Source: Paenibacillus taihuensis
GTDB lineage: Bacteria; Bacillota; Bacilli; Paenibacillales; Paenibacillaceae
DNA: 64,000 bases
Assembly (NCBI RefSeq): GCF_003386535.1
Contig: NZ_QTTN01000032.1
Coordinates: forward strand, 1 to 64,000
Direction: 5' to 3'
Made by a program: the position numbers and the translations under genes. Positions within the stretch are counted from its first letter, which is position 1; each line of letters starts with the position of its first letter. Shown one piece after another: positions 1 to 64,000 of the stretch. A model generated the notes under the pieces. That model saw only the letters and a list, made by a program, of their open reading frames with translations. It did no database searches and was not told the origin of the DNA.

Positions 1-158
1 CCCATTGAGATCAGGAGCTGCATAACCGTTTCAAAGGGTAACTTTTTCTTTCGCGTAAAGTCTTTTTCGGGGTTTTTGACATACAGTGCTGGTGCGGCTG
101 ACATTTCTTGAATAAGGGATGTCAGCTTTTGTTTTAGTGAATTCGCGTACGTATTCAT
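1..158 (-). CDS. IS4-family transposase, N-terminal part (runs off the left edge)
   Basis: Reading leftwards from the ATG at 158 gives about 52 residues beginning MNTYANSLKQKL and continuing through YVKNPEKDFTRKKKLPF. This short helical start followed by a K/R-rich 'DFTRKRKLPF' segment is typical of the N-terminus of IS4-group DDE transposases. The catalytic DDE residues would lie outside the window. A clear ribosome site (GAGGAGG, about 172-166 on this strand) precedes the ATG. The rest of the element continues to the left, so intactness cannot be judged. Confidence 0.7.
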   Translation of the reverse strand, partial: MNTYANSLKQKLTSLIQEMSAAPALYVKNPEKDFTRKKKLPFETVMQLLISM

Positions 159-238
159 GGGCGAAACCTCCTCGTTTTTTCAAGGGGCTTCGCCACACAT
201 TTTCAACTGCTTGTCAAGTTCTTTTACTCTTTTTCACG

Positions 239-277
239 CAAAAAAGGAGCAGGCTATCTTTCGATAACCTGCTCCTT
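239..277 (-). terminator. Hairpin plus T-run inside the 5' leader of the IS4 element
   Basis: AGGAGCAGG (245-253) pairs with CCTGCTCCT (269-277), with most of the intervening bases also pairing, and on the reverse strand the stem is followed by a run of six T. It lies upstream of the transposase start and points toward it. Several IS4-group elements carry such structures, which block transcription entering from outside. A TTGACA-like hexamer lies between the hairpin and the transposase start. The outer end of the element is probably near 300-320 but no terminal inverted repeat can be checked here. Confidence 0.5.
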
Positions 278-370
278 TGCATAGATATTTGGTTCAACAC
301 CTTAACTTAATGACATTGTCCATCGGCGGAGTGCCTTTTCTCATGTGCTGCTCATTTACTTCGATTCACT

Positions 371-541
371 TCACTTGAGCATTTTCTGAAGGAAAGCAAC
401 CGGCGTTGAAGCAGGGTCCATATCGGACAGCCCATACAAGTCGCTCCAGCTGTACACAATCAGGAATGGCAATAGGCCGATGGCGACGACAGCAATAACG
501 AAACCGAGTAACAGTAACCGGACAGCTTTCCCCGTGTTCAT
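371..541 (-). CDS. Small single-span membrane protein (56 aa), unknown function
   Basis: The reverse strand encodes MNTGKAVRLLLLGF followed by one strongly hydrophobic span (about residues 8-30) and a short acidic outer tail ending KMLK. The ATG at 541 has a GGAG ribosome site a few bases upstream (TAGGAGATGAGAAGC). The length and single span suggest a small membrane peptide; no family is recognised. It is separated from the MerR gene by about 160 bp and reads away from it. An overlapping reading in another reverse frame (366-578) is Cys/Arg-rich with no ribosome site and is discarded. Confidence 0.55.
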   Translation of the reverse strand: MNTGKAVRLLLLGFVIAVVAIGLLPFLIVYSWSDLYGLSDMDPASTPVAFLQKMLK

Positions 542-632
542 GCTTCTCATCTCCTACGTATCGAGTCAAAAGCCTCATCCATTATTACACTATGCAGGAA
601 GTTCGTGAAACTGGTAAAGAAATAGTGAAAAA

Positions 633-665
633 ACTTACGTTAACGTGAGTAATTTTTGTTATGAT
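633..665 (+). promoter_or_regulatory. Promoter with MerR-type palindromic operator
   Basis: An 18-bp inverted repeat, ACTTACGTTAACGTGAGT (633-650), with one mismatched pair, overlaps a possible -35 (TTACGT, 635-640). A -10-like TATGAT follows at 660-665, which leaves a 19-bp spacer. Long spacers with a centred palindrome are the usual architecture of promoters bound by MerR-family proteins, so autoregulation by the MerR gene immediately downstream is the likely reading (inference). Confidence 0.5.
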
Positions 666-702
666 AAAGAATATGACTAGTGGAAAGGAGAGCGAGTGAC
701 AG

Positions 703-1137
703 ATGAGCAGCAGCGAAAGCCGAAAGTATACGATGGAAGAAGTGACATTGCGGCTTGGCATTACAGCAAGAACGCTCCATTACTATGAAGAGATCGGCTT
801 ACTGCCTGCCGTGACTCGGTCCGAGGGGCGACACCGCTTGTTCGACGAGGCGATGCTGCAGCGAATTGAGCATATTTTGCGGCTGAAGCAGGTGCTTGGC
901 GCTTCGCTCGTCGAGATTCGCGAAATCATGCAGGCGGAGGAAGAGCTTGACCGCATCCGAGCGTCGTATTACGGCGATGAGACATCGGAAGATGAGAAGG
1001 ATCGACTGCTGGACGAGGCGGCACTGCGGCTGCAGGGAATTATTTCGCATATCGATGAGAAGCTAGAGAATCTTCAGACGCTTAAGCAGGGCTTCAGCAA
1101 CCGGCTTGAACGGGCGAATCGATTGAAGCACCGCTAG
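703..1137 (+). CDS. MerR-family transcriptional regulator
   Basis: 144 residues. The N-terminus (about residues 8-35) is a winged HTH of MerR type, including the characteristic 'TARTLHYYEEIGLL'. The remainder is a charged helical region (residues 80-140) that would form the antiparallel dimer coiled coil. No cysteine cluster for metal sensing is present, so a drug or small-molecule sensor is more likely than a metal sensor. A strong ribosome site (GGAAAGGAGAG) precedes the ATG. It lies 38 bp upstream of an MFS exporter in the same direction and is probably its regulator. Confidence 0.9.
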   Translation: MSSSESRKYTMEEVTLRLGITARTLHYYEEIGLLPAVTRSEGRHRLFDEAMLQRIEHILRLKQVLGASLVEIREIMQAEEELDRIRASYYGDETSEDEKDRLLDEAALRLQGIISHIDEKLENLQTLKQGFSNRLERANRLKHR

Positions 1138-1175
1138 AGCGTGAGTATGCAGGAACAGGAAGAAGGAGAAAACGT

Positions 1176-2639
1176 ATGAATCAGTCGCGCAAATGGTGGA
1201 TTTTGTCCGTAACGAGCCTTGGCTCCTTACTTTCCGCACTAAACTTCAGCACACTTATTATTGCATTGCCGGATTTGCTTAAAGGGCTTCATGCCTCGCT
1301 GCTCCAAGCGATGTGGGTCATGTTGTCCTACATGGTTGCCCAGACGGTTATGGTACTCATGGCCGGCTCTCTGGCTGACCGGTTCGGACGTAAACGAATC
1401 TATATTGCAGGGATGTTGTTGTTTACGGTTATCTCGCTGGCGTCAGGCTTCGCCGATGACGCACCGTTGTTAATTATATTGCGGATCTTGCAAGGAATTG
1501 GCGGCGCGATGGTCATGGCGAACAGCACGGCGATTGTCGCGGATGCATTCCCAAGAGAAGAGCTCGGCAAGGCGCTGGGCGTTAATATCATGGTCGTGGC
1601 AGTCGGTCAAATTATCGGACCTGTGCTCGGCGGCTGGCTGACGACGGCGTTCGGCTGGGAGTGGACCTTCTGGTTCAACGTACCGTTCGGCGTGATCGGC
1701 GTCGTATGGGGCATCATGGTCATGGGCGTCAAAGACGACAAAATTGCTGCACCGAAGACAGGCGGGCTTGATCGCGGCGGCGTTATTACTTATGTCATCT
1801 CGATTACCGGTCTCTTGATTGCACTGACTTGGGGACCGATTCAGAGCTGGACTTCGTCGGTGGTCTGGATTTCCGGCGCAGCCTTTGTTGTGCTGTTCCC
1901 GGTATTCCTGATCTGTGAACGGAAGCATCCGAATGCGCTCTTGCATCTGCCGCTGTTCACGAACCGAATCTTCTCGTTCGGCATCGTGTCTGCAACGTTG
2001 AACGCAATTGCCCGGATGGCCGTGATGTTCATGTTGATTTTCTATTTCCAAGGCGCGCTTGAGAAGGATGCGCTTGTCGCGGGTATTATGACGATTCCGC
2101 TTGCGGCAGGCATGCTCGTCGTTTCGCCGCTTGCCGGAAGCCTTGGCGATAAGTATGGGGAGACGATGCCGGCTACGCTCGGCTTGCTCTTGAGCATTTT
2201 TGGCCTCGCTGGTCTGGCTCTCGATACCGGATTGTCCACGCCGTTCTGGCATTTGGCTGTTTACATGACCATTATTAGTATCGGTTCAGGGTTGTTCAAC
2301 TCGCCGAACTCGAGCAGCATTATGAATGCGGCCGGTGCAAAATACCGCGGCGAAGCGTCGGGTATCCGCTCCCTAACAACGAACATGGGCATGATGCTCA
2401 GCATCGCGTTCTCCATGCCGATCGTGACGCACAGCATTCCGCATGAAGCGATGCTGGCGATTTTCTCGGGGACGCAAGTAGGTATGAACGGCGATAAGTC
2501 GTCGCTTGGCGGGTTTATTACCGGCTTGCATGCTGTCTTCTGGTTCATGGCGGCACTGATGGCGCTGGCGACAGTCATGTCGTACTTGCGTTCGAATAAG
2601 CGGTCGCAGGCGCTAGGACAGTCCGTGCATCCGAAGTAA
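1176..2639 (+). CDS. MFS drug exporter, DHA2 (14-TMS, EmrB/QacA-like)
   Basis: 487 residues, almost all hydrophobic, with length and hydropathy fitting 14 transmembrane segments. MFS motif A is visible at residues 64-74 (GSLADRFGRKR), and the antiporter motif C in TMS5 at about 144-154 (GQIIGPVLGGW). Both are typical of proton-coupled drug:H+ antiporters. The ATG at 1176 has the site AAGAAGGAG upstream. Placement directly after a MerR regulator suggests inducible efflux; the substrate cannot be inferred. Confidence 0.9.
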   Translation: MNQSRKWWILSVTSLGSLLSALNFSTLIIALPDLLKGLHASLLQAMWVMLSYMVAQTVMVLMAGSLADRFGRKRIYIAGMLLFTVISLASGFADDAPLLIILRILQGIGGAMVMANSTAIVADAFPREELGKALGVNIMVVAVGQIIGPVLGGWLTTAFGWEWTFWFNVPFGVIGVVWGIMVMGVKDDKIAAPKTGGLDRGGVITYVISITGLLIALTWGPIQSWTSSVVWISGAAFVVLFPVFLICERKHPNALLHLPLFTNRIFSFGIVSATLNAIARMAVMFMLIFYFQGALEKDALVAGIMTIPLAAGMLVVSPLAGSLGDKYGETMPATLGLLLSIFGLAGLALDTGLSTPFWHLAVYMTIISIGSGLFNSPNSSSIMNAAGAKYRGEASGIRSLTTNMGMMLSIAFSMPIVTHSIPHEAMLAIFSGTQVGMNGDKSSLGGFITGLHAVFWFMAALMALATVMSYLRSNKRSQALGQSVHPK

Positions 2640-2707
2640 TGAAGTGAATAGCAGGTAATAGAAGTTATAAGAAGCTATAAGAAGGTAGTAGAAGGAGATT
2701 TATTGAA

Positions 2708-3613
2708 ATGCCGGATCGATCCGTTTATTTGAAATTGTGGGCTGTCTCGTTCTTATGGGGCTGCAATTATGTGGCAAGCGCGTATATGCTGCGCGATTTC
2801 TCGCCAATCTTTCTATCGTTTGCAAGGCTCGTCGTCATGTCGCTGTTTCTTCTGTCTATTGCGGCTGTCAATCGCTCGATGAGATGGCCGAACAAGCGGG
2901 AGTGGGGGCTGCTGCTGCTGGCAGGCATATCGGGTACGCTGATTAACCAGCTGTTCTATTTCACGGGCCTGCAGCATTCGACTGCTGGGAACGCGGCGCT
3001 TATTATCGCGCTTTCGCCGATTGCGACGACGCTGCTGTCGCGGATCTTCTTGAAGGAAGAGATTACTGTGACGAAGCTTTCCGGCGCTCTTGTTGCGTTA
3101 ATCGGCGTCATCTGTATCGTATTGTTTGGCGGCAAGGAGCTTGGAATCTCCAAAGGCGATATTTACTTGCTCCTTGCCATGCTCGGGATGTCCGTGAGCT
3201 TGTTGTTCATCCGCAAGCTGACGGTTGCGATGACTTCGTATGAAGTGACGATTTACGCCACCGTTATTGGGACGATCCTGATGGCGCCGGCTGTTGCTTA
3301 CGAAGGTATCGACGGGCATCTGCACGCTAGCCATCATCTGATGACTTGGCTGCTGCTCATCACAGTGGCGATTATTGGTCAAGGCGTGACCGGTTTCTGG
3401 TGGAACAAAGGGATCTCGGTTGTCGGCGCGTCGGTGAGCGCGATGTTCATGAACATTCCGCCGTTTATCGCGATCATTGTCAGCTACTTCGTGCTCGGAG
3501 ATTCAATCAAGCCTGCGCAGATCGCCGGCGGGGTGCTGATCTTGGCTGGCGTTGCGCTGAGTAATATGAAGCGCAAGGCGATTGCGCCGTCGGCGGCAAG
3601 CGTGGATGTTTAG
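2708..3613 (+). CDS. EamA/DMT-superfamily transporter
   Basis: 301 residues with ten predicted membrane spans arranged as two tandem EamA domains (about residues 5-140 and 150-290). The first half contains the usual 'FYFTGLQHSTAGNAALI' and 'TVTKLSGALVALIGV' signatures. These proteins export amino acids, nucleosides or related metabolites; the substrate here is unknown. The ribosome site AGAAGGAG sits 11 bases before the ATG. The 68-bp gap from the MFS gene carries short imperfect repeats (ATAGAAGTTATAAGAAGCTA), and the three genes 703-3613 probably form one operon. Confidence 0.88.
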   Translation: MPDRSVYLKLWAVSFLWGCNYVASAYMLRDFSPIFLSFARLVVMSLFLLSIAAVNRSMRWPNKREWGLLLLAGISGTLINQLFYFTGLQHSTAGNAALIIALSPIATTLLSRIFLKEEITVTKLSGALVALIGVICIVLFGGKELGISKGDIYLLLAMLGMSVSLLFIRKLTVAMTSYEVTIYATVIGTILMAPAVAYEGIDGHLHASHHLMTWLLLITVAIIGQGVTGFWWNKGISVVGASVSAMFMNIPPFIAIIVSYFVLGDSIKPAQIAGGVLILAGVALSNMKRKAIAPSAASVDV

Positions 3614-3627
3614 TGTAGGGAATTGGG

Positions 3628-3664
3628 AAAGCCGCGAGCTTGTGCTCGCGGCTTTCTTTTTTTA
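3628..3664. terminator. Bidirectional rho-independent terminator
   Basis: GCCGCGAGC (3631-3639) pairs with GCTCGCGGC (3644-3652) around a TTGT loop, flanked by A and T runs. It ends the MerR/MFS/EamA operon and abuts the stop codon of the convergent tailspike-like gene. Confidence 0.9.
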
Positions 3665-4891
3665 TATCGTCTTGAATGTGTTGCCGAATAGGACTAGCAC
3701 TTGGTTTGGACCTGTCCGCTTCAGAACATAGCATCCGCTGCCGGTTGTTGCTGCTGTAGCATGGCCATTGTCGCTCGGTTTGCATAGTGAACCGGGTTGA
3801 CAGGTGCCATCGTCTCGAACGAGCAGCTTGCCGACCATGCCGACCGCCACCCATTCCGGTCGGTTAAGGCGTGGGACATATGGCTGCTTTGGGTCCCAAT
3901 CCGGATTCAGCTGCGGCTGTCGCGCTGTATGCTCGGGTATAATTGCTTGTCCGTTCTGATCAAGATAGGCGGGTACGGTAACATCCTGATAGAGCGTTCG
4001 CCCCCATTCGTCGGTGAGAATTTTTGTGTCCAGTTCAGCTCGGCGTTGCCGGAGAGAAAAGCAGGTTTGCCGCTCGATATACCCACAATGTAGGGATCTG
4101 CTGCCGTTGCGACGCGGACTTTATCTTCGACTAATCCGAGGAAATAGCCGGGTTCGATTGGATTGCCATCGAATGTCTCGAACATCTCTGCGTAGTCGGC
4201 GGCGGGGCTGCTGACAGCGCCGTCGATCTTGATATCGCCGGTGCTAAGTATCTCGGCAGCAAGTCCAGGTGTTTGGGCATCTGTGCCATTGGCCAGATAC
4301 CACGAATACGGCTGTGCATTGGCAACACCGAACTGGCCCATGATGTGCACGCCATCGAGCATATTGGTCGAGGTGTTGAGACCCTCCGCATGCGAGAACG
4401 CACCATCTGCGATTGTATTAACGCCTTGGGCATGCGACGAGAAGCCGCTCGCTGTCGTAATCGCGCCTTCGGCGTGAACGGACTGGCCGCTGGCGATCGA
4501 TTGGTTGCCCTCGGCATGCGAGAGATCGCCGGTCGCTTGCGTGCGCCGACCTTCCGCATGGGCAGCGATGCCGCTCGCGGCGGTGAGATTGCCCTCGGCG
4601 TGCGAAGCCCGACCGCTCGCGGTGTTGGACTCGCCTTCGGCGTGCGAACCTTCGCCGCTGGAGATGGTTTGAAGCCCCTCGGCGTGGGAGTCGAGGCCCG
4701 TCGCCTGGGTGAGCTCTCCTTCGGCATGCGCGTTCATGGCGCTTGCCGTCGTTAGTTGCCCTTCCGCGTGGGAGTGGTCACCGAGCGCGAGCGTGATTTC
4801 GCCTTCGGCGTGCGCGTATAGGCCTACGGCTCGTTTCGGAGCCTTCGGCTTCCGAGCAGTTGCCAGTTGCTTGGGCGTTGCAATCTGCCAT
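3662..4891 (-). pseudogene. Peptidase_G2 (autoproteolytic tailspike/chaperone-type) protein with HAEG repeats, two frameshifts
   Basis: Start ATG at 4891, with AAGGAGG seven bases upstream (4899-4905). The N-terminal half is about eleven 14-residue repeats of the form S-H-A-E-G-x-x-T-x-A-S-G-x-x. The C-terminal part (around nt 4250-3662) matches the Peptidase_G2 intramolecular chaperone domain found on phage tailspikes and some bacterial surface proteins (AADYAEMFE, EPGYFLGL, then DEWGRTLYQDVTVPAYL). Two frame breaks are needed: near 4828-4834, where restoring two bases keeps the 14-residue period exact, and at the T5 run near 4021, where one more T joins NWTQK to ILTDEWGR. The second break leaves the last ~120 residues, including GMVGKLLVRDDG, in another frame. 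Either a decaying gene or homopolymer/dinucleotide sequencing errors. Confidence 0.75.
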
Positions 4892-4905
4892 ATCCATTCC
4901 TCCTT

Positions 4906-5221
4906 GAATCTATGAAAATATGAGTGTTTGTTTTCATAATATTACGGCGATTGGAGGTGTGGTTGGATACATGCTGGGAATGGTGGGGAGCGGAGGTGAA
5001 AGTAATTTGTAGTGTCGGCGGTAGCAGGGGATGGAGTGGTTGAAGGATTAGCAAGTGGGCGGGAGGATGGTGAGCAGGAGCAGAAGTAGGGTCTGGGGAA
5101 GTAAAAGTGATTTGTTTGAGTATCATGTTAAGTAGGATTAATTGGGTAGTGGAAGGATTAGCTAGTTAGAGGTATGCGTCGTGTGAGGTTGGTAGCTGGA
5201 ATAGCAGCTAAGCAGGCTGTT
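4906..5221. other. Non-coding, purine-skewed spacer
   Basis: Roughly 315 bp with no credible gene. The + strand is G-rich. Two pairs of short imperfect direct repeats are visible: GAAAGTAATTTG and AAAAGTGATTTG, and GAAGGATTAGC (twice). Nothing resembling a promoter consensus or RNA was recognised. Confidence 0.4.
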
Positions 5222-5475
5222 CTGAGAGTCGGAAAACCCGACTCTCAGCCCGAAAACAGCGGCAAGTTCGCAGTGAGAGTCGGGAAATCCGTCTCTCACA
5301 GCAAAACTCGCCCGAATCGGCGGTTTGCCTAGCCTGAGAGTCGGAAAACCCGACTCTCAGCCCGAAAACAGCGGCAAGTTCGCAGTGAGAGTCGGGAAAA
5401 CCGTCTCTCACAGCAAAAACTCGCCCGAATCGGCAGCCTGCTTAGGCTGAGAGCCGGAAAATCCGTCTCTCACAT
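5222..5475. repeat. Tandem 112-bp repeat built from nested palindromes (2.2 copies)
   Basis: Units begin CTGAGAGTCGGAAAACCCG at 5222 and 5334 (period 112), with a diverged partial third at 5447. Each unit contains two hairpins: GAGAGTCGG-AAAAC-CCGACTCTC, and GTGAGAGTCGGG paired with CCGTCTCTCAC, joined by a conserved spacer with GCGGCAAGTTCGCA. The stems vary slightly while pairing is kept. It lies between the ends of two reverse-strand genes. It looks like a REP-like intergenic element. Confidence 0.8.
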
Positions 5476-5621
5476 TCTCCCGCCGCTCACCAATGGCCAA
5501 GCGCCCCGCGGCTATCGGCCCGCCATCTATCGCCCAGCGGGCCCACCGCGCCAAGTGCCTCGCGCCCACCCGCCGGCCGAACTCTCCGCGCTAGCAGCCC
5601 GTGCCATCCGCACCGTCCCCG

Positions 5622-6497
5622 CTATCGAGCCCGTCGAAACTCCGACGGGCAGCATCCCGCGCTCGTCTTGAAAGCCCGGCTAAACGCATGGATATTCGCA
5701 TAGCCCAACTGGTCGGCGATGTCCTGAAGCGAGTGGTGCGTAAATTGGATCATCGTTTTCGCTTTCTCGATCCGGATGTGCTGATGGTACTGGATGGGCG
5801 TCATATGGAACATCGTTTTGAACAAGCCGATGAGATAGAACTTGCTCAAGTGGAACCGCTCAGCCAGCTCGTCCAGCTTCACGCTGCGGTTCGCATGATT
5901 CTCGATATAGCTGCGCACATCGGCCAGCAGCTCCATATGTCCGTCGCTGCTCGTTTTGCTGCCCCAATACTGCTCCCGCATGATTTGCGCCAAGATGGCG
6001 AGCAAGGCAGACTTCATCCGCAGCTCATAGAACGGCGGCTTCGTCTCGAATTCGCGTATGAGCCCGAACAACGCCTGCGTGATCGGAAGCCCATCGCTCG
6101 GGCGAAAATAACTCGGCACATCATAAGGAGCCTCAGCCAGCTCATTCGCCCTCATCCAACTCCGTTCCTTCGAAGTCATCGCTTCTAGCGGCTTGAACGA
6201 GACACCAATCTGTGCACTCAGCGCATCCGTGTACAGATCGAAATGCACATGCGGCTGCCGTACACGCGTCCCGCCAATATTCTGAATGGAGTGCCGCTCT
6301 CCTGGCTTGAAGAAGAAGAAGTCTCCGGCTGTCCCATGATATACCCGATCCTCCACCATCACAAGCAGCTGTCCCTCCATCAAATATAGGAGTTCATAAT
6401 CCCAAATGACGCGCTCAGTGACCGCCCATGATTCGTCCACGACACTGTCGATAGCTACTCGTATGTAAGGCGATATTATTTCCATCTGCAGGCTCAT
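5622..6497 (-). CDS. AraC-family regulator with N-terminal cupin domain
   Basis: About 291 residues. The first ~150 form a cupin-type sensor (GQLLVMVEDRVYHGTAGDFFFFKPGERHSI spans the double-stranded beta-helix). Residues ~190-290 hold two helix-turn-helix motifs of AraC/XylS type (LDELAERFHLSKFYLIGLFK and LQDIADQLGYANIHAFSRAF). ATG at 6497 is taken as start; a GTG four codons upstream (6509) is possible and neither has a strong ribosome site. It is divergent from the GH172-like gene at 6625, and such sugar-linked AraC proteins usually activate the adjacent catabolic gene. Downstream of it the sequence is GC-rich spacer and the 112-bp repeat. Confidence 0.85.
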   Translation of the reverse strand: MSLQMEIISPYIRVAIDSVVDESWAVTERVIWDYELLYLMEGQLLVMVEDRVYHGTAGDFFFFKPGERHSIQNIGGTRVRQPHVHFDLYTDALSAQIGVSFKPLEAMTSKERSWMRANELAEAPYDVPSYFRPSDGLPITQALFGLIREFETKPPFYELRMKSALLAILAQIMREQYWGSKTSSDGHMELLADVRSYIENHANRSVKLDELAERFHLSKFYLIGLFKTMFHMTPIQYHQHIRIEKAKTMIQFTHHSLQDIADQLGYANIHAFSRAFKTSAGCCPSEFRRAR

Positions 6498-6624
6498 ACT
6501 CGGAGACACCTACCTCAGCAATATTTGATAACAAATTGCACAACAACTGCTAACGGAATTCCATGTAATCCATTATATAATGAGTTCATCTTAACACAAT
6601 ATATGATACATGAGGTGAAAGAGG

Positions 6625-7728
6625 ATGCTGCAAAATAACGGTCTTGGACTCGGACTCGCTTCCGCTCCGCTAGTCACAAATGCACGCACACGCTCCATTT
6701 CAGCAGAAAATCCGAACGGTGAGAAAGGGCAGGGCGGCAAAGACGCAAGCAATCTCGGCGTGGCCCGCAAAGGAAGACCTTGCATCACGCTGAAGCAAGG
6801 CGAAGTGACAACGCTTGCGGAGATTCAAGGTGCGGGTATTATCCAGCACTTCTGGATTACGGTTACGGACCAAACAGGCAAAGGCCACCCACAGCAATAT
6901 GTACTGCGTGATCTCGTCCTGCGCATGTTCTGGGACGACGAGGAAACGCCGTCCGTCGAAGTGCCGCTTGGCGATTTCTTCTGCAACGGGTTCGGCGTGC
7001 GCACGAACGTAAGCTCGCTGCCGATCACGGTTGCGCCGACTGGCGGCATGAACTGTTACATTCCGATGCCTTTCCGCAAATCGGCGAAGATTACGATCGA
7101 GAACCAGCACGCCGTCGAAATTGGTGGATTCTTCTATACGTTCAACTACTCCTTGGTGGATGAGCTGCCGGAGAACGCAGCGTACTTCCATGCCCAATGG
7201 CGCCGAGAGCATGTAACCGAAATCGGCCAAGATTACACGATCCTGGATGAAGTGAAAGGCGCAGGGCAATATATCGGTACATACCTTGCGTGGGCTGCAC
7301 TCGAGCGCAATTGGTGGGGCGAGGGCGAGATCAAGTTCTTCATGGACGGCGATGAAGAGTGGCCGACTATCTGCGGAACGGGTACAGAGGATTACGTGGG
7401 CGGCGCTTGGTGCTTCGCGAATTCGAAGTCGAATGAGCCGGAATCGTATTCGACTCCATACCTCGGCTACAAGTTTTACAAAGAAACGACCGAGATTGAC
7501 GCATGGTACGGCCATAATGTGCCGATGCACGGCATGTACCGCTGGCATGTGCTCGATCCAATTCGGTTCGAGAGCGATCTTCGCGTGACGATCCAACAGA
7601 TCGGCCATGATCATGCGCAGCTGTTCGAGCGTTCGGACGACATCTCGTCCGTAGCGTACTGGTACCAGATGGAGCCGCACACGCCGTTCCCGCAGCTGCT
7701 GCCAACAAACAAGAGATGGCCGCGTTAA
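6625..7728 (+). CDS. DUF2961 / GH172-family glycoside enzyme
   Basis: 367 residues, full length for short DUF2961 proteins, without signal peptide. Family hallmarks visible are GRPCITL-GE-TLAEIQGAGIIQHFW near the N-terminus, the 'LRDLVLRMFWDDEETPSVEVPLGDFF' region, and 'GTGTEDYVGGAW' at about residues 250-262. DUF2961 is now glycoside hydrolase family GH172, which includes difructose-anhydride and arabinofuranoside-acting enzymes (family knowledge); the substrate here is not known. The ATG has GAGGTGAAAGAGG just upstream. It is monocistronic, divergent from an AraC regulator, and followed by a terminator, which indicates carbohydrate-responsive expression. Confidence 0.82.
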   Translation: MLQNNGLGLGLASAPLVTNARTRSISAENPNGEKGQGGKDASNLGVARKGRPCITLKQGEVTTLAEIQGAGIIQHFWITVTDQTGKGHPQQYVLRDLVLRMFWDDEETPSVEVPLGDFFCNGFGVRTNVSSLPITVAPTGGMNCYIPMPFRKSAKITIENQHAVEIGGFFYTFNYSLVDELPENAAYFHAQWRREHVTEIGQDYTILDEVKGAGQYIGTYLAWAALERNWWGEGEIKFFMDGDEEWPTICGTGTEDYVGGAWCFANSKSNEPESYSTPYLGYKFYKETTEIDAWYGHNVPMHGMYRWHVLDPIRFESDLRVTIQQIGHDHAQLFERSDDISSVAYWYQMEPHTPFPQLLPTNKRWPR

Positions 7729-7777
7729 TTCAGCCATTCGTGTAATACCTTTTTCATACCCTGCAATTATCACAAAC

Positions 7778-7820
7778 AGCCCATTGCTTCGAGCAGCCGC
7801 TCAAGGCGGTGGGCTTTTTT
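7778..7820 (+). terminator. Rho-independent terminator of the GH172-like gene
   Basis: AGCCCA (7778-7783) pairs with TGGGCT (7810-7815), with an inner CCGC/GCGG stem, followed by TTTTTT. Confidence 0.75.
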
Positions 7821-7827
7821 ATACCTC

Positions 7828-7880
7828 TTGACAGGAAACCAAATGGTTTTATATAATACAAAACGAAACCAAAAGGTTTC
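7828..7880 (+). promoter_or_regulatory. Sigma-A promoter with two operator palindromes
   Basis: TTGACA (7828-7833) and TATAAT (7852-7857) are separated by 18 bp. The spacer is filled by AAACCAAATGGTTT (7836-7849), and a second palindrome, GAAACCAAAAGGTTTC (7865-7880), covers the expected start of transcription. Two matching dyads, one between -35 and -10 and one at +1, are a classic repressor arrangement. The repressor is not encoded next to the gene, so it acts in trans. Confidence 0.8.
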
Positions 7881-7922
7881 ATATTAACAAATCATTATTT
7901 TCGCCGAAAAGGGGTTCTTTAC

Positions 7923-8372
7923 ATGTTCGATTCCATTAATTACGGAGCAGTTGTTGTATCGGGTATTTTATCTTTGGTGCTGGGATTCCTGTGGATGGCG
8001 GTTATTTGGAAGAAGCCGTATCAGCGCGACATGTACGGCAACACAGCGAACCGAACGGAGACGCCGAAACCATCGAAGGCCGGTATCATCCAATCTTTCG
8101 TTATTTACATCATCGTGTCGTTCGTTACTTCGATTGCTTATGCGGTATGCCTGGAGCTGTGGCGCGCTGGCGGACAAGCCTTGGGCTATGATGGCGATAG
8201 CTTCGCCAATGCCTTCTGGTTCACGATGCTGCTGACAGCCGGCTTCACGCTTCCGTTCACAGTCGGCAAGAAAGTATGGCAGTTCAAGAGCTGGACGGTC
8301 GTAGCTGTCGATACTTCATATGAAGTCGTGCGCTTCACAATGCTGCTGCTCTTCTTCTGGTACTGGACCTAA
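7923..8372 (+). CDS. DUF1761 family membrane protein
   Basis: 149 residues with four hydrophobic segments. The N-terminal span followed by 'LGFLWMAVIWKKPYQRDMYGN' is typical of DUF1761, small integral membrane proteins of unknown function often controlled by ArsR-type repressors. The ATG follows an AAAAGGGG site. It stands alone between its own promoter with two palindromes and a terminator. Confidence 0.75.
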   Translation: MFDSINYGAVVVSGILSLVLGFLWMAVIWKKPYQRDMYGNTANRTETPKPSKAGIIQSFVIYIIVSFVTSIAYAVCLELWRAGGQALGYDGDSFANAFWFTMLLTAGFTLPFTVGKKVWQFKSWTVVAVDTSYEVVRFTMLLLFFWYWT

Positions 8373-8428
8373 TTTCTCTAACTTCTCTGATCTGCCGTAT
8401 CTGAACCTGATAAGTTAATCAACAAATA

Positions 8429-8467
8429 AACCCGGTAAGCTCCTCGCGAGCTGCCGGGTTATTTGTT
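8429..8467. terminator. Terminator between convergent DUF1761 and YnfA genes
   Basis: AACCCGG...AGCT pairs with AGCT...CCGGGTT (8429-8460), followed by ATTTGTT. It serves the + strand gene; the convergent gene ends at 8469, so it may work both ways. Confidence 0.8.
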
Positions 8468-8468
8468 A

Positions 8469-8795
8469 TCATGCTCTAGGCGCCCACAGGATAATGGACA
8501 CGCCGATGATACAGATCGCAGCGCCGAGCCAGTCGTAGAAATCGGGCGATTTCTTGTCAACGAGCCAGCCCCACAGCACGGCAAGCACGATGAACACGCC
8601 GCCATAGGCTGCATAGACACGGCCGAACGAAGGGAAGCTTTGCCACGTTGGCACGGCGCCGTAGAAGACAAGGATAAGGCTTCCCGCTAGACCGAAGGAC
8701 CATGGCTTGGATTCGCGCAGCCACTGCCAGATCAAGTACCCGCCGCCGATCTCGGCAAGTCCGGCAAGAATGAATAATGCAATTGCGAGCAGCAC
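8469..8795 (-). CDS. YnfA/UPF0060 family small membrane protein
   Basis: 108 residues, the family's usual length, with four transmembrane segments related to small multidrug-resistance proteins. Signatures seen are [18 protein letters not shown] near residues 11-28, [13 protein letters not shown] and '[15 protein letters not shown]'. A GTG start at 8795 follows an AAAGGAAA site. The function of the family is uncertain (export has been suggested). Located convergent with the DUF1761 gene. Confidence 0.88.
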
Positions 8796-9116
8796 AAGAT
8801 CATTTCCTTTCGACCATCATATCTCCACGTAGTAAAGCCTGAACACGCGTTCGAAGTAAACGAAGCAGGATTTTCGACACGGATGATCGAAAGAATACAT
8901 ACACCTTCTCAGTTCCCTCCGTGCTGCCTCTAACCTTTCCGATCCATGCCTAATAACAGGTGCTCATAGCCGCATAAATGTCTCTTTTAACCATAAATAC
9001 AGCCAAACCTGAGCTTTTACGCACGAACCTACAGGAAAAGTCTATTTCGAAACTTAAGGATCGCATGCTACATTGCAGATGTCAGGGTCACCTGAACATG
9101 ACTTAAGGGGGTTCAC
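8796..9116. other. Intergenic region with one short hairpin
   Basis: No gene is supported. TCAGG-GTCA-CCTGA (about 9082-9095) forms a small hairpin just upstream of the short ORF at 9117. No riboswitch was recognised. Confidence 0.35.
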
Positions 9117-9155
9117 ATGTTGCGTAAAAACAATCAGCTGAGAGATCGAGAGTGA
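9117..9155 (+). CDS. Possible 12-residue leader peptide (MLRKNNQLRDRE)
   Basis: An ATG with an unusually strong ribosome site (TAAGGGGG, five bases upstream) opens a 12-codon reading frame. Its TGA stop overlaps a GTG start of a 51-codon frame (sequence GTGA at 9152-9155). The overlap is the geometry of translational coupling. Whether it is translated is unknown; no similarity to attenuator leaders (runs of one amino acid) is seen. Confidence 0.3.
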   Translation: MLRKNNQLRDRE

Positions 9156-9307
9156 ACAAGAAAGTATCTATAAGTGACAACTCCGCAGCAACGACGGCTG
9201 AACCGCCAACGGAAATCAACTGGCACGGTAACTCGTTGCAGCGCTGGGCAGCTCCGGCGTACTGTCGTAATCAGGAGCCGCCGGAAAATCGCAACGCTCG
9301 GAGCTGA
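9152..9307 (+). CDS. Possible small protein (51 aa), translationally coupled to the leader
   Basis: Starts MNKKVSISDNSAATTAEPPT and ends ENRNARS; hydrophilic, one cysteine, three tryptophan or tyrosine clusters, no membrane span. The GTG start overlaps the preceding frame's stop. The stop codon lies inside the stem of a strong terminator, so a transcript of about 200-250 nt would end here. It could equally be a small non-coding RNA. No family recognised. Confidence 0.3.
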   Translation: MNKKVSISDNSAATTAEPPTEINWHGNSLQRWAAPAYCRNQEPPENRNARS

Positions 9308-9340
9308 GAAAGCGAAATCAGCTCTCTCAGCTTTTTTGTT
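9303..9340 (+). terminator. Rho-independent terminator after the small-ORF locus
   Basis: GCTGAGA (9303-9309) pairs with TCTCAGC (9325-9331), followed by TTTTTT. An alternative pairing GAGCTGA/TCAGCTC shares the 5' arm. It separates the small ORFs from the GNAT gene. Confidence 0.8.
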
Positions 9341-9411
9341 TCGGTAGCCTCATACGAATTTTGGTAATATGGGAGTGTCACACTTTACATAACATTGAGG
9401 TGAGCGCAACT

Positions 9412-9906
9412 ATGCTGCATATTAGACCGATGAAGCCGTCGGAGCTGGATTTTCTAATGAATATGCATTACGAAGCGATTCATATATTGGAGAACAAGCC
9501 GCCGAGGGATGAGCTGCTGAATGAACCGTCACTTCGCAAGTATCACGAAGGCTGGGGCAGAGCAGGAGATGCTGCTCTCGTTGCCGAAGTGGATGGGAGG
9601 CTTGTCGGAGCAGTTTGGTATCGATTGTTTGACGAGGCAAATAAGGGCTACGGTTTCGTAGATGCCGGCACGCCGGAGCTTGGCATTGCGATCTCGCCTG
9701 ATCATCGTGGACAAGGCATCGGCATCGCGCTTATGCAAGCTATTATCGAACATGCGCGAGCGGGCGGATTTCCTTCGCTTTCACTCAGCGTAGACCCGGT
9801 CAACACCAGTGCTGTTCAATTGTACGAACGCTTTGAATTTGAACGCTGCGGGATGGAAGGAACCTCGTGGACGATGAAGCTGAATTTCATGCTGAATTTC
9901 ACTTAA
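9412..9906 (+). CDS. GNAT-family N-acetyltransferase
   Basis: 164 residues. A typical single GNAT domain: beta-strand 'LVAEVDGRLVGAVWYR', then the acetyl-CoA pyrophosphate loop 'ISPDHRGQGIGIALMQAII' at about residues 100-118, and a C-terminal 'NTSAVQLYERFEFERCG'. ATG at 9412 is chosen because GAGGTGAG lies just upstream; an in-frame upstream extension lacks a site. The substrate is unknown. It is followed 32 bp later by an SDR gene in the same direction. Confidence 0.85.
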   Translation: MLHIRPMKPSELDFLMNMHYEAIHILENKPPRDELLNEPSLRKYHEGWGRAGDAALVAEVDGRLVGAVWYRLFDEANKGYGFVDAGTPELGIAISPDHRGQGIGIALMQAIIEHARAGGFPSLSLSVDPVNTSAVQLYERFEFERCGMEGTSWTMKLNFMLNFT

Positions 9907-9938
9907 CATCAATCTCGAGCTATGTAGGAGGCGTACAT

Positions 9939-10766
9939 ATGAAGATTCTGATTACAGGAGCAAGTGGCAATGTCGGCACAGGGGTACTCCAAGCACTGCC
10001 ACCAGAGCATGACATACGGCTGTCCGATATCGCACCACCAAGCTCTACATCGTCGACGCGCGCATGGTTTCCAGCAGATGTGAGAGAGGCGCACGCACTT
10101 GATGAGGCTGCGCAAGGCGTAGATATTATCGTCCATACGCCAGCTTACCATGGCATCCATATGGGCGCCTTCTCCGAAAAAGCGTTCTACGACCTTAATG
10201 TCACCGGCACTTTCGAGATGTTCCAAACGGCCGTGCGGCAGAACGTTCGCCGCGTCGTCTGGCTGTCCAGCATGTCCTTCTTCGGGGACGACTTCTACGC
10301 GTACACGAAGAAGCTCGGCGAGCAGCTATGCGAATTTTACAATCGCAAGCACGGCATTGAAGTGATCATGCCCCGCCCGGCCGACTTTACACCGTTCCGA
10401 TCGCGCGCGCATTACGGCGAGCGGCTGCTGCATGGCGGAGTCGATCGCCGCGATGTCATTCAAGCCGTCGTGAAGGCGACAACTTGCGAGCAATCATTCG
10501 GCGCGTACCATATCGTTCGCGAGGACCGCTTCACGGAAGCGGATGTTGCAGCCTACGAACAAGGGAAGCGGCTCGAAACATGGGAGAAGCTCTATCCCGG
10601 CGCTGCGGCGATCATTGAGAAATATAATTTTCACATGCCGGAATCGATTCATCCTGCGGAATTAACGCGCGAGAAGCAAGAGCTGGGCTACGCGCCGACT
10701 TACAATTTCGGCACATTCATAGAAGAGTTCACGCAAGACAACACCGTTATCGAAGTGAATTCATAA
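9939..10766 (+). CDS. NAD-dependent epimerase/dehydratase (extended SDR)
   Basis: 275 residues. The Rossmann dinucleotide motif GASGNVGTG is at residues 7-15, with 'VVWLSSMSFFGDDFYAYTKK' supplying the Ser/Tyr-x3-Lys catalytic set (YTKK in place of YxxxK; the Tyr/Lys spacing suggests YAYTKK). The chosen ATG at 9939 has TAGGAGG upstream. The last third is the variable substrate domain. Probably co-transcribed with the GNAT. Its substrate, a nucleotide sugar or other alcohol, is not evident. Confidence 0.82.
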   Translation: MKILITGASGNVGTGVLQALPPEHDIRLSDIAPPSSTSSTRAWFPADVREAHALDEAAQGVDIIVHTPAYHGIHMGAFSEKAFYDLNVTGTFEMFQTAVRQNVRRVVWLSSMSFFGDDFYAYTKKLGEQLCEFYNRKHGIEVIMPRPADFTPFRSRAHYGERLLHGGVDRRDVIQAVVKATTCEQSFGAYHIVREDRFTEADVAAYEQGKRLETWEKLYPGAAAIIEKYNFHMPESIHPAELTREKQELGYAPTYNFGTFIEEFTQDNTVIEVNS

Positions 10767-10808
10767 TTCATAATTTCCTGCGAAATCATAATTTGCTCCA
10801 TAAAACGA

Positions 10809-10835
10809 CGAAAGACTAAGCTTTGCTTAGTCTTT
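10809..10835. terminator. Shared terminator of the SDR and CDF genes
   Basis: AAAGACTAAGC (10811-10821) pairs with GCTTAGTCTTT (10825-10835). The stem also encodes the last codons and stop of the convergent CDF gene. Confidence 0.75.
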
Positions 10836-11706
10836 GGTTCTGTATATAAGGCTCGATATGCACATGTACCTGCATGACCTGATGCTTCTCAAGCAGCTCG
10901 ATCTCCACATGCTCCGTAATTTCATGGCTCTCCAGCACATTCATCTCATGATCCACTTCAATGACGACATCCACGAAGATTTGATTGCCGTGCACGCGCC
11001 CCTTAATGTCACGAACCCCTTCGACACCGTCCAGCGCAAGCACGGTTTCCTTATACTTCTCAAGCTCATGCTCATCGAAGCCGTCGGTCAGCATATGCGT
11101 CGCTTCGCGGAAGATGTCCCACGCCGTCTTCCAGATTAGCAAGCCAACGAGGATTGCGGTCGCTGCATCCAGCCACGGCAGACCATAGATTGCGCCGATA
11201 ACGCCGACGAATGTGCCCAAGCTGACGATGGCATCGGAGCGATTGTCGAGCGCGGCTGCTTTCAGCGCATGGCTCTGTGTCCGCTGCGCCAGTGAACGAT
11301 TGAAGCGGTAGACTGCGTACATCGCGACAGCCGAGAATACAGCAACCCATGCTGCGAACAGATCTGGAGCGACAATGTCTTTCCGAACGATTTTGGCAAA
11401 AGCGCTCCGAAGCACTTCGATACCAGCCCCGAACATAACGAATGACGCGACCATCGAAGCAATCGTCTCGGCACGCGAGTGGCCGTATTGGTGGTCGGCA
11501 TCCGCTGGTTTATTCGAGATCCGCAGCCCAATCAGCACCGCAAGCGATGCGAAAATATCCGATGTATTGTTCAGGCCGTCCGCCATAAGCGCCTCTGATT
11601 TTCCCCACCAGCCTGACCCGATCTTGAGCAAGGAGAGCACGATATAAACACCGATGCTGATCCATGCGCCGATCTCGGCTTGTTTGTTGTTTGTTTCGGT
11701 ATTCAA
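10816..11706 (-). CDS. Cation diffusion facilitator (CDF) family metal exporter
   Basis: 296 residues. Six membrane spans occupy residues ~10-210, and a cytoplasmic ferredoxin-like dimer domain follows (HVHIEPYIQ at the end). The transport-site residues are visible: D43 and D47/D50 region in MADGLNNTSD, and HALKAAALDNRSD in TMS5. The loop HQYGHSRAE at 72-80 is conserved. CDF proteins exchange Zn, Mn, Fe or Co for protons; this subgroup (MamB/YeaB-like) is not easily assigned to one metal. No metal regulator is adjacent. Start ATG at 11706 is followed by a polar N-terminus. Confidence 0.9.
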   Translation of the reverse strand: MNTETNNKQAEIGAWISIGVYIVLSLLKIGSGWWGKSEALMADGLNNTSDIFASLAVLIGLRISNKPADADHQYGHSRAETIASMVASFVMFGAGIEVLRSAFAKIVRKDIVAPDLFAAWVAVFSAVAMYAVYRFNRSLAQRTQSHALKAAALDNRSDAIVSLGTFVGVIGAIYGLPWLDAATAILVGLLIWKTAWDIFREATHMLTDGFDEHELEKYKETVLALDGVEGVRDIKGRVHGNQIFVDVVIEVDHEMNVLESHEITEHVEIELLEKHQVMQVHVHIEPYIQNQRLSKA

Positions 11707-11945
11707 TTCGCTGTTTCCCCCGACCCATTAGTTTTCACTTGTGAGTCCTTATTATATAAAACGATTTTCGTGTGGGTCTAGAGAAACAGTGTTTCTTTAG
11801 GTAATGACAGTTTAACGGGGTCAATATCGTTTAGACAAGCCAACTATGTTGCATGCGACCAATTCTCAAAAATGTTACTAAGTTGACTCGTACCTGCATA
11901 CGATTAAGGCGAAGCATGCCTAAGACAAAGGGAGGATGCTGCCTA

Positions 11946-14330
11946 ATGACCCCGTATAACGAGCAGCTTTTCCAGTTTGCCAGCGCTTATTTGCCGTATG
12001 GCGCTGAGCTGGAGTTTATTGAAAGCACGATACCGCGAGCTGCGATTTGCGCAGTTGATATGAATGAAGATCACATCCCCGAAACGGTGATGGTCTACCG
12101 ATTGAACGGCGGACTTCATCTGCTGGCGCTCCGCTATCAGGACGGCGTATGGGAGCGGGTCTCCGGCCTAGCTGCGCCGGGCTACGGCGTGACGCTCATG
12201 ACTGCGATGCCGATAACGCGCACGGGCTCGAACAATCTGGTCATCGGCTGGCAGGTTAGCCAAACGTATTCGAAGCTATCCGTCTACGAGTGGACCGATG
12301 ATGGGCTAATCGATATTGCACCTGCTGAGATGCACTACAGCTACTTGGAGCCGGCACCTGTAACGAGCAGGAATAATGCCGATGATACGCTCTGTATTGC
12401 GCTGTGGTCCCATGAATCAGGGGAGGCTTACCGCGTTGAAGTCGTAAAGTGGAACGGCAATGAGTTCGTAGAAGCGCAGGATGCATATGCCGAATACTAT
12501 CCGAACATTGCCCGCTATTACGGGGAGTTGACGCGACGGTATCCAGGCGCGCCGCTCTACTGGGAGTATCTTGCAGATGCGCAGTATCGGGCGAGCATGT
12601 CGCGGGCGGTTGGTCTGTATCCAGCGTCGCTTAAGCTTGTCGGCGGTACCAAATGGGGGTATATCGACGGCAGCGGCAGAATGGAGATTCCTGCACGTTT
12701 TGACGATGCGAATGATTTTCAGAAGAACGGTCTCGCAATCGTATCGGAGAGAGGCAAAGCGGGGCTTATCAACTCTACCAATCGCTATGTTGTGCAGCCA
12801 ATCTATGATTCCATCTACCCATTCTCGGAGCGGCGCGCGGCTGTAATCGACAAGCAAGGATTTCATATGATCAACGAGAGCGGGCAGGTGCTCACGAAGC
12901 GCGCTTATCCATACATAGCCGATATGCGTGGAGGACGATCGCTCTTCTATATCTCGAAAGAAATGCCTGACGGCTCCTCGCAAAGCTTGTATGGATACCT
13001 CGATGCTGATGGCAATGAAGTGATCCCTGCGCAGTATGAGGATGCGACGGATTTCACGAACGGGCGTGCCGTTGTGAAGATCAAGGAAAATGAATACGCG
13101 TTGATCAATACAAGCGGCAGGCGACTCGCCACATATCCGTTCGCCTATGTCGGTCCTTATGGGGACGGAATGCTCTCGTTCCAGCGGGATGTTTCCGGCA
13201 AGTATGGCTATATCGACGACCGCGGCAAAATCGTCATCCAGCCAACCTACTATGCAGCTATGCCATTCGAGCGGGGGCGAGCCGTCGTAAATACGTCCGC
13301 GGATTTCCACTCCGAATACGGCGTCATCAATAAGAAGGGCGAATACACCGTCGAACCGAAGTATAACGATGTGCGCAGCTTGGGCGAGGAACGGTTTGCG
13401 CTCGGCAATGCCATTGATAAAGAGCAGCCTTTCGTCGGTTCGATCTATGCCATTGCAGATTGGAACGGGAAGCGGCTGACCGATTTCATATTCAACGATG
13501 TATCGGATTATCAGAACGGTCTCGCTTCCGTGTCCGATACGAAGCAGACGTATTTGATCGACCGCACGGGCAAGCCTGCTCAGGGTTATCCGCGCGTTCA
13601 AGGACGAGGCTCGCTGACAGTCGAAGAGGGCGGGATTATCAAAGCGTTTGTCGATCAGCGTCTCTCGTACCGCAACCGCCCCGGACGAATCATTTGGGCG
13701 CAAAATGTCGTCATTCCGCTTGCGCCGCCTTATGCTGTCAAAGAGGAGAAGTACAATCCGAATCCGGACTATCTCGTCTACTATCCGCAAGTCGAAGGGA
13801 TGGCCGATCAAGCTGCGATGCGGAGAGTCAATGCGAAGCTGAAAGAGATGTCACAGGTGAAGCCGATTCCTCCGAATCAGAAGCTCGATTATTCGTACAA
13901 CGGCGATTTCGACGTCAAGTTCTTCAAGCACCAGCTGTTGGAGCTCGAGCTTACCGGCTACAATTACCCATTCGGCGCCGCGCATGGAATGCCGACGCAA
14001 GTCTATGCGATTCTCAATCTGGTGTCGGGCCGTATGTTCACGCTGAAAGACTTGTTCAAGCCGGATAGCGATTATGTGAAGGTGCTGAGCGACATCGTCG
14101 GCCGGCAGATCAAAGAAGACCCGCAATACTCGTACGTATTCCCCGACACGTACAAAGGCATCAGCCCTGATCAGCCGTTCTTCGTCACCGAGAATGCGCT
14201 GCATCTCTACTTCAATCCGTATGATATTGCGCCGTATGCTGCGGGATTCGTGACGTTCACGATTCCTTTTGCACAGATTCGGAGCATTATTGATACGAAC
14301 GGGGAGTTCTGGAAGTCGTTCCATCCTTAA
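11946..14330 (+). CDS. WG-repeat protein with C-terminal DUF3298/RsiV-like domain
   Basis: About 794 residues from the ATG at 11946 (GGGAGG ten bases upstream; the frame extends further up without a site). The middle holds at least seven WG repeats, for example KWGYIDGSGRMEIPARFDDA, 'GYLDADGNEVIPAQYEDATDF' and YGYIDDRGKIVIQPTYYAA. The last ~220 residues (VVYYPQVEGMADQAAMRRVN onwards, then GAAHGMPTQVYAILNLVSGR) match the DUF4163/DUF3298 pair found in RsiV, where it is the lysozyme-sensing domain. No signal peptide is obvious. A binding or sensing role is inferred; no partner gene is adjacent. Confidence 0.8.
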   Translation: MTPYNEQLFQFASAYLPYGAELEFIESTIPRAAICAVDMNEDHIPETVMVYRLNGGLHLLALRYQDGVWERVSGLAAPGYGVTLMTAMPITRTGSNNLVIGWQVSQTYSKLSVYEWTDDGLIDIAPAEMHYSYLEPAPVTSRNNADDTLCIALWSHESGEAYRVEVVKWNGNEFVEAQDAYAEYYPNIARYYGELTRRYPGAPLYWEYLADAQYRASMSRAVGLYPASLKLVGGTKWGYIDGSGRMEIPARFDDANDFQKNGLAIVSERGKAGLINSTNRYVVQPIYDSIYPFSERRAAVIDKQGFHMINESGQVLTKRAYPYIADMRGGRSLFYISKEMPDGSSQSLYGYLDADGNEVIPAQYEDATDFTNGRAVVKIKENEYALINTSGRRLATYPFAYVGPYGDGMLSFQRDVSGKYGYIDDRGKIVIQPTYYAAMPFERGRAVVNTSADFHSEYGVINKKGEYTVEPKYNDVRSLGEERFALGNAIDKEQPFVGSIYAIADWNGKRLTDFIFNDVSDYQNGLASVSDTKQTYLIDRTGKPAQGYPRVQGRGSLTVEEGGIIKAFVDQRLSYRNRPGRIIWAQNVVIPLAPPYAVKEEKYNPNPDYLVYYPQVEGMADQAAMRRVNAKLKEMSQVKPIPPNQKLDYSYNGDFDVKFFKHQLLELELTGYNYPFGAAHGMPTQVYAILNLVSGRMFTLKDLFKPDSDYVKVLSDIVGRQIKEDPQYSYVFPDTYKGISPDQPFFVTENALHLYFNPYDIAPYAAGFVTFTIPFAQIRSIIDTNGEFWKSFHP

Positions 14331-14342
14331 AGGCATGAGGGA

Positions 14343-14376
14343 GGGAAGCCGGGCATGGTGCTCGGCTTCCCTTTTT
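14343..14376 (+). terminator. Terminator of the WG-repeat gene
   Basis: GGGAAGCCG (14343-14351) pairs with CGGCTTCCC (14363-14371), followed by TTTTT. Confidence 0.85.
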
Positions 14377-14541
14377 GGCAGTCGAACGAAACTTTCCAGT
14401 CATTGGAAGGTATAAGGGAGTGAAGCTGTAAGAGACAACGGGTTCTAGAGTTAAGGGGGAGTAATACTGAAAAGTATCAAGCATTAACGCTGCTTTAAGG
14501 ACCGTTATTTTCATATAAAGACTATAATGAAATTAGCAGTA

Positions 14542-14793
14542 TAAGCACGAATCCCAATATCTACACTATTGGTCTATGAGAATCCAGCGACTAATGGTAA
14601 GATCGATGGATTGGAAGACCCGAATAATAAAATAAGCGGCTATAGTTTCGGAGTTCCAGGTCTCGGAATACCGGATAAGAGAATTACCGTAGCACACGCA
14701 CCACTGTATGTTCTGATGAAACATAGGAATCATGAAATTGAATATGTAACTGACGACATTAAGAAATTAAATGATTTTCTAAAGAAGGAATAA
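14542..14793 (+). pseudogene. AT-rich gene remnant of unknown family
   Basis: An open frame from a stop at 14542 to a TAA at 14793 reads ...LVYENPATNGKIDGLEDPNN and ends KKLNDFLKKE. The residues look protein-like (balanced, amphipathic C-terminal helix), but the only starts are a TTG without ribosome site. Base composition is more AT-rich than the neighbours. The most likely reading is the C-terminal end of a lost, acquired gene. No family is recognised. Confidence 0.35.
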
Positions 14794-14834
14794 AAATAAC
14801 TAGAGTATCCATGTTTCAGTAGAGGGGAATTGAA

Positions 14835-15635
14835 GTGTCGGAACGGGTTAGTATAGTACGCGTCGCAGCCATCGTCAGCGTGATTCTGCTTGTGTTTGCG
14901 ATCTTGCTGGTGTTCATGCTGAAAATGCTCAATAGCCATGAAAGTCATCATGTGATCCGCTTCCCGGCGCATGAGTATCAATATTTGGAGGAGGAAGCTG
15001 CGAACGGCTTCAAGCTGCATGTGCTGCAAACGGAGCCTTCGAACATCTCACTTGAAGTGGTCCGGCAAAATCTCGCTTTATCCGATTATTACGGCGTCAA
15101 TGGCGGGTTCTTCTACGATATGAGCCTGCTCAGCATGGGCATCGTAAATGGTCAGCCGGTCGGCGGGGCGAAGGGGCAGTATGGAACGGGAGACGAGAAT
15201 ACGAAATACGCGCGCGGTACGCTTGTCTGGGACGGTGCGAGCAATCAGCTGTCTGTCCAGATCGTGAGCAAGTCAGCGGAGCTGAAGGTGAAGGATCCGC
15301 TCCGCTTCTGGGCGCAGGGCGGCATCAGCATGAGCCTTGGGCAAGATGCGATGTGGCAGGAGCAAGCGATTCGCGAGAACGCGCCGTTAATGGACGACGC
15401 CCATCTGCGCAGCGCTGCGGTCTATGACCGGCAAGGAAAACTCTATCTCATCGTGAGCAGCACGAAAGGGACGCTGGCGGATTTTCGAGCGGCGATTCTG
15501 GAGCAGCTGGGTAACTTGGACCTCGTCGATGGGATCTTTCTAGATGGAGACGGCTCGTCCCAAATGCAAGCAGCGGAGATGATTCTGCCAGGCGACAGCC
15601 GGCCGGTTGTAGAGATGATGCGGATCGTGCGGTAG
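14835..15635 (+). CDS. Membrane-anchored phosphodiester glycosidase (NAGPA) domain protein
   Basis: 266 residues. GTG start at 14835 has GAGGGGAA upstream. A single N-terminal span (residues ~8-32) anchors an outer domain of the phosphodiester glycosidase/DUF2233 type: 'DYYGVNGGFFYDMSLLSMG' near residues 77-95, and the diagnostic 'DGIFLDGDGSSQM' near 235-247. Family members remove GlcNAc or related caps from phosphodiesters, for instance on wall polymers or mannose-6-phosphate. The gene is monocistronic. Confidence 0.85.
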   Translation: MSERVSIVRVAAIVSVILLVFAILLVFMLKMLNSHESHHVIRFPAHEYQYLEEEAANGFKLHVLQTEPSNISLEVVRQNLALSDYYGVNGGFFYDMSLLSMGIVNGQPVGGAKGQYGTGDENTKYARGTLVWDGASNQLSVQIVSKSAELKVKDPLRFWAQGGISMSLGQDAMWQEQAIRENAPLMDDAHLRSAAVYDRQGKLYLIVSSTKGTLADFRAAILEQLGNLDLVDGIFLDGDGSSQMQAAEMILPGDSRPVVEMMRIVR

Positions 15636-15644
15636 CTGAATAAT

Positions 15645-15668
15645 TCGAGCATATGAGCTCGATTTTGA
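15645..15668 (+). terminator. Weak terminator
   Basis: TCGAGC (15645-15650) pairs with GCTCGA (15657-15662) followed by TTTT. Confidence 0.45.
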
Positions 15669-15777
15669 TATATGTATAGATCGATAGATCATTTATTGTA
15701 CAAGGGTGGTAGCTGCAAACACGATAAATCTGGTTTCCAAATTCGGACTTGGACGGTGATTAGGAGTGAAGCAGAAC

Positions 15778-16761
15778 ATGCGAATTGCCTTAGGTCAAAT
15801 GCAAGAGCTGACTCATGAAACGATGACGTATGCGAAACAGTTAGGTGTAACGAGTGTCCAACTGAACACCCCGAAAATTTCAGGCGAGCATTGCTGGACG
15901 TACGAGGATTTGCTAGCGATCAAGAAGACTTGCGATGAGAATGGATTGTTCCTGGAATCCATAGAGAATGTTCCGATTCGATTCTATGACAAGATCATGC
16001 TCGGGTTGCCCGGCAGGGACGAGCAAATTGAGAACTATTGCACTATTATCCGGCACATGGGGCGTGCAGGCATTCCGGTTCTGGGGCATCACTTCATGCC
16101 GAACTTTGTATGGCGGACTTCTTCCGAGCCGGGAAGGGGCGGTGCGTTGTGTACGGCCTTCGATCTTGCAGTTGCAGCTAACGGCATCAACCAAGTGAAG
16201 TATCCTGCAAACCGAGAAGTGCGGATCGCTGACGAGTCGGTTATGTGGGACAACTATACTTATTTCTTGAAAGCCGTGCTTCCCGTAGCAGAAGAGAGTG
16301 GGGTGCGGCTTGCGCTGCATCCTGATGATCCGCCGGTCGCGATGCTGGACGGTACGGCTAGAATTTTCTATCAGGTCGACAATTTCAAACGGGCGGAAGC
16401 GATTGCCAGCAGCGATGCGTGGGGACTGAATCTGTGCCTCGGCTGCTGCTCAGAGATGGTCATGGGTGCGGCGAATGTGATGGAGATGATCCGATATTTT
16501 GGCCCGCGGAACAAAATCTGTTATGTGCATTTCCGCGATGTGCAGGGAACGATGCCGAAGTTTCAAGAGTGCTTCCTGGGCGAGGGTAACTATCATCCCG
16601 CGGAAGTGCTGCTGGAGCTTAAACGCTCCGGATTCACTGGCTTCTTGATGGACGACCATGTGCCAGCCGTCATCAATGATACGCCTTGGGGACACCGCGC
16701 ACGCGCGCATGCGGTTGGTTATATGCAAGGGCTGTTGAATGCGCTGGAGTTGGTGGAGTAG
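15778..16761 (+). CDS. uxuA: Mannonate dehydratase
   Basis: 327 residues; a TIM-barrel enzyme dehydrating D-mannonate to 2-keto-3-deoxygluconate in glucuronate breakdown. Signatures seen: 'RLALHPDDPPV' (metal-binding His and Asp), 'LCLGCCSEM', KICYVHFRDVQGTMP and 'GFLMDDHVPAV'. The length is a little under the usual ~350. ATG at 15778 is preferred over an in-frame GTG at 15766 because TAGGAG lies 11 bases upstream. It stands alone; no other hexuronate genes (uxaC, kdgK, kdgA) are in the window, so it is a dispersed or duplicated copy. Confidence 0.88.
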   Translation: MRIALGQMQELTHETMTYAKQLGVTSVQLNTPKISGEHCWTYEDLLAIKKTCDENGLFLESIENVPIRFYDKIMLGLPGRDEQIENYCTIIRHMGRAGIPVLGHHFMPNFVWRTSSEPGRGGALCTAFDLAVAANGINQVKYPANREVRIADESVMWDNYTYFLKAVLPVAEESGVRLALHPDDPPVAMLDGTARIFYQVDNFKRAEAIASSDAWGLNLCLGCCSEMVMGAANVMEMIRYFGPRNKICYVHFRDVQGTMPKFQECFLGEGNYHPAEVLLELKRSGFTGFLMDDHVPAVINDTPWGHRARAHAVGYMQGLLNALELVE

Positions 16762-16835
16762 GGGAGTAATGCTCTTGCTCTAGGTCTTATTCTAGGTCAA
16801 GGTCGTTGTGACCTCTAGGATCTCGCTGTCTATAA

Positions 16836-17012
16836 TGGATAAATCCAACGTAAAATAGCCATTTAAGCTGAAATGGCTGGCTTTAGTGGAATAATCCCAT
16901 CATTTCTCCTCGAAATAGGCAATATCGGCTCAATTAGCGATTAATGAGTGGATAAATCCAATATAGTCTCAAGATTTCCATAAAATTTAGGAGATCAGAG
17001 TGGATAAATCCA
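16836..17012. repeat. Four spaced copies of a TGGATAAATCCA dyad
   Basis: Near-palindromic TGGATAAATCCA occurs at 16836-16847, 16949-16960 and 17001-17012, with a variant TGGAATAATCCCA at 16887-16899; copies are followed by similar AT-rich tails (ACGTAAAAT, ATATAG, TTATAG). Spacing is 50-60 bp. Non-coding DNA between uxuA and the YusW gene. Function unknown. Confidence 0.7.
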
Positions 17013-17045
17013 TTATAGAGGTTAGCCTCTGTGCAGCCGCAATAA

Positions 17046-17074
17046 GAAAAGCCCCTTCACAGGGGCTTTTCTGC
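17046..17074. terminator. Terminator between uxuA and the YusW-domain gene
   Basis: AGAAAAGCCCC (17046-17055) pairs with GGGGCTTTTCT (17062-17072), giving T-runs in both directions. Confidence 0.85.
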
Positions 17075-17088
17075 TTTATACCAAGCTA

Positions 17089-18054
17089 TTAGTCTCTGTC
17101 ATCGTGTCCTTCATGACCATGACCTTCGTGGTCGCCGTGATCGTCGTCATGATCATCATCTTCGTCACCTTGATTATTACCATCATGATGATCACCGTCT
17201 CTGTCGCCGCGTTCTAGCTTCTGTTGCTGCTTTTTCGTGGCTTGCTGCTCTTTGTGCGCTTTCTTCCAAGCTTCTTGAAGCGCCTTCTTCTTCGCGATTA
17301 GCGCTTTTTTCTCTGCTTGTTTCGTAAGCTGTGCGGTTTTCGCAGCTTGTTTCTGCGCAACATCTGAAGTGGACTTCACAACCGGAAGACTCGCTAATTT
17401 AGCTTTGTCACCATCGTCATCTCTATCTTTGTCTTTATCTTTGTCCTCATCTTTGTCGCCATCTTCATCATCTTTCTCATGTACAACTTTTATCTCGGTT
17501 GGTTGATTGACCGTTTTGATTTCAAGCTTCAGCTCTACTTTCGCGGGCTCAACTTCAAAATGATTGAACAACACGTCCGCGACCTGTTGTTTATTCATGT
17601 TTGCCTGCAAATTAAGGGCAGCCAGAAGCTGCTGGATGAATTGTGCCGCTTCAGTGCCTGTCAGCTGCTTTTCTTGCTTCTTGCCGCGATTGATTTCCAC
17701 CGTAGATTCGGTCTTGGCATCCTCATGTTTGAGTTCGATCTTGATGCTGATGTTAGTACCGGCGATTTTCATCTCCAACTTCTTCACCTTATCGAGCGTG
17801 ATTGGAGCTGCATTCGCGGTAGCTTTCGGTTGAACGGATGCTGTCGTAGTTGTCGTAGTTGCAGCAGCCAATGCGGCGGCCTCTGCCTTGGTAGGGACAA
17901 CGTATGTATCGCTTGCTGTAGTCGTCTTGTTGTCCTCTGTTGTCGTGGACGAATTCTGATCTGCGTAAGCAACGAATCCATATGACATAATGATGGCGCA
18001 CATTGCACCAATTAACATATAGGCAATTTTTTTCTTCACAATGGACCTCCTCAT
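17089..18054 (-). CDS. Secreted YusW-like domain protein with Asp/His-rich tail
   Basis: 321 residues. Signal peptide (residues 1-31: KKK followed by a hydrophobic core and VAYA cut site), a Thr/Ala-rich linker (32-85), a YusW-like beta domain (about 90-185, from LEMKIAGTNISI to KVELKLEI), an acidic DEDKDKDKDRDDD stretch (~200-215), a Lys/Gln/Ala-rich helical region (225-280), and a C-terminal run of Asp, His and Gly (286-321). The tail could bind divalent metal. YusW is a B. subtilis protein of unknown role. Exported and probably wall-associated (inference). Confidence 0.7.
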   Translation of the reverse strand: MRRSIVKKKIAYMLIGAMCAIIMSYGFVAYADQNSSTTTEDNKTTTASDTYVVPTKAEAAALAAATTTTTTASVQPKATANAAPITLDKVKKLEMKIAGTNISIKIELKHEDAKTESTVEINRGKKQEKQLTGTEAAQFIQQLLAALNLQANMNKQQVADVLFNHFEVEPAKVELKLEIKTVNQPTEIKVVHEKDDEDGDKDEDKDKDKDRDDDGDKAKLASLPVVKSTSDVAQKQAAKTAQLTKQAEKKALIAKKKALQEAWKKAHKEQQATKKQQQKLERGDRDGDHHDGNNQGDEDDDHDDDHGDHEGHGHEGHDDRD

Positions 18055-18214
18055 TTAACATGCATGTTTTTGTATCTCGGCGCCTGTATATGAATTCGTC
18101 ATGTCAGTCTGGTTTTAAGTCCGTTAGCGATCATAAAAGGGGAAATTACCAGTTAAAGGATTTGTCTGCCTGATGTCGAAATGTGGTTGTATGCAATCTG
18201 TGGAGGTGGGGAAT

Positions 18215-18826
18215 TTGACCAAGAAACAAACGATTTCAATCGTGCCGGCAAACGAAGCGTCATGGGAAGACTTGATGGCTGTACTCGGCCCTGCCAAGTG
18301 TCACGGCGTGCGCTGCTACTGCCAGCGGTTCAAGATTCCGAATTCGCAGTGGAATCAAGTAGACGACGATGAACGGGCTTACTTATTCCGCACGCAGACC
18401 GACTGTGATCATCCGGAATCCGATACAACGAGCGGCCTTATCGCTTACCTCGATAACGAACCGGTCGGGTGGTGCGCGGTTGAGGCACGTACTGCGTACA
18501 ACAATATATTAACAAGCAAATCCCTTTGGATTGGCCGTGAAGATGATAAGAGTGACGAAGGTATTTGGGCGATTACTTGCTTCATTATTCGTACGGGTTA
18601 TCGCGGTCGCGGGATCACGTATGAGCTAGCGCGCGCAGCTGTTGATTTTGCCAAAGAGAGCGGGGCACGAGCGGTGGAGGGATATCCGATGATTACGACT
18701 CCCGATAAAGTGATTACGTGGGGCGAGCTTCATGTCGGCAATCGCAATGCGTTTGTGGCAGCTGGTTTTCGTGAAGTAAGCCATCCGACCAAGCGCCGTG
18801 TGGTGATGCGATATGATTTTGAATAG
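18215..18826 (+). CDS. GNAT-family N-acetyltransferase
   Basis: About 203 residues from a TTG at 18215, selected because TGGAGGTGGGG lies 5 bases upstream; an in-frame ATG at 18173 has a poor site. The acetyl-CoA loop is 'IRTGYRGRGITYELARAAV' at about residues 130-148, and the fold ends 'NRNAFVAAGFREVSHPTKRR'. The CRCYCQRF motif near residue 30 (GVRCYCQRF) with the WGxxxx pattern is typical of a Firmicute GNAT subgroup of unknown substrate. The end overlaps the next gene's start by 14 bp. Confidence 0.82.
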   Translation: MTKKQTISIVPANEASWEDLMAVLGPAKCHGVRCYCQRFKIPNSQWNQVDDDERAYLFRTQTDCDHPESDTTSGLIAYLDNEPVGWCAVEARTAYNNILTSKSLWIGREDDKSDEGIWAITCFIIRTGYRGRGITYELARAAVDFAKESGARAVEGYPMITTPDKVITWGELHVGNRNAFVAAGFREVSHPTKRRVVMRYDFE

Positions 18827-19271
18827 AACCGTCGTTGTCCTGCAGACCTTGATTATTGTCGCGCTGATCGGTGTCATCACCGTTCTTGTAACGAAGCCAG
18901 ACTCGCAGAAATCATCTGAAAATAACGCCTATATTCTGAATTTCGATAAGGCTGATCTGAAGCGAATGGAAGCTATGGTGAGTCGGTTTAGCGAGGGGAA
19001 TGGAGACAACTTGATGATCATTGAACCGGGGATGGATAGCGGACCGGTCATTCATGACGTCAGCTCAAATGGGAAGAAAATCATGTGGAACGTTGATCAT
19101 TCGCGTGATGCATGGTACCCCAAAGATAAGGCGAAGTCGCAGTTTGTGTGCAGGGCTATACGGATTCATGAAAGGAATCAGGACTTTATTGATGTCCAAT
19201 TGTCAAAATGCGATGGATATAAAGTGGACGAGCAGCTGAGTGTGCTTACGTTTACGAAGGAAAAGTTGTAG
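18813..19271 (+). CDS. DUF4362-like membrane-anchored protein
   Basis: 152 residues with one N-terminal membrane span (residues ~6-27) and an outer domain. 'GPVIHDVSSNGKKIMWNVDHSRDAW', CRAI and LSKCDGY match the DUF4362 pattern (HDL-x-x-NGKxI-x-YxxDxSRD, with two cysteines that may be disulfide-linked). Function unknown. The start overlaps the upstream GNAT coding end, so the two are translationally linked. Confidence 0.6.
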   Translation: MILNRTVVVLQTLIIVALIGVITVLVTKPDSQKSSENNAYILNFDKADLKRMEAMVSRFSEGNGDNLMIIEPGMDSGPVIHDVSSNGKKIMWNVDHSRDAWYPKDKAKSQFVCRAIRIHERNQDFIDVQLSKCDGYKVDEQLSVLTFTKEKL

Positions 19272-19280
19272 ATACAAGAG

Positions 19281-19316
19281 AAAGACACCGACGCTAACGC
19301 GCCGGTGTCTTTCCAA
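19281..19316. terminator. Shared terminator of DUF4362 and DJ-1/GNAT genes
   Basis: AAAGACACCG (19281-19290) pairs with CGGTGTCTTT (19303-19312). The stem overlaps the stop codon of the convergent fusion gene at 19294. Confidence 0.8.
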
Positions 19317-20400
19317 TTTCTCGCTCATATAAGTTAACGCTCCAGACATTCACGTCAAAGCGGCCACAGTGGGTGAAGCCGGAGTTGACGTAATAGGCAT
19401 TCAGACTTGGGTTGTCGGCCATGCAGTCAAGCCGAATCCAGCTTTTTCCTTGAGCACAAATATAGTTTTCCGCGTAACGGATGAGCTCGTTGCCGATTCC
19501 CTCACCCGTACGGCTTCGCGCCGTGCATAATCGATGCACGTATCCCGCGTCTTCGTGATATAGTTCTCCCCAAATCTCCTTGTCTTCCCATTGAACGGAG
19601 AAGCAGCCTACAATCTCATCTCGAAGTAGGGCGACGAACACTTCATGTTCTCGCACAAACGCCTCGATATCGACTCGTTCAAAATACTGTTCCTTCCACT
19701 GCCAGAATCCGTGCGTTGCATGGATCCAATGTGCGGCGCCGATCAGAAGGGAGCGGATGCCGTAGACGTCTACATCTGTCGCTCTGCGGATCGCGAGCAT
19801 TTCGGAAGGCTCACGCCGCCAGTCATGCTCAAGCCGAGAGGCAGTCTCTAGCGCGCGTTCCTCACCGTGAAGCTTCGCGACGAGATGCAATGCCGCGTCG
19901 ATACCCGCTGTCACACCTGCCGATGTAATGAGACGGCCGTTGTCTACGTAACGGACGTTTTCGACCAACGTGGCACTAGCAGGCGCTGCCTCTAGGAGCA
20001 AATCCATAGCCCGCCGGTTCGTTGTCGCGCGCATTCCCTCGAGAAGCCCCGCCTTGGCGAGCAGAAGTGCCCCCGTACAAACAGACAGCGTAAAAGCTGC
20101 TCGCCGTGAAGCTGTGTTGATCCAATCCGTCAACGTCTGATTATGCATTTCCTTGCGCGATCCCCAGCCTCCCGGAACAATCAGGATGTACGGATCTGGA
20201 CAGTCTGATACGGTGAAGTCTGGCACGATCGTTAAGCCGCTAATTGTCCGGATAGGGGCGGTAGACTCCAAGGCGACGGTGTAAACGCGGAAGTCCTGCC
20301 CCCAATTGCTCGCTACTGCGAACACGTCGAATGGTCCGGTTACGTCCAGCGCATCCACTTGGTCATACACGAGTACGGCTACATTTTTAGCTGTCAACAT
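19294..20400 (-). CDS. DJ-1/PfpI (GATase1-like) and GNAT acetyltransferase fusion
   Basis: 368 residues. Residues 1-~190 form a DJ-1/PfpI domain of the isonitrile-hydratase/AraC-sensor type: YDQVDALDVTGPFDVF, the strand ILIVPGGWG, and the nucleophile elbow SVCTGALLLAKAGLLEG with Cys at 108. Residues ~203-365 form a complete GNAT domain with acetyl-CoA loop 'RSRTGEGIGNELI' (296-308) and 'NPSLNAYYVNSGF'. There is no helix-turn-helix, so this is an enzyme fusion and not a GlxA-type regulator. The gene sits behind a ZTP riboswitch on the reverse strand. Substrate unknown; regulation suggests purine or one-carbon linkage (inference). Confidence 0.85.
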   Translation of the reverse strand: MLTAKNVAVLVYDQVDALDVTGPFDVFAVASNWGQDFRVYTVALESTAPIRTISGLTIVPDFTVSDCPDPYILIVPGGWGSRKEMHNQTLTDWINTASRRAAFTLSVCTGALLLAKAGLLEGMRATTNRRAMDLLLEAAPASATLVENVRYVDNGRLITSAGVTAGIDAALHLVAKLHGEERALETASRLEHDWRREPSEMLAIRRATDVDVYGIRSLLIGAAHWIHATHGFWQWKEQYFERVDIEAFVREHEVFVALLRDEIVGCFSVQWEDKEIWGELYHEDAGYVHRLCTARSRTGEGIGNELIRYAENYICAQGKSWIRLDCMADNPSLNAYYVNSGFTHCGRFDVNVWSVNLYEREIGKTPAR

Positions 20401-20422
20401 TCTGGCACTCTCCTTAGAAAAT

Positions 20423-20457
20423 AGAAAAGCATCTGGTTATGAATAACCAAATGCTTT
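20423..20457 (-). terminator. Intrinsic terminator of the ZTP riboswitch
   Basis: On the reverse strand AAAGCAT-TTGGTTAT pairs with ATAACCAG-ATGCTTT, followed by TCTATTTT. It is directly 3' of the aptamer and before the fusion gene, the usual expression platform of a transcriptional ON-switch. Confidence 0.8.
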
Positions 20458-20530
20458 GCCCAGGCGAACGGCTAGTTTGTCGAATGCGCTCCCCCGTAGT
20501 GATCTACGCTCTCGCCAGTTACGCATTCCC
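20457..20530 (-). ncRNA. ZTP (pfl) riboswitch aptamer
   Basis: Read on the reverse strand: P1 GAATGCG pairs with CGCATTC, enclosing AACTGGCG, a GTAG/CTAC helix and GGGGGAGC; then a linker and the conserved 3' element CCGTTCGCCTGGGCA. The GGCG of the first internal loop can pair with the CGCC of the 3' element as the pseudoknot of this class. The order and the invariant ACTGGCG, GGGGAGC and CGCCTGGGCA segments are those of the pfl/ZTP motif, which senses ZTP/ZMP under folate shortage. It regulates the DJ-1/GNAT fusion. Confidence 0.88.
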
Positions 20531-20545
20531 TCTTCAAATACTGTT

Positions 20546-20574
20546 ATTATATGACTAGAGCGGCGTTTATTCAA
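20546..20574 (-). promoter_or_regulatory. Sigma-A promoter for the ZTP riboswitch transcript
   Basis: On the reverse strand TTGAAT (20574-20569) and TATAAT (20551-20546) are 17 bp apart, about 18 bp before the aptamer. Confidence 0.75.
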
Positions 20575-20609
20575 TTGAATTTTCGGAAAATTCAAACGCA
20601 AATCTCTTA

Positions 20610-20638
20610 TTGAGAAAAAATGGCACTTCGACTATAGT
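20610..20638 (+). promoter_or_regulatory. Sigma-A promoter of the thiamine operon
   Basis: TTGAGA (20610-20615) and TATAGT (20633-20638) with a 17-bp spacer, just upstream of the TPP aptamer and back to back with the ZTP promoter. Confidence 0.7.
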
Positions 20639-20654
20639 TATACTAATTGCATAC

Positions 20655-20750
20655 CTATGTACGGGTGCTGGATGAAGTCCGGCTGAGATGGGGAACGTAT
20701 TTCCCGGACCGTTAATCTGAACCAGGTAATGCTGGCGTAGAGAACGTATC
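20655..20750 (+). ncRNA. TPP riboswitch (THI element)
   Basis: The conserved strings are all present in order: ACGGGTGCT, GGCTGAGAT, CCGGACCGTTAATCTGAACC, AGGTAATGCTGGCGTAGAGAA. It precedes a terminator and the thiF-thiE-thiS-thiG-thiO operon, the expected OFF-switch arrangement in which bound thiamine pyrophosphate promotes termination. Confidence 0.97.
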
Positions 20751-20764
20751 GAATCTGTATTCGT

Positions 20765-20796
20765 AACCATTCGTATATTCTCGAATGGTTTTTTTG
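20765..20796 (+). terminator. Expression-platform terminator of the TPP riboswitch
   Basis: AACCATTCG (20765-20773) pairs with CGAATGGTT (20782-20790), followed by TTTTT. Confidence 0.9.
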
Positions 20797-20833
20797 CGTT
20801 TCCAGTTTGCGTTTCAAGAAGGGGGTACTGCTG

Positions 20834-21847
20834 ATGGACGTTCGTTATTCAAGGCAAACGTTGTTTGCGCCAATCGGTGAATCAGGGCAGCGAAAGCTGG
20901 GCCAAAGTGCTGTATGTATCGTTGGTATGGGCGCGCTTGGCACGGTGCTGGCTAACCATATGGTGAGGGCAGGCGTTGGATTCGTGCGGCTTGTTGACCG
21001 CGACTATGTCGAGCTGAGTAACCTGCAGCGCCAGATGTTGTATGACGAAGATGACGTAAAGCAGGGATATCCGAAGGCGATTGCGGCAGAGAAGAAGCTG
21101 GCTCGTATTAATTCTTCCGTTCGGCTCGAAGCGATTGTTGCAGATGCAACGGTTCAGAATATCGACGAGCTCCTGGATGGCACCGATCTGGTGCTGGATG
21201 GGACGGACAATTTCCAAACTCGCTTTCTACTTAACGATGCATGTTTTCGGAAAGGTATCCCGTTTGCCTATGGGGGCGCCGTCAGTGCGGATGGTATGAG
21301 CGCAATGCTTGTTCCGGGGGAGACGCCCTGTCTGCGCTGCTACATTCAAACCGCCGATGGAAGCGGGCAGACATGCGATACGATCGGCGTTATTGCGCCT
21401 GTCATCGATATCGTTGCTTCCTATCAAGCGGTGGAAGCGCTCAAGTACTTGGTCGGCGCTGGAGATAAGCGAAGAAATAGTCTCGTAACTTTCGACCTAT
21501 GGCATAACCGCCATTATGAGATGAAGCTTGGAGAGCCGGCAGCGTCCTGCCCGTGCTGCCAGTTGAAGCAGTACCCGGCACTTGATCCAGCTCAGCCAGA
21601 GCTGGCGGTATCCTTATGCGGACGGGAGACGGTGCAGCTCACTGGAAGTGGACCACTTGATCTGACGGTTTGGGGCGAGCGGCTCGCGCCTGCGGTTGTG
21701 AAGTTGACGTCGAACGCATACTTGGTGCGCGCTGAACTGCCGGAAGGCGAGCGACTCGTGCTCTTCCCTGACGGGCGCGTGTTCGTGCAGGGAACTGACG
21801 ATGTTGTTCGTGCCAAAACGTTATATGCGAGATATATCGGTGCGTAA
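20834..21847 (+). CDS. thiF: ThiF-type sulfur-carrier adenylyltransferase (HesA/MoeB/ThiF family)
   Basis: 337 residues. It adenylates the C-terminal Gly-Gly of ThiS for thiazole synthesis. ATP-binding loop GMGALG at 31-36, the Arg finger region 'SNLQRQMLYDEDDVKQGYPK', the 'DLVLDGTDNFQTRFLLND' strand, and two Cys pairs (CLRC and CPCC) that bind structural zinc. The C-terminal ~70 residues form a shortened variable domain without a rhodanese Cys. The ATG at 20834 follows AAGAAGGGGG. First gene after the TPP riboswitch, beginning an operon with thiE, thiS, thiG and thiO, which favours ThiF over MoeB. Confidence 0.88.
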   Translation: MDVRYSRQTLFAPIGESGQRKLGQSAVCIVGMGALGTVLANHMVRAGVGFVRLVDRDYVELSNLQRQMLYDEDDVKQGYPKAIAAEKKLARINSSVRLEAIVADATVQNIDELLDGTDLVLDGTDNFQTRFLLNDACFRKGIPFAYGGAVSADGMSAMLVPGETPCLRCYIQTADGSGQTCDTIGVIAPVIDIVASYQAVEALKYLVGAGDKRRNSLVTFDLWHNRHYEMKLGEPAASCPCCQLKQYPALDPAQPELAVSLCGRETVQLTGSGPLDLTVWGERLAPAVVKLTSNAYLVRAELPEGERLVLFPDGRVFVQGTDDVVRAKTLYARYIGA

Positions 21848-21868
21848 AGAAAAAGGAGGCTTCTGAAA

Positions 21869-22525
21869 ATGAAAGATTTTCGACTATATGCCATTACAGC
21901 TGAGCAGTTTCATCCGAACCGCGACTTGATCGAGGTTATGGAGGAAGCGATTATCGGCGGTGCAGATATCATTCAGCTGCGGGATAAAGCAAGCGGCAAG
22001 GAAGAGCTGCTCCGCAAAGCGCAGGCGCTGCGGGAGCTGACGCGTAAGCATGGTGTTACTTTTATCGTCAATGACCATATTGATATTGCGCTGGAGGCAG
22101 ATGCGGACGGCATTCATTTGGGCCAGAACGACCTCCCTTTGGAAGAAGCGCGCAAGCTGGTGGGCGATAAAATCATCGGAATCTCAACCCATGCGATTGA
22201 GGAAGCACGTTTGGCGGAAGCGCAAGGTGCAGATTACATCGGAGTTGGGCCAGTCTTTCGTACAGCGACGAAGGCAGATGTCGTCGATCCGGTAAGCGTC
22301 TCGTATGTGAGCGAGGTAGCTGCGGAAATCCGCATTCCTTTTGTCGCGATTGGGGGCATCAAGCTCAGCAATGTGGACGAAGTTATCGCAGCCGGCGCAG
22401 CTCGTATTTGTGCGGTGAGTGAAATCGTAGGCAGCGACGATGTGAGCGGCACATGCAGGGCGTTCCTCGCCAAGCTTGGCTGCAAGGACAAGGAGGAGGT
22501 TACCCGCAATGAAGCTGGTCATTAA
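21869..22525 (+). CDS. thiE: Thiamine-phosphate synthase
   Basis: 218 residues, TIM barrel. ThiE joins HMP pyrophosphate and thiazole phosphate to give thiamine phosphate. Signatures: 'IIQLRDKASGKEEL', FIVNDHIDIALEADADGIHL, LGQNDLP, and 'YIGVGPVFRTATKAD' (pyrophosphate loop), then AIGGI. These fit ThiE better than the aminase-like TenI, although both families overlap. The ATG has AAAAGGAGG upstream. The coding end overlaps the thiS start by 17 bp. Confidence 0.88.
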   Translation: MKDFRLYAITAEQFHPNRDLIEVMEEAIIGGADIIQLRDKASGKEELLRKAQALRELTRKHGVTFIVNDHIDIALEADADGIHLGQNDLPLEEARKLVGDKIIGISTHAIEEARLAEAQGADYIGVGPVFRTATKADVVDPVSVSYVSEVAAEIRIPFVAIGGIKLSNVDEVIAAGAARICAVSEIVGSDDVSGTCRAFLAKLGCKDKEEVTRNEAGH

Positions 22526-22709
22526 CGGGAAGGAATGCGAGCTGCTCGACGTTCAGACCATAGCGGATGTCGTCGCGCATTACGGATTGACGGGGAAGCC
22601 GCTAGTCGTCGAAGCGGGAGGCATTGTGCTGACGGCTGAGCAGTGGGGATCGGCTTTGGTGCATCCTCATATGCAGATTGAGCTGGTTCATTTTGTAGGA
22701 GGGGGCTGA
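22509..22709 (+). CDS. thiS: Sulfur carrier protein ThiS
   Basis: 66 residues, ubiquitin-like, ending in the required Gly-Gly (HFVGGG). Start ATG at 22509 with AAGGAGGAGG upstream, inside the end of thiE. It carries the thiocarboxylate sulfur made by ThiF to the ThiG thiazole synthase. Confidence 0.93.
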   Translation: MKLVINGKECELLDVQTIADVVAHYGLTGKPLVVEAGGIVLTAEQWGSALVHPHMQIELVHFVGGG

Positions 22710-22714
22710 GGTTA

Positions 22715-23491
22715 ATGAGGGATCTGTTTCGAATTGGCAATCAAGAATTAAGCTCGCGCTTCTTCATCGGGACGGGATTGTTCCCGAATCCGCACGTGCA
22801 GAAGGAAGCGATCAAAGCATCCGGCGCACAGGTGCTTACCTTCGCTATTCGGCGGATTAATCTCGAATCGGCCCGGGACGACTCGATTCTGCAGCATGTG
22901 CAGGATGAAGCTTATACTTATCTGCCCAATACGTCTGGTGCGAGGACAGCTGATGAAGCAGTGCGAATCGCACGACTTGCTCGTGCTTCGGGATTAAGCG
23001 ATTGGATTAAGGTGGAGATTAGCGCCAATGAGCGCACGCTTTTGCCGGACCCCATTGAGACGCTCAAGGCAACGGAAATATTGGTGAAGGAAGGCTTCAC
23101 GGTGCTCCCTTATATCACTGACGACCCGATTATGTGCAAAAGACTTGAGGAAGCAGGAGCGGCTGCGGTCATGCCCGGTGCAGCTCCAATCGGAACGGGA
23201 CTTGGTATTCTAAATCCGTACCATCTTGGTCTAATCGTGGAGGAGGCTAGCGTTCCCATTATCGTCGACGCAGGTCTTGGTACAGTCAGCGATGCTGCGC
23301 AGGCGATGGAGCTAGGCGTTTCTGCTGTGCTGATGAATACGCCTGTGGCCAAAGCGAAGGATCCTGTCTGGATGGCGGGGGCGATGAGACTAGCGATTGA
23401 AGCCGGGCGACTTGCTTATCTGTCGGGGCGAATGGAGAAGAAAAAGTATGCATCGGCGAGCAGCGGTTACGAAGCATTCAAGTTGAACTGA
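22715..23491 (+). CDS. thiG: Thiazole synthase ThiG
   Basis: 258 residues, full length. TIM-barrel enzyme combining dehydroglycine (from ThiO), DXP and ThiS-thiocarboxylate. Signatures: 'RFFIGTGLFPNPHVQKEAI', DSILQHV, 'LPNTSGARTADEAV', the DXP-imine Lys in WIKVEI (K99), 'AAAVMPGAAPIGTGLGI' and 'IIVDAGLGTVSDAAQAMELG'. Starts five bases after thiS. Confidence 0.95.
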   Translation: MRDLFRIGNQELSSRFFIGTGLFPNPHVQKEAIKASGAQVLTFAIRRINLESARDDSILQHVQDEAYTYLPNTSGARTADEAVRIARLARASGLSDWIKVEISANERTLLPDPIETLKATEILVKEGFTVLPYITDDPIMCKRLEEAGAAAVMPGAAPIGTGLGILNPYHLGLIVEEASVPIIVDAGLGTVSDAAQAMELGVSAVLMNTPVAKAKDPVWMAGAMRLAIEAGRLAYLSGRMEKKKYASASSGYEAFKLN

Positions 23492-23537
23492 ACGAGCAGG
23501 CGATAGAACTTCGAAGGCAAGGGAGAGTAAGTATCGG

Positions 23538-24653
23538 ATGAAAGAGCAAGTGATCGTGATGGGTGGAGGGGTTATCGGATTATCCTGCGCGTTCGAACTG
23601 CGAAAGAGAGGGCACGAGGTGACGGTAATGGAAACTAGCCGTTGCGGCGGGCAAGCCTCCGGCGCGGCTGCAGGTATGCTTGCGCCTTATTCCGAGAACG
23701 TTGAAGGACCAGATGCCTTTTTCCAGTTAGGTCTGGAGAGCTTGCAGCTCTATCCCGAGTGGCAGGCTGCCGTTAAGCTCGCTTCGGGACATTCGTTCGA
23801 ATATACGAATTCGGGCAGTCTCTACGCGGTATTTCATGATGCGGATTTGCTTGCATTTGAAGGGAGACAGCTCTGGCAGTGCCGGCACGGAGCTTCGTCA
23901 CGCATCGTTGAAGGCGGAGAGCTCCAGCGGTTAGAGCCGAATTTGGCCTCGAATGTACGAGCGGCGCTGTATACACCAGAAGAGAGCCATCTATATGCGC
24001 CGCACTATGTGAAGGCACTGGAGCAAGGCTGCCGCCTTATGGGTGTGGAAATTATAGAGCAGCTGGAGCAGCTTGCCGTGACAGAATGGCAGTCCGAAAT
24101 TCGAGTGCGTGCAGCGGATGGACGAATATTCAGCGGCGACCGACTGGTTGTGTGCTCAGGTGCTTGGGCGAAAGAGCTGGAGGAGACATTTGGCATCCGT
24201 ATTCCGGTGTATCCGATTCGTGGACAGATTTGCGCATATGAAGCGGATGCACTGCCGGTGCGGCACATGGTCTTCAGCAGTCAGGGATATTTAGTTGCCA
24301 AGGAGAACGGAACACTGGTCTGCGGCGCATCCGAAGATGTCGCGGGCTTCGATACTTCGGTGACGGACAAAGGCATCGAGCGGCTGCGGAAGTGGAACAG
24401 GCGGCTATTTCCAGAATTAGAGCATCGCGATCCGTTCCATCGCTGGGCAGGCTTGCGCCCTTCCACGCAGGATGGCTTCCCGCTGCTCGGTCCGCTTAGC
24501 TCGTCCGACCGTGTGATAATGGCTGCCGGACATTACCGGAATGGTATTCTGCTCAGCCCGGCAACTGCGAGATTCGTCGCAGATTGTCTAGATGAGAAGC
24601 AGACGGTCGAGTGCAAGAAGGCGTTCTCGCCGGAGAGGTTTGGTTATTTGTAA
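23538..24653 (+). CDS. thiO: Glycine oxidase ThiO
   Basis: 371 residues, FAD-dependent DadA-type oxidase. N-terminal FAD loop GGGVIGLSCAFEL (residues 8-20), 'CGGQASGAAAGMLAPYSE' (FAD-binding, near 36-54), 'VYPIRGQICAYE' and the C-terminal 'GHYRNGILLSPATARFVAD'. It oxidises glycine to dehydroglycine for ThiG. A thiO-type (aerobic) instead of thiH-type operon is normal for Bacillales. It is the last gene of the operon, followed by a terminator. Confidence 0.92.
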   Translation: MKEQVIVMGGGVIGLSCAFELRKRGHEVTVMETSRCGGQASGAAAGMLAPYSENVEGPDAFFQLGLESLQLYPEWQAAVKLASGHSFEYTNSGSLYAVFHDADLLAFEGRQLWQCRHGASSRIVEGGELQRLEPNLASNVRAALYTPEESHLYAPHYVKALEQGCRLMGVEIIEQLEQLAVTEWQSEIRVRAADGRIFSGDRLVVCSGAWAKELEETFGIRIPVYPIRGQICAYEADALPVRHMVFSSQGYLVAKENGTLVCGASEDVAGFDTSVTDKGIERLRKWNRRLFPELEHRDPFHRWAGLRPSTQDGFPLLGPLSSSDRVIMAAGHYRNGILLSPATARFVADCLDEKQTVECKKAFSPERFGYL

Positions 24654-24673
24654 TTGAAAATTACTGAGAGAAT

Positions 24674-24720
24674 GAAAAAGAAACTGAGAGAACGTATATG
24701 TTCTCTCAGTTTCTTTTTCG
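24674..24720 (+). terminator. Terminator of the thiamine operon
   Basis: A 20-bp stem, GAAAAAGAAACTGAGAGAAC, pairs with GTTCTCTCAGTTTCTTTTTC around a TATAT loop; the same sequence on the opposite strand also has a T-run. Confidence 0.9.
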
Positions 24721-24903
24721 TGTGTTTTAGTAGCTGTCTGTTTCCATCAGGACAATAATGCCCTCGTAAGGAGAAGATTGCCTCATAGAAACTCGATTTC
24801 AACACTCGTATGATAAGACTAGACCGCAATAGTTAAACGCATTATTCCGGAAAATGATTACAGAGTTAACAAAGTAGTAAAATGCCTTTTTTAGGTTTTA
24901 AAG

Positions 24904-24917
24904 TGAAAGCGCTAACA
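24904..24917 (+). promoter_or_regulatory. CcpA cre site
   Basis: TGAAAGCGCTAACA matches the cre consensus TGWAARCGYTWNCW with a central CGC and both arms intact. It lies about 135 bp before the giant secreted protein, implying carbon catabolite control of that gene (inference). Confidence 0.75.
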
Positions 24918-25053
24918 AAATGTCGATTGTTGACGAGTGCGCTTTTACAGGATTGAAAATTTGGAATTGCAGAGGTGATGCGGTAGCGGGTAAAAGAAGA
25001 AAAGTGTTCTCAAGCCACACCTAAAATGCATGAGATATGGAGGAAATTTTAGG

Positions 25054-28000
25054 ATGATAAAACGAAGGTTATTAGCTTATTTGCTTGTGACAGCGATGCT
25101 GCTTTCATTGTTTTCTCCACCTAAGTCAGTCAGCGCGGCATGGGGAGATGCCGTACAGCTTTTGACCGTAAATGCAGGTGTTGATGGGAATACGGCGACA
25201 GCAACCAATGCGCCGGACGGACAGGCAGCGTGGAGTTTAAACACCGGAACCTCTAAGGGCGGTGGTCCTTGGGATAACCTATTCACGCCGAGCGTATCGC
25301 CTCTAAAGGATTTATCAGCTTATAGAGACGGATACTTCGTATTCGAGATGTACATTCCGAGTGCGAGCTTTAAAAATATGCAAGGGAACAATTGGCTCGT
25401 CATCGTAAGCGACAGTAACCCCGCTGGGGACAAGTTTAATACCGATTCCCGCCTTCAACTTAATTTAAGCGGGATCACAAATGCAGCGGTGGGCACATGG
25501 GCGACGGTCTATACGAAGTTATCGTCGACAAGTGCCGTAGCCGGGAATTTCAATGACGCCTGGCTAGACCAAGTAACCAGACTGGCCATGCATCTGCAAT
25601 GGAATACTAGCGTCCCTAGCACCCCCGTTTTCATTAAAAATCCGCGTTTCCAGAAAAGTACGTTAGGCGTTCCGCTTTCACCGACATCGGTTCCCGCACT
25701 TGACGCAGCAACACGAACAGTAACTGCGAACGCACCGGCTAGCGGGCAAGCCGTGGAATTTGCAATAAGCGAAGACGGTAACGCTCCCGCATCCGGTTGG
25801 GTGGATGGAATTATCAACGGTAGCGTTTATACGTATCAATTTGCCACATTACCTTCAGCAAGCACCTACTACGTATTCGCGCGCACGAAAGCAGACAGCA
25901 GTTACAACTTCATCGGCGCATCGACAAGAACTACCGTAACGTCCATTGACGATCAAGCATTGGTAGATGCAGCGGCGGCGTCGCTGACATGGGATTCGAT
26001 TAAAGGCAGTAATACGCTGGATAGCGATGTGAAATCCCCACTCAGTCTCTCGGCTGCAATAGGAACAACGAACGTAGCATGGTCTTCGGACAATGCGGCA
26101 ATAAGCAACACCGGAAGCGTAGATCGTTTATTTAATAGAGGAGTAGACAAAACCGTAGTGCTCACGGCGACAATAACCAAAGGTGCCGCAAGCGCTTCGA
26201 AAGCGATTACGGTGACGGTGAAAGCTGTGCCGGCTGCGGTCAACGCTCGGGCTGCGACTTATTTCCCGAATACAAATGAGGGAGCGACTGCGGTTGCGCC
26301 GGATGGAAATATCGCGTTTAAGTTGGGCGCTGGAAGAATCGGCGCAGGCGCTGAACGGATCTGGGATGCCCGCTTTATTAATAGCAGCGGCAATCAGGAT
26401 TTGTTAGGTTACGCGAATCAGTATTTTGTGTTCGATATGTATGTGACTCATGCGGACCTTTTGAATTTTAACGGGAATAACTGGATTGCCATAGCGGCTG
26501 GCGGCAACAATCTGGATACCAATTCTCGTCTTAACCTTAACGTAGGCGAAATGAGAAACGGGCCTGTTAACGGATGGTTTACGGTATATGCGCAATTATC
26601 GGCGGCAAATTCTTCGAATGGGTTCAATCCCGTCAATCTGGACACGGTTGACGCGGGAAGATTGCAAATGCAATGGCCGACTGTGCCCCAAGGCGACATC
26701 TATATCAAGAACCCGCGCTTCCAGAGCACCATGGATTCGCCGAAACCGATTCCCGCATACGTGGAGACAGCTAACAACGTTACGTTATCGTCGTCAGCGC
26801 CGGCTAACGGTCAGGCTGTGCAGTTCGCTATCAACACATCTGGCAGCACTCCGGCTGAAGGCGATTGGATGACAGGTACGCTCAATGCAGGCGTATATTC
26901 TGCGACATTTGTTAAACCAACAGGCGACACCTACTATACGTTCGCACGCACGGCTCAAAGTACGCAGTATCCATTCGCAGGAACGCATACTAGAGTTAAA
27001 GTGGAGCATATTGACGACAACCAAGCCGTAACGGACGCAGCTGCTCATCTAACATGGGACACGATCAAGAATGCGAATGCGAATCAATCCGGCGTAAGAA
27101 CGGCGTTAACACTTCCGACATCGGGGACTAATAATACGGTTATCGCATGGTCGGCTGATCCGGCAGGTATCATAGATACCGCAACGGGTAACGTCACACG
27201 CGACCCTGACGCAGACAAAGCCGTAACCCTTACGGCGACAGTAAGCAAAGGCAGCGCAACGCCTGTTCAGGTACCTTTTGCTTTGACAGTAGCCAGCACG
27301 GCTAACGAGCTTGCCGGAGTGTTCATTGACTTCAACGATTCCGGCTCATTTGTTCAATCGGGCAACAAGCTTCAAGGCAATGGCATAGGCATTAGCCTCG
27401 ACGGAGACAGCGTAGCCGTGGAAAAAGTAACTCAAAACGCTGTAAGCGCCGTGAAAGTTGGCGACTTTATGTACGTTATTGTAGACGACGATCGGCTTAA
27501 GCCGGTAAACAAGGTCGAACTAGCGGTCACATACTGGAGACCTAGCGCAGCCGGCGGTATTTCTGTGCACTATAACACCATCTATCCTGGCAGTTTCTCC
27601 GGATTTGATGCTTATAGAGCGGCTAGCATTCCGGCGACTGGAAGCGGAAGCGCTTGGGTAACCTCAAAGGTTGTGCTTAACGGAGCTAATTTTGCGATAG
27701 GCGCGCAAAATCAAGGCGCGCACCTCCGTTTCGCTACGGCGGGAGCAATTATCCAGAGCATCCGAATAACCGAAATTCCGCCAACGGACGCAGAAGCGGT
27801 ACAACTGGCTTCGGACGCGCTCAATTGGGATGCGATCAAGGGTGCAAATACGAGACAAGATCTGGTTGAAACGGATTTGACACTTGCAACGGCGGGTTCG
27901 GCGAGAACAAACATTGTATGGACATCTACCAATAACACAGTAATTAGCAGCAATAACGGCGCAGTAGCACGTCAAGAAAACAATGAAACGGTAACACTCA

Positions 28001-31000
28001 CCGCGACAATAAGCAAAGGGACTGCAGCACCGGTCGTTAAAACCTTTACGATCGTCGTTCGCGGAACGGGCACTGGGACCGATGCGGATGCAGTAAGTCA
28101 TATGGTCAACAAACTGACATGGGATTCTATCAAAGGCGTGAATGCTTCTCAGGCAAATGTGACGACGAATCTCGTTCTTCCGTCGATGGGCGAGAATATG
28201 ACGGATATTACGTGGACGACGTCCAACGCTACTCTCATAAGCGCTGCAGGCATAGTCCCGACGAACCGTCCGGACAGCGGTGGTACCGTAACGCTCACGG
28301 CGACGGTTAGAAGAGGCCTGGCAGCGGCTCCCGTAACCGAGACGAAGTCGTTCGAGTTGACGGTTCCGGACAGATACGATTATGCCAACTACATGAGAAC
28401 GGCAATCGCACAGGAACACGACGCGAAAGATTGGGCGATATCGGACTATAACGTTCTGGCTTTCGGCGCGAAAACAGAAGCGATGGCAGCAACGGAACAT
28501 TTAGCGAATGTCGATAACAGAGAGGCTTTCCAAGCGGCGATCGACGCGGCTTATAATGACGGCGGCGGCGTAGTCTATATTCCGGCGGGAACTTATGCGT
28601 TCCGTACGGAAACGACCGGCACGGTTAGCGTTCAAAGCGCGAACGGCAATACAACCTATGAATATAAGCAAGTTTTGAAATTGCGAGCGGGCGTACAGCT
28701 CCGCGGCGAGTGGGATAACCCGGATGCTGATCGTTACGATGGTAAAATCGATGGAACCATACTCGCTGTATACGCCGGCAAGGGTACCGCCAATTATGAC
28801 ACGTACGTGGATTCCGACGAGCGTGAAAATCAAACAGGCGGGAAAAAGGTAGCCAACGTGTCCGATCGATTTATCGACATGGAGCAAGGAACAGGCGTAA
28901 CGAACCTTTCCGTCTGGTACCCCGAACAGGATCTTAATGCTGAAACCGTAGTAGAAGTGAGAGGCGAGGACGGTCAGAAGACAGGGGAAACGGAGACGAT
29001 TCATGGCATTCCGTATCCGTGGACGTTCTATCAAAGAACCGGAAACAGCGTGACGCTGGATAACGTGAATCTCGTCAACTCTTGGGGAGGATTCATTTCC
29101 CTTCCGAGCGAAATGCACTATGTTCTGAACAGCCATATAACAGCTCTCTACAAGGGCATCGTCATTCACACCTGTACAGACATCGGGCGTATCGAGAACG
29201 TCGACATCGATCCGAAATACTGGTCGAATTCAGGACTTGTAGGAGCACCGAATCTTTCGGATGCGAAAGCCTATACAAGAGCGAACGCTACCGGATTTAT
29301 GATGCACCGCTCGGACTGGGAATATATATCCGGTCTGCGCGTTTCAGGGTATAAGACAGGGATGTGGATCGGAAGAGAACCGGGCGGCAACGAATCTCCG
29401 AACGCGCAGTTCTACGGAGTAACGACAGAAGACTGTCAAACAGGCCTCTTTATAGACAGCGTTAACGGTTTCGGGCTGCTGATCTCGAATTCGGAATTCG
29501 GAGGCGACACCTCAGCTTACTTCAACGAGCGTTTCGACACTTCCGTCCAATTCAATGGGGTTGCATTCAAGGGTCCGATTGTAAGTGACGCCAGAGGCGG
29601 CGTGATCTCCTTCGAGGATAGTTCGTTCGACGAATATGGCGACGGTTATGCCCTGAACTTCCTTAATCAAGGCAACGCCTTGTTCAGTCAGAGCAACTTC
29701 AAACAGGCGTCCAAACATGCGCATCTCGGAGCAATCTTCGGATCGCTCAAATCGGTGAACTCCGGTTATAACCTTAACATCGAGAGCGCCAATCTTGCCG
29801 ATCACATCGACGGCCTTAAGATTGACGTTAAAGCTGACGGCAATAACACTAAGGTTCAAATCGTTAACGACGTCGATTATCTGTTTGAACTTATTCCGAA
29901 AGACATAAAAACAGATATTGACGTACACCCGAGACCAGCATCGAACGCAGTGCTTAGACTAGACCTTCCGCGCTCCTTAACAGCCAACGCGCCGACCGTG
30001 GACATATCCGCAAAACTGCAGGATGCTCTTGACTATATTAAAGTTCATCACGGAGGCGGCACGGTCTATCTACCAGGCGGAAGATATCGGCTGGATCATC
30101 CCGTAAACGTTCCCGAAGGCGTAGAAGTCAGAGGAACATGGGACGTACAGCACCATACGCAAGGCGGCGGCACGGCGATATTCACGACTTACACCGGTGG
30201 AGATCAGGGAGAGAACGGAGCTTCTCTTATTCGGCTTCAGACTAACGCAGGACTCAGAGGACTTAGCATTACACAAGCGAATATCACCAGCGTCAATCTT
30301 AACGATCCTGACCAAACGATTAAAACGCCTTTCTTGGTACAAGGACAAGGCGCAGGCGTATATGCTATCAACTTAACGATCCCGATCGGGGATAAAGGCA
30401 TAGACCTGTCTTCCTATCGAACCGACGGTCACTATGTCGATTATTTAGGAGGCACTCTCTTAAGAGCGGGCATCTGGGTCGGAGGAGGCTCGGAAGGCGG
30501 ATTCATCAGAAATATGCAGCTCAATCCGCATTACGCTTTGAGACTTCCAGCTGGTCAAGGCTATACGGCGCCTTCCGGCGATGTGTACGGATTCGTGCAA
30601 AGATACCTCAGCGCGCTCAAATTTTCCGACGTGGAAGATGAGACGATTTTCAACAACTTCGTTTACGGTTCGGTTTACGGTGTACACTTCCTGAAGAGAG
30701 ACTTGGGGAACGGCGAATATGCGTACCCTGGCAAATTGACGATGATCGGTCACGGCTCGGACGGATGCGCGTATTCCTTGTACGTGGAAGACGCGGACGA
30801 ACACACCAAAATCATCGCGATCAACTCGGAATTGGTTAATACGAACATTGCGACGGAGCCGGAGAGAGCGTATGTAAGGATGGGCGATACACCTAATACC
30901 GATAAAATTCACCCGAACGCTGAACTTGTTCTATACAACAGCGCATTATGGGGAAGCCCTAGCCTTGCAGGCGCGGTGGTCAATAACGGTATCGTTCGCT

Positions 31001-32562
31001 TCCAGCAAGCAAACTTTACTCAGCTGCCCGGCAACAATCCGGGTATTGACGTCCACGGCGGAAGAGCGAAAGTATATTCTTCTTACTTCCAGCCGTCAAA
31101 GGATGGTCAGAATAATAATGTGTATGCCATGCTGCGAGACGGAGGCACGTCGATAGAGCTTAGTAACAATTACTACGCATCCGGTTTGAGAAACAGCACG
31201 CCAGCAGGCAACCCGTATGGCATTTACGGCTCGGATTTATTGGCGGAACCGTTCGTGTTTAACTTCATCCAAAACGGAGATCAGCAACAATTCAACTTCA
31301 AGTACAATGTCAGCGGGAAAGTTTCCGCGCCTGGAACGTTGAGGATCGTTTCCCCGGCTGCTTATGCCGAAGAATTCGTTCCGGTCCCATTTGGCGCGCT
31401 TGCGGCAGGCGAATCCGTAACCGTAGACTTACCGCCATATGTTGCAGGTCTGATCACGTTCAAGCTGGCGCTAGAAGACGGGCACGAATACACCTATACG
31501 GTAAAATTAGATGCGGCTTACGCTGAGAAGGCAAGCGCCGCCGGCGCGGGAAATCCGGCCATGAGCGCCTCGACTCCTGCATTCATTATGGACACCAAAG
31601 ATTATGTAACAGCGGGAACGTGGGATAGTCCGCAAGATCTCAGTGCAGCATCGCGTTTCGCATGGGACGACGACAATTTATACGCGTACATTGTCGTTAA
31701 GGACGACGTGCACTTTAACAGCCAGACGGGCGGGAATATATGGAGAGAGGATAATTTGCAGTTAGGCGTTGATTTGCGTAAGCCGGTAACCGACAGCACG
31801 ACGCGGAATGAATTGGGATTCGCGCTCAATAACGATAACGAAGTGATCAAATGGGCTTGGACTCGTCCTTCAGGCGGCAATGCGCCGACTGCTCCGATTA
31901 CGGATATCGTGGCAAAGGTTACGCGAGATGAAGAGACGAAAACGACGATTTACGATTTGAAGATTCCGTTTAATACGCTTTATCGTAATCCTGCATCTGA
32001 GCTCGCGAACGGAAGAATCGGAGTAGCGATCATGCTCAATGAATCCGACGGCCCGGATGAATCCGACGGCTCCAGAGGCACATTCGAAGTTGCAAGCGGA
32101 CAATTGAAGAATTCAGAGATATTTACGGATTTATTTCTGCTAAGCGATGGCGGATACAATGAAAAGCTTGAAGCATCGGCAAGGGCCGCGGTTTCAAAGG
32201 CTCTCGCGTCTGGATCAGCTGCCGATATCGCTATGGCTCACAACTTTGTCACTATTTTGGCAGAAGGCAGCGTTAAGGCAGAGTTACTGGCGTTACTTGC
32301 GCCTCCCGCCACTGTTATCGGCGCGACGCCGACGGCTTTCGTAGAAAAACTCAAAGGTAATCGAAATAACTTGACTATCACGGTTAAGGAAAAGTATTCC
32401 GACGGTTCATTTAAGGAAATCAAAAAAACGTTCTCTATCGAGAATAACGCAAAAGGCACGTATGAAGTAGGCGAATATAAGATCTATGTTGACACAAAAG
32501 GAAACACGCAAATCCGTGAAATCTATATTGTGTCACCGAAGCCGAGTCCGAGCCAGAGTTAA
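25054..32562 (+). CDS. Giant secreted multidomain beta-helix protein (2,502 aa), pectate-lyase-like
   Basis: Signal peptide 1-28 (SVSA cut). Two related CBM-like jelly-roll modules (about residues 30-215 and 400-560; each has YFVF-MY and NWxxI, ending IKNPRFQ). Four atrophied Ig (aBig_2) repeats begin near 300, 654, 912 and 1010, each opening with a D-x-x-A-V and 'TWDSIKG'. Two right-handed beta-helices of Pectate_lyase_3 type start near 1130 (NREAFQAAIDAAYNDGGGVV) and 1650 (KLQDALDYIKVHHGGGTVYL). A CBM9-like domain spans ~2173-2362 (FAWDDDNLYAYIVVKDD). The C-terminal part (about 2360-2502) is helical, then beta. No SLH or LPxTG anchor is seen at the end, so it is probably released. The ATG has GGAGG twelve bases upstream. 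Likely a polysaccharide-binding lyase or hydrolase. Catalytic residues cannot be assigned by eye. Confidence 0.8.
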   Translation: MIKRRLLAYLLVTAMLLSLFSPPKSVSAAWGDAVQLLTVNAGVDGNTATATNAPDGQAAWSLNTGTSKGGGPWDNLFTPSVSPLKDLSAYRDGYFVFEMYIPSASFKNMQGNNWLVIVSDSNPAGDKFNTDSRLQLNLSGITNAAVGTWATVYTKLSSTSAVAGNFNDAWLDQVTRLAMHLQWNTSVPSTPVFIKNPRFQKSTLGVPLSPTSVPALDAATRTVTANAPASGQAVEFAISEDGNAPASGWVDGIINGSVYTYQFATLPSASTYYVFARTKADSSYNFIGASTRTTVTSIDDQALVDAAAASLTWDSIKGSNTLDSDVKSPLSLSAAIGTTNVAWSSDNAAISNTGSVDRLFNRGVDKTVVLTATITKGAASASKAITVTVKAVPAAVNARAATYFPNTNEGATAVAPDGNIAFKLGAGRIGAGAERIWDARFINSSGNQDLLGYANQYFVFDMYVTHADLLNFNGNNWIAIAAGGNNLDTNSRLNLNVGEMRNGPVNGWFTVYAQLSAANSSNGFNPVNLDTVDAGRLQMQWPTVPQGDIYIKNPRFQSTMDSPKPIPAYVETANNVTLSSSAPANGQAVQFAINTSGSTPAEGDWMTGTLNAGVYSATFVKPTGDTYYTFARTAQSTQYPFAGTHTRVKVEHIDDNQAVTDAAAHLTWDTIKNANANQSGVRTALTLPTSGTNNTVIAWSADPAGIIDTATGNVTRDPDADKAVTLTATVSKGSATPVQVPFALTVASTANELAGVFIDFNDSGSFVQSGNKLQGNGIGISLDGDSVAVEKVTQNAVSAVKVGDFMYVIVDDDRLKPVNKVELAVTYWRPSAAGGISVHYNTIYPGSFSGFDAYRAASIPATGSGSAWVTSKVVLNGANFAIGAQNQGAHLRFATAGAIIQSIRITEIPPTDAEAVQLASDALNWDAIKGANTRQDLVETDLTLATAGSARTNIVWTSTNNTVISSNNGAVARQENNETVTLTATISKGTAAPVVKTFTIVVRGTGTGTDADAVSHMVNKLTWDSIKGVNASQANVTTNLVLPSMGENMTDITWTTSNATLISAAGIVPTNRPDSGGTVTLTATVRRGLAAAPVTETKSFELTVPDRYDYANYMRTAIAQEHDAKDWAISDYNVLAFGAKTEAMAATEHLANVDNREAFQAAIDAAYNDGGGVVYIPAGTYAFRTETTGTVSVQSANGNTTYEYKQVLKLRAGVQLRGEWDNPDADRYDGKIDGTILAVYAGKGTANYDTYVDSDERENQTGGKKVANVSDRFIDMEQGTGVTNLSVWYPEQDLNAETVVEVRGEDGQKTGETETIHGIPYPWTFYQRTGNSVTLDNVNLVNSWGGFISLPSEMHYVLNSHITALYKGIVIHTCTDIGRIENVDIDPKYWSNSGLVGAPNLSDAKAYTRANATGFMMHRSDWEYISGLRVSGYKTGMWIGREPGGNESPNAQFYGVTTEDCQTGLFIDSVNGFGLLISNSEFGGDTSAYFNERFDTSVQFNGVAFKGPIVSDARGGVISFEDSSFDEYGDGYALNFLNQGNALFSQSNFKQASKHAHLGAIFGSLKSVNSGYNLNIESANLADHIDGLKIDVKADGNNTKVQIVNDVDYLFELIPKDIKTDIDVHPRPASNAVLRLDLPRSLTANAPTVDISAKLQDALDYIKVHHGGGTVYLPGGRYRLDHPVNVPEGVEVRGTWDVQHHTQGGGTAIFTTYTGGDQGENGASLIRLQTNAGLRGLSITQANITSVNLNDPDQTIKTPFLVQGQGAGVYAINLTIPIGDKGIDLSSYRTDGHYVDYLGGTLLRAGIWVGGGSEGGFIRNMQLNPHYALRLPAGQGYTAPSGDVYGFVQRYLSALKFSDVEDETIFNNFVYGSVYGVHFLKRDLGNGEYAYPGKLTMIGHGSDGCAYSLYVEDADEHTKIIAINSELVNTNIATEPERAYVRMGDTPNTDKIHPNAELVLYNSALWGSPSLAGAVVNNGIVRFQQANFTQLPGNNPGIDVHGGRAKVYSSYFQPSKDGQNNNVYAMLRDGGTSIELSNNYYASGLRNSTPAGNPYGIYGSDLLAEPFVFNFIQNGDQQQFNFKYNVSGKVSAPGTLRIVSPAAYAEEFVPVPFGALAAGESVTVDLPPYVAGLITFKLALEDGHEYTYTVKLDAAYAEKASAAGAGNPAMSASTPAFIMDTKDYVTAGTWDSPQDLSAASRFAWDDDNLYAYIVVKDDVHFNSQTGGNIWREDNLQLGVDLRKPVTDSTTRNELGFALNNDNEVIKWAWTRPSGGNAPTAPITDIVAKVTRDEETKTTIYDLKIPFNTLYRNPASELANGRIGVAIMLNESDGPDESDGSRGTFEVASGQLKNSEIFTDLFLLSDGGYNEKLEASARAAVSKALASGSAADIAMAHNFVTILAEGSVKAELLALLAPPATVIGATPTAFVEKLKGNRNNLTITVKEKYSDGSFKEIKKTFSIENNAKGTYEVGEYKIYVDTKGNTQIREIYIVSPKPSPSQS

Positions 32563-32593
32563 AGAAATAGTAATTGTAGGTAGAGGTAGACTC

Positions 32594-32623
32594 AGCAGAT
32601 CGCAACGGCGGTCTGCTTTTTTT
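32594..32623 (+). terminator. Terminator of the giant gene
   Basis: AGCAGA (32594-32599) pairs with TCTGCT (32612-32617), followed by a T-run of seven. Confidence 0.7.
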
Positions 32624-32737
32624 ATTGAAGTAACGGGGGGGAGTGGGAATTGTTTTTTAAGGAAGTGAAACTTTATGACCTTTGGAACGTCTAATGGTGG
32701 ATACCAATTTTTGGGATAATGAGGAGGGGTTCGTTTG

Positions 32738-33022
32738 ATGTTGCCGAAAAATTATTTTGCACTAATTATCATGATTTGGATTACAGTGCTAACGATATGG
32801 GCTGTAAATAAAGTTGTGGTTCCTCTTAACAATAACGATGTGATGGTTCAAGGTATACCCATTCAACCTATGCCCCAGGAAATTTCAACTGTTCAAATTG
32901 ATAAAGACACGGTATGGATTATTGATGCAAACAGCAATTACATTAAGGTTATTACGCATGATAAGGATGGTTACCATATAACGGGTTCGGAGATGACTTA
33001 TCAATCAATAGTATCGCGATGA
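32738..33022 (+). CDS. Small membrane-anchored protein, unknown
   Basis: 94 residues. A hydrophobic N-terminal helix (residues 6-25) anchors a polar tail with 'TVWIIDANSNYIKVITHDKDGY'. No family recognised. GAGGAGGGG precedes the ATG at 32738. AT-rich codon use compared with the thiamine and giant genes. Followed 22 bp later by a lipoprotein gene, probably in one operon. Confidence 0.6.
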   Translation: MLPKNYFALIIMIWITVLTIWAVNKVVVPLNNNDVMVQGIPIQPMPQEISTVQIDKDTVWIIDANSNYIKVITHDKDGYHITGSEMTYQSIVSR

Positions 33023-33044
33023 CTAAAAAAAGGAAGGGGGTTAG

Positions 33045-33497
33045 ATGTTGAATAAGAAATTATTTGTTCTCATATTTTTAGTCATTTTTGTATCTGCTTG
33101 TGGAATTAAAATTGGGACACCTCAGAGGCAGAAAGAGAAGCTGACTTTAAACGATGTATTAGCAGCTCTCAATAAAGCAGAGGTTCAATATGTCGAAAGG
33201 GCTGAATCCCAAAATCTGTATGATTGGAGCAGGCAAGGTGCTGAGCGACACCTTTATCAACTTGAACCTGGATACATGACGATATACGTTTTCTCGAACG
33301 TTGAACATAGGAAGGCAGTACAAGGCGACCCATGTCCAACATGTTCGGCGATCCCTCCCGAAGGATCGTATGGAATGGGCAATATACTTGTTTTTTATCG
33401 GGATGGCTCGATCTCAATGGCACAGAAACTATTAAGTGCGTTTAAACCGCTAGGTGTTGAGGAAGGTTGGGACGAGTTAACTCACCCGTTCAAGTAG
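33045..33497 (+). CDS. Lipoprotein, unknown
   Basis: 150 residues. N-terminal MLNKKLFVLIFLVIFVSAC is a lipoprotein signal peptide with lipobox VSAC (Cys 19). The mature part has a DPCPTC pair of cysteines (about residues 98-103). No family recognised. Shares the AT-rich composition of its neighbours. A GGAAGGGGG site precedes the ATG. Confidence 0.6.
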   Translation: MLNKKLFVLIFLVIFVSACGIKIGTPQRQKEKLTLNDVLAALNKAEVQYVERAESQNLYDWSRQGAERHLYQLEPGYMTIYVFSNVEHRKAVQGDPCPTCSAIPPEGSYGMGNILVFYRDGSISMAQKLLSAFKPLGVEEGWDELTHPFK

Positions 33498-33549
33498 TTC
33501 TCCACTGCACCAACGGGCGGGCAATTTGGATGAGAGAGGTGGCTAGAAG

Positions 33550-34221
33550 ATGGAAATAGATACTAGGGAATTAAGGTTACTCGTAAGAAAATACAATGCT
33601 GAACCTGACTTGCAAATTAATATTGTTCCCGAAAGAACAGCGTTTCTATTAGTTGATTGTGATGAAGCATCAGCTGTGAAACATGTTGTAGAGCGCGAGA
33701 TATGCTCGGCATTAAGCACAGCAAGGGAGTCAGGCATGAGAATTGTGTATTTATACAATGCTATTAATGGAGTAGGAGGGCCAAATGATGTAACAACCAA
33801 AATTCATGGACTAGACTATCTTGAAAATAGTTGGAAACCCTTGGTCCCTCAGTTTAATCCACTTATACGACCACTCGATAATGAGGCAGTTATTCCAAAA
33901 TCGCATAAAGACGGATTCAACGGAACTATGCTCGATTATTATCTAAAAACATGGAACATTGATACGTTAATTACTGTTGGTTTCCATTTAAAATCATGTC
34001 TATTCCATACGTGTGTAGGAGCCCGTCATAATAATTATCGAGTAGTAATGTTGAGAGATTGTACAAATGCAAGTGAATTTCCAGATACCATTGATGATAA
34101 AAATCCCGAAGGTGGTTGGTTAAGGTTTGTATTTTTAAGAATTTATGAAACCGATATTGGTTATACCTCGACCTCGTACGATTTGAAGAGGGCGGCTTTC
34201 TCAACTAATGGAGAAAGATAA
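33550..34221 (+). CDS. Isochorismatase-like cysteine hydrolase
   Basis: 223 residues. The three-layer fold of this family is traced by 'TAFLLVDCDEAS' (Asp), 'VIPKSHKDGFNGTMLDYYLK' (Lys) and 'LITVGFHLKSCLFHTCVGAR' (Cys at the usual active-site position), giving the Asp-Lys-Cys triad. The residue just before the nucleophile differs from the common TDICV/TNVCV. Substrates range over N-carbamoyl compounds, nicotinamide and isochorismate; none can be chosen. AT-rich like its neighbours. A GAGAGGTGG site precedes the ATG. Confidence 0.75.
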   Translation: MEIDTRELRLLVRKYNAEPDLQINIVPERTAFLLVDCDEASAVKHVVEREICSALSTARESGMRIVYLYNAINGVGGPNDVTTKIHGLDYLENSWKPLVPQFNPLIRPLDNEAVIPKSHKDGFNGTMLDYYLKTWNIDTLITVGFHLKSCLFHTCVGARHNNYRVVMLRDCTNASEFPDTIDDKNPEGGWLRFVFLRIYETDIGYTSTSYDLKRAAFSTNGER

Positions 34222-34302
34222 CACAACAAAGATGGACAGGGGAATGGGCGACGTACGCCAGCTCGCTCGAGCTAACGGGTAACGATAGTGCTTATCAACA
34301 AG

Positions 34303-34340
34303 AAGGCAACCGGCCAGGATAGGTCGGTTGCCTTTATTCT
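34303..34340 (+). terminator. Terminator after the isochorismatase-like gene
   Basis: AAGGCAACCG pairs with CGGTTGCCTT, followed by TATT. Confidence 0.8.
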
Positions 34341-34412
34341 GATTCGGAGCAGGATAACTTCGCTCAATGACCGAATTCATCTAGAAAATTGTTGTTTGTG
34401 AGGTGTACATTT

Positions 34413-35384
34413 TTGAATGCACGAAACGATGAACTAATACAGAATGAGATAATCAAGGATATTGAGGATAAGTTCTCTTGGAGGATTCGTAACGTTAGGC
34501 CAAACTATCTTGGTTATGGAAACCTAAAATGGATATTTGAAACTGAAAACGATGAACTCTTTGTAAAACAATATAACAAAATAAGATATAGGCGTGGATT
34601 AGATGGGGTAAGAGAAGCACTAAAGTACCAAAATTTAATGCATCTCGATGGGATCGCTTGTCAGCCCGTGCACAGTTATAAAGGGGAATATATCCATTCA
34701 ACGTCCTATGGAGAAGAATATATGATATCCGGTGTTAGCACAGGGAGACTTGCTGAGGCAGGGAAATTAAACAGCAATCAGATGTATAGTCTTGGTGAAG
34801 CTGCTGGTCGAATGCATTTATGGATGAAGAAACATATGCCACAATTAAATACTTTACAATGGGAATTACCTTCAAAGGAAAAAATGTTTGAAAAGTTGGC
34901 AATAAACTTAGCTAAATCAAAAAAAGTGGCGAATAAAAGGTACTTAGAAGCTATTGAGAAACAAATGATAATTCTTGAGCAGTTGGATATGGAAATATTC
35001 AATAGATGCAACAAGGGTTGGGCTCATTGGGATATGCATATAGATAATATGTTGTTCTACGAAAATAAGTTAGCAGATGTACTGGATTTCGATAGACTTC
35101 ACTTTGTTTATCAGGATTTTGATATCTCTCGTGCCATTCTCTCAGGAGCACTTTCCAATGATAAGTTAAATATCGATACAGCTAAAGCTTATATTGAAGG
35201 TTATAGAAATTTTTCTCGAATTAGTTTAGAGCAATTGGTTCGCTCAATTAAGTTGACATGGTACAAAGAATTTAAGTGGGTTGACGAGCAATTTCGACAG
35301 GATAAAGCGATGAGTCGGTTTATAGATGAGATGATTTGGATTGGAGATGAATGGAATAATCTCGAAGAGATATTTAACATGTGA
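34413..35384 (+). CDS. Aminoglycoside-phosphotransferase/choline-kinase family protein
   Basis: About 323 residues from a TTG at 34413, which has GTGAGGTG seven bases upstream. Kinase-like signatures are the Brenner motif 'GWAHWDMHIDNMLFY' (catalytic HxDxxxxN) and the Mg motif 'ADVLDFDRLHFVYQDFDISR'. The N-lobe Lys is probably in 'ELFVKQYNK'. Similar proteins include CotS/YtaA spore-coat kinases and aminoglycoside phosphotransferases; resistance cannot be claimed. AT-rich. Confidence 0.82.
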   Translation: MNARNDELIQNEIIKDIEDKFSWRIRNVRPNYLGYGNLKWIFETENDELFVKQYNKIRYRRGLDGVREALKYQNLMHLDGIACQPVHSYKGEYIHSTSYGEEYMISGVSTGRLAEAGKLNSNQMYSLGEAAGRMHLWMKKHMPQLNTLQWELPSKEKMFEKLAINLAKSKKVANKRYLEAIEKQMIILEQLDMEIFNRCNKGWAHWDMHIDNMLFYENKLADVLDFDRLHFVYQDFDISRAILSGALSNDKLNIDTAKAYIEGYRNFSRISLEQLVRSIKLTWYKEFKWVDEQFRQDKAMSRFIDEMIWIGDEWNNLEEIFNM

Positions 35385-35402
35385 AACGAGTACGATAGCA
35401 CA

Positions 35403-35774
35403 ATGAACGGAATTGACAGTATCATCATACCGTTCTTGGTGGTCTCCGCCGACTCTGATCCCGCAGAATACCCCGAGCTGGTGGAGGAATTAAGGAGTCA
35501 CCAGGAAAATATTGTCAGACAAATCGCCTCGCTGCAGCAAGTAGTCAATTTTATCGACATGAAGTTGGATGAGGGGGAATACCGGCGAGACTGCTCGGAT
35601 GAACACCAAGACGGCGTGTCAGAGAAAAGGCCCATCTCACCTGTTGAGATGAGTTATTTTTCCGTATCAGCCAAAGCGGGCAAGTCACCAGCTTCTGTTA
35701 GCATTACTAGTACCAGTGAAACTGACAGTACCGTAACATCTCTAGGATACGCGGCAGCCGAACATAACAGATAA
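35403..35774 (+). pseudogene. C-terminal scrap of a MerR-family regulator
   Basis: Residues ~20-60 (EYPELVEELRSHQENIVRQI, SLQQVVNFIDMKLDEGEY) match the coiled-coil end of MerR regulators. The DNA-binding half is absent, and the reading beyond about 35630 passes through a terminator hairpin and is not credible. No ribosome site. Confidence 0.65.
35633..35662 (+). terminator. Terminator of the former MerR gene
   Basis: CATCTCA (35633-35639) pairs with TGAGATG (35645-35651), then TTATTTTT. Confidence 0.65.
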
Positions 35775-35797
35775 ACACCTCCGTTTTTATTAACGGG

Positions 35798-35942
35798 CAT
35801 GATAACAACAAAGTACAGGCTGCTTATCTGAGTGAGCACAGAGTCGAAATTATTCCTTTAGATGAACGATTTAGAATTCAAGAGTTGTGAGTCGAATGGT
35901 TAGCAAGCAAAGGTGCACGTCATGACATTAGCGTGGGCAAGT
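35798..35942 (+). pseudogene. Degenerate coding remnant with an internal stop
   Basis: One frame reads DNNKVQAAYLSEHRVEII..RFRIQEL, a TGA, then VEWLASKGARHDISVGK and a stop, and is protein-like on both sides of the TGA. No start or ribosome site. The rest of 35775-36127 shows nothing else. Family unknown. Confidence 0.3.
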
Positions 35943-36127
35943 AAAAAGAGATTCAAGAGGTACAATAAAGCAACTATAACAGGCTGCCTACTTCTGGCGG
36001 CCAGTTCAGCTTTCAGGCAAGTTATTGGAACAATTTGCTTGTTTATCACGGTGATATTAATTGTAAAATGATATGTGATAAAGAGTGGATTCACTTTGTT
36101 TACAAATCGATTTTGAGAGGCGAGTAA

Positions 36128-36772
36128 ATGCCAAGAGAGTATAGATTAATAACAGCAGGAGTTTTTGCAGGCGAAAAACGCATGAAGCTTCATTACATGG
36201 ACATTGAAACGGACCAAGTTCTTTGTGGTTCATACCTCTCTGGATATGAAACTCAACCAAGAGAAGGGGTTCGAGTATGTAAGAGATGTGAAGCTGCTTT
36301 CCGATCGAGAGGCGGAATATTATTAGTACCTAGAGATACCGATGCATGGTTGGCAGATGCTTATCCAGATCTAATGGACGATTTTATAGAGGAAGAAGTT
36401 ACGGATCAGCCCTCTGTCATTAAGGCGGGTCTTTTAGTGGATAACATAATTGGCCGATGGTCGGCGGACCAGCTTTACGCGCCAGGTGCGATGGAGGATA
36501 TTGAGGTTGCATTCCATCCAACGGGAGATGGTTGGTTGTACTTTGATCATCCATTTCAGCAAATCGTTAGCCGATTTAGTTGGGAGATTAACAACTTTGG
36601 ATTCATGCAGATTAAAGGGACTGATTTAGAATTCCACGACTTAAAAGTAGAGGTTACCATAGAATTCACTCCTCGTGGGGAGAATGAGGTCATTTCTTTC
36701 TCAGAGCCACTATGGTTGACAGATCGTAGATTTGCATTGGTAACGAGAGACAATACAAGTCTTGAAGTATAA
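36128..36772 (+). CDS. Unknown protein with N-terminal Cys-rich segment
   Basis: 214 residues. Near the N-terminus 'VLCGSYLSGYETQPREGVRV' is followed by CKRC, a possible zinc knuckle with His (HYMD). The C-terminal ~120 residues are beta-rich with several aromatic positions (GDGWLYFDHPF). No family recognised. The ATG has GAGAGGCGAG upstream. Followed by another unknown gene 38 bp later. Confidence 0.55.
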   Translation: MPREYRLITAGVFAGEKRMKLHYMDIETDQVLCGSYLSGYETQPREGVRVCKRCEAAFRSRGGILLVPRDTDAWLADAYPDLMDDFIEEEVTDQPSVIKAGLLVDNIIGRWSADQLYAPGAMEDIEVAFHPTGDGWLYFDHPFQQIVSRFSWEINNFGFMQIKGTDLEFHDLKVEVTIEFTPRGENEVISFSEPLWLTDRRFALVTRDNTSLEV

Positions 36773-36810
36773 CAGGAGGAGACATTTCATTATTCGGGGC
36801 GGAGAATAAA

Positions 36811-37167
36811 TTGGTAATATCCCAGAACTTAAATAAGATTCTTCCTAAGCAATATCCTGAAATTAAGAAAGGGGACACGATCAGATTAACAGTGTTCGTT
36901 GATGGTGATCTTCAGGAACTTGTATCTGGTGCATTTGATTTGGATGTCTTCTTTAATAGTTGGGAGTACATGGCCCAGGGCAAGACTCTTAGACCGTTCA
37001 AACTAATGAAATATACACGTGAAGGTAGTATTAAGCTCGAAGCTGATATAAAAATGGTGAGAAAAGCGAAAGACACGAATGAGTTAAAACTGATCTGCCA
37101 AGATTTAATGGATGTCCTTAATTTTCATCACATCCGTATTTCCAGCTTGATTATCGAATGTATATAA
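36811..37167 (+). CDS. Unknown small protein
   Basis: 118 residues from a TTG at 36811 (GGGGCGGAGAA just upstream). Beta-rich first half (KKGDTIRLTVFVDGDLQE) and a C-terminal helix. The gene is AT-rich. No family recognised. Possibly a two-gene unit with the preceding gene, as seen for immunity-type pairs (speculative). Confidence 0.45.
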   Translation: MVISQNLNKILPKQYPEIKKGDTIRLTVFVDGDLQELVSGAFDLDVFFNSWEYMAQGKTLRPFKLMKYTREGSIKLEADIKMVRKAKDTNELKLICQDLMDVLNFHHIRISSLIIECI

Positions 37168-37297
37168 ATTTCTGAAAATGGTTAAACTATAGAAATCATT
37201 ATCGATTGTGTTTAACTGATATTCATGACGAAACTATGGAAGTCGGACCGTTTGAAGGTGCTGACGACGAATATGCATTAGATCAACGATAAACAAT

Positions 37298-37327
37298 CCG
37301 CCAAGGCATTTTGCCTGGCGGTTTTTC
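37298..37327 (+). terminator. Terminator
   Basis: CCGCCAAGGCA pairs with TGCCTGGCGG, followed by TTTTTC. Confidence 0.8.
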
Positions 37328-37350
37328 TTTTGCTCAAACTCCTGAATTTC

Positions 37351-37665
37351 CTATTCGTTTGAGCGTGTGTAGGCATCTAGTATAGAACAGAGCAAGCCGG
37401 GGAATCTTTCTTCTAGATCAGTCGATCGAATGGACAAGAAACGCTGGGTACCTTGCACGCGAACCTGTAGAACCCCTGCTTCGCGCATCGTTCGAACATG
37501 ATGGGACAATGTCGATTTCACGACGTTGGCATCGATGCCGCCACAATTACATTCCCCTAATCTGCTGATATCTGCAACAATGGATAACCGAACGGGATCA
37601 CAGAGCGCGTAGAGGACGGACGAGAGATGAATATCAGCTTTGTCCGGGTGATAGAGTACCTTCAG
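37351..37665 (-). CDS. ArsR-family transcriptional regulator with apparent CTG start
   Basis: 104 residues. A compact winged helix: LSSVLYALCDPVRLSIVADI (helices 1-2), ANVVKSTLSHHVRTMREAGV (recognition helix) and VRVQGTQRFLSIR (wing). The reading frame from the upstream stop has no ATG, GTG or TTG before the conserved start; a CTG at 37665 lies seven bases after GGAGG and gives MKVLYHPDKADI. CTG initiation, or a point mutation, is therefore indicated. It is divergent from an Old-Yellow-Enzyme gene, a pairing common in Firmicutes, and probably represses it. Confidence 0.85.
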   Translation of the reverse strand: MKVLYHPDKADIHLSSVLYALCDPVRLSIVADISRLGECNCGGIDANVVKSTLSHHVRTMREAGVLQVRVQGTQRFLSIRSTDLEERFPGLLCSILDAYTRSNE

Positions 37666-37730
37666 GATCCTTCCTCCTCGTTGAAACGTATTGATTGCAT
37701 ATTAACACATCTCGTGCTATATTTCTATTG

Positions 37731-37746
37731 TTCGATAACAATCGAA
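37731..37746. promoter_or_regulatory. Likely ArsR operator palindrome
   Basis: TTCGAT-AACA-ATCGAA, a perfect dyad, is centred in the 159-bp gap between the divergent ArsR and reductase genes. Confidence 0.6.
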
Positions 37747-37824
37747 TTAAGACGCGCTCAATTGTCGGAACAGCAAGCTGTATAAGAAATCTACATAAAA
37801 AATAGATGGAGTGGAGGAACAATC

Positions 37825-38958
37825 ATGACCAATCAATCTACTAATCAAGCGACGAACTCGCATTCCGTGGAAGCGTTGTTCAGACCTTTTTCATTAGGAA
37901 ATCTAAGCTTGGCTAACCGGATCGTAATGGCTCCGATGACGCGAGCATTCTCACCGGCAGGTGTTCCTGGCCAGGATGTAGCGGATTATTACCGTAGACG
38001 CGCGGAGAATGGCGTTGGCTTGATCATTACGGAAGGGACATTGATCAATCATCCAGCAGCTACTGATAATCCCAATATACCTAACTTTCATGGAAAAGAA
38101 GCGCTTGCCGGTTGGAAACGCGTTGTTGACGCAGTACACGAAGCAGGAGGACGTATCGTTCCGCAGCTGTGGCATGTTGGGATGACTCGCAAGAACGGTT
38201 CGCTCCCTCACCCGGAAGCGCCATCGATTGGACCTTCAGGACTTACTCTCATGGGTGAACAAGTCAATGAACCGATGACGCAGGCGGAAATTGATCAAGT
38301 CGTGCAAGCTTTCGCACAAGCGGCTGCCGATGCGAAACGGATTGGCTTCGACGGTATCGAACTCCACGGCGCTCATGGTTACCTGATCGACCAATTCCTA
38401 TGGGAGAAAACGAATCAACGCACGGATAAATACGGTGGCGATTTGCAGGAACGTACTCGATTTGCCGTCGAAATCATCGAAGCATGCCGCCGCGCAGTTG
38501 GTCCTGACTTCCCGATCATCATTCGACTGTCGCAGTGGAAGTCGTCCGAATATACGGCCAAACTCGCTGCTACCCCCGAACTGCTCGGACAATTACTCGC
38601 TCCTCTCGTGGAAGCGGGTGTAGATGTATTCCACTGCTCGACTCGCAGGTTCTGGGAACCTGAGTTCGAAGGATCTACCTTGAATTTCGCGGGATGGGTG
38701 AAGAAATTAACAGGCAAACCTACGATTACAGTAGGATCCGTCGGTCTCGATGATGAATTCATGGGCTCTTTCAGAGGGAAGAGCGCGGGAACGTCAGATA
38801 TCAACGAGCTGCTTGTCCGTTTAGAGGCGAACGAATTCGATCTCGTTGCAATTGGACGCGCCTTGTTGGTGGATCCTGCTTGGGCTGAGAAGGTTCGAGG
38901 CAATCGTTTCGATGAACTACTTCCATTTTCCGTGGACGCATTGCAGCGGTTGTATTAA
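37825..38958 (+). CDS. Old-Yellow-Enzyme family NADH:flavin oxidoreductase (alkene reductase)
   Basis: 377 residues, FMN TIM barrel. Signatures: 'NRIVMAPMTRAFSPAGVPGQ' (N-terminal FMN site), 'PQLWHVGMTR', 'GFDGIELHGAHGYLIDQFL' (substrate-binding HGAHGYL), GGDLQERTRF and 'FDLVAIGRALLVDPAWAEKV'. Such enzymes reduce activated alkenes such as enones and quinones using NAD(P)H. The ATG has GTGGAGG upstream. Expression is likely controlled by the divergent ArsR. Confidence 0.93.
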   Translation: MTNQSTNQATNSHSVEALFRPFSLGNLSLANRIVMAPMTRAFSPAGVPGQDVADYYRRRAENGVGLIITEGTLINHPAATDNPNIPNFHGKEALAGWKRVVDAVHEAGGRIVPQLWHVGMTRKNGSLPHPEAPSIGPSGLTLMGEQVNEPMTQAEIDQVVQAFAQAAADAKRIGFDGIELHGAHGYLIDQFLWEKTNQRTDKYGGDLQERTRFAVEIIEACRRAVGPDFPIIIRLSQWKSSEYTAKLAATPELLGQLLAPLVEAGVDVFHCSTRRFWEPEFEGSTLNFAGWVKKLTGKPTITVGSVGLDDEFMGSFRGKSAGTSDINELLVRLEANEFDLVAIGRALLVDPAWAEKVRGNRFDELLPFSVDALQRLY

Positions 38959-38987
38959 TTCGATTCATGAGAAATCCAAGAGCAATT

Positions 38988-39015
38988 AGAGATGGCACTT
39001 GTGTCATCTCTTTTT
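38988..39015 (+). terminator. Terminator of the reductase gene
   Basis: AGAGATGGCAC pairs with GTGTCATCTCT, followed by TTTT. Confidence 0.8.
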
Positions 39016-39085
39016 GCTTTGCAGCAGGCGAAATATGATATTATATCTTATTATCTATTATTTTCATGAGTAGGGAGTTGTTGAT

Positions 39086-39577
39086 ATGACGGTTGGCAAT
39101 AAGAGTATAGCAGGTGCAATGCACCGCAGCATAAATGATGACAATACCTACTTCTTTCTTAATGGGTTAGCTTCGATTCTAGTAAGCGGCGAGGACACGA
39201 ACGGAGAATTTTGCATCATTCATTTTACAGGTAAAAAAGACGCAGGACCACCGCTTCATATCCATGAGGCAGAAGACGAAACGTTTCTGGTAGTAGAGGG
39301 CGAACTCGAAATTCAAATCGGAGACGAAATCATCCATGCCAAAGCAGGGGATTATGTCTTTGCACCGCGCGGGATTCCGCATGCACCCAAAACCATCTCT
39401 GAAACCTCCCAAATCGTAGTCACCAATTATCCGGCTGGCTTTGATCGTTTCGTAAAAGAAATGAGTGTTCCATACCATAAAGGAATGGAAAAACCAGAGG
39501 GTCCTCCTTCTGCTGAATTAATCAAGAAGCTCTTCGAGGTTTCCGAGAAATATAAAATTACTTATCCAAGTTTATAA
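39086..39577 (+). CDS. Cupin-domain protein
   Basis: 163 residues. A double-stranded beta-helix with metal ligands 'PPLHIHEAEDETFLVVEGE' (HxH, Glu) and 'PRGIPHA' (second His). Homologues include mannose-6-phosphate isomerase-like and dioxygenase-like cupins; the reaction is unknown. The ATG has AGGGAG upstream, and the gene is monocistronic with a terminator after it. Confidence 0.85.
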   Translation: MTVGNKSIAGAMHRSINDDNTYFFLNGLASILVSGEDTNGEFCIIHFTGKKDAGPPLHIHEAEDETFLVVEGELEIQIGDEIIHAKAGDYVFAPRGIPHAPKTISETSQIVVTNYPAGFDRFVKEMSVPYHKGMEKPEGPPSAELIKKLFEVSEKYKITYPSL

Positions 39578-39604
39578 GTTCAGAATCATCTTTATCGGAA
39601 GAGG

Positions 39605-39632
39605 CACGCGATCACATTGCGTGTTTTTTTGA
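39605..39632 (+). terminator. Terminator of the cupin gene
   Basis: CACGCGAT pairs with ATTGCGTG, followed by TTTTTTT. Confidence 0.75.
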
Positions 39633-39747
39633 ATACACAAAATCACCATATAAATCAAAAGATTTCCCTCTTGAGCTGGAGGACCTCTGCTACCTATCAT
39701 TAAATGGGAAGCGTCATACGTCATATCATAGAGAGCTGGGATATAGC

Positions 39748-41181
39748 TTGGCAGATGAAGCGATATCTTCCCCACTCTTCCGAAGAGAGTTCAGTCTGAA
39801 CAAGCCAGTTCATCAAGCGACTGCCTATATTACCGGGCTTGGATACGACGAGCTGCCATGTAATGGCCGCAAGGTCGGAGATCACGTGCTCGCCCCCAAC
39901 TGGACCGATTTTGACGAAACCTCGAAGCGGGTTCACTACATCGCTTACGAAATGATAGATTGCCTTCGATCCGGAGAGAATGCGATAGGAGTCATGCTGG
40001 GGAACGGATTTTACAACCAGACTGAACGGACGATCGAAGGCCATATGCGCTACGATTCACCTCGTTTTCTCTTTCAGTTAAAAATCGAGAACGAGGACGG
40101 TTCGCAAGAATGGATCGTGAGTGACGATAGTTGGAGTTGCAGCCAGGGGCTGATAACGTCTAATAATATGTTTCTCGGTGAAACCTACGATGCTGGTTTG
40201 GAGCAAGTGGGATGGGATTTCCCTGGATTTTATAGTTCGATGTGGGTGCAAGCCCAGCCTGTGCGTAAGCCGACAGGTCGCCTGGTATCCCAGCTTTCAC
40301 CCGCTGTGATCGGCCTGATGATCCAGATTGCTGACGTTCTGGGGAGAACCGAAGATAGAGATCATTATCGGCAGATGCTGAAGGGGACCATCAGCGCCTT
40401 CAATGAGGAGTTTCTGGATCGCAATAAAGCATGCTATTCCATTGGCCGGCAGGGGGCAGAGGTGTTCCCATTCGTGCTTGGCTGTGTTCCAGTCGAGTTA
40501 GAAGCACGTGTTTGGGCAAGACTGCTTCAGCATTATCAGGTTGACCTGGCTGGACATTTGGATACGGGGATATTCGGTACCGCCTTTTTGTTTGACCTCC
40601 TGAGCAATCGGGGGGAGACGGATACGGCCTTGACTATTCTGAGCAAGAGAGATTATCCAAGCTATAGGTTCATGATTGAACAAGGAGCGACTACGTTGTG
40701 GGAGCGCTGGGATGAACTGGAGTCTCACAACCTTCCTATGTTTGGCAGCGTAAGCGCTTGGTTCTACAGAGTTGTTGCAGGTCTCGCACCGCACCGTGAT
40801 GCTGTCGCTTTTGACAAAGCGGAGCTAAGGCAGTTCTGTTCCAATAAATTGGACTATGCGAAGGCTTCGGTTCACACGATTCAAAGGCAATATTCCATCC
40901 ATTGGTCACGCACAGAAAATGGAGGGGGCGTCAAAGTTGCCATTCCATCCAACAGCAGCGCGGAGCTATATTTTCCGATTGAGAAGGTTGGGGCAGCCGT
41001 CAATGAAGTGAAAGGTTCCGGGACCATGAATCCACTGAGCGAACCTGGCGAAGTCCGCAGATTTCTTCAAGATAATCAGATTCCGAACGGCGACATTTAT
41101 TTGAAAGAGGGGCTCCTGTATATCAATCTCGTCAAACCGACAGAAAGGGGCGTGAGGCTGCTTGCGGACAGCTATAGATGA
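39748..41181 (+). pseudogene. Internally deleted GH78 alpha-L-rhamnosidase
   Basis: 477 residues against about 850-950 for the family. Residues 1-~180 are the GH78 N-terminal beta domain ('SPLFRREFSLNKPVHQATAY', 'TGLGYDELPCNGRKVGD', LGNGFYNQ). The sequence then jumps after 'PVRKPTGRLVSQ' directly into the second half of the (alpha/alpha)6 barrel ('IADVLGRTEDRDHYRQM' onward, 'LDTGIFGTAFLFDLLSNRG', 'GATTLWERWDELESHN'). About 350 residues, including the catalytic acid region, are missing, yet the frame is intact, so the deletion was in phase. Only a TTG start lacking a site is available; open sequence continues upstream. Catalytically dead by inference. Confidence 0.8.
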
Positions 41182-41519
41182 CGGTACGCGTTACACATTC
41201 GATCGAGGAGATGGAGGCAGCGCAGGATAAATTATTCAATCAAGGCCTGTTAAGCAGTCTTAATCTATATTCGACGAGCATTGACGTGATTAATAACAAA
41301 ATCGTCTTTTCGATGCCGGATTCGAGCGAGGCAGAAGCGAAGCCCGAAATCGAGAAGTTGATCGATCCTAGTCTGATCGTTTACGACATTCAGAAGCTAA
41401 GCGAGAAGCCGGACGTTGTCGGCTCCATAGCTAAAATCGACAACGAGTCGCATCGTATTCTTGCAGGCGGGGACCCGCAGACTCGAGCTTGTCCCCTCGA
41501 TTTAAGGAACGAACGATAA
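41178..41519 (+). CDS. Unknown protein or fragment (113 aa)
   Basis: Starts ATG at 41178, overlapping the GH78 stop (ATGA). Acidic: 'SIEEMEAAQDKLFNQGLLSS', then 'FSMPDSSEAEAKPEIEKLID' and NESHRILAGG. It resembles a piece of a larger secreted protein rather than a whole domain. No family recognised. Lies among gene remnants. Confidence 0.35.
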   Translation: MTVRVTHSIEEMEAAQDKLFNQGLLSSLNLYSTSIDVINNKIVFSMPDSSEAEAKPEIEKLIDPSLIVYDIQKLSEKPDVVGSIAKIDNESHRILAGGDPQTRACPLDLRNER

Positions 41520-41532
41520 AAGCATTATTACG

Positions 41533-41667
41533 ATGGCGAATCTTTCCATTCTGAAGAATGGGAAGGCAAAAGCGGTTCGTTTCTCAACGTTGGAAGCGAT
41601 ATGTAAAACGTTGGATTGTCAGCCGAGCGATATTTTGGAGTATAGAAACGACGAATATTCGCAATAA
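41533..41667 (+). pseudogene. C-terminal stub of an Xre (HTH_26) regulator
   Basis: 44 residues, MANLSILKNGKAKAVRFSTL then EAICKTLDCQPSDILEY, matching the last two-thirds of the Cro/CI HTH_26 fold (family members are ~70 aa). The first helices are missing and no ribosome site is present. Confidence 0.7.
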
Positions 41668-41687
41668 AAAATCAAATACTATAAGTC

Positions 41688-41714
41688 GGCTGCCAATAGT
41701 TGGCGGCCTTTTTT
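41688..41714 (+). terminator. Terminator of the former Xre gene
   Basis: GGCTGCCAA (41688-41696) pairs with TTGGCGGCC (41700-41708), then TTTTTT. Confidence 0.8.
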
Positions 41715-41810
41715 AGCTTCACGACCGAACCTTTAAAAGATCGTATATTTTTACTTGAAATCGTATTTTTGTATATATCAAGCGATCAGGATAAACCCTA
41801 GAATAGTAAT

Positions 41811-41824
41811 TGTAAGCCCTTTCA
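41811..41824 (+). promoter_or_regulatory. Near-cre site before the nucleoside-hydrolase operon
   Basis: TGTAAGCCCTTTCA differs from a consensus cre by one central base (C for G). It is 60 bp before the first gene of the uptake operon. Confidence 0.4.
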
Positions 41825-41883
41825 ATATTGCGGCATGATTAAAACCCAAGCGATACTAAAGACCACTTATATGGAGGGTTAAG

Positions 41884-42780
41884 ATGGAGCGAAAGAAGGT
41901 AATCATTGATACGGATATTGGCGACGATATCGATGACGCGCTGGCGATCGCCTTTGCGCTGGAGTCGCCGGAACTCGATGTGATTGGCATTACGACGGTG
42001 TTCAAAAATGTATCAGCCCGGGCAAAATTAGCGGTTAACATGCTTAGCATGGCCGGACGGACAGATATCCCTGTATACGCCGGAATCGGCAGTCCGATCC
42101 TTAATAAGGTCGACATGAATGAGATCCCTTGCCAATACGCCGAAGAGAAGGATGGAAATGCGGATGGCTTCGGCACAAACGGCATCGATTTCATTATAGA
42201 CACGGTCATGAAATCGGACGGGGATATTACCTTGGTGCCGATCGGCCCCTTGACCAATATCGCGATCGCCATCCTCAAAGAGCCGGCGCTCAAACGCAAA
42301 GTGAAGGAAATCGTCATGATGGGAGGCTGCTTCTACAGCCATTTAAGCGAATGGAATATTCGATGCGACCCGGAAGCCGCCAGAATCGTGTTTGAATCCG
42401 GCATCCCCATCAAGGCCGTCGGGCTGGACGTTACGGTTCAATGCGTGCTGACCGAGGAAGACGTAAACCGGTTGAAAACCAACCATAAACAATCGGGTAC
42501 CTATTTTCCGGAATTGATCGAGCGATGGTATAAGGTGGCGAAACATTTTCCCATGATGCATGATCCGCTGGCGGTTTGCGCCGTATTTGACGATCGCATG
42601 CTGGAATTCCAACAGGATGAAATCGTTGTGGAGACGCAGGGCGAGTTCACCCGCGGGCAGACCTATAACCGAAGCGCCCTCTACTGGCGCGGAAACGCCG
42701 ACCAGTCCGTGATCAAGGCCGCCAAGCATGTGAATGCGGATGCTTTTATCAAGCTGTATATGGACAGAGTTTGCTTCTAA
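41884..42780 (+). CDS. Nucleoside hydrolase (inosine-uridine-preferring type)
   Basis: 298 residues. The N-terminal metal-binding signature DTDIGDDIDDALA (residues 9-21), 'VPIGPLTNIAIAI' and 'MMHDPLAVCAVFD' (the C-terminal Asp ligand) define the Ca-dependent nucleoside N-ribohydrolase fold. It cleaves the N-glycosidic bond of ribonucleosides. It is the first gene of an operon with an ABC importer, so it probably acts on the imported compound. GGAGGG precedes the ATG. Confidence 0.92.
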   Translation: MERKKVIIDTDIGDDIDDALAIAFALESPELDVIGITTVFKNVSARAKLAVNMLSMAGRTDIPVYAGIGSPILNKVDMNEIPCQYAEEKDGNADGFGTNGIDFIIDTVMKSDGDITLVPIGPLTNIAIAILKEPALKRKVKEIVMMGGCFYSHLSEWNIRCDPEAARIVFESGIPIKAVGLDVTVQCVLTEEDVNRLKTNHKQSGTYFPELIERWYKVAKHFPMMHDPLAVCAVFDDRMLEFQQDEIVVETQGEFTRGQTYNRSALYWRGNADQSVIKAAKHVNADAFIKLYMDRVCF

Positions 42781-42814
42781 CGAAATGATTTGCAGACGAA
42801 GGAAGTGATAGCGG

Positions 42815-43735
42815 TTGGTCAAGCGCGGCTTTCTCTATGAAATTCGGAAGAATAGAACCTTGTTCTTAATGGCTTTACCCGCAGTTTTATTGATCCTCTT
42901 GATCTCCTACATCCCGATGGCGGGAATAATCCTGGCTTTCAAGGATTACAGATTCGACCTCGGCGTATTCGGCAGCCATTGGAACGGATTCGAAAACTTC
43001 AAATACTTCTTTAATTCGGGGACCGGGCTGCGGGTAACGCGCAATACGATCCTGTATAACTTGTTGAATCTGGCTACCTCGCAGCTGTTCGCCATCATGA
43101 TCGCGATTTTCATTAACGAGATGAGAGGCAAATATTTCAAGAAAGTATCGCAATCCGTCATTTTCCTTCCCTTCTTCATCTCATGGACGATTGTTGGCGT
43201 CTTCGTGTACAACATCTTCAACTATGAGACTGGAACACTGAACTCGATGCTGAAATCCTTGCACATGGATCCCGTGAACCTGTACAGCACACCAACAGTA
43301 TGGATATTCATCATCTGTTTCTTTAACTCCTGGAAGTGGGTCGGCTATACCTCGGTCATATATATCGCATCGATCCTCAGCATTGACGCCGAATGTTTTG
43401 AAGCCGCCGAGATTGATGGAGCGAATATTTTTCAGAAAGTATTTTATATTACGATTCCGTCCATTAGCCCGACGATATTCATTATGTTCCTGTTGAACAT
43501 AGGCCGGATTTTACGAGGCGACTTCCAGATGTTCTACCAGATTATCGGCAACAACGGTCAGCTGTTCGACACTACCGATGTCATCGATACGTTTGTTTTC
43601 CGATCGCTTCTTACGAGCGGCGATATCGCAATGCCGGCTGCGGCGACCTTCTATCAATCCGTACTCTGCTTCGTCATCATTATGGTGGTGAATGGCGCCA
43701 TTCGAAAGACCAGACCGGACAACGCGTTGTTCTAA
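42815..43735 (+). CDS. ABC importer permease, LplB type
   Basis: 306 residues, six spans, with the EAA loop 'YIASILSIDAECFEAAEIDGAN' facing the ATPase. N-terminal 'NRTLFLMALPAVLLILLISY' is typical of LplB/YtcP-system permeases for complex oligosaccharides. TTG start at 42815 with GAAGGAAGTGA upstream. No ATP-binding subunit is encoded nearby, so a shared MsmX-like ATPase is expected. Confidence 0.88.
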   Translation: MVKRGFLYEIRKNRTLFLMALPAVLLILLISYIPMAGIILAFKDYRFDLGVFGSHWNGFENFKYFFNSGTGLRVTRNTILYNLLNLATSQLFAIMIAIFINEMRGKYFKKVSQSVIFLPFFISWTIVGVFVYNIFNYETGTLNSMLKSLHMDPVNLYSTPTVWIFIICFFNSWKWVGYTSVIYIASILSIDAECFEAAEIDGANIFQKVFYITIPSISPTIFIMFLLNIGRILRGDFQMFYQIIGNNGQLFDTTDVIDTFVFRSLLTSGDIAMPAAATFYQSVLCFVIIMVVNGAIRKTRPDNALF

Positions 43736-43774
43736 GAGCTGGCTCGATTACGTTTTCATCAGGAGAGGAGATAT

Positions 43775-44695
43775 ATGGAGAACAAGCTTGCTATCGAACG
43801 AAAAGGAAGGCTCCCGAAGACGGAAGGCGTGAATCTATTATTCAACGTGATCAGCTATACCGTCGTTACCGTCGCGGCTATTCTTTGCCTGCTGCCGTTT
43901 GAGATCCTCATATCCGGATCGTTCACTGACGAGAAGGCAATAGCGCTGCATGGTTACGGCATCATACCAAGCAAATTCTCATTTGAAGCTTATCGCATAT
44001 TGTTCAAGTTCCCGGAATCGATCATAAGAGCCTACGGAGTATCCATCTTTATTACGGTAATCGGCACGGCCATCGGGTTATTCGTTACTTCAATGACGGC
44101 CTACGTGATGAATCGCAAGGATTTCAAGTATCGGAATAAGCTTGCATTCTTCTTCTACTTTACGACGTTGTTCAACGGAGGTATTCTATCGACCTATATC
44201 TTCTTCGTCAAATACCTGCAATTGAAGAACGATATGCTTTCGTTGATTCTACCGCTTCTTATCAACGTGTTCTATCTCATCGTGATGCGAACCTTCATTA
44301 GTTCGATCCCTGATTCGATCAGCGAATCAGCCAAAATCGATGGAGCAGGAGACTTCGCTATCTTCATGAAGCTGATACTGCCGCTTACGAAGCCAGGGCT
44401 TGCAACCATAGGCCTGTTCTATGCCTTGGATTACTGGAATGACTGGTACAATGCAATGCTCTATATTACGGATCCGGACAAGTACCCGCTGCAATATCTG
44501 TTGTTTTCAACGCTGCAATCAGCCGAAGCCATCTCCAGAATATCCAAGATGGCTAGCGTAGTCGCAATTTCTGTGCCTACCTTGTCGTTGAAGCTGGCCA
44601 TGGCGGTTATTGCGACGGGACCGATCATTCTGGTCTATCCGTCTGTACAGAAATATTTCGTCAAGGGTCTGACGGTTGGAGCGATCAAAGGATAA
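43775..44695 (+). CDS. ABC importer permease, YtcP/CarP type
   Basis: 306 residues, six spans, EAA loop 'ISESAKIDGAGDFAIFMKLI'. 'FNVISYTVVTVAAILCLLPF' is the usual N-terminal opening of the second permease of these systems. GGAGAGGAG precedes the ATG. Partner of the upstream permease. Confidence 0.9.
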   Translation: MENKLAIERKGRLPKTEGVNLLFNVISYTVVTVAAILCLLPFEILISGSFTDEKAIALHGYGIIPSKFSFEAYRILFKFPESIIRAYGVSIFITVIGTAIGLFVTSMTAYVMNRKDFKYRNKLAFFFYFTTLFNGGILSTYIFFVKYLQLKNDMLSLILPLLINVFYLIVMRTFISSIPDSISESAKIDGAGDFAIFMKLILPLTKPGLATIGLFYALDYWNDWYNAMLYITDPDKYPLQYLLFSTLQSAEAISRISKMASVVAISVPTLSLKLAMAVIATGPIILVYPSVQKYFVKGLTVGAIKG

Positions 44696-44746
44696 TATCG
44701 GATCATCCGGTTTATCGAATAAACGACAATTTCAAGGGGGATGCGA

Positions 44747-46315
44747 ATGAGAAGATCAAACATGCTTACGCTGTTTTTGCCGGTGGTGCTCAGTATGGCG
44801 ATTGCGCTTACAGGCTGCGGCGGCAATAACTCCGGAAATTCAAAGGCGGATTCAAGTAACGGCGGCAATACGAAGGGTACGACAGATAATGCTGCTGCCG
44901 ATAATACTGCGGCGAAATCGGATATTGATCTTTCCAAGCATGTTAACCTGAACATGTACCTGATCGGCTCACCTGCCAAGGATTACGATATGGTGCTTGC
45001 CGAAGTGAACAAGAAGCTGGAGAAAGATCTGAACGCTACCTTAACGGTGAACTGGGTAGGATGGGCCGATTATGGCACGCAATATCCACTGCTTCTTGCT
45101 TCCGGAGAACCGATTGATCTGATTTACGCTTCGACATGGACGAACTTCTATTCCAATGCTCGTAAAGGCGCGTTTATGGCGATTGAAGACCTGGCCAAGA
45201 AATATGCGCCGAAGAGCCTTGCGCAGATCACCCCGGATTTCTACACGCAGACGGAAGTGGACGGTCACCTCTACGCAATGCCTGCAGAGTTCTATCAGTA
45301 TGGCGATATGGGATATATCGTCAGAGGCGACTTGATGAAGAAATACGGACTGACAGCGATTAACAACATCGATGATTACGGCAAATATATGGATGCGGTC
45401 GTGAAGAACGATCCGCAGCTCGATCCAAGCGGCCAGATCAGTTCATCCGGCGGTCTCGAGACCTATTATGCTTCCTCTAAAGGTTACTACAACATTCTGT
45501 CGAGCCAGTTTACTCCTTTCTATGTGAATATGGATGATCCATCTGCCAAAATCTTCAACTTGTATGAGTCGGATGGCATCCTGGATTACTTCAAGAAAAT
45601 GAAAGAATGGGGGGACAAGGGCTACTGGTCGAAATCGATCCTCTCCAACAAAGACGATAAAATGTTCAAGGAAGAGAAGTCCGCGTCCATCCTGCACAAT
45701 CAAGATTCCTGGAGCGGCGCATACATGGAACATCCGGATTGGGATGTCCAATTCTATCTGAACAGCAAGTACACGTATAAGACGCAAGCGATGCAGGATG
45801 GAATGGCAGTACCGGCTTCGTCCAAAAATCCGGAACGCGCATTGATGTTCCTTGAACTATTGCGCACGGATAGAAGCTATAACAATCTCCTTACTTACGG
45901 TATCGAGGGCAAGCATTATGAAATTACGGCAGACAATAAGTTGAGAGCGCTTGATTTGGATGGCTTCGCGCCGGATGGCTATTGCTCCTGGGGCTTTAAA
46001 GCGCCAGAGCTCCGATATGAGGTTGTCGATTCTCCGCCGAACATTGGCGACGTGCGGAAAGCACTGGCGGATCGGGCCAAAGAGAACCCGTATGCGCTCT
46101 TCACGCCTGATTTCGAGCCTGTAAAGAACGAAATGGCAGCTGTAACCAATGTGGTGCAGCAATATTCATTCCCGCTCAACTACGGATACGTGAAGAATCC
46201 GGAAGAGGGTCTGAAAACGCTCGTTTCCAAAATTAAAGCGGCAGGCTCGGAGAAGATCATGGCCGAAATGCAGAAGCAGCTAGACGCGTTCATCGCAGCC
46301 AACAAGTCGGGTTAA
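44747..46315 (+). CDS. Extracellular solute-binding lipoprotein, LplA type
   Basis: About 522 residues. Lipoprotein signal with lipobox ALTGC (Cys near residue 23), a Gly/Asn/Ser/Ala-rich linker, then a type-2 periplasmic-binding fold with 'LYAMPAEFYQYGDMGYIVRG' and 'DPSAKIFNLYESDGILDYF'. ATG at 44747 is chosen for its spacing to AAGGGGG. The binding component for the preceding permeases. Association with a nucleoside hydrolase suggests a ribosylated or nucleoside-like ligand, which is unusual for a family that mostly binds oligosaccharides. Confidence 0.88.
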   Translation: MRRSNMLTLFLPVVLSMAIALTGCGGNNSGNSKADSSNGGNTKGTTDNAAADNTAAKSDIDLSKHVNLNMYLIGSPAKDYDMVLAEVNKKLEKDLNATLTVNWVGWADYGTQYPLLLASGEPIDLIYASTWTNFYSNARKGAFMAIEDLAKKYAPKSLAQITPDFYTQTEVDGHLYAMPAEFYQYGDMGYIVRGDLMKKYGLTAINNIDDYGKYMDAVVKNDPQLDPSGQISSSGGLETYYASSKGYYNILSSQFTPFYVNMDDPSAKIFNLYESDGILDYFKKMKEWGDKGYWSKSILSNKDDKMFKEEKSASILHNQDSWSGAYMEHPDWDVQFYLNSKYTYKTQAMQDGMAVPASSKNPERALMFLELLRTDRSYNNLLTYGIEGKHYEITADNKLRALDLDGFAPDGYCSWGFKAPELRYEVVDSPPNIGDVRKALADRAKENPYALFTPDFEPVKNEMAAVTNVVQQYSFPLNYGYVKNPEEGLKTLVSKIKAAGSEKIMAEMQKQLDAFIAANKSG

Positions 46316-46328
46316 TTCAAACAAACAG

Positions 46329-46374
46329 AAGGTTCAGGTAGGATTGCATCATCCTGCCTGAACCTTCTTTTTTT
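46329..46374. terminator. Bidirectional terminator between the importer operon and YesM
   Basis: AAGGTTCAGG pairs with CCTGAACCTT with additional inner pairing, and a T7 run on the + strand. Confidence 0.85.
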
Positions 46375-48173
46375 CAACGATTTGGTATTCGAATTTCGAC
46401 CATGGTTCCTTTTCCCGGCGATGAACGGTAGGTAAGGCCGTATTCCTGACCATAGCAGAGCTTGATCCGGTGATTGATGTTTCTGACGCCATATCCTTGG
46501 ACTTCATCATTGGCGTTCCCATTAGCGAGCAGCCCTTCGGCTTGTTCGGGGAGCATGCCTACGCCATCGTCTTCGACAGCCAAGATAATATCGTTCTTTT
46601 CCTGAAATCCTGTGATGGTAATGATGCCTTCGTCTCTGTCCCTGGCTTCGAGTATGCCGTGGATAATCGAATTTTCAACAAGGGGCTGGAGGATTAACTT
46701 CAGGATATTGCAGTTATGCAGCACGGGGGCGATACGAACTTCCAGCTTGATCTTATTGTCGAAGCGCAGATTCTGAATTTGTACATAGGCGCGAATATGA
46801 TTGATTTCATCGATGATGCTCACGATATCCTTGCCCTTGTTCAGGCTCAGCTTGTAGAACTTGGCGAGCGACTGCGAGATCACAGCGATTTCGGGCACCT
46901 CATTGTCAATTGCTTTCCAGTTGATCAATTCAAGCGTGTTATACAGAAAGTGTGGGTTGATCTGTGCCTGAAGCGCCTTGAGCTCCAGATTTTTTATTTC
47001 CTTACCGTTCTGATACTGTTCATCGACGAGAATTCCGATTCGTTTGATCATATGGTTAAAGCTGTCGGTCAACTCGCCGATCTCGTCGCGACTGGTTGAA
47101 TGAACCTCCACGTTGAGAACGCCTTCCTGAACCAAGCGCATTTTTTTCTTGAGCAGTAAAATGCGTTTGACCGTTGCGCCTGTAATGAGATAGGCCAATC
47201 CATAAGATAGAAGGCCGCAAACCAGCATCAATACGAGCATGAGATCTCGGATTCGGGTGCTTTGCGTAAAAATCTCCGTCAATGGAATCGCCGTAACCAT
47301 CGTCCAATCCGTATTCTCGATCGTTCTTTTTTTGATGACATAATCGCTGCTGCCGATTTTCGCATTATTCCATGACAGTCCGTCGTCTTGGTCCTTGATG
47401 AGCGCTAGATTCGGGTTGATGCGATGGAAATTTTGCAGGTTGGAGCAGCTTGCGATAGCGCCATTCGAATTTTGGATATAGACGACGCCGTCATTCGTTA
47501 TATTTGCTTTCTGGATGATTCCGTCGATAACGTCTTGTAAAATGTTCAGCTCGATGATCCCGATAATTTCCGAGGTCTGTTCGCTGTTTCGGATTTTCCT
47601 AAGCAGCGAAATCACCGGTACTGGATCGAGATTGCTATTGTTGTTCGTGATGGTATGCTCGGTAAGCCAACTGACCTTATCCTTGGAAGCCAGCAGCGCT
47701 CGATAGTTCTCCGTTTTGGAAAAGGCGTCCATATTCATAAAGTTGAAGTTTTGGCCGGCATACATAAGCCAACCGGGAACATACAAGCTTGCCCGATAGA
47801 CATCTTCCGTGTTCTGAAAGCTGTTTAAGAAGTATTCCAATTCTTGTCTGTCTATGTTCTGTTGCACGTAATCATCTGCGAACACTTGCTTGTCCCTTGT
47901 CAGCATCGTTTGAACATCGGCGTTGAAATAGATGACGTCGGACGCCTTGATCAGCGTGTTCACCTTGTAGGTCAAGAATGTGTAGGCCTGGTCGAATGAC
48001 TGATCGGCGGAGTGAAGGATTTGTTTCTCGTAATCCCGCGATACGTTTGTGTACGTAATGGAAGTCATGAGCGCAAGCGGCAGAAAGATGAGGATGAAAT
48101 AGGAGATCAGGAGCTTTCCTCGAATATGCATGTTCGAAAATAACCCGGTTATCGTCCGCAGCGTTTGTCTCAC
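46374..48173 (-). CDS. YesM-type sensor histidine kinase
   Basis: 599 residues. TM helices at about 20-42 and 308-332 enclose an extracellular sensor (double-Cache-like). HAMP 333-385, His_kinase domain with H408 in 'QAQINPHFLYNTLELINW', and HATPase with 'LVENSIIHGI' and 'DDGVGM'. Its start overlaps the response-regulator stop (ATGA at 48170). These pairs control adjacent LplA/B/YtcP importers, here facing the operon at 41.9-46.3 kb. Confidence 0.93.
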   Translation of the reverse strand: MRQTLRTITGLFSNMHIRGKLLISYFILIFLPLALMTSITYTNVSRDYEKQILHSADQSFDQAYTFLTYKVNTLIKASDVIYFNADVQTMLTRDKQVFADDYVQQNIDRQELEYFLNSFQNTEDVYRASLYVPGWLMYAGQNFNFMNMDAFSKTENYRALLASKDKVSWLTEHTITNNNSNLDPVPVISLLRKIRNSEQTSEIIGIIELNILQDVIDGIIQKANITNDGVVYIQNSNGAIASCSNLQNFHRINPNLALIKDQDDGLSWNNAKIGSSDYVIKKRTIENTDWTMVTAIPLTEIFTQSTRIRDLMLVLMLVCGLLSYGLAYLITGATVKRILLLKKKMRLVQEGVLNVEVHSTSRDEIGELTDSFNHMIKRIGILVDEQYQNGKEIKNLELKALQAQINPHFLYNTLELINWKAIDNEVPEIAVISQSLAKFYKLSLNKGKDIVSIIDEINHIRAYVQIQNLRFDNKIKLEVRIAPVLHNCNILKLILQPLVENSIIHGILEARDRDEGIITITGFQEKNDIILAVEDDGVGMLPEQAEGLLANGNANDEVQGYGVRNINHRIKLCYGQEYGLTYRSSPGKGTMVEIRIPNR

Positions 48174-49750
48174 GATTTATGTTTTCTCCTAAATTCAGTA
48201 GGTGTCATGCCTGTAATTTTCTTGAACGTCTTCGCGAAGTAATTGGCATCGTTATAGCCTGACAGATCCGCGACCTCGTAAAGCTTGGCCTGCGGCTCCA
48301 TCAATAAGTCTGCGGATCGCTCTATTCTGACCTCCGTAATATATTCGCTAATCGTTTTGCCCGTTTCTTTCTTAAATAGAGATGACAGGTAGGTAGGTGT
48401 CAGGTGAACGTGATCGGCCAGCATATTCACGGAAATCTCTTTGTCGCGATAATGGCTTCGTATATACTTTTTTGCGTCGAGAACCGCTCTGCTGTTGGAA
48501 TGGATATTGTCGATGCCGTCAATGATATAGGAAACCTTTTTCAAGTAGTAATCTTTGAGCTGCTTAAGCGTGCCGATCTTCGACATCATCGCCCAATCAT
48601 ACTCCTCTTGACGATGGTTAGACGAGCTTAGCTGGAGACCGTGCTTCTCGCCTTGCTGGATGAGCATGCGCATCATGCGATAGAAGAGGTTTTTGACTTC
48701 GTCGACCGGCGTTCCGGTCTTTGTTTTTATCATATGATATAGATGTTCCGTGAATTGAATGATGCTGTCTTTGTGAAGCTCCTGCAGAAGCCTGGCATAG
48801 GAAGTCAAGATTTCTTCATTGAGCGCGTAAACGGCAGCCGGCTTGTTATTGGCGTAGAACATATTCCCGAAGTCGTAATAAAAGAGATGTTTAAGAAAGC
48901 CATTTGCCATTTCATAAGAAGAGCGTATTCCCGACAATTCGGACGAAGTGCTGCCGACGACCCAGGATATTTCCGAGCATCTCAATTGATGTTCTTTAAC
49001 ATGCGCTGATAGAAGATGGTACATCGCAGCAAAATCTTGTTTATAGGCCGGTTTATGTGCGGATAGGATTAGAATATGGAAGGATTCTTTCGTGACTGCC
49101 AAATGCGTAAAGCCGTTTGAAGCTTGATCAAGAAACTCGATGATCCTGTTGGAACAGCTTTGTTTGTCTTCGTTTGTCACGGCATCGTCATAGGCAGGGA
49201 CGATGATCGAAACCGTGTAGGAGTCGCATTGGTCAAACGCGATGCCGGCAAGGTGTAAATTCCGGTGTAGTTCGGCGCAATCGATCGGGTTGTGAATCAG
49301 CCCGTTCACGATATTCTGACGAATGAACGGAATGCTCTCCGAAAGCGCCAAGTTGATATGATTGAATTTATGATTCTCTAAACAAAGCTGTACGGCCTTC
49401 GCAATCACCTCTTGCAGCTCCTCGATATTAATCGGTTTTTCGACATAGCTGACGGCATTAAGGCGAATAGCGGCTTTCAGGTATTCTTTGTCGGAGTGGC
49501 CGCTCAAATAAATGATTTGACAGGCTGGAAACTGTTCTCTGATGCAGGAAGTGAATTCGATACCGTTCATTCCCGGCATTCTGATATCTGATATGACAAT
49601 ATCGGGAAGAATGCGACGGGCTGCATCGAGTCCATCAACACCGTCCTTGGCTTCTTCAACAACATCGACCCCGAGCTCATGCCATTTGATGTGCTTCATC
49701 AGACCTTTTCTAGTTACGGACTCGTCTTCAACGAGCAGCAGCTTAATCAT
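48170..49750 (-). CDS. YesN-type response regulator (REC-AraC)
   Basis: 526 residues. Receiver domain with phospho-acceptor Asp55 in 'LPDIVISDIRMPGMNG', a middle dimer/linker region (~130-400), and a C-terminal AraC pair of helix-turn-helix motifs (about 425-526: VNMLADHVHLTPTYLSSLFK, then LYEVADLSGYNDANYFAKTF). Expected to activate the importer operon when the kinase senses its ligand. Confidence 0.93.
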   Translation of the reverse strand: MIKLLLVEDESVTRKGLMKHIKWHELGVDVVEEAKDGVDGLDAARRILPDIVISDIRMPGMNGIEFTSCIREQFPACQIIYLSGHSDKEYLKAAIRLNAVSYVEKPINIEELQEVIAKAVQLCLENHKFNHINLALSESIPFIRQNIVNGLIHNPIDCAELHRNLHLAGIAFDQCDSYTVSIIVPAYDDAVTNEDKQSCSNRIIEFLDQASNGFTHLAVTKESFHILILSAHKPAYKQDFAAMYHLLSAHVKEHQLRCSEISWVVGSTSSELSGIRSSYEMANGFLKHLFYYDFGNMFYANNKPAAVYALNEEILTSYARLLQELHKDSIIQFTEHLYHMIKTKTGTPVDEVKNLFYRMMRMLIQQGEKHGLQLSSSNHRQEEYDWAMMSKIGTLKQLKDYYLKKVSYIIDGIDNIHSNSRAVLDAKKYIRSHYRDKEISVNMLADHVHLTPTYLSSLFKKETGKTISEYITEVRIERSADLLMEPQAKLYEVADLSGYNDANYFAKTFKKITGMTPTEFRRKHKS

Positions 49751-49875
49751 GCGATTTCACTCCCGGGTAAGTAATGACATCACGGTAGGCTAGCAGTCGA
49801 AACGTAGACCGAGCTGCTCCTTATTAAGTTTGACAATCCGCATGTTCATCCCTCTTTCGGATGGGAAGGAAAAAT

Positions 49876-49917
49876 GACCAACGGATATTTTAGTGAAATA
49901 TCCATTGGTCTATTTTT
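49876..49917. terminator. Strong bidirectional hairpin terminator
   Basis: A 15-bp stem, GACCAACGGATATTT with AAATATCCATTGGTC (one mismatch), flanked by T-runs in both directions, ends the ferritin-like gene on the reverse strand. Confidence 0.85.
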
Positions 49918-49923
49918 GCTTTG

Positions 49924-51270
49924 TTATGTGCGTCCATTTTTCTCCCGGAGTTCCTCCATCAGCAGCGGCCACCATTCGGTCTGCTCCGACCAAGTCTCCG
50001 TCTTATGTGCCGCTTCCGACCATACTCTCATGGCTTGATCCGCGACTTCCGTCGTCGCCGTCAAGCTGCCGTAATCCGGAACGAGCCACTTGCGTCCGAT
50101 CTGAGCATGCAGTACTTCATCCGCCCAATCATAATCCTGGATCAGCATGGCGATCGGATTGCCCGTATCCTTGGCGATTTCCCATTCCTTCTGCTTGCCA
50201 GTCTGTTTCGGCATCAGGCTCTGCTCGATCCGCCACAGAATCAGATGCGCCTCGGTAGGGCTCAGATCCGTATTCAGAATCATGGAAGCTCCCATCGGAA
50301 TCGGATATTTATAGAACGGAACGCCTCCGTAATAGAGGCCGATTTCCCCGAGCATCGCATGCCGCGTTTCATCCCACAGCTGTCGGCTCAGATCGGTGTA
50401 GAACTCCCACGGCTTACCTTCGATTTTGTATAAAATAGGCCCCATCCATTCCGGCACGTCCATCTCCCGAAACCGCTTATAGATGAGCGAATACGCGCGT
50501 TCTTCAGGGGAGGCGTTCTCGTCCCAGAAATACGTATCGATTCTCGCGGATGTATTGTAGGGGTCAATAAAACGTTCATCTCTTCTCGGCGCAGCGTCCA
50601 TCTCGTACTTCTGCCCGTCGGATCGCGGCGTGGGCGTGCTCGGCTCTGGCGTGTCATCTCCGAAGATGCCCCCGGTTTCATGAAGATAGGCTTGCAGATG
50701 CTGTGCCCACTGCTCCGCATGCTGCTCCTTCTCAGGCGAATCGACCAGTGCGGCCAGCGCTTGCTCGCCCCATGCCAGCATTTCCTCTTGATCCTGCAGC
50801 ATGCCGCGCAGCAGGCGGTAAGTAGGGTGCTCGGCAATCCGATTCATCTCATCGAGATAACGGTTAAGCGCGTTGACGATCTCCGCGCGAATGACGCGAT
50901 AAAATCCGACTAGCAGCTCGATCGTATCGTCGCCGCGTATCGCTTCATCGAGCCAGATGCGGAGCTTCTCATCTGGCACTTGGTCGAGACCGAGGGGCGG
51001 TTCGCGCATCTCGGACACCCGTTTGCGGATGGAGGCACTATGTTCGGCATCGAGCCATAGATGATAACCGAAGGCGCATTTGACCTCCCACTCGGGCACG
51101 CGGGCGAGATGCGCGGCCAGCATTTGGTTGAGTCCTTTGGAAATATAGTTAAACCGTTTCAGCAGGTCGACGCTCTGATCGACGGTGAATCCGGGCTTGC
51201 ATGCCTCTTCGTACGTGCAGATGCCTGCAAGAGGAGGTATCCTTTTATTGTCAATAACAGCTCTCATCAA
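49924..51270 (-). CDS. Ferritin-like-fold protein of unknown function
   Basis: 448 residues, mainly helical. Two copies of a helical Glu/His pattern are seen: 'WLDAEHSASIRKRVSEM' (residues ~71-87) and 'YDWADEVLHAQIGRKWL' near 380; 'WDETRHAMLGEIGLYYG' near 290 is a further E-x-x-H. These resemble the di-iron ligands of ferritin-like oxygenases such as MiaE. No named family is recognised. No signal peptide. It stands alone. Confidence 0.5.
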   Translation of the reverse strand: MMRAVIDNKRIPPLAGICTYEEACKPGFTVDQSVDLLKRFNYISKGLNQMLAAHLARVPEWEVKCAFGYHLWLDAEHSASIRKRVSEMREPPLGLDQVPDEKLRIWLDEAIRGDDTIELLVGFYRVIRAEIVNALNRYLDEMNRIAEHPTYRLLRGMLQDQEEMLAWGEQALAALVDSPEKEQHAEQWAQHLQAYLHETGGIFGDDTPEPSTPTPRSDGQKYEMDAAPRRDERFIDPYNTSARIDTYFWDENASPEERAYSLIYKRFREMDVPEWMGPILYKIEGKPWEFYTDLSRQLWDETRHAMLGEIGLYYGGVPFYKYPIPMGASMILNTDLSPTEAHLILWRIEQSLMPKQTGKQKEWEIAKDTGNPIAMLIQDYDWADEVLHAQIGRKWLVPDYGSLTATTEVADQAMRVWSEAAHKTETWSEQTEWWPLLMEELREKNGRT

Positions 51271-51470
51271 TGTTTGCCACTCCTTTATGGTTTGGATAAT
51301 AACTCTATTATAGTAAGGGTCCGGGAGTTATTCTTGGTCTAAACGAGCTCATTCTTTTGTCAAAAACAGTTATGATATCCGATTTGCTGTTGGAAAATGA
51401 AGGATAGCTCTGATCGGAAGCGAATATCTATTGAGAAGTTGACCTTGACTTCCATAGGAGGTAATTACAA

Positions 51471-52571
51471 GTGACTACACAGGGTATCTCTTGGGTTCGT
51501 GATACGAAGCCGAATAAACGACTTGATAGTATAACCATACTCGTTGACGAAATGCTATTGTCCATCGACAGCATGGCGGGGCGGCAAAAGGCTGCAGTTT
51601 ACTTATTTGGAGTATCTTCATTTGCATCTATGCTCGCTGTGAAGAGAGGTCATGATCGAGAGCTTGCCGCCATCGCGGGGCTGCTGCACGATTGCTATCG
51701 ATGTCGAACTTTCATCAATGAATTCCCAGGACCGAATAGTGCCGAGGCAGCTCGGGTTCTCATTCGGGATGCGGGTTTGTTCTCTGAAGAGGAGCAAACG
51801 ACGATTCTTCGCGCGATATTTTATCAAGAAGATTTGAGTCGAACACACGGTCCGTATGAGGAGATTGTGAAGGACGCCATTCTTCTGCAAAAGTATCTTC
51901 GACCTCTAGGTCCCGGACATGCTCGAATGGATGCTGGTCGTTTAAGCCATGTTCTGAGCGAGCTGAATACCTGCGATGCGAGTTTGTCGGAGTTTGCTAT
52001 TGATGAACAGGAACCAATAGTTCCGCTTCTGGAGGATAAACGCCTGAGACTTGCAGATATCGCTGAGAGTCTGGCGAGGCAAGAAATTATCGGAGCTCCT
52101 GGGGATGAACGCTATCGAGAGATATGCCGCTACTGGCCTGATGCCAATATCCATAAGGTGCTGAAAAATAGCTGGTGTGCCGCGTTTGTGTATCATTGCT
52201 GCAGGCAGGCTGGGTTTCTTCTGCCGATCCGGTATCCGAATGGCTGTCATAGACTGGCCGGTGTAGGTGCTTGGCTAGAGTGGTCGCAGCTAGCGGAGAC
52301 GGGCTTCTTCCACTATGACCAACAGAATGGATTCGTACCTGAGCGCGGTGACATCGTCATCTATTAGAAACTGCTGTCCGAGCACTCCCATGACCATATT
52401 GGAATCGTGCTGGAAGTCAGCGAGAATGAGATTTTGGTGGCAGAGGGTAACAGGGATAACGAGAATTACTCCTGCGTGTTCTACAGAGATCGAGGAACGT
52501 GTATTCTGGGCTATATTCGGATTGATAATCAATACAAGTATGAGTTCAGTGGGGAGTATAGGCCTTTATAA
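51471..52571 (+). pseudogene. HD-domain and CHAP amidase fusion interrupted by an amber codon
   Basis: Start GTG at 51471 with TAGGAGGT upstream. The first half is an HD phosphohydrolase fold ('LAAIAGLLHDCYRCRTF' holds the HD pair; 'RAIFYQEDLSRTHGPYEEIV'). The second is a CHAP-type domain with 'LKNSWCAAFVYHCCRQAG' (nucleophile Cys) and 'VPERGDIVIY'. A TAG at 52366 follows GDIVIY, and the same frame continues KLLSEHSHDHIGIVLEVSEN (the CHAP His, HSHDHIG) to a TAA at 52571. A single base change of a sense codon explains it. Without readthrough the CHAP domain lacks its His and is dead. Confidence 0.8.
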
Positions 52572-52592
52572 AATAGAGCGAGGTGATGCTCG

Positions 52593-53222
52593 GTGGGTTC
52601 AAGAATCATGCACGCGATTATTGCGAGTCGAATTGCTGAAGCGCTCTCGATAGAGGATCGGACACTTTTTCTCCTGGGAGGTATTGCTCCAGACGCCGTG
52701 TACACGAAGAACGAGTCCCACTTCTTCAAAGGTGACGTATACGATTTCTCGCGGAGCGTCGATTATCAAGGCTTCTTGTACAAATATAATGCGTATGCTG
52801 CGAGTCATTACATAATGGGATATTTCACCCATTTAGTCGCTGATGACATTTGGTTAAAAGGGTTCAATTTGTCGTGGATGCGCAATCGAATGGAGGCCGA
52901 CAAAGAGCTTTACAACATATCCCATAATGACTTCCGGGTACTGAATGGACAACTGTTGGAGTATTACGGAAAACGGGATGATCTGAGAAGCTCTTTGTTC
53001 TGTCGACCTGATATCCTGGACCTGGAAGAGGTAAAAGCAAGTGATGTCGAAGGGTTGGTTCCTCAAGTGTTGGCGGATATGGAGTATAATGCTGCGGAAG
53101 TTTTCTCCGAGAAGCTTAACGTGTTCACCTTTGATCAGATTATTGGGTATATCGAAACATCGGTCGAGATCGGACTCATCAAGTTGAAACAGGCAGCGGT
53201 TTTGTATCGAGTCGTTTTTTGA
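52593..53222 (+). CDS. Zinc-dependent phospholipase C-like protein
   Basis: 209 residues, no signal peptide. 'MHAIIASRIAEALSI' and 'FLLGGIAPDAVYTKNESHFF', then 'ASHYIMGYFTHLVADDIWL', are the helices carrying metal ligands (H6, D, H, H/D) of the zinc-dependent PLC family (Zn_dep_PLPC). Cytoplasmic members have unknown roles. GCGAGGTGATG precedes the GTG. Confidence 0.75.
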   Translation: MGSRIMHAIIASRIAEALSIEDRTLFLLGGIAPDAVYTKNESHFFKGDVYDFSRSVDYQGFLYKYNAYAASHYIMGYFTHLVADDIWLKGFNLSWMRNRMEADKELYNISHNDFRVLNGQLLEYYGKRDDLRSSLFCRPDILDLEEVKASDVEGLVPQVLADMEYNAAEVFSEKLNVFTFDQIIGYIETSVEIGLIKLKQAAVLYRVVF

Positions 53223-53296
53223 TAGTTAGTCAGTTAGTAGAATAGTAGAGGTGCAAAATGACAATCAAGTTCAGCTTTTAGAATAGGAGTATGCTG

Positions 53297-54148
53297 ATGA
53301 ATCTATTAGATGTCGATCAAATATCCGCTAAACAGATAAACGACATATTCGTATTGGCTGACAGTCTGAGATTGAATAATGAGGGAAGCTCGACTCTTTT
53401 GGCAGGTAAGACCTTCGTCTTGTTCTTTCCCGAGACAAGCATTCGAACAAGAGTTACGTTCGAGAAGGGCATTAAGGAATTAGGCGGAGAATGCATATTG
53501 TTTCCTCCTGAAACGTTGGATAAAAGAGAAGCGCTGCGTGATTTGATGAATTACCTGAACAACTGGGTGGATGGGATTATTGTAAGGCATTCATCTTATT
53601 CAATAATTCAAGAATTAGCAGCTCAATCCGTAATGCCAGTAATAAATGCGATGACATCTGAGAATCATCCGTGTGAAATTTTGTCTGACCTCTATACAAT
53701 TAGCAGGCAAAGGGAGAACTTCAGAGAGCTTGCGTATACGTTCGTCGGTCCACCAGGGAATATCTGTCGATCGTGGGCAAATGTTGCGTCTGTTATGAAT
53801 CTTCAATTTAATCATGTCTGCGCACAAGGCTATCAACTCGGCGCTAGTTCCGCTAATTACAAGTTTCATACAGAACTTGAGGATATACTCGTCCACAGTG
53901 ATGTGATATTAACCGACTCTTTGCCGATGGACTTGCAATCTGACGAGTACATCAGTAAGTATCAAATCACGTTAGAAAGAATGAAGATGACGAAGAGCAA
54001 TGCGATTCTCAATCCGTGTCCTCCTTTCTTCAGGGGGGAAGAAGTAAGTGGAGACGCCATTTCTTCTGACTATTTTGTCGGGTATTCGTTTAAGAAGAAT
54101 TTACTGTATGTTCAACTAGCAATCGTGCTGTATTGTCTGATGAAGTAA
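53297..54148 (+). CDS. Aspartate/ornithine carbamoyltransferase-like protein
   Basis: About 283 residues, shorter than the ~310 of OTC. The carbamoyl-phosphate site is 'FPETSIRTRVTFEKG' (residues ~45-58; STRT becomes SIRT), followed by 'ENHPCEILSDLYT' (HPCxxLxD, 124-133). The C-terminal OTC signature HCLP is replaced by 'ILNPCPPFFRGEE'. The carbamoyl-phosphate half looks intact while the amino-acid half is altered, so the second substrate is probably not ornithine. No argF or arg cluster is adjacent. ATG at 53297 has AGGAG seven bases upstream. Confidence 0.8.
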   Translation: MNLLDVDQISAKQINDIFVLADSLRLNNEGSSTLLAGKTFVLFFPETSIRTRVTFEKGIKELGGECILFPPETLDKREALRDLMNYLNNWVDGIIVRHSSYSIIQELAAQSVMPVINAMTSENHPCEILSDLYTISRQRENFRELAYTFVGPPGNICRSWANVASVMNLQFNHVCAQGYQLGASSANYKFHTELEDILVHSDVILTDSLPMDLQSDEYISKYQITLERMKMTKSNAILNPCPPFFRGEEVSGDAISSDYFVGYSFKKNLLYVQLAIVLYCLMK

Positions 54149-54186
54149 CATTCAAATTGTATTTCGAGTGATATATCGTATCACCA

Positions 54187-54219
54187 AAGGCAGCGGTCAC
54201 GTGACTGGCTGTCTTTTTT
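54187..54219 (+). terminator. Terminator of the carbamoyltransferase-like gene
   Basis: GGCAGC...TCACGTGA...GGCTGTC hairpin followed by TTTTTT. Confidence 0.6.
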
Positions 54220-54268
54220 CTGTATTTTGGCGTTATTTTACAGCGAATTGTCCCGAATCGGTTTCCTC

Positions 54269-54685
54269 ATGTGTTATAAGAGTATAAGACAGAGAAAGGA
54301 GGCGGTCACCACGGATCTTGAAGAGCGGATCAAACAGGTCCAAGCCGGGCAAACAGCGAGTTATGAAGCAATTGTGGAGCACTTTACTCCGCCTCTCTAT
54401 CGGTATTGCTTAAGAATGATTAACCAAGCGCAAGAGACGGAGGACGCAGTCCAGGACATTCTTATAAAAGCCTACGAATCCATAGGGCAGTATCAGCAAA
54501 ATGTGAGCTTCAGCGCATGGCTCTTTGCAATTGCCTACCGTCACTGCTTGAATCTTCTGCGTCGCAGAAAACTGCAGATGAAGTTCAGCTGGTTATTTCA
54601 TCGTGAGGTTTACGAGTCGAGTGCGGAGCAGGTGTATGATAACAAAATTCTTAGTCCATTGCAGCGAATGAATACTTGCAATTAA
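54269..54685 (+). pseudogene. ECF sigma factor truncated after region 2
   Basis: Sigma region 2 is complete: 'YEAIVEHFTPPLYRYCLRMI', 'DAVQDILIKAYESIGQYQ' and 'FSAWLFAIAYRHCLNLLRRR'. It stops at 'SPLQRMNTCN' with no region 4, so -35 recognition is lost. The ATG at 54269 has no site; AAAGGAGG further in (54296-54303) is followed by GTC ACC ACG, which may be a mutated ATG/GTG start of the original gene. Confidence 0.75.
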
Positions 54686-55437
54686 GTGATCAGAAGGGGC
54701 GTGTCATCGTCCAAACCTCGAATAATCAGTTGCCATCCATAAGCAAGTGCGGGAACCTGCTGGATAAGTATCGTAAGGAAGCAAGGAAGTCGATAAGGGC
54801 GGGGGCGAACCAAGGAGCTGCATTTTATGTGAAAGGCTCTGAGAAGGTTTGCGGTCAAATATTGCTAGGATTCGAGTATGGTTATGATTATGGTATTCAA
54901 TCGAGCGATGCTAGTCTGAGCGATGCCTTCTTTCAGGTTATGAACGAATATCTAAAACCAGTGCCAAAGATAAAACCTGCATATCTTCCGAACGGGTATA
55001 TATTCTTAAATGGGTCATTAGTCCCGAAGAGCATAGCTGTTGATCAAACAGAGTACCAGAAGCTGGTACAGCACTTATCTGCGAAGTCGAAAATGAGCGC
55101 CGATGGATCTGTTCTTTTTACGGAACCGATCACTTGGAATGAAGCAAATTCCGCGATGATCAGCTATATCGATGATACACAACTGAAGTTAATTACCATT
55201 TTGGCCACGAGGATGAATGGTCAGAAGGTGGACATGAACATTCCGAAGAATACGGAATCTCAAAAAATAGTCGTGAACAAGCAAGAGGTTATCTATATTG
55301 GACCTAACCTGGAATTTTCAAATAAGGCAATCTGGTACGATAGCCATACGGATATCTTGGTCTCAACTTGGGATGATGCTAACAGCGGCATTTCAAAAGA
55401 AGAATTCTTGAAGATGGTCCATAGTATTTTGAACTGA
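54676..55437 (+). pseudogene. Extracellular part of the cognate anti-sigma/DUF4367-like protein
   Basis: Open frame overlapping the sigma stub by 10 bp, starting only with TTG without ribosome site. It lacks the cytoplasmic zinc/anti-sigma domain and the transmembrane helix. The content is outer-domain-like: 'KPAYLPNGYIFLNGSLVPKS', and a C-terminal 'ISKEEFLKMVHSIL' as in DUF4367. A deletion that removed sigma region 4 and the start of the next gene explains both frames. Confidence 0.6.
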
Positions 55438-55461
55438 CGTCATTCAGACGTCAGTTTTTTT
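55433..55461 (+). terminator. Terminator of the former sigma/anti-sigma operon
   Basis: ACTGACGTC pairs with GACGTCAGT around ATTCA, followed by TTTTTTT. Confidence 0.85.
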
Positions 55462-55556
55462 GTGCCAAATTTCGTGTGGTATATCATACAAACGTGTATT
55501 ATAATAAACAAAACCTGAATTCAGAGAACAAGCGAACGATGGAGAGGGATTACGCG

Positions 55557-56283
55557 ATGCAAGAGAATGCTCATATAAAGAGAGAAAGGGCTGTAAGCAC
55601 GGGGGATTTCATACAAGGGATACGAGATTGCATTCCTACCTTGCTGGGCTACTTGAGTATTGGTTTTGCTGCTGGCGTGGTAGAGAAGACCTCCGGACTA
55701 AGCATCACCGAAATCATCCTCATGAGTGTACTGATCTATGCGGGATCAGCTCAGTTTATTATTGCTGGAATGGTTGCAGCACAGGGTTCAGCAGCAGCTA
55801 TTATTTTCACGATCTTGTTCGTTAACTTGCGCCACCTCCTGCTGAGCGGCACTGTCCCCGTATTTCCGCCATCTGACACCGCTTAAGAACATGCTAGTTG
55901 GCGCTTTGCTCACCGACGAAACCTTCGGAGTCGCGATTAATCAGACAGCAACGAGGCCATTTATTAGCGAGAAATGGATGCATGGTCTCAACACGACCGC
56001 TTACCTGAACTGGATTGCAGCCAACATCGCTGGCGCATTCTTCGGAAAATGGATTACGAATCCGGAGAAGTTTGGTCTCGATTTTGCATTGCCAGCGATG
56101 TTCATCGGACTTCTCGTTCTATTGATGGTGAGCAGATCGAAGATCGTCATTGATATGATTGTCGCGATTAGCGCGGTTGCCATTGTGGTGGGAGTTACGT
56201 TGGTATCATCGGCAAGTATAGGTGTCATTGTAGCTACAGTCTTTGCCGCGACAGTCGGAATGGTGGTGGAAAAATGGAAGTAA
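55557..56283 (+). pseudogene. azlC: AzlC branched-chain amino-acid exporter subunit, frameshifted
   Basis: The first frame holds the AzlC N-terminus ('TGDFIQGIRDCIPTLLGYLS', 'GFAAGVVEK', 'LMSVLIYAGSAQFIIAGMVA', 'NLRHLLLSG'). After AGCGGCACT (about 55845) the protein continues in another frame: LSPYFRHLTPLKNMLVGALL, then TDETFGVAI, to the end at 56283. Restoring two bases (AGC GCG GCA) gives the family's conserved 'LRHLLMSAALSPYF'. Start ATG at 55557 follows GGAGAGGG. Partner azlD is intact. Frameshift by mutation or sequencing error. Confidence 0.85.
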
Positions 56284-56600
56284 GATGGGATATTCTACTC
56301 ATCATAATCGGATCGTGCATAGTTACATTCATCCCTCGGGTGCTTCCTCTTATCGTACTAAGCCGCTTGCAGCTTCCTGATTGGGGCATGCGCTGGTTGA
56401 ATTATGTGCCCATTGCGGTCATGGCAGCTTTGGTAGGTCAGGAGCTGTTCATGAAAGACGGTGCGATCTCGCCACTAAGGAATAACCTCGAGTTGATTGC
56501 ATCATTGCCAACATTTCTGACGGCGATCATCGCGCGCAGCTTATTAGGGACTGTCGTGGTTGGGATTATTTCGATTATGGTTTTACGGTTTGTTTTTTGA
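56274..56600 (+). CDS. azlD: AzlD family membrane protein
   Basis: 108 residues, four spans, overlapping the AzlC end. 'GSCIVTFIPRVLPLIVLSRL' with 'WLNYVPIAVMAALVGQELF' are AzlD features. AzlC and AzlD together export branched-chain amino acids and analogues. Without AzlC it would have no partner. Confidence 0.85.
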   Translation: MEVRWDILLIIIGSCIVTFIPRVLPLIVLSRLQLPDWGMRWLNYVPIAVMAALVGQELFMKDGAISPLRNNLELIASLPTFLTAIIARSLLGTVVVGIISIMVLRFVF

Positions 56601-56608
56601 GTTTACTG

Positions 56609-56642
56609 GCAGCTGGTCTTTGAGATCGGCTGCTCTTTTCTA
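56609..56642 (+). terminator. Weak terminator after azlD
   Basis: GCAGC pairs with GCTGC followed by TCTTTTC; stem only five bp. Confidence 0.35.
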
Positions 56643-56720
56643 ATTTTTGGGTGGTTTTGCTTAAAGTGGGCAGGATCGTTCACTTCTTCATCGAAGATAA
56701 GAAGAACTGGGGGGAAATCT

Positions 56721-56846
56721 GTGACAGTAGTAACGAATATCTATCTCGTGCGGCATGGTGAAACGGAATGGAATGTAGAACATCGCATGCAAGGGCATCA
56801 CGATGGCGATATCCGTCATTATCGAGGAAATTGTGAAAGGAAATGA
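56721..56846 (+). pseudogene. Truncated histidine phosphatase (phosphoglycerate-mutase family) stub
   Basis: 41 codons from a GTG with GGGGGGAA upstream: 'IYLVRHGETEWNVEHRMQGH' is the catalytic RHG motif and phosphate loop, then HD and a short tail (DIRHYRGNCERK) joined by a deletion. The remaining ~150 residues of the family are missing. Its end overlaps the next gene. Confidence 0.85.
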
Positions 56847-56848
56847 TT

Positions 56849-57184
56849 ATGAAAATTATAACGCTGTGCGGCTCTACAAAGTTTAAAGATCAGTTTGAAC
56901 AGGCAAATGCATTTCTCACGCTTCAAGGAAATATCGTTATCAGCCTTGCTTTCTTCGAACAGAGTGAGGGATTTGAAATAACTGCGGAACAAGCTGAATT
57001 ACTTGGGAAACTTCATTTTAGCAAAATAGATCTGTCTGATGAAATATTCGTGATAGATGTGAATGGTTACATAGGCAGCAGCACAAGAAGAGAGATTGAA
57101 TACGCTAACGAAAGAGGAAAAGGAGTTCACTATTACTCAGACGGCGTAAATCCTTCGAATGGGTTTGGGGGAATCGCAACTTAG
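56849..57184 (+). CDS. Nucleoside 2-deoxyribosyltransferase-like protein
   Basis: 111 residues. 'MKIITLCGSTKFKDQFEQAN' and 'EIFVIDVNGYIGSSTRREIE', then YANERGKGVHYYSD, match the flavodoxin-like nucleoside deoxyribosyltransferase/DUF4406 group. The GSTRxEIEYA motif is the phosphate/base loop. Function in vivo unknown. ATG at 56849 has AAGGA seven bases upstream. Confidence 0.75.
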   Translation: MKIITLCGSTKFKDQFEQANAFLTLQGNIVISLAFFEQSEGFEITAEQAELLGKLHFSKIDLSDEIFVIDVNGYIGSSTRREIEYANERGKGVHYYSDGVNPSNGFGGIAT

Positions 57185-57243
57185 CACCTCTTCGATGTAT
57201 ATGCATCATATGTAAATTTTGAGAGGTAAATGGAGGTGGTTCG

Positions 57244-57762
57244 ATGACTCTAAAACATTTTAGCTCGATTACCGTCATGTTGACCCTATGCGGAGCACTA
57301 GTTGGATGTAAAACAGATTATAAAGACGCGTCTCATGTTGCAGCCGAGTATGTGAAACACCAATATGTCGTGACGGATTACCATCAAATTAAGTTACCCG
57401 AAGGTACAATGGTAAAGTTGATTGAACTGAAGCCATATATAATGGATGATTTCACTCGAATTCAAGAGACGGTGCAAACTAACATGGAGTTACCGCTTCA
57501 AATTGCTCTAGCCGAGAAATCGAATATCAGCACAGAAAACCTTCATATTTTACCGAATTCCAAGAAAGCAATTCAAGATAAATCAAATAAATTACTAGAG
57601 TATGATACGACTTTGGTTTTAACCAATGATGAGGGAGATTCGAAAGAAGTAAAAGTGAACGGTGTACTGACGATGATCAAAGTTAATGAGGAATGGAAAG
57701 TGCTTGCGGATTGGAATCGAAGTCAATCAGAACTGGCCTCACTTGCAAAGCTAAGAAGTTAG
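57244..57762 (+). CDS. Lipoprotein, unknown
   Basis: 172 residues. Lipoprotein signal 'MLTLCGALVGCKTDY' with lipobox LVGC (Cys 22). The mature domain is NTF2-like in appearance, ending 'TMIKVNEEWKVLADWNRSQS'. No family assigned. AT-rich. GGAGGTGG precedes the ATG. Confidence 0.65.
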   Translation: MTLKHFSSITVMLTLCGALVGCKTDYKDASHVAAEYVKHQYVVTDYHQIKLPEGTMVKLIELKPYIMDDFTRIQETVQTNMELPLQIALAEKSNISTENLHILPNSKKAIQDKSNKLLEYDTTLVLTNDEGDSKEVKVNGVLTMIKVNEEWKVLADWNRSQSELASLAKLRS

Positions 57763-57774
57763 AGGGAGACAGCC

Positions 57775-57879
57775 ATGAATTGTTACTATCACGATAGTAA
57801 TGAAGCAGAAGTTGGCCATCATATGCGATGGCTTTTTTCAGTGGCGCTCCGTTACCGGAATAAGGTAATATGCATATAA
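57775..57879 (+). CDS. Possible truncated gene start (34 codons)
   Basis: AGAGGGAGAC precedes ATG and MNCYYHDSNEAEVGHHMRWL then a short tail. 'MNCxxH' is the opening of the B-box zinc-finger proteins common in Paenibacillus, so this may be a remnant 5' end. It overlaps an 18-bp palindrome (TTACTATCACGATAGTAA, 57783-57800) and a terminator. Very uncertain. Confidence 0.25.
   Translation: MNCYYHDSNEAEVGHHMRWLFSVALRYRNKVICI
57814..57839 (+). terminator. Terminator
   Basis: GCCATC pairs with GATGGC around ATATGC, followed by TTTTTT. Confidence 0.7.
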
Positions 57880-57907
57880 CTACAGCTTGCAGGAGGAAAA
57901 TCCAACT

Positions 57908-58882
57908 ATGAACTATCGACGTCTAGGAAACAGCGGACTTCGCGTATCCGAGCTTGGTCTCGGCACGAACGCGTTCGGCAAGAGGGCCGACCGTGACACG
58001 TCCATCCGAATCATCGACTTCGCAATCGATCACGGAATTAACTTTATTGATACAGCCAATATTTACGCAGGTACGGAGTCGGAGCGCATTATCGGTGAGG
58101 CGCTTCAAGGCAAGCGCAGCAAGGTGGTGCTCGCAACGAAAGGCGGTCTTCCTCGCGGAAGCGGGCCGAACGAGAGCGGTTCTTCGAGGTATCACCTTCA
58201 GCAGGAGTTGGAAGACAGTCTGAAGAGGCTGCAAACCGATTATGTAGACCTATATCAAATCCACACATTCGATCCAAGCACGCCGCTGGAAGAAACGCTT
58301 CGATTTCTCGATGATATGGTTAGTAGCGGCAAAATACGTTACATTGGGGCTTCCAACTATTTTGCTTGGGAGCTGATGAAATCACTCGCGATTAGTGAGG
58401 CGAAGGGTTTCCCGCGGTACGTGGCCACGCAGGTCAGCTACTCGCTCGCGGATCGGACGCCGGAGCAGGAGCTTGCACCATTGTGTATCGATCAAGGGGT
58501 TGGCATCATTCCCTATTTTCCGCTTGCGGGAGGCATCTTGAGCGGCAAGTACAGCTTGAACGTCAATGCACCGCAAGGCTCACGCGTCGTGACGGATCCG
58601 AGTTTCTCCCGATTCCTGGACGAAGGCAGAATCAAGCTCGGGCAAGAAGTGAGCAGCATCGCAGAATCGTGCGGTTGTACTGCAAGTGTACTATCTCTGG
58701 CATGGCTCATGAGCCGCCAGACTGTAGCCACTGTCATCGTCGGGGCGACAAGCACGACCCAGTTGGAGGATAATTTGAACAGCGTCTCCGTGCAAATCAC
58801 GGGAGATGTTATTAAGCAGCTGGACGAGATCAGCGATACATATCGTTACGGTAAACCTTTTGCATGGTATCGCTTGCCATAG
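57908..58882 (+). CDS. Aldo/keto reductase
   Basis: 324 residues, TIM barrel, NADPH-dependent. 'FIDTANIYAGTESERIIGEAL' has catalytic Asp and Tyr, 'VVLATKGG' the Lys, and 'DLYQIHTFDPSTPLEETL' the His. 'IRYIGASNYFAWELMKSLAI' and 'VIVGATSTTQLEDNLNSV' bind the cofactor. ATG at 57908 has GGAGGAAAA upstream. The substrate is not predictable. Confidence 0.92.
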   Translation: MNYRRLGNSGLRVSELGLGTNAFGKRADRDTSIRIIDFAIDHGINFIDTANIYAGTESERIIGEALQGKRSKVVLATKGGLPRGSGPNESGSSRYHLQQELEDSLKRLQTDYVDLYQIHTFDPSTPLEETLRFLDDMVSSGKIRYIGASNYFAWELMKSLAISEAKGFPRYVATQVSYSLADRTPEQELAPLCIDQGVGIIPYFPLAGGILSGKYSLNVNAPQGSRVVTDPSFSRFLDEGRIKLGQEVSSIAESCGCTASVLSLAWLMSRQTVATVIVGATSTTQLEDNLNSVSVQITGDVIKQLDEISDTYRYGKPFAWYRLP

Positions 58883-58893
58883 ATAAATGATCC

Positions 58894-58922
58894 GAAGAGA
58901 GCCCTGGTGCTCTCTTTTTTTA
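58894..58922 (+). terminator. Terminator of the aldo/keto reductase
   Basis: AAGAGAGC pairs with GCTCTCTT, followed by TTTTT. Confidence 0.85.
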
Positions 58923-58995
58923 TGTCGATTACCCTCAATTTCGGGAACTGTGTACAGATTCAACTAGTGTATAGCTCGTTAACAACTGAGTTGCG

Positions 58996-59160
58996 ATGAA
59001 CGGCGAGCTCAGGGCAACCATTACGTTGTCGGCTGGGGTCAAATATGACATCAAGATGGAATTCATCGAGCCTTGCGGCAATGCGCATGCGCAGCTGTCA
59101 TGGTCGAGCGCATCGCAAACCAAACAAGTCGTACCGAACTCACGCTTGTTTACAAGCTAG
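58996..59160 (+). pseudogene. PA14-domain tail of a lost gene
   Basis: 54 codons, GELRATITLSAGVKYDIKME and 'AQLSWSSASQTKQVVPNSRL' are the last three strands of a PA14 carbohydrate-binding domain. The frame is blocked upstream by stops, so the main body of the gene is gone. Followed by a strong terminator. Confidence 0.7.
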
Positions 59161-59177
59161 CAGGTCGTCATTGTTTC

Positions 59178-59211
59178 AGCCGCCGGACAGATGGAGTCCG
59201 GCGGTTGTTTG
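59178..59211 (+). terminator. Terminator after the PA14 remnant
   Basis: GCCGCCGGAC pairs with GTCCGGCGG, followed by TTGTTT. Confidence 0.7.
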
Positions 59212-59293
59212 CGTTGATGTAGTCAAGATAATCGAGCGGAATGAAGAGGAATATGATATATTTCCATATGTCTCACAAAAAGGGGAGAACCAG

Positions 59294-59776
59294 GTGACTT
59301 ATCATATCCGTGTCAGACCAACAGCACTCATTATAGAGAACGATAGCGTACTTCTCATAGAGTACAGCGAGAATGGGGAGTTTCATTACAATTTACCAGG
59401 CGGTGGAGCTGAGCCTGGAGAGACGATTACGGATTCACTCGCTCGAGAGATGATGGAGGAAGCTGCGGCTGAGGTAAATGTCGGCCGTGTAGCTTTTGTC
59501 TATGAATTTGCGCCTCACAAGCAATCGGGGACGTATGACTCGGCGACAACGCCGCATGCGCTTATTATCGTGTTTGATTGTACGTTGAAGGATGGATCAC
59601 AGCCGCGATTGCCGGACCAACCAGACCCGATGCAGGTAGGGGTCCGATGGATTCGTTTGGATGAGCTTGAATCGATTATGCTGTTCCCGAATGTGAAGAA
59701 ACAGATCATCCGCTACGCGAGCAAACGGGATTCAGTCGAGCTTGTGGAAGACTATCAGCTCGAGCCGTATGAATAG
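59294..59776 (+). CDS. NUDIX hydrolase
   Basis: 160 residues. The Nudix box is GGGAEPGETITDSLAREMME followed by EAAAEV (residues ~34-58, GX5EX7REUXEEXGU with G-to-A at the last glycine). Start GTG at 59294 with AAGGGGAG upstream. Hydrolyses nucleoside diphosphate derivatives; the substrate is unknown. Confidence 0.85.
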   Translation: MTYHIRVRPTALIIENDSVLLIEYSENGEFHYNLPGGGAEPGETITDSLAREMMEEAAAEVNVGRVAFVYEFAPHKQSGTYDSATTPHALIIVFDCTLKDGSQPRLPDQPDPMQVGVRWIRLDELESIMLFPNVKKQIIRYASKRDSVELVEDYQLEPYE

Positions 59777-59829
59777 CCCATTTACAATGTGGGGAATGAT
59801 CTGTTATGATGTTTGAAATATTTTGCAAA

Positions 59830-60120
59830 ACGCGATGATGAGAAGAGTAGGGAGTAGGTCCCCATACAGAGAGCTCCGGGTGCTGAGAAGGAGCAGGGGA
59901 GATGTTCCGCGAACCAAGCCTCTGAGCAGCGTGCCGGATCCGAGCTTTCGGTGATGTCATGACGGGAGCTCCCGTTACAGAGCTAGAGTATAACCGTTGT
60001 CTGCGAAGGGAATGACGTACTCGAAGAGATTAATATGGCGACATATTAATGAAGCTGGGGTGGCACCGCGAATAACTTCGTCCCCAAGACTAACAAGTCT
60101 TGGAGGTGAAGTTTTTTTTT
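59830..60120 (+). ncRNA. T-box leader upstream of the GlnRS-like gene
   Basis: Stem I features (GATGATGAGAAGAGTAGG, the AGAGAGCTCC.. distal part with GGGTGCTGAGAAGGAGC) and the anti-terminator T-box 'AGCTGGGGTGGCACCGCG' at about 60051-60070. The terminator ACTTCGTCCCCAAGACT / AGTCTTGGAGGTGAAGT plus T9 follows at 60074-60120. Candidate Gln specifiers are CAG at 59894-59896 and CAA at 59915-59917, but the specifier loop was not resolved by hand. Confidence 0.88.
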
Positions 60121-60185
60121 ATTGCGGTTATGTACGCGTTCGTCAATTGAAGCCACACCATAAAGCTCATTAGGAGGAGCCGAAT

Positions 60186-61844
60186 ATGAATAACGATAAT
60201 TTTATGCTGAAGCTGATTGAGGATGAGATTGCATCGGAGCCGTTTGGCCGGGAGATGTGCACGCGATTCCCGCCGGAACCGAACGGATATTTGCATATTG
60301 GCAGCGCATATGCGATTCATACCAATTACACGGTTGCTGCGAGCCTCGGCGGCAAGTTCCATCTGCGGTTCGACGATACGAATCCGCTCAAAGAAGATAT
60401 TGCTTATGTGAATGCGATCATCGAGGACATCAAGTGGCTTGGTTACGATCCAGGGCCGCATATATACTATGGCTCGGATTATTCGGAGGAGATTTACCGT
60501 TACGCCGTGAAGCTGATTGAAGGTGGAAATGCCTTCGTTTGCGACCTGTCGCCCAGCGAGATGACGGAGTACCGTGGAACACTTACGGAGCCTGGCCGAA
60601 ACAGTCCATATCGGGGGCGGACGGTGGAGGAGAATCTGAAGCTTTTTGCCGAGATGAAAGCTGGCAAGTATGGTTCCGGTACGAAGGTTCTCCGAGCGAA
60701 GATCGATATGAGCTCGCCTAACATGAATATGCGCGATCCCGTGCTGTACCGCATCATTCATGCGGAGCATTACCGGACGGGGGATGCGTGGTGCATCTAT
60801 CCGATGTATGATTACGCCCATCCGATTCAAGATGCGATCGAAGGCATCACGTATTCACTCTGTTCGATTGAGTTCAAGGACCATCGCCCGCTGTATGATT
60901 GGGTGCTGCGAGAACTTGCAATCGTGTCTCCTCCCCGTCAACGGGAGTTCGGACGGTTGAGCTTGACAGGCGTTGTTACGAGCAAAAGATTCCTGCGTCA
61001 GCTCGCCCTCGGCGGTCACGTGGATGGGTGGGACGATCCAAGGCTCCCGACGCTTCGCGGATTTCGTCGCCGCGGCTTCACGCCAGAGAGTATACGCCGT
61101 TTCATTACAGAGATAGGCAGTATCCGATCGCAGAGCACCGTAGATATTTCGCTGCTCGATCATTGTCTTCGCCAAGAGCTGAAAGGGACGACGGTCAGTG
61201 TAATGGGCGTGCTTCGCCCGTTAAAGGTGGTCATCACCAACTACCCTGAAAACCAAACGGAGCTGCTGCTGATCGAGAACAATAGCGAGGATCCAGGGCT
61301 TGGCCATCGGGAAGTGCCATTCTCGCGAACGATCTACATCGAGCAAGATGATTTCATGGAGCTGCCGCCAGCAGGCTTCCATCGTCTTCGCCCTGGTGAG
61401 GAAGTGCGGCTAAAGGGAGCGTATTTCATCCGATGCGAGGATGTGATCAAAGACGGGGAGACTGGAGAAATCGTGGAGCTTCACTGCACATACGATCCTC
61501 GTACGAAGAGCGGAACGGGGTTCAATGAGCGGAAGGTGAAGGGGACGATTCATTGGGCGTCCGCGGAGCACGCGGTTCAAGCCGATGTCCGCTTGTATGA
61601 GAAGCTGCTTCATTCCGATGCGCCGCCAGAAGAGGGTGAAGATTGGACTGATCGACTGAATCCGGAGTCGCTCACGGTTGTTGAAGGCGCAATGATTGAG
61701 CCTTACATTCTCCGGGTGAGCTCGGAGCATAAGTTCCAGCTGTTCCGTCACGGCTACTTCTGTAGCGACTCGAAGCACAGCAATGCTGAGCGGCTTGTGT
61801 TCAATCGGATCGTGCCGCTGAAGGATACGTGGAATAAGAAGTAA
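60186..61844 (+). CDS. glnS: Divergent glutaminyl-tRNA synthetase homologue
   Basis: 552 residues, collinear with bacterial GlnRS over its whole length ('RFPPEPNGYLHIGSAYAI', 'GKFHLRFDDTNPLKEDIAYV', 'YPMYDYAHPIQDAIEGITYS', anticodon-binding C-terminus 'FCSDSKHSNAERLVFNRIVP'). Class I motifs are altered: HIGH reads HIGS, and the GlnRS 'VMSKR' reads VTSKR. The other active-site stretches are kept. It is preceded by a T-box. In many Firmicutes Gln-tRNA is made by GluRS plus GatCAB, so a second GlnRS-type gene is not essential. It may be a normal GlnRS with relaxed motifs or a specialised paralogue. Confidence 0.85.
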   Translation: MNNDNFMLKLIEDEIASEPFGREMCTRFPPEPNGYLHIGSAYAIHTNYTVAASLGGKFHLRFDDTNPLKEDIAYVNAIIEDIKWLGYDPGPHIYYGSDYSEEIYRYAVKLIEGGNAFVCDLSPSEMTEYRGTLTEPGRNSPYRGRTVEENLKLFAEMKAGKYGSGTKVLRAKIDMSSPNMNMRDPVLYRIIHAEHYRTGDAWCIYPMYDYAHPIQDAIEGITYSLCSIEFKDHRPLYDWVLRELAIVSPPRQREFGRLSLTGVVTSKRFLRQLALGGHVDGWDDPRLPTLRGFRRRGFTPESIRRFITEIGSIRSQSTVDISLLDHCLRQELKGTTVSVMGVLRPLKVVITNYPENQTELLLIENNSEDPGLGHREVPFSRTIYIEQDDFMELPPAGFHRLRPGEEVRLKGAYFIRCEDVIKDGETGEIVELHCTYDPRTKSGTGFNERKVKGTIHWASAEHAVQADVRLYEKLLHSDAPPEEGEDWTDRLNPESLTVVEGAMIEPYILRVSSEHKFQLFRHGYFCSDSKHSNAERLVFNRIVPLKDTWNKK

Positions 61845-61864
61845 ACTGAAGGGGAGAGATCGCC

Positions 61865-62353
61865 ATGTACGCAAGCCGTCCGCTTGAAGAATCGGATCTG
61901 GACACCATTTGTACGTTTCCGCAAAATCCAGAGGAGCTACGGTATTTCTTTCCATCCGCTTCATTTCCGCTTACGCCAGATCAACTCCGAGACAAGGTGG
62001 CGACGCGAGCCCAGCCAACGTGCATTATATATGAGAATGAAGTTGTTGCTTCCGCAAACCTTTACCAGATCGAGGCTGACAGCTGTTACTTAGGCAATGT
62101 CATTGTCGCACCAGCATTTCGTGGAAGAGGAGCAGCAGCCTTTCTGTTGGAAACGATGATTTCGTTGGTTAGGGCGAAGTATGGAGTAACAGTAATGAAG
62201 TTAATTTGTGAAAGTAGCAATACGAGAGGACTATTGTTTTATCGCAAACACGGATTTCTTCCAGTAGATCTGTTCGGTAAGCAGAGTGCGAGCGGTGAAA
62301 TTGTAGTTGGCATACGGATGGAACGCCGGATTGAAGAAGGCATATGCCCGTAG
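61865..62353 (+). CDS. GNAT-family N-acetyltransferase
   Basis: 162 residues. 'LGNVIVAPAFRGRGAAAFLL' carries the acetyl-CoA loop (RGRGAA), and 'SSNTRGLLFYRKHGFLPVDL' the C-terminal strand-helix. It begins 20 bp after the GlnRS stop with AAGGGGAGAG as ribosome site, and so is probably co-transcribed under the T-box. Substrate unknown. Confidence 0.85.
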   Translation: MYASRPLEESDLDTICTFPQNPEELRYFFPSASFPLTPDQLRDKVATRAQPTCIIYENEVVASANLYQIEADSCYLGNVIVAPAFRGRGAAAFLLETMISLVRAKYGVTVMKLICESSNTRGLLFYRKHGFLPVDLFGKQSASGEIVVGIRMERRIEEGICP

Positions 62354-62375
62354 CATATGCCTTCTCTTCTCTTCA
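62335..62375 (+). terminator. Terminator of the GlnRS/GNAT operon
   Basis: AGAAGGCATATGC (62335-62347) pairs with GCATATGCCTTCT (62353-62365). The stem includes the final codons of the GNAT. Confidence 0.8.
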
Positions 62376-62385
62376 TTTCACTCAC

Positions 62386-63333
62386 CTATTCTAGGTTCGT
62401 CATCTCAATCCAAGCCTGCCGCTTCGTTTGCAGAGCGGAGAGAGAGGCTTGACCAGAAGCTTGCTTGCTCTGAAGGTCTCGAACGACAGATCGGATATCA
62501 TTCAGTGCATCAAGTGTTTGCTGCTGGGAGTTTTTGATCCGGCCTTGAACGATCCAATCCGTAATCAGACCGTCGAACCAGTAGTCGGCCATCTTCAACG
62601 TGCCGCTGATATCAATTTGAATATTAATCGTTTGATTCAGGTCATCCAGCTCATCGCGGAAGGCGTGCAGCAGATGATTCGCATTCTGGATATGACTCTT
62701 CGCATGATCGACGTGCTCGTGCTTGATGGATGTACTGATCAGACCGCCGCCGCCCCAAGTGTCCCAGTTGCCCCAATTTTCGGCTTTCTCCAGACTTGTA
62801 GATGCGTCTTCTAGCGCGGAGACGACGCGGTTCCCGGCAGTCAGCGCTTCTTGAATCTCCTTAAGCTGCAGCGTCTGGTCTGCGATTTCATCATCCATCG
62901 CAATCAGCTTGCTCCCATGTTCAGTCGCGCCGCGAAGCGCTGACTCCTTGACTGCCATCAACCGATGGTATTCCCGCTCAGCACCTGTGTATTGAGCAAG
63001 CTCATCTCCGAGCTGACGCAGGTTTTCTTGTGTGCTAACAAGCCGCTGCTTCTCTTCCTGAAGCTTCAATGCTGCAGCCAGCGCTTGCTGGCGTTCGAGC
63101 TCAAGCTGCTCCTCTTTGCTGCGAAGGATCGTATGAAATAAGTTCGCGAGGGACATTTTGGTCAGCTTATCGACATCCGCCTGTTCCTTCTCCAGCTGCA
63201 GCTCTAACTGGACAATAATTCGCTCCTGATTGTTAACGCGTCGCAGAAGCTCTTCGCGTCTGCGTTCCGCTTTGTTCAACCGTTGCATCCGCTCCTTGGC
63301 TTCGAGCAGCTGCGTGCTTAATTCATTCGGCAT
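62386..63333 (-). CDS. Coiled-coil protein of unknown function
   Basis: 315 residues, almost wholly helical and charged. Long coiled coil from residue ~5 to 165 (LLEAKERMQRLNKAERRREE and repeats), a Trp/Gly-rich stretch (NWGNWDTWGGGGLI) near 185, and a second helical part (KHEHVDHAKSHIQNANHLLH) to the end. No signal peptide or membrane span. No family assigned. It reads opposite to the GNAT and shares its terminator. Confidence 0.65.
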   Translation of the reverse strand: MPNELSTQLLEAKERMQRLNKAERRREELLRRVNNQERIIVQLELQLEKEQADVDKLTKMSLANLFHTILRSKEEQLELERQQALAAALKLQEEKQRLVSTQENLRQLGDELAQYTGAEREYHRLMAVKESALRGATEHGSKLIAMDDEIADQTLQLKEIQEALTAGNRVVSALEDASTSLEKAENWGNWDTWGGGGLISTSIKHEHVDHAKSHIQNANHLLHAFRDELDDLNQTINIQIDISGTLKMADYWFDGLITDWIVQGRIKNSQQQTLDALNDIRSVVRDLQSKQASGQASLSALQTKRQAWIEMTNLE

Positions 63334-63533
63334 CGTTGGTATCTCCGTTCATCATTAGTGTGGTACCTCACAAGCATTGCTTTTATTACGCAGCTTATGA
63401 GGAAGAGTTTCGGAGTTTATGGAAATAAATTGAAATTCTCCCTTTGCGGAGACTTCCTCTGCATGTCATATATCCAAGCCGTCCTCCCATACGATATAGG
63501 GTTACTAGTACGCGGTAGGGGGAGGAATTCGAG

Positions 63534-64000
63534 TTGCCAGATGCATTTGTCGCTCGTTCTTTGGAGGAGATACGGTTCTGGTCACGGATCATGAAGGAGC
63601 ATTCTTTGTTTCTCAGACTTGGCTTCCGTTGTGAGGATACGACTCTAATCAACGAGGCGAATCAATTCTACTCCATCTTCGAAAATATCGAGAATAGGGC
63701 GAATCAATTCACAGCTGGCACAGATCCGAATGTCATCCGGAAGTTCAACGAGGAGGTTCACAACGCCGTCTCGCACATCTGGGTGTTCAAGCGAATGATC
63801 CTTCAGCTCATTCTCACCTGCCAGCTGCCCGGCGCAAACAACTTTCCGCTGCTAGTCGATCATACGAGCAGAGAGGCGAATTATTTTCGGAACCGTCTGG
63901 CGGAGCTGAATGCGGGAAGGCTCGATCCGCTGCCGGATGCGATCATTAACGAAAATGTGTTCTTCCTCCGAATCATGGCCGATCATGCGAAGTTTATTAG
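63534..64000 (+). CDS. DUF2935 protein, 5' part (runs off the right edge)
   Basis: About 155 residues in the window, TTG start at 63534 with GGGGGAGG seven bases upstream. 'RSLEEIRFWSRIMKEHSLFL' and 'EEVHNAVSHIWVFKRMILQL', then LVDHTSREANYF, are the paired His/Glu helices of DUF2935, which occurs in Bacillales and appears to be a four-helix metal-binding fold. Function unknown. It continues beyond the window. Confidence 0.75.
   Translation, partial: MPDAFVARSLEEIRFWSRIMKEHSLFLRLGFRCEDTTLINEANQFYSIFENIENRANQFTAGTDPNVIRKFNEEVHNAVSHIWVFKRMILQLILTCQLPGANNFPLLVDHTSREANYFRNRLAELNAGRLDPLPDAIINENVFFLRIMADHAKFI

Follow-up and report, generated by a model that had tools for sequence, protein, structure and literature searches.

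A gene for a DJ-1/PfpI–GNAT fusion protein in Paenibacillus taihuensis was found to lie behind an RNA that, judged by its sequence, is an ordinary member of the ZMP/ZTP (pfl) riboswitch family, RF01750, and the linkage of this riboswitch with DJ-1 and GNAT genes recurs in Paenibacillus and its relatives. It appears fairly likely that the gene encodes a folate-stress-induced, two-domain small-molecule enzyme under a ZTP/ZMP ON riboswitch, probably serving in detoxification or repair. The window is the whole stretch of 64,000 nucleotides that was analysed, positions 1-64000 of contig C32 (genome of 6.79 Mb, 85 contigs). The following features of the locus all lie on the minus strand.

20546..20574 (-): sigma-A-like promoter, TTGAAT-17-TATAAT, 10/12 matches in a consensus scan (consensus match only)
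20451..20532 (-): ZMP/ZTP riboswitch aptamer, RF01750, 61.1 bits by cmscan
20426..20457 (-): expression-platform terminator, 14-bp hairpin with a U-rich tail, adjoining P3
20409..20415 (-): putative Shine-Dalgarno-like AAGGAGA, 8 nt upstream of the ATG, read from the sequence
19294..20400 (-): DJ-1/PfpI–GNAT fusion gene, 368 aa, ATG start, from the open reading frame and Pfam domains
19816..20400 (-): DJ-1/PfpI (isocyanide-hydratase-like) domain, residues 1-195, with Asp19, Cys108 and Thr109
20077..20079 (-): codon of the nucleophile Cys108, from the sequence and a profile alignment
19297..19812 (-): GNAT domain (family GNAT-A), residues 197-368, from Pfam and profile
19279..19314 (-): terminator-like hairpin at the 3′ end of the gene, overlapping the stop codon, from a hairpin scan

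A cmscan of the whole window placed RF01750 at 20532..20451 on the minus strand with a score of 61.1 bits (E 1.8e-7), far above the gathering score of 39, and the match spans the full model (1-86). A preliminary description of this DNA had claimed a complete pfl/ZTP aptamer, and the letters that it quoted (GAATGCG/CGCATTC, ACTGGCG, GGGGGAGC and CGCCTGGGCA) are present. The terminator and consensus promoter that it named were likewise recovered, as the 14-bp hairpin with its U-rich tail and as TTGAAT-17-TATAAT with 10 of 12 matches; the consensus scan returned 3 promoter-like sites in the leader region, compared to 1.5 in shuffled sequences. The terminator stem begins directly after the final base of P3, so that aptamer and hairpin abut, and the hairpin region folds with a z of -7.5 relative to shuffles. 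In the minimum-energy fold of the leader, the aptamer helices and the terminator are both formed and are compatible with one another; that the bound aptamer excludes the terminator is thus taken from the riboswitch class, and by the same analogy the window aptamer would be expected to respond to its ligand and to act in the ON direction. The distance from the aptamer to the ATG is 50 nt. The next open reading frame past the fusion gene is convergent, which, together with the terminator-like hairpin at the gene end, makes the transcript look monocistronic. A second GNAT gene (18173-18826, plus strand) lies past the 3′ end of the fusion gene on the opposite strand.

In a search of 392 genomes of the order, the DJ-1 clade of the window protein (the window clade) was found at E <= 1e-45 in 55, the source genome included. 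With aptamers called by Rfam and by a model (R1) built from 25 ZTP sites, to which some of the tested loci had themselves contributed, a recount by strand and distance placed a ZTP aptamer upstream on the same strand in 42 of these 55 window-clade genes (24 of 30 loci from the 392-genome search and 18 of the 25 other genes). Between the end of the aptamer and the DJ-1 domain there are 55-71 nt in 38 cases and 94-156 nt in the other four. The aptamer of L057, counted among the 42, is a weak match with 41 bits on R1 and was missed by the motif scan. No aptamer was found at the remaining 13 of the 55 genes, three fusions among them (L039, L043, L048, L051, L052, L060, L014, L015, L023, L277, L280, L281 and L293). 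Fusions with an upstream aptamer number 18 of 21 in the 55-gene set and, across all loci, 21 of 24 distinct fusions after rows more than 97% identical were dropped; a 25th fusion, L106 of Cohnella sp. OV330, whose DJ-1 frame is split in the record and which has no aptamer, was left out of the 24. The survey of relatives that the preliminary description had proposed therefore shows no consistent absence of the aptamer from the fusions.

A second sample, of 146 genomes of relatives (source genome included), contained full-length fusions in seven at E <= 1e-30, the one in the window among them. An Rfam ZTP element lies directly upstream of four of the other six (L005, L006, L008 and L010, not L007 or L009). 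Stand-alone DJ-1 genes (L011-L025) were also found to be linked with ZTP, in 11 of 15 loci (not L014, L015, L023 or L025), and none of five stand-alone GNAT loci (L026-L030) had a ZTP element at the gathering score. A census of 41 genomes counted 1-5 ZTP sites per genome, so the linkage with DJ-1 cannot be due to chance. The source genome has three such sites, the other two preceding rpiB-like and folD-like genes, as judged by eye.

The closest named relatives of the fusion gene are mostly from Paenibacillus species. Aptamers were found at 13 of 20 named Bacillota loci, comprising 12 from Paenibacillus and one from Cohnella; the seven without are Paenibacillus L097, Cohnella L104 and L106, and loci from Bacillus, Metabacillus, Lederbergia and Tissierella. 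None of 60 loci that belong to other phyla or are unplaced has an aptamer, with just 66 nt upstream available in one of them (L168), and a role of DJ-1 as a ZTP target in all phyla is unsupported by these 60 loci. The 13 of 55 window-clade genes and the 60 further loci that lack the aptamer indicate that the task of the enzyme is not bound to folate stress everywhere.

The structure of the leader was examined in an alignment of 26 leaders, hand-chosen among ZTP-linked window-clade loci, on which a structure derived from one member sequence was tested, an arrangement that favours the structure somewhat. The aptamer and terminator helices form standard pairs in 97.9% of pair cells, and pairing falls to 29-49% when the partners are shifted by 1-3 columns. 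Two-sided changes were found in 16 of 29 pairs, compared to a mean of 8.2 in shuffled alignments, and none of 500 shuffles reached as high a count. By helix, the paired cells amount to 96.7% for P1 and 100% for P2 and for P3; P1 and P2 show two-sided changes, while P3 is invariant and so silent on covariation. The terminator shows two-sided changes at 9 of its 14 pairs, and a strict scan for a hairpin with a T-tract found it in 40 of 48 window-clade leaders; on these alignments, the expression platform is conserved across species. The aptamer core is common to 25 aligned ZTP sites. It could be argued that the RNA resembles RF01750 and has ceased to respond to ZTP, or has become decoupled from the gene, since the evidence for a switch is drawn from sequence; the score of 61.1 bits, the shared core, the covarying terminator and the constant spacing to the gene make this extremely improbable.

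The GNAT family of the window protein (GNAT-A) meets the riboswitch in several other arrangements. A 478-aa FolD–GNAT-A fusion, with both FolD domains recognised by Pfam, follows a ZTP switch in L274 (G012, 718-2277), and in L275 (G092, 1760-3111, minus strand) the switch is followed by a gene of the glycine-transporter family (PF03458) and then by GNAT-A on the same strand. GNAT-A stands alone behind ZTP in L299, L300, L303 and L309; a distant member follows a full aptamer in G237, and in G009 GNAT-A follows a degraded aptamer that scores 35.8 bits on Rfam, below the cut-off, and 50.8 bits on R1. The FolD fusion, the transporter locus and the four stand-alone genes would suit a reading in which the GNAT is the folate-linked part, acetylating a compound or protein of the folate or purine pathway, with DJ-1 as scaffold or regulator. 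We consider this unlikely. The GNAT-A profile matches 250 of the 392 genomes at E <= 1e-30, and among the best 30 GNAT-A loci only seven have a ZTP site (three of them DJ-1 fusions) and 23 have none, so that ZTP linkage is far commoner for window-clade DJ-1 (42/55) than for GNAT-A. Many ZTP-linked DJ-1 genes, such as the 11 of 15 stand-alone loci, are without GNAT-A, and the DJ-1 half has retained its catalytic residues. Seven further frames of about 350-370 aa (L354-L360) were considered as DJ-1 fusions and dropped, as what accompanies GNAT-A in them is a second, weak GNAT-profile stretch; a histidine-kinase-like gene adjoins three of them (L354, L356 and L359, by eye).

DJ-1 genes of a second clade, clearly separate from the window clade, were also found behind the switch. 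In the 41-genome census, 94 of 96 ZTP sites were read (two below the gathering score were omitted, and L029, also below it, was kept). By eye, most of the genes that follow are rpiB- or folD-like and some are purH- and purC-like; 19 of the 94 sites lead straight into a DJ-1 gene, nine of the window clade and ten of the second, with L250 a broken frame. A second-clade query, which itself came from behind a ZTP site, had matches in 65 of the 146 genomes, and ZTP lies upstream at 22 of its 30 top-ranking loci. The distance to the gene is 54-69 nt in 21 of these and 495 nt in L337. In this last locus (also recorded as L242), the switch is followed by a 107-aa open reading frame, NIPSNAP-like by eye, and then by the clade-2 DJ-1 gene.

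Unfused DJ-1 genes may have a GNAT of a second family, GNAT-B, next door. Among 55 unfused DJ-1 genes with a ZTP link, 11 have the start of GNAT-B at most 320 nt past their stop codon (3 of 25 in the window clade and 8 of 30 in clade 2), compared to 0 of 29 unlinked ones, which gives a Fisher p of 0.006 with relatedness ignored. Left out of the count were near copies, genes with less than 500 nt downstream and all loci from outside Bacillota; for some of the clade-2 loci it was the ZTP site that had led to their discovery. Its labels came from the motif scan; because two of the 29, L334 and the L337 gene L242, do have ZTP by the covariance model, a fairer table is 11/57 against 0/27. The source genome has 85 GNAT matches, or about 1.4% of its genes if some 6,000 are assumed, so about one GNAT neighbour would be expected in 55. 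As GNAT-B follows just 11 of the 55, ZTP-linked DJ-1 usually works without GNAT-B beside it. Two loci are of note for their layout. L276 (G041, 419-1609 and 2584-3313) has two divergent ZTP switches, one ahead of a window-clade DJ-1 gene and the other ahead of a clade-2 DJ-1 gene that overlaps GNAT-B by 4 nt; L019 (1350-3091, plus strand) has a ZTP switch, DJ-1, GNAT-B and a second, distant GNAT, the genes apparently overlapping head to tail.

A quick DJ-1 tree of 122 rows bears on how the fusion arose. The fusion state changes twice on this tree, most plausibly by one gain plus a loss in L041, and the fusions nest in a lineage whose DJ-1 genes stand alone and mostly follow a ZTP switch, with modest support at several forks. 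This fits a single origin of the fusion inside that lineage, and the nesting suggests that the switch probably arrived with the DJ-1 gene and that the GNAT joined afterwards. In the GNAT tree, L299, L300 and L309, stand-alone GNATs that directly follow a full ZTP aptamer, sit among the fused ones; a fourth of this kind, L303, had been dropped by the 97% filter. Their position suggests that the DJ-1 half was lost and the switch kept. A pre-fusion stage for these genes was set aside because of this nesting, although the AU test did not reject it (p 0.06).

The preliminary description had presented the fusion as a new ZTP target. The ZTP/pfl targets named in the text of Weinberg 2010 are purH, fhs, pfl, glyA, folD and other purine/THF steps (PMC2864571), and the fusion does lie outside the enzymes named there. 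The claim was too narrow, however: in other genomes of the order, ZTP linkage extends to DJ-1 genes that stand alone, in two clades, and to GNAT-A genes that stand alone or are fused differently, and the fusion is one form of this wider pattern.

Both domains of the protein, and a nucleophilic Cys108, had been proposed from the letters and are borne out. DJ-1_PfpI (PF01965) matches residues 5-175 with 84.8 bits (cut-off 26.6), and Acetyltransf_1 (PF00583) matches residues 231-342 with 40 bits (cut-off 20.7); PF00583 is matched by all 21 members of set A3 at E <= 0.001. Cys108 lies within SVCTG and is aligned with the SVCTG cysteine of isocyanide hydratase. The acetyl-CoA loop of GNAT enzymes has the motif Q/R-x-x-G-x-G/A; in the window protein it reads TGEGIG, in which the two glycines are invariant in the family alignment and the first residue is not R or Q. 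An AlphaFold2 model of the fusion has a mean pLDDT of 93.4 and a pTM of 0.69, the latter making the mutual placement of the DJ-1 and GNAT domains less sure.

The structural match lists for the fusion were filled by its DJ-1 half, for which isocyanide hydratase was found at the top (Z 29.6, rmsd 1.5, 185 residues), with 3mgk at Z 28.2 and human DJ-1 at Z 25.5. By profile alignment to 6ni5/3non, Asp19, Cys108 and Thr109 correspond to Asp17, Cys101 and Thr102 of isocyanide hydratase. Thr102 presumably has a catalytic role; a T102S structure exists, according to its entry title. The matching Asp is present in all 122 distinct DJ-1 rows, the Cys in 121, and the Thr in 116 (the other six have Ser). 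The set is also kept in rows without ZTP and in rows from other phyla, and is therefore not a marker of the ZTP-linked rows. According to PMC10971408, the attacking residue of isocyanide hydratase is Cys101, and the general acid/base is Asp17.

This match of fold and catalytic residues could be taken to mean that the DJ-1 half is an isonitrile hydratase or similar enzyme in the service of one-carbon supply, whose N-formyl product would be deformylated to formate and so feed formyl-THF, with the GNAT handling the amine. The presence of pfl, a formate source, among the regulon members named in the text of PMC2864571 would agree with such a role. Folate stress, however, would be expected to limit THF rather than formate, and 3mgk, which has no stated substrate, outscores the hydratase in the profile search (135.7 compared to 115 bits), so that this reading is rather improbable. 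Broad functions have been claimed for the DJ-1 superfamily, and a general stress DJ-1 (glyoxalase, chaperone or the disputed protein deglycase) might have come under a folate-stress switch by chance. Beyond these broad functions, a weak match to TIGR01383 (DJ-1 family glyoxalase III) would speak for this; the match, at 52.7 bits, misses the equivalog cut-off of 131.25, the fold resembles isocyanide hydratase more than human DJ-1 (Z 29.6 vs 25.5), and both the aptamer and the pairing with GNATs recur. We regard it as quite improbable.

A small-molecule enzyme with a Cys nucleophile, combined with N-acetylation, is favoured because the DJ-1 half resembles isocyanide hydratase with its Asp-Cys-Thr set and the GNAT half is nearest to 2oh1. 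In the mechanism that we propose, a shortage of 10-formyl-tetrahydrofolate would cause ZMP/ZTP to rise and bind the aptamer, and the bound aptamer would prevent the abutting 14-bp terminator from forming, such that the DJ-1–GNAT gene is transcribed. In the protein, Cys108, placed with Asp19 and Thr109 as in isocyanide hydratase, would be the nucleophile towards an electrophilic carbon in some small molecule; the acetyl-CoA-dependent acetylation of an amine would fall to the GNAT half. The joint target of both halves is probably a single metabolite or a naturally occurring folate antagonist, arising as folate supply fails, which they would detoxify or repair. These reactions and the kind of substrate are predictions, and the detoxification role is inferred from family chemistry. 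The preliminary description had put forward AICAR-derived or other amino/aldehyde metabolites as hypothetical targets for clearance. A more specific candidate can be formulated. Folate breaks down at the C9-N10 bond to pterin-6-aldehyde and the arylamine p-aminobenzoyl-glutamate, and the fusion might be a dedicated folate-damage enzyme, made only on the ZTP alarm, in which DJ-1 takes the aldehyde and the GNAT N-acetylates the arylamine. This would explain the separate ZTP linkage of both halves as well as the fusion of GNAT-A with FolD; we offer it as a speculation and consider it very doubtful. Under the broader reading of a detoxification or repair enzyme, the substrate is testable, since antifolates can serve as inducer, the enzyme is defined and single-domain versions occur naturally. 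For the riboswitch class, a response to folate stress is known from a reporter: a Pectobacterium ZTP-switch reporter was induced by trimethoprim in Pseudomonas (PMC10117056).

Two other RNA elements were observed in the window. A TPP riboswitch (20651-20760, plus strand, 64.5 bits) stands back to back with the ZTP riboswitch and heads a divergent thiamine operon (20807-24653) with ThiF-, ThiE- and ThiG-type genes and an FAD-oxidoreductase gene, and a T-box leader lies at 59826-60088 (plus strand, 95.6 bits, cut-off 93). A thiamine role for the fusion, suggested by the adjacent riboswitch and Thi genes, was considered and rejected: no TPP element at gathering score was found in 20 loci of relatives, including the nearest, L005 and L006 (about 1.5 kb on each side), and the thiamine neighbourhood is thus not kept.

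In the usual view, the ZTP alarm signals a demand for more formyl-folate and purine enzymes. In Paenibacillus and its relatives, two DJ-1 clades stand repeatedly behind the ZTP switch and are joined, by fusion or as the following gene, by GNATs of two families, and this recurrent linkage predicts a shared chemical problem in folate-starved cells. It also provides a physiological context for members of two promiscuously annotated superfamilies. The riboswitch class itself is known. Nothing linking the ZTP/pfl class with DJ-1/PfpI or GNAT genes was found in the open-licence literature, supplements aside, and the main text of PMC3766115 has no mention of pfl, ThiJ, PfpI or DJ-1; an earlier mention of the DJ-1/GNAT target module may nevertheless exist.

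Compared with known systems, the window RNA has the core, the P1, P2 and P3 helices, the terminator directly downstream and the ON-switch layout of the pfl RNA motif RF01750, as described in PMC2864571, PMC13273304 and PMC7266159; ligand-gated strand displacement is the mechanism of the class according to a title cited in PMC13273304. It differs in its target, which is outside the enzymes named in the main text of Weinberg 2010 (PMC2864571). The GNAT half has its nearest solved structure by profile in PDB 2oh1 (4.3e-25), a GNAT-family acetyltransferase that is, however, stand-alone, with 179 residues and no function stated in its listing. For the DJ-1 half, the best match by both profile and Foldseek is PDB 3mgk, a ThiJ-family protein of Clostridium acetobutylicum, whose 211-residue chain covers the DJ-1 part only and which is titled just a probable protease/amidase. 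The top NCBIfam match of this half is FtrA (NF006902), which we take to be an AraC-type regulator with a DJ-1-like domain; a reading of the fusion as an FtrA-like transcription factor was rejected, since the match of 117.9 bits misses the cut-off of 425, no DNA-binding domain was found, and the C-terminal half is a GNAT in place of that domain. InhA (isocyanide/isonitrile hydratase) shares the fold of the DJ-1 half and the equivalents of Asp17, Cys101 and Thr102, but is only about 36% identical to it over the structural alignment, and the window protein is distinguished by its fusion to a GNAT.
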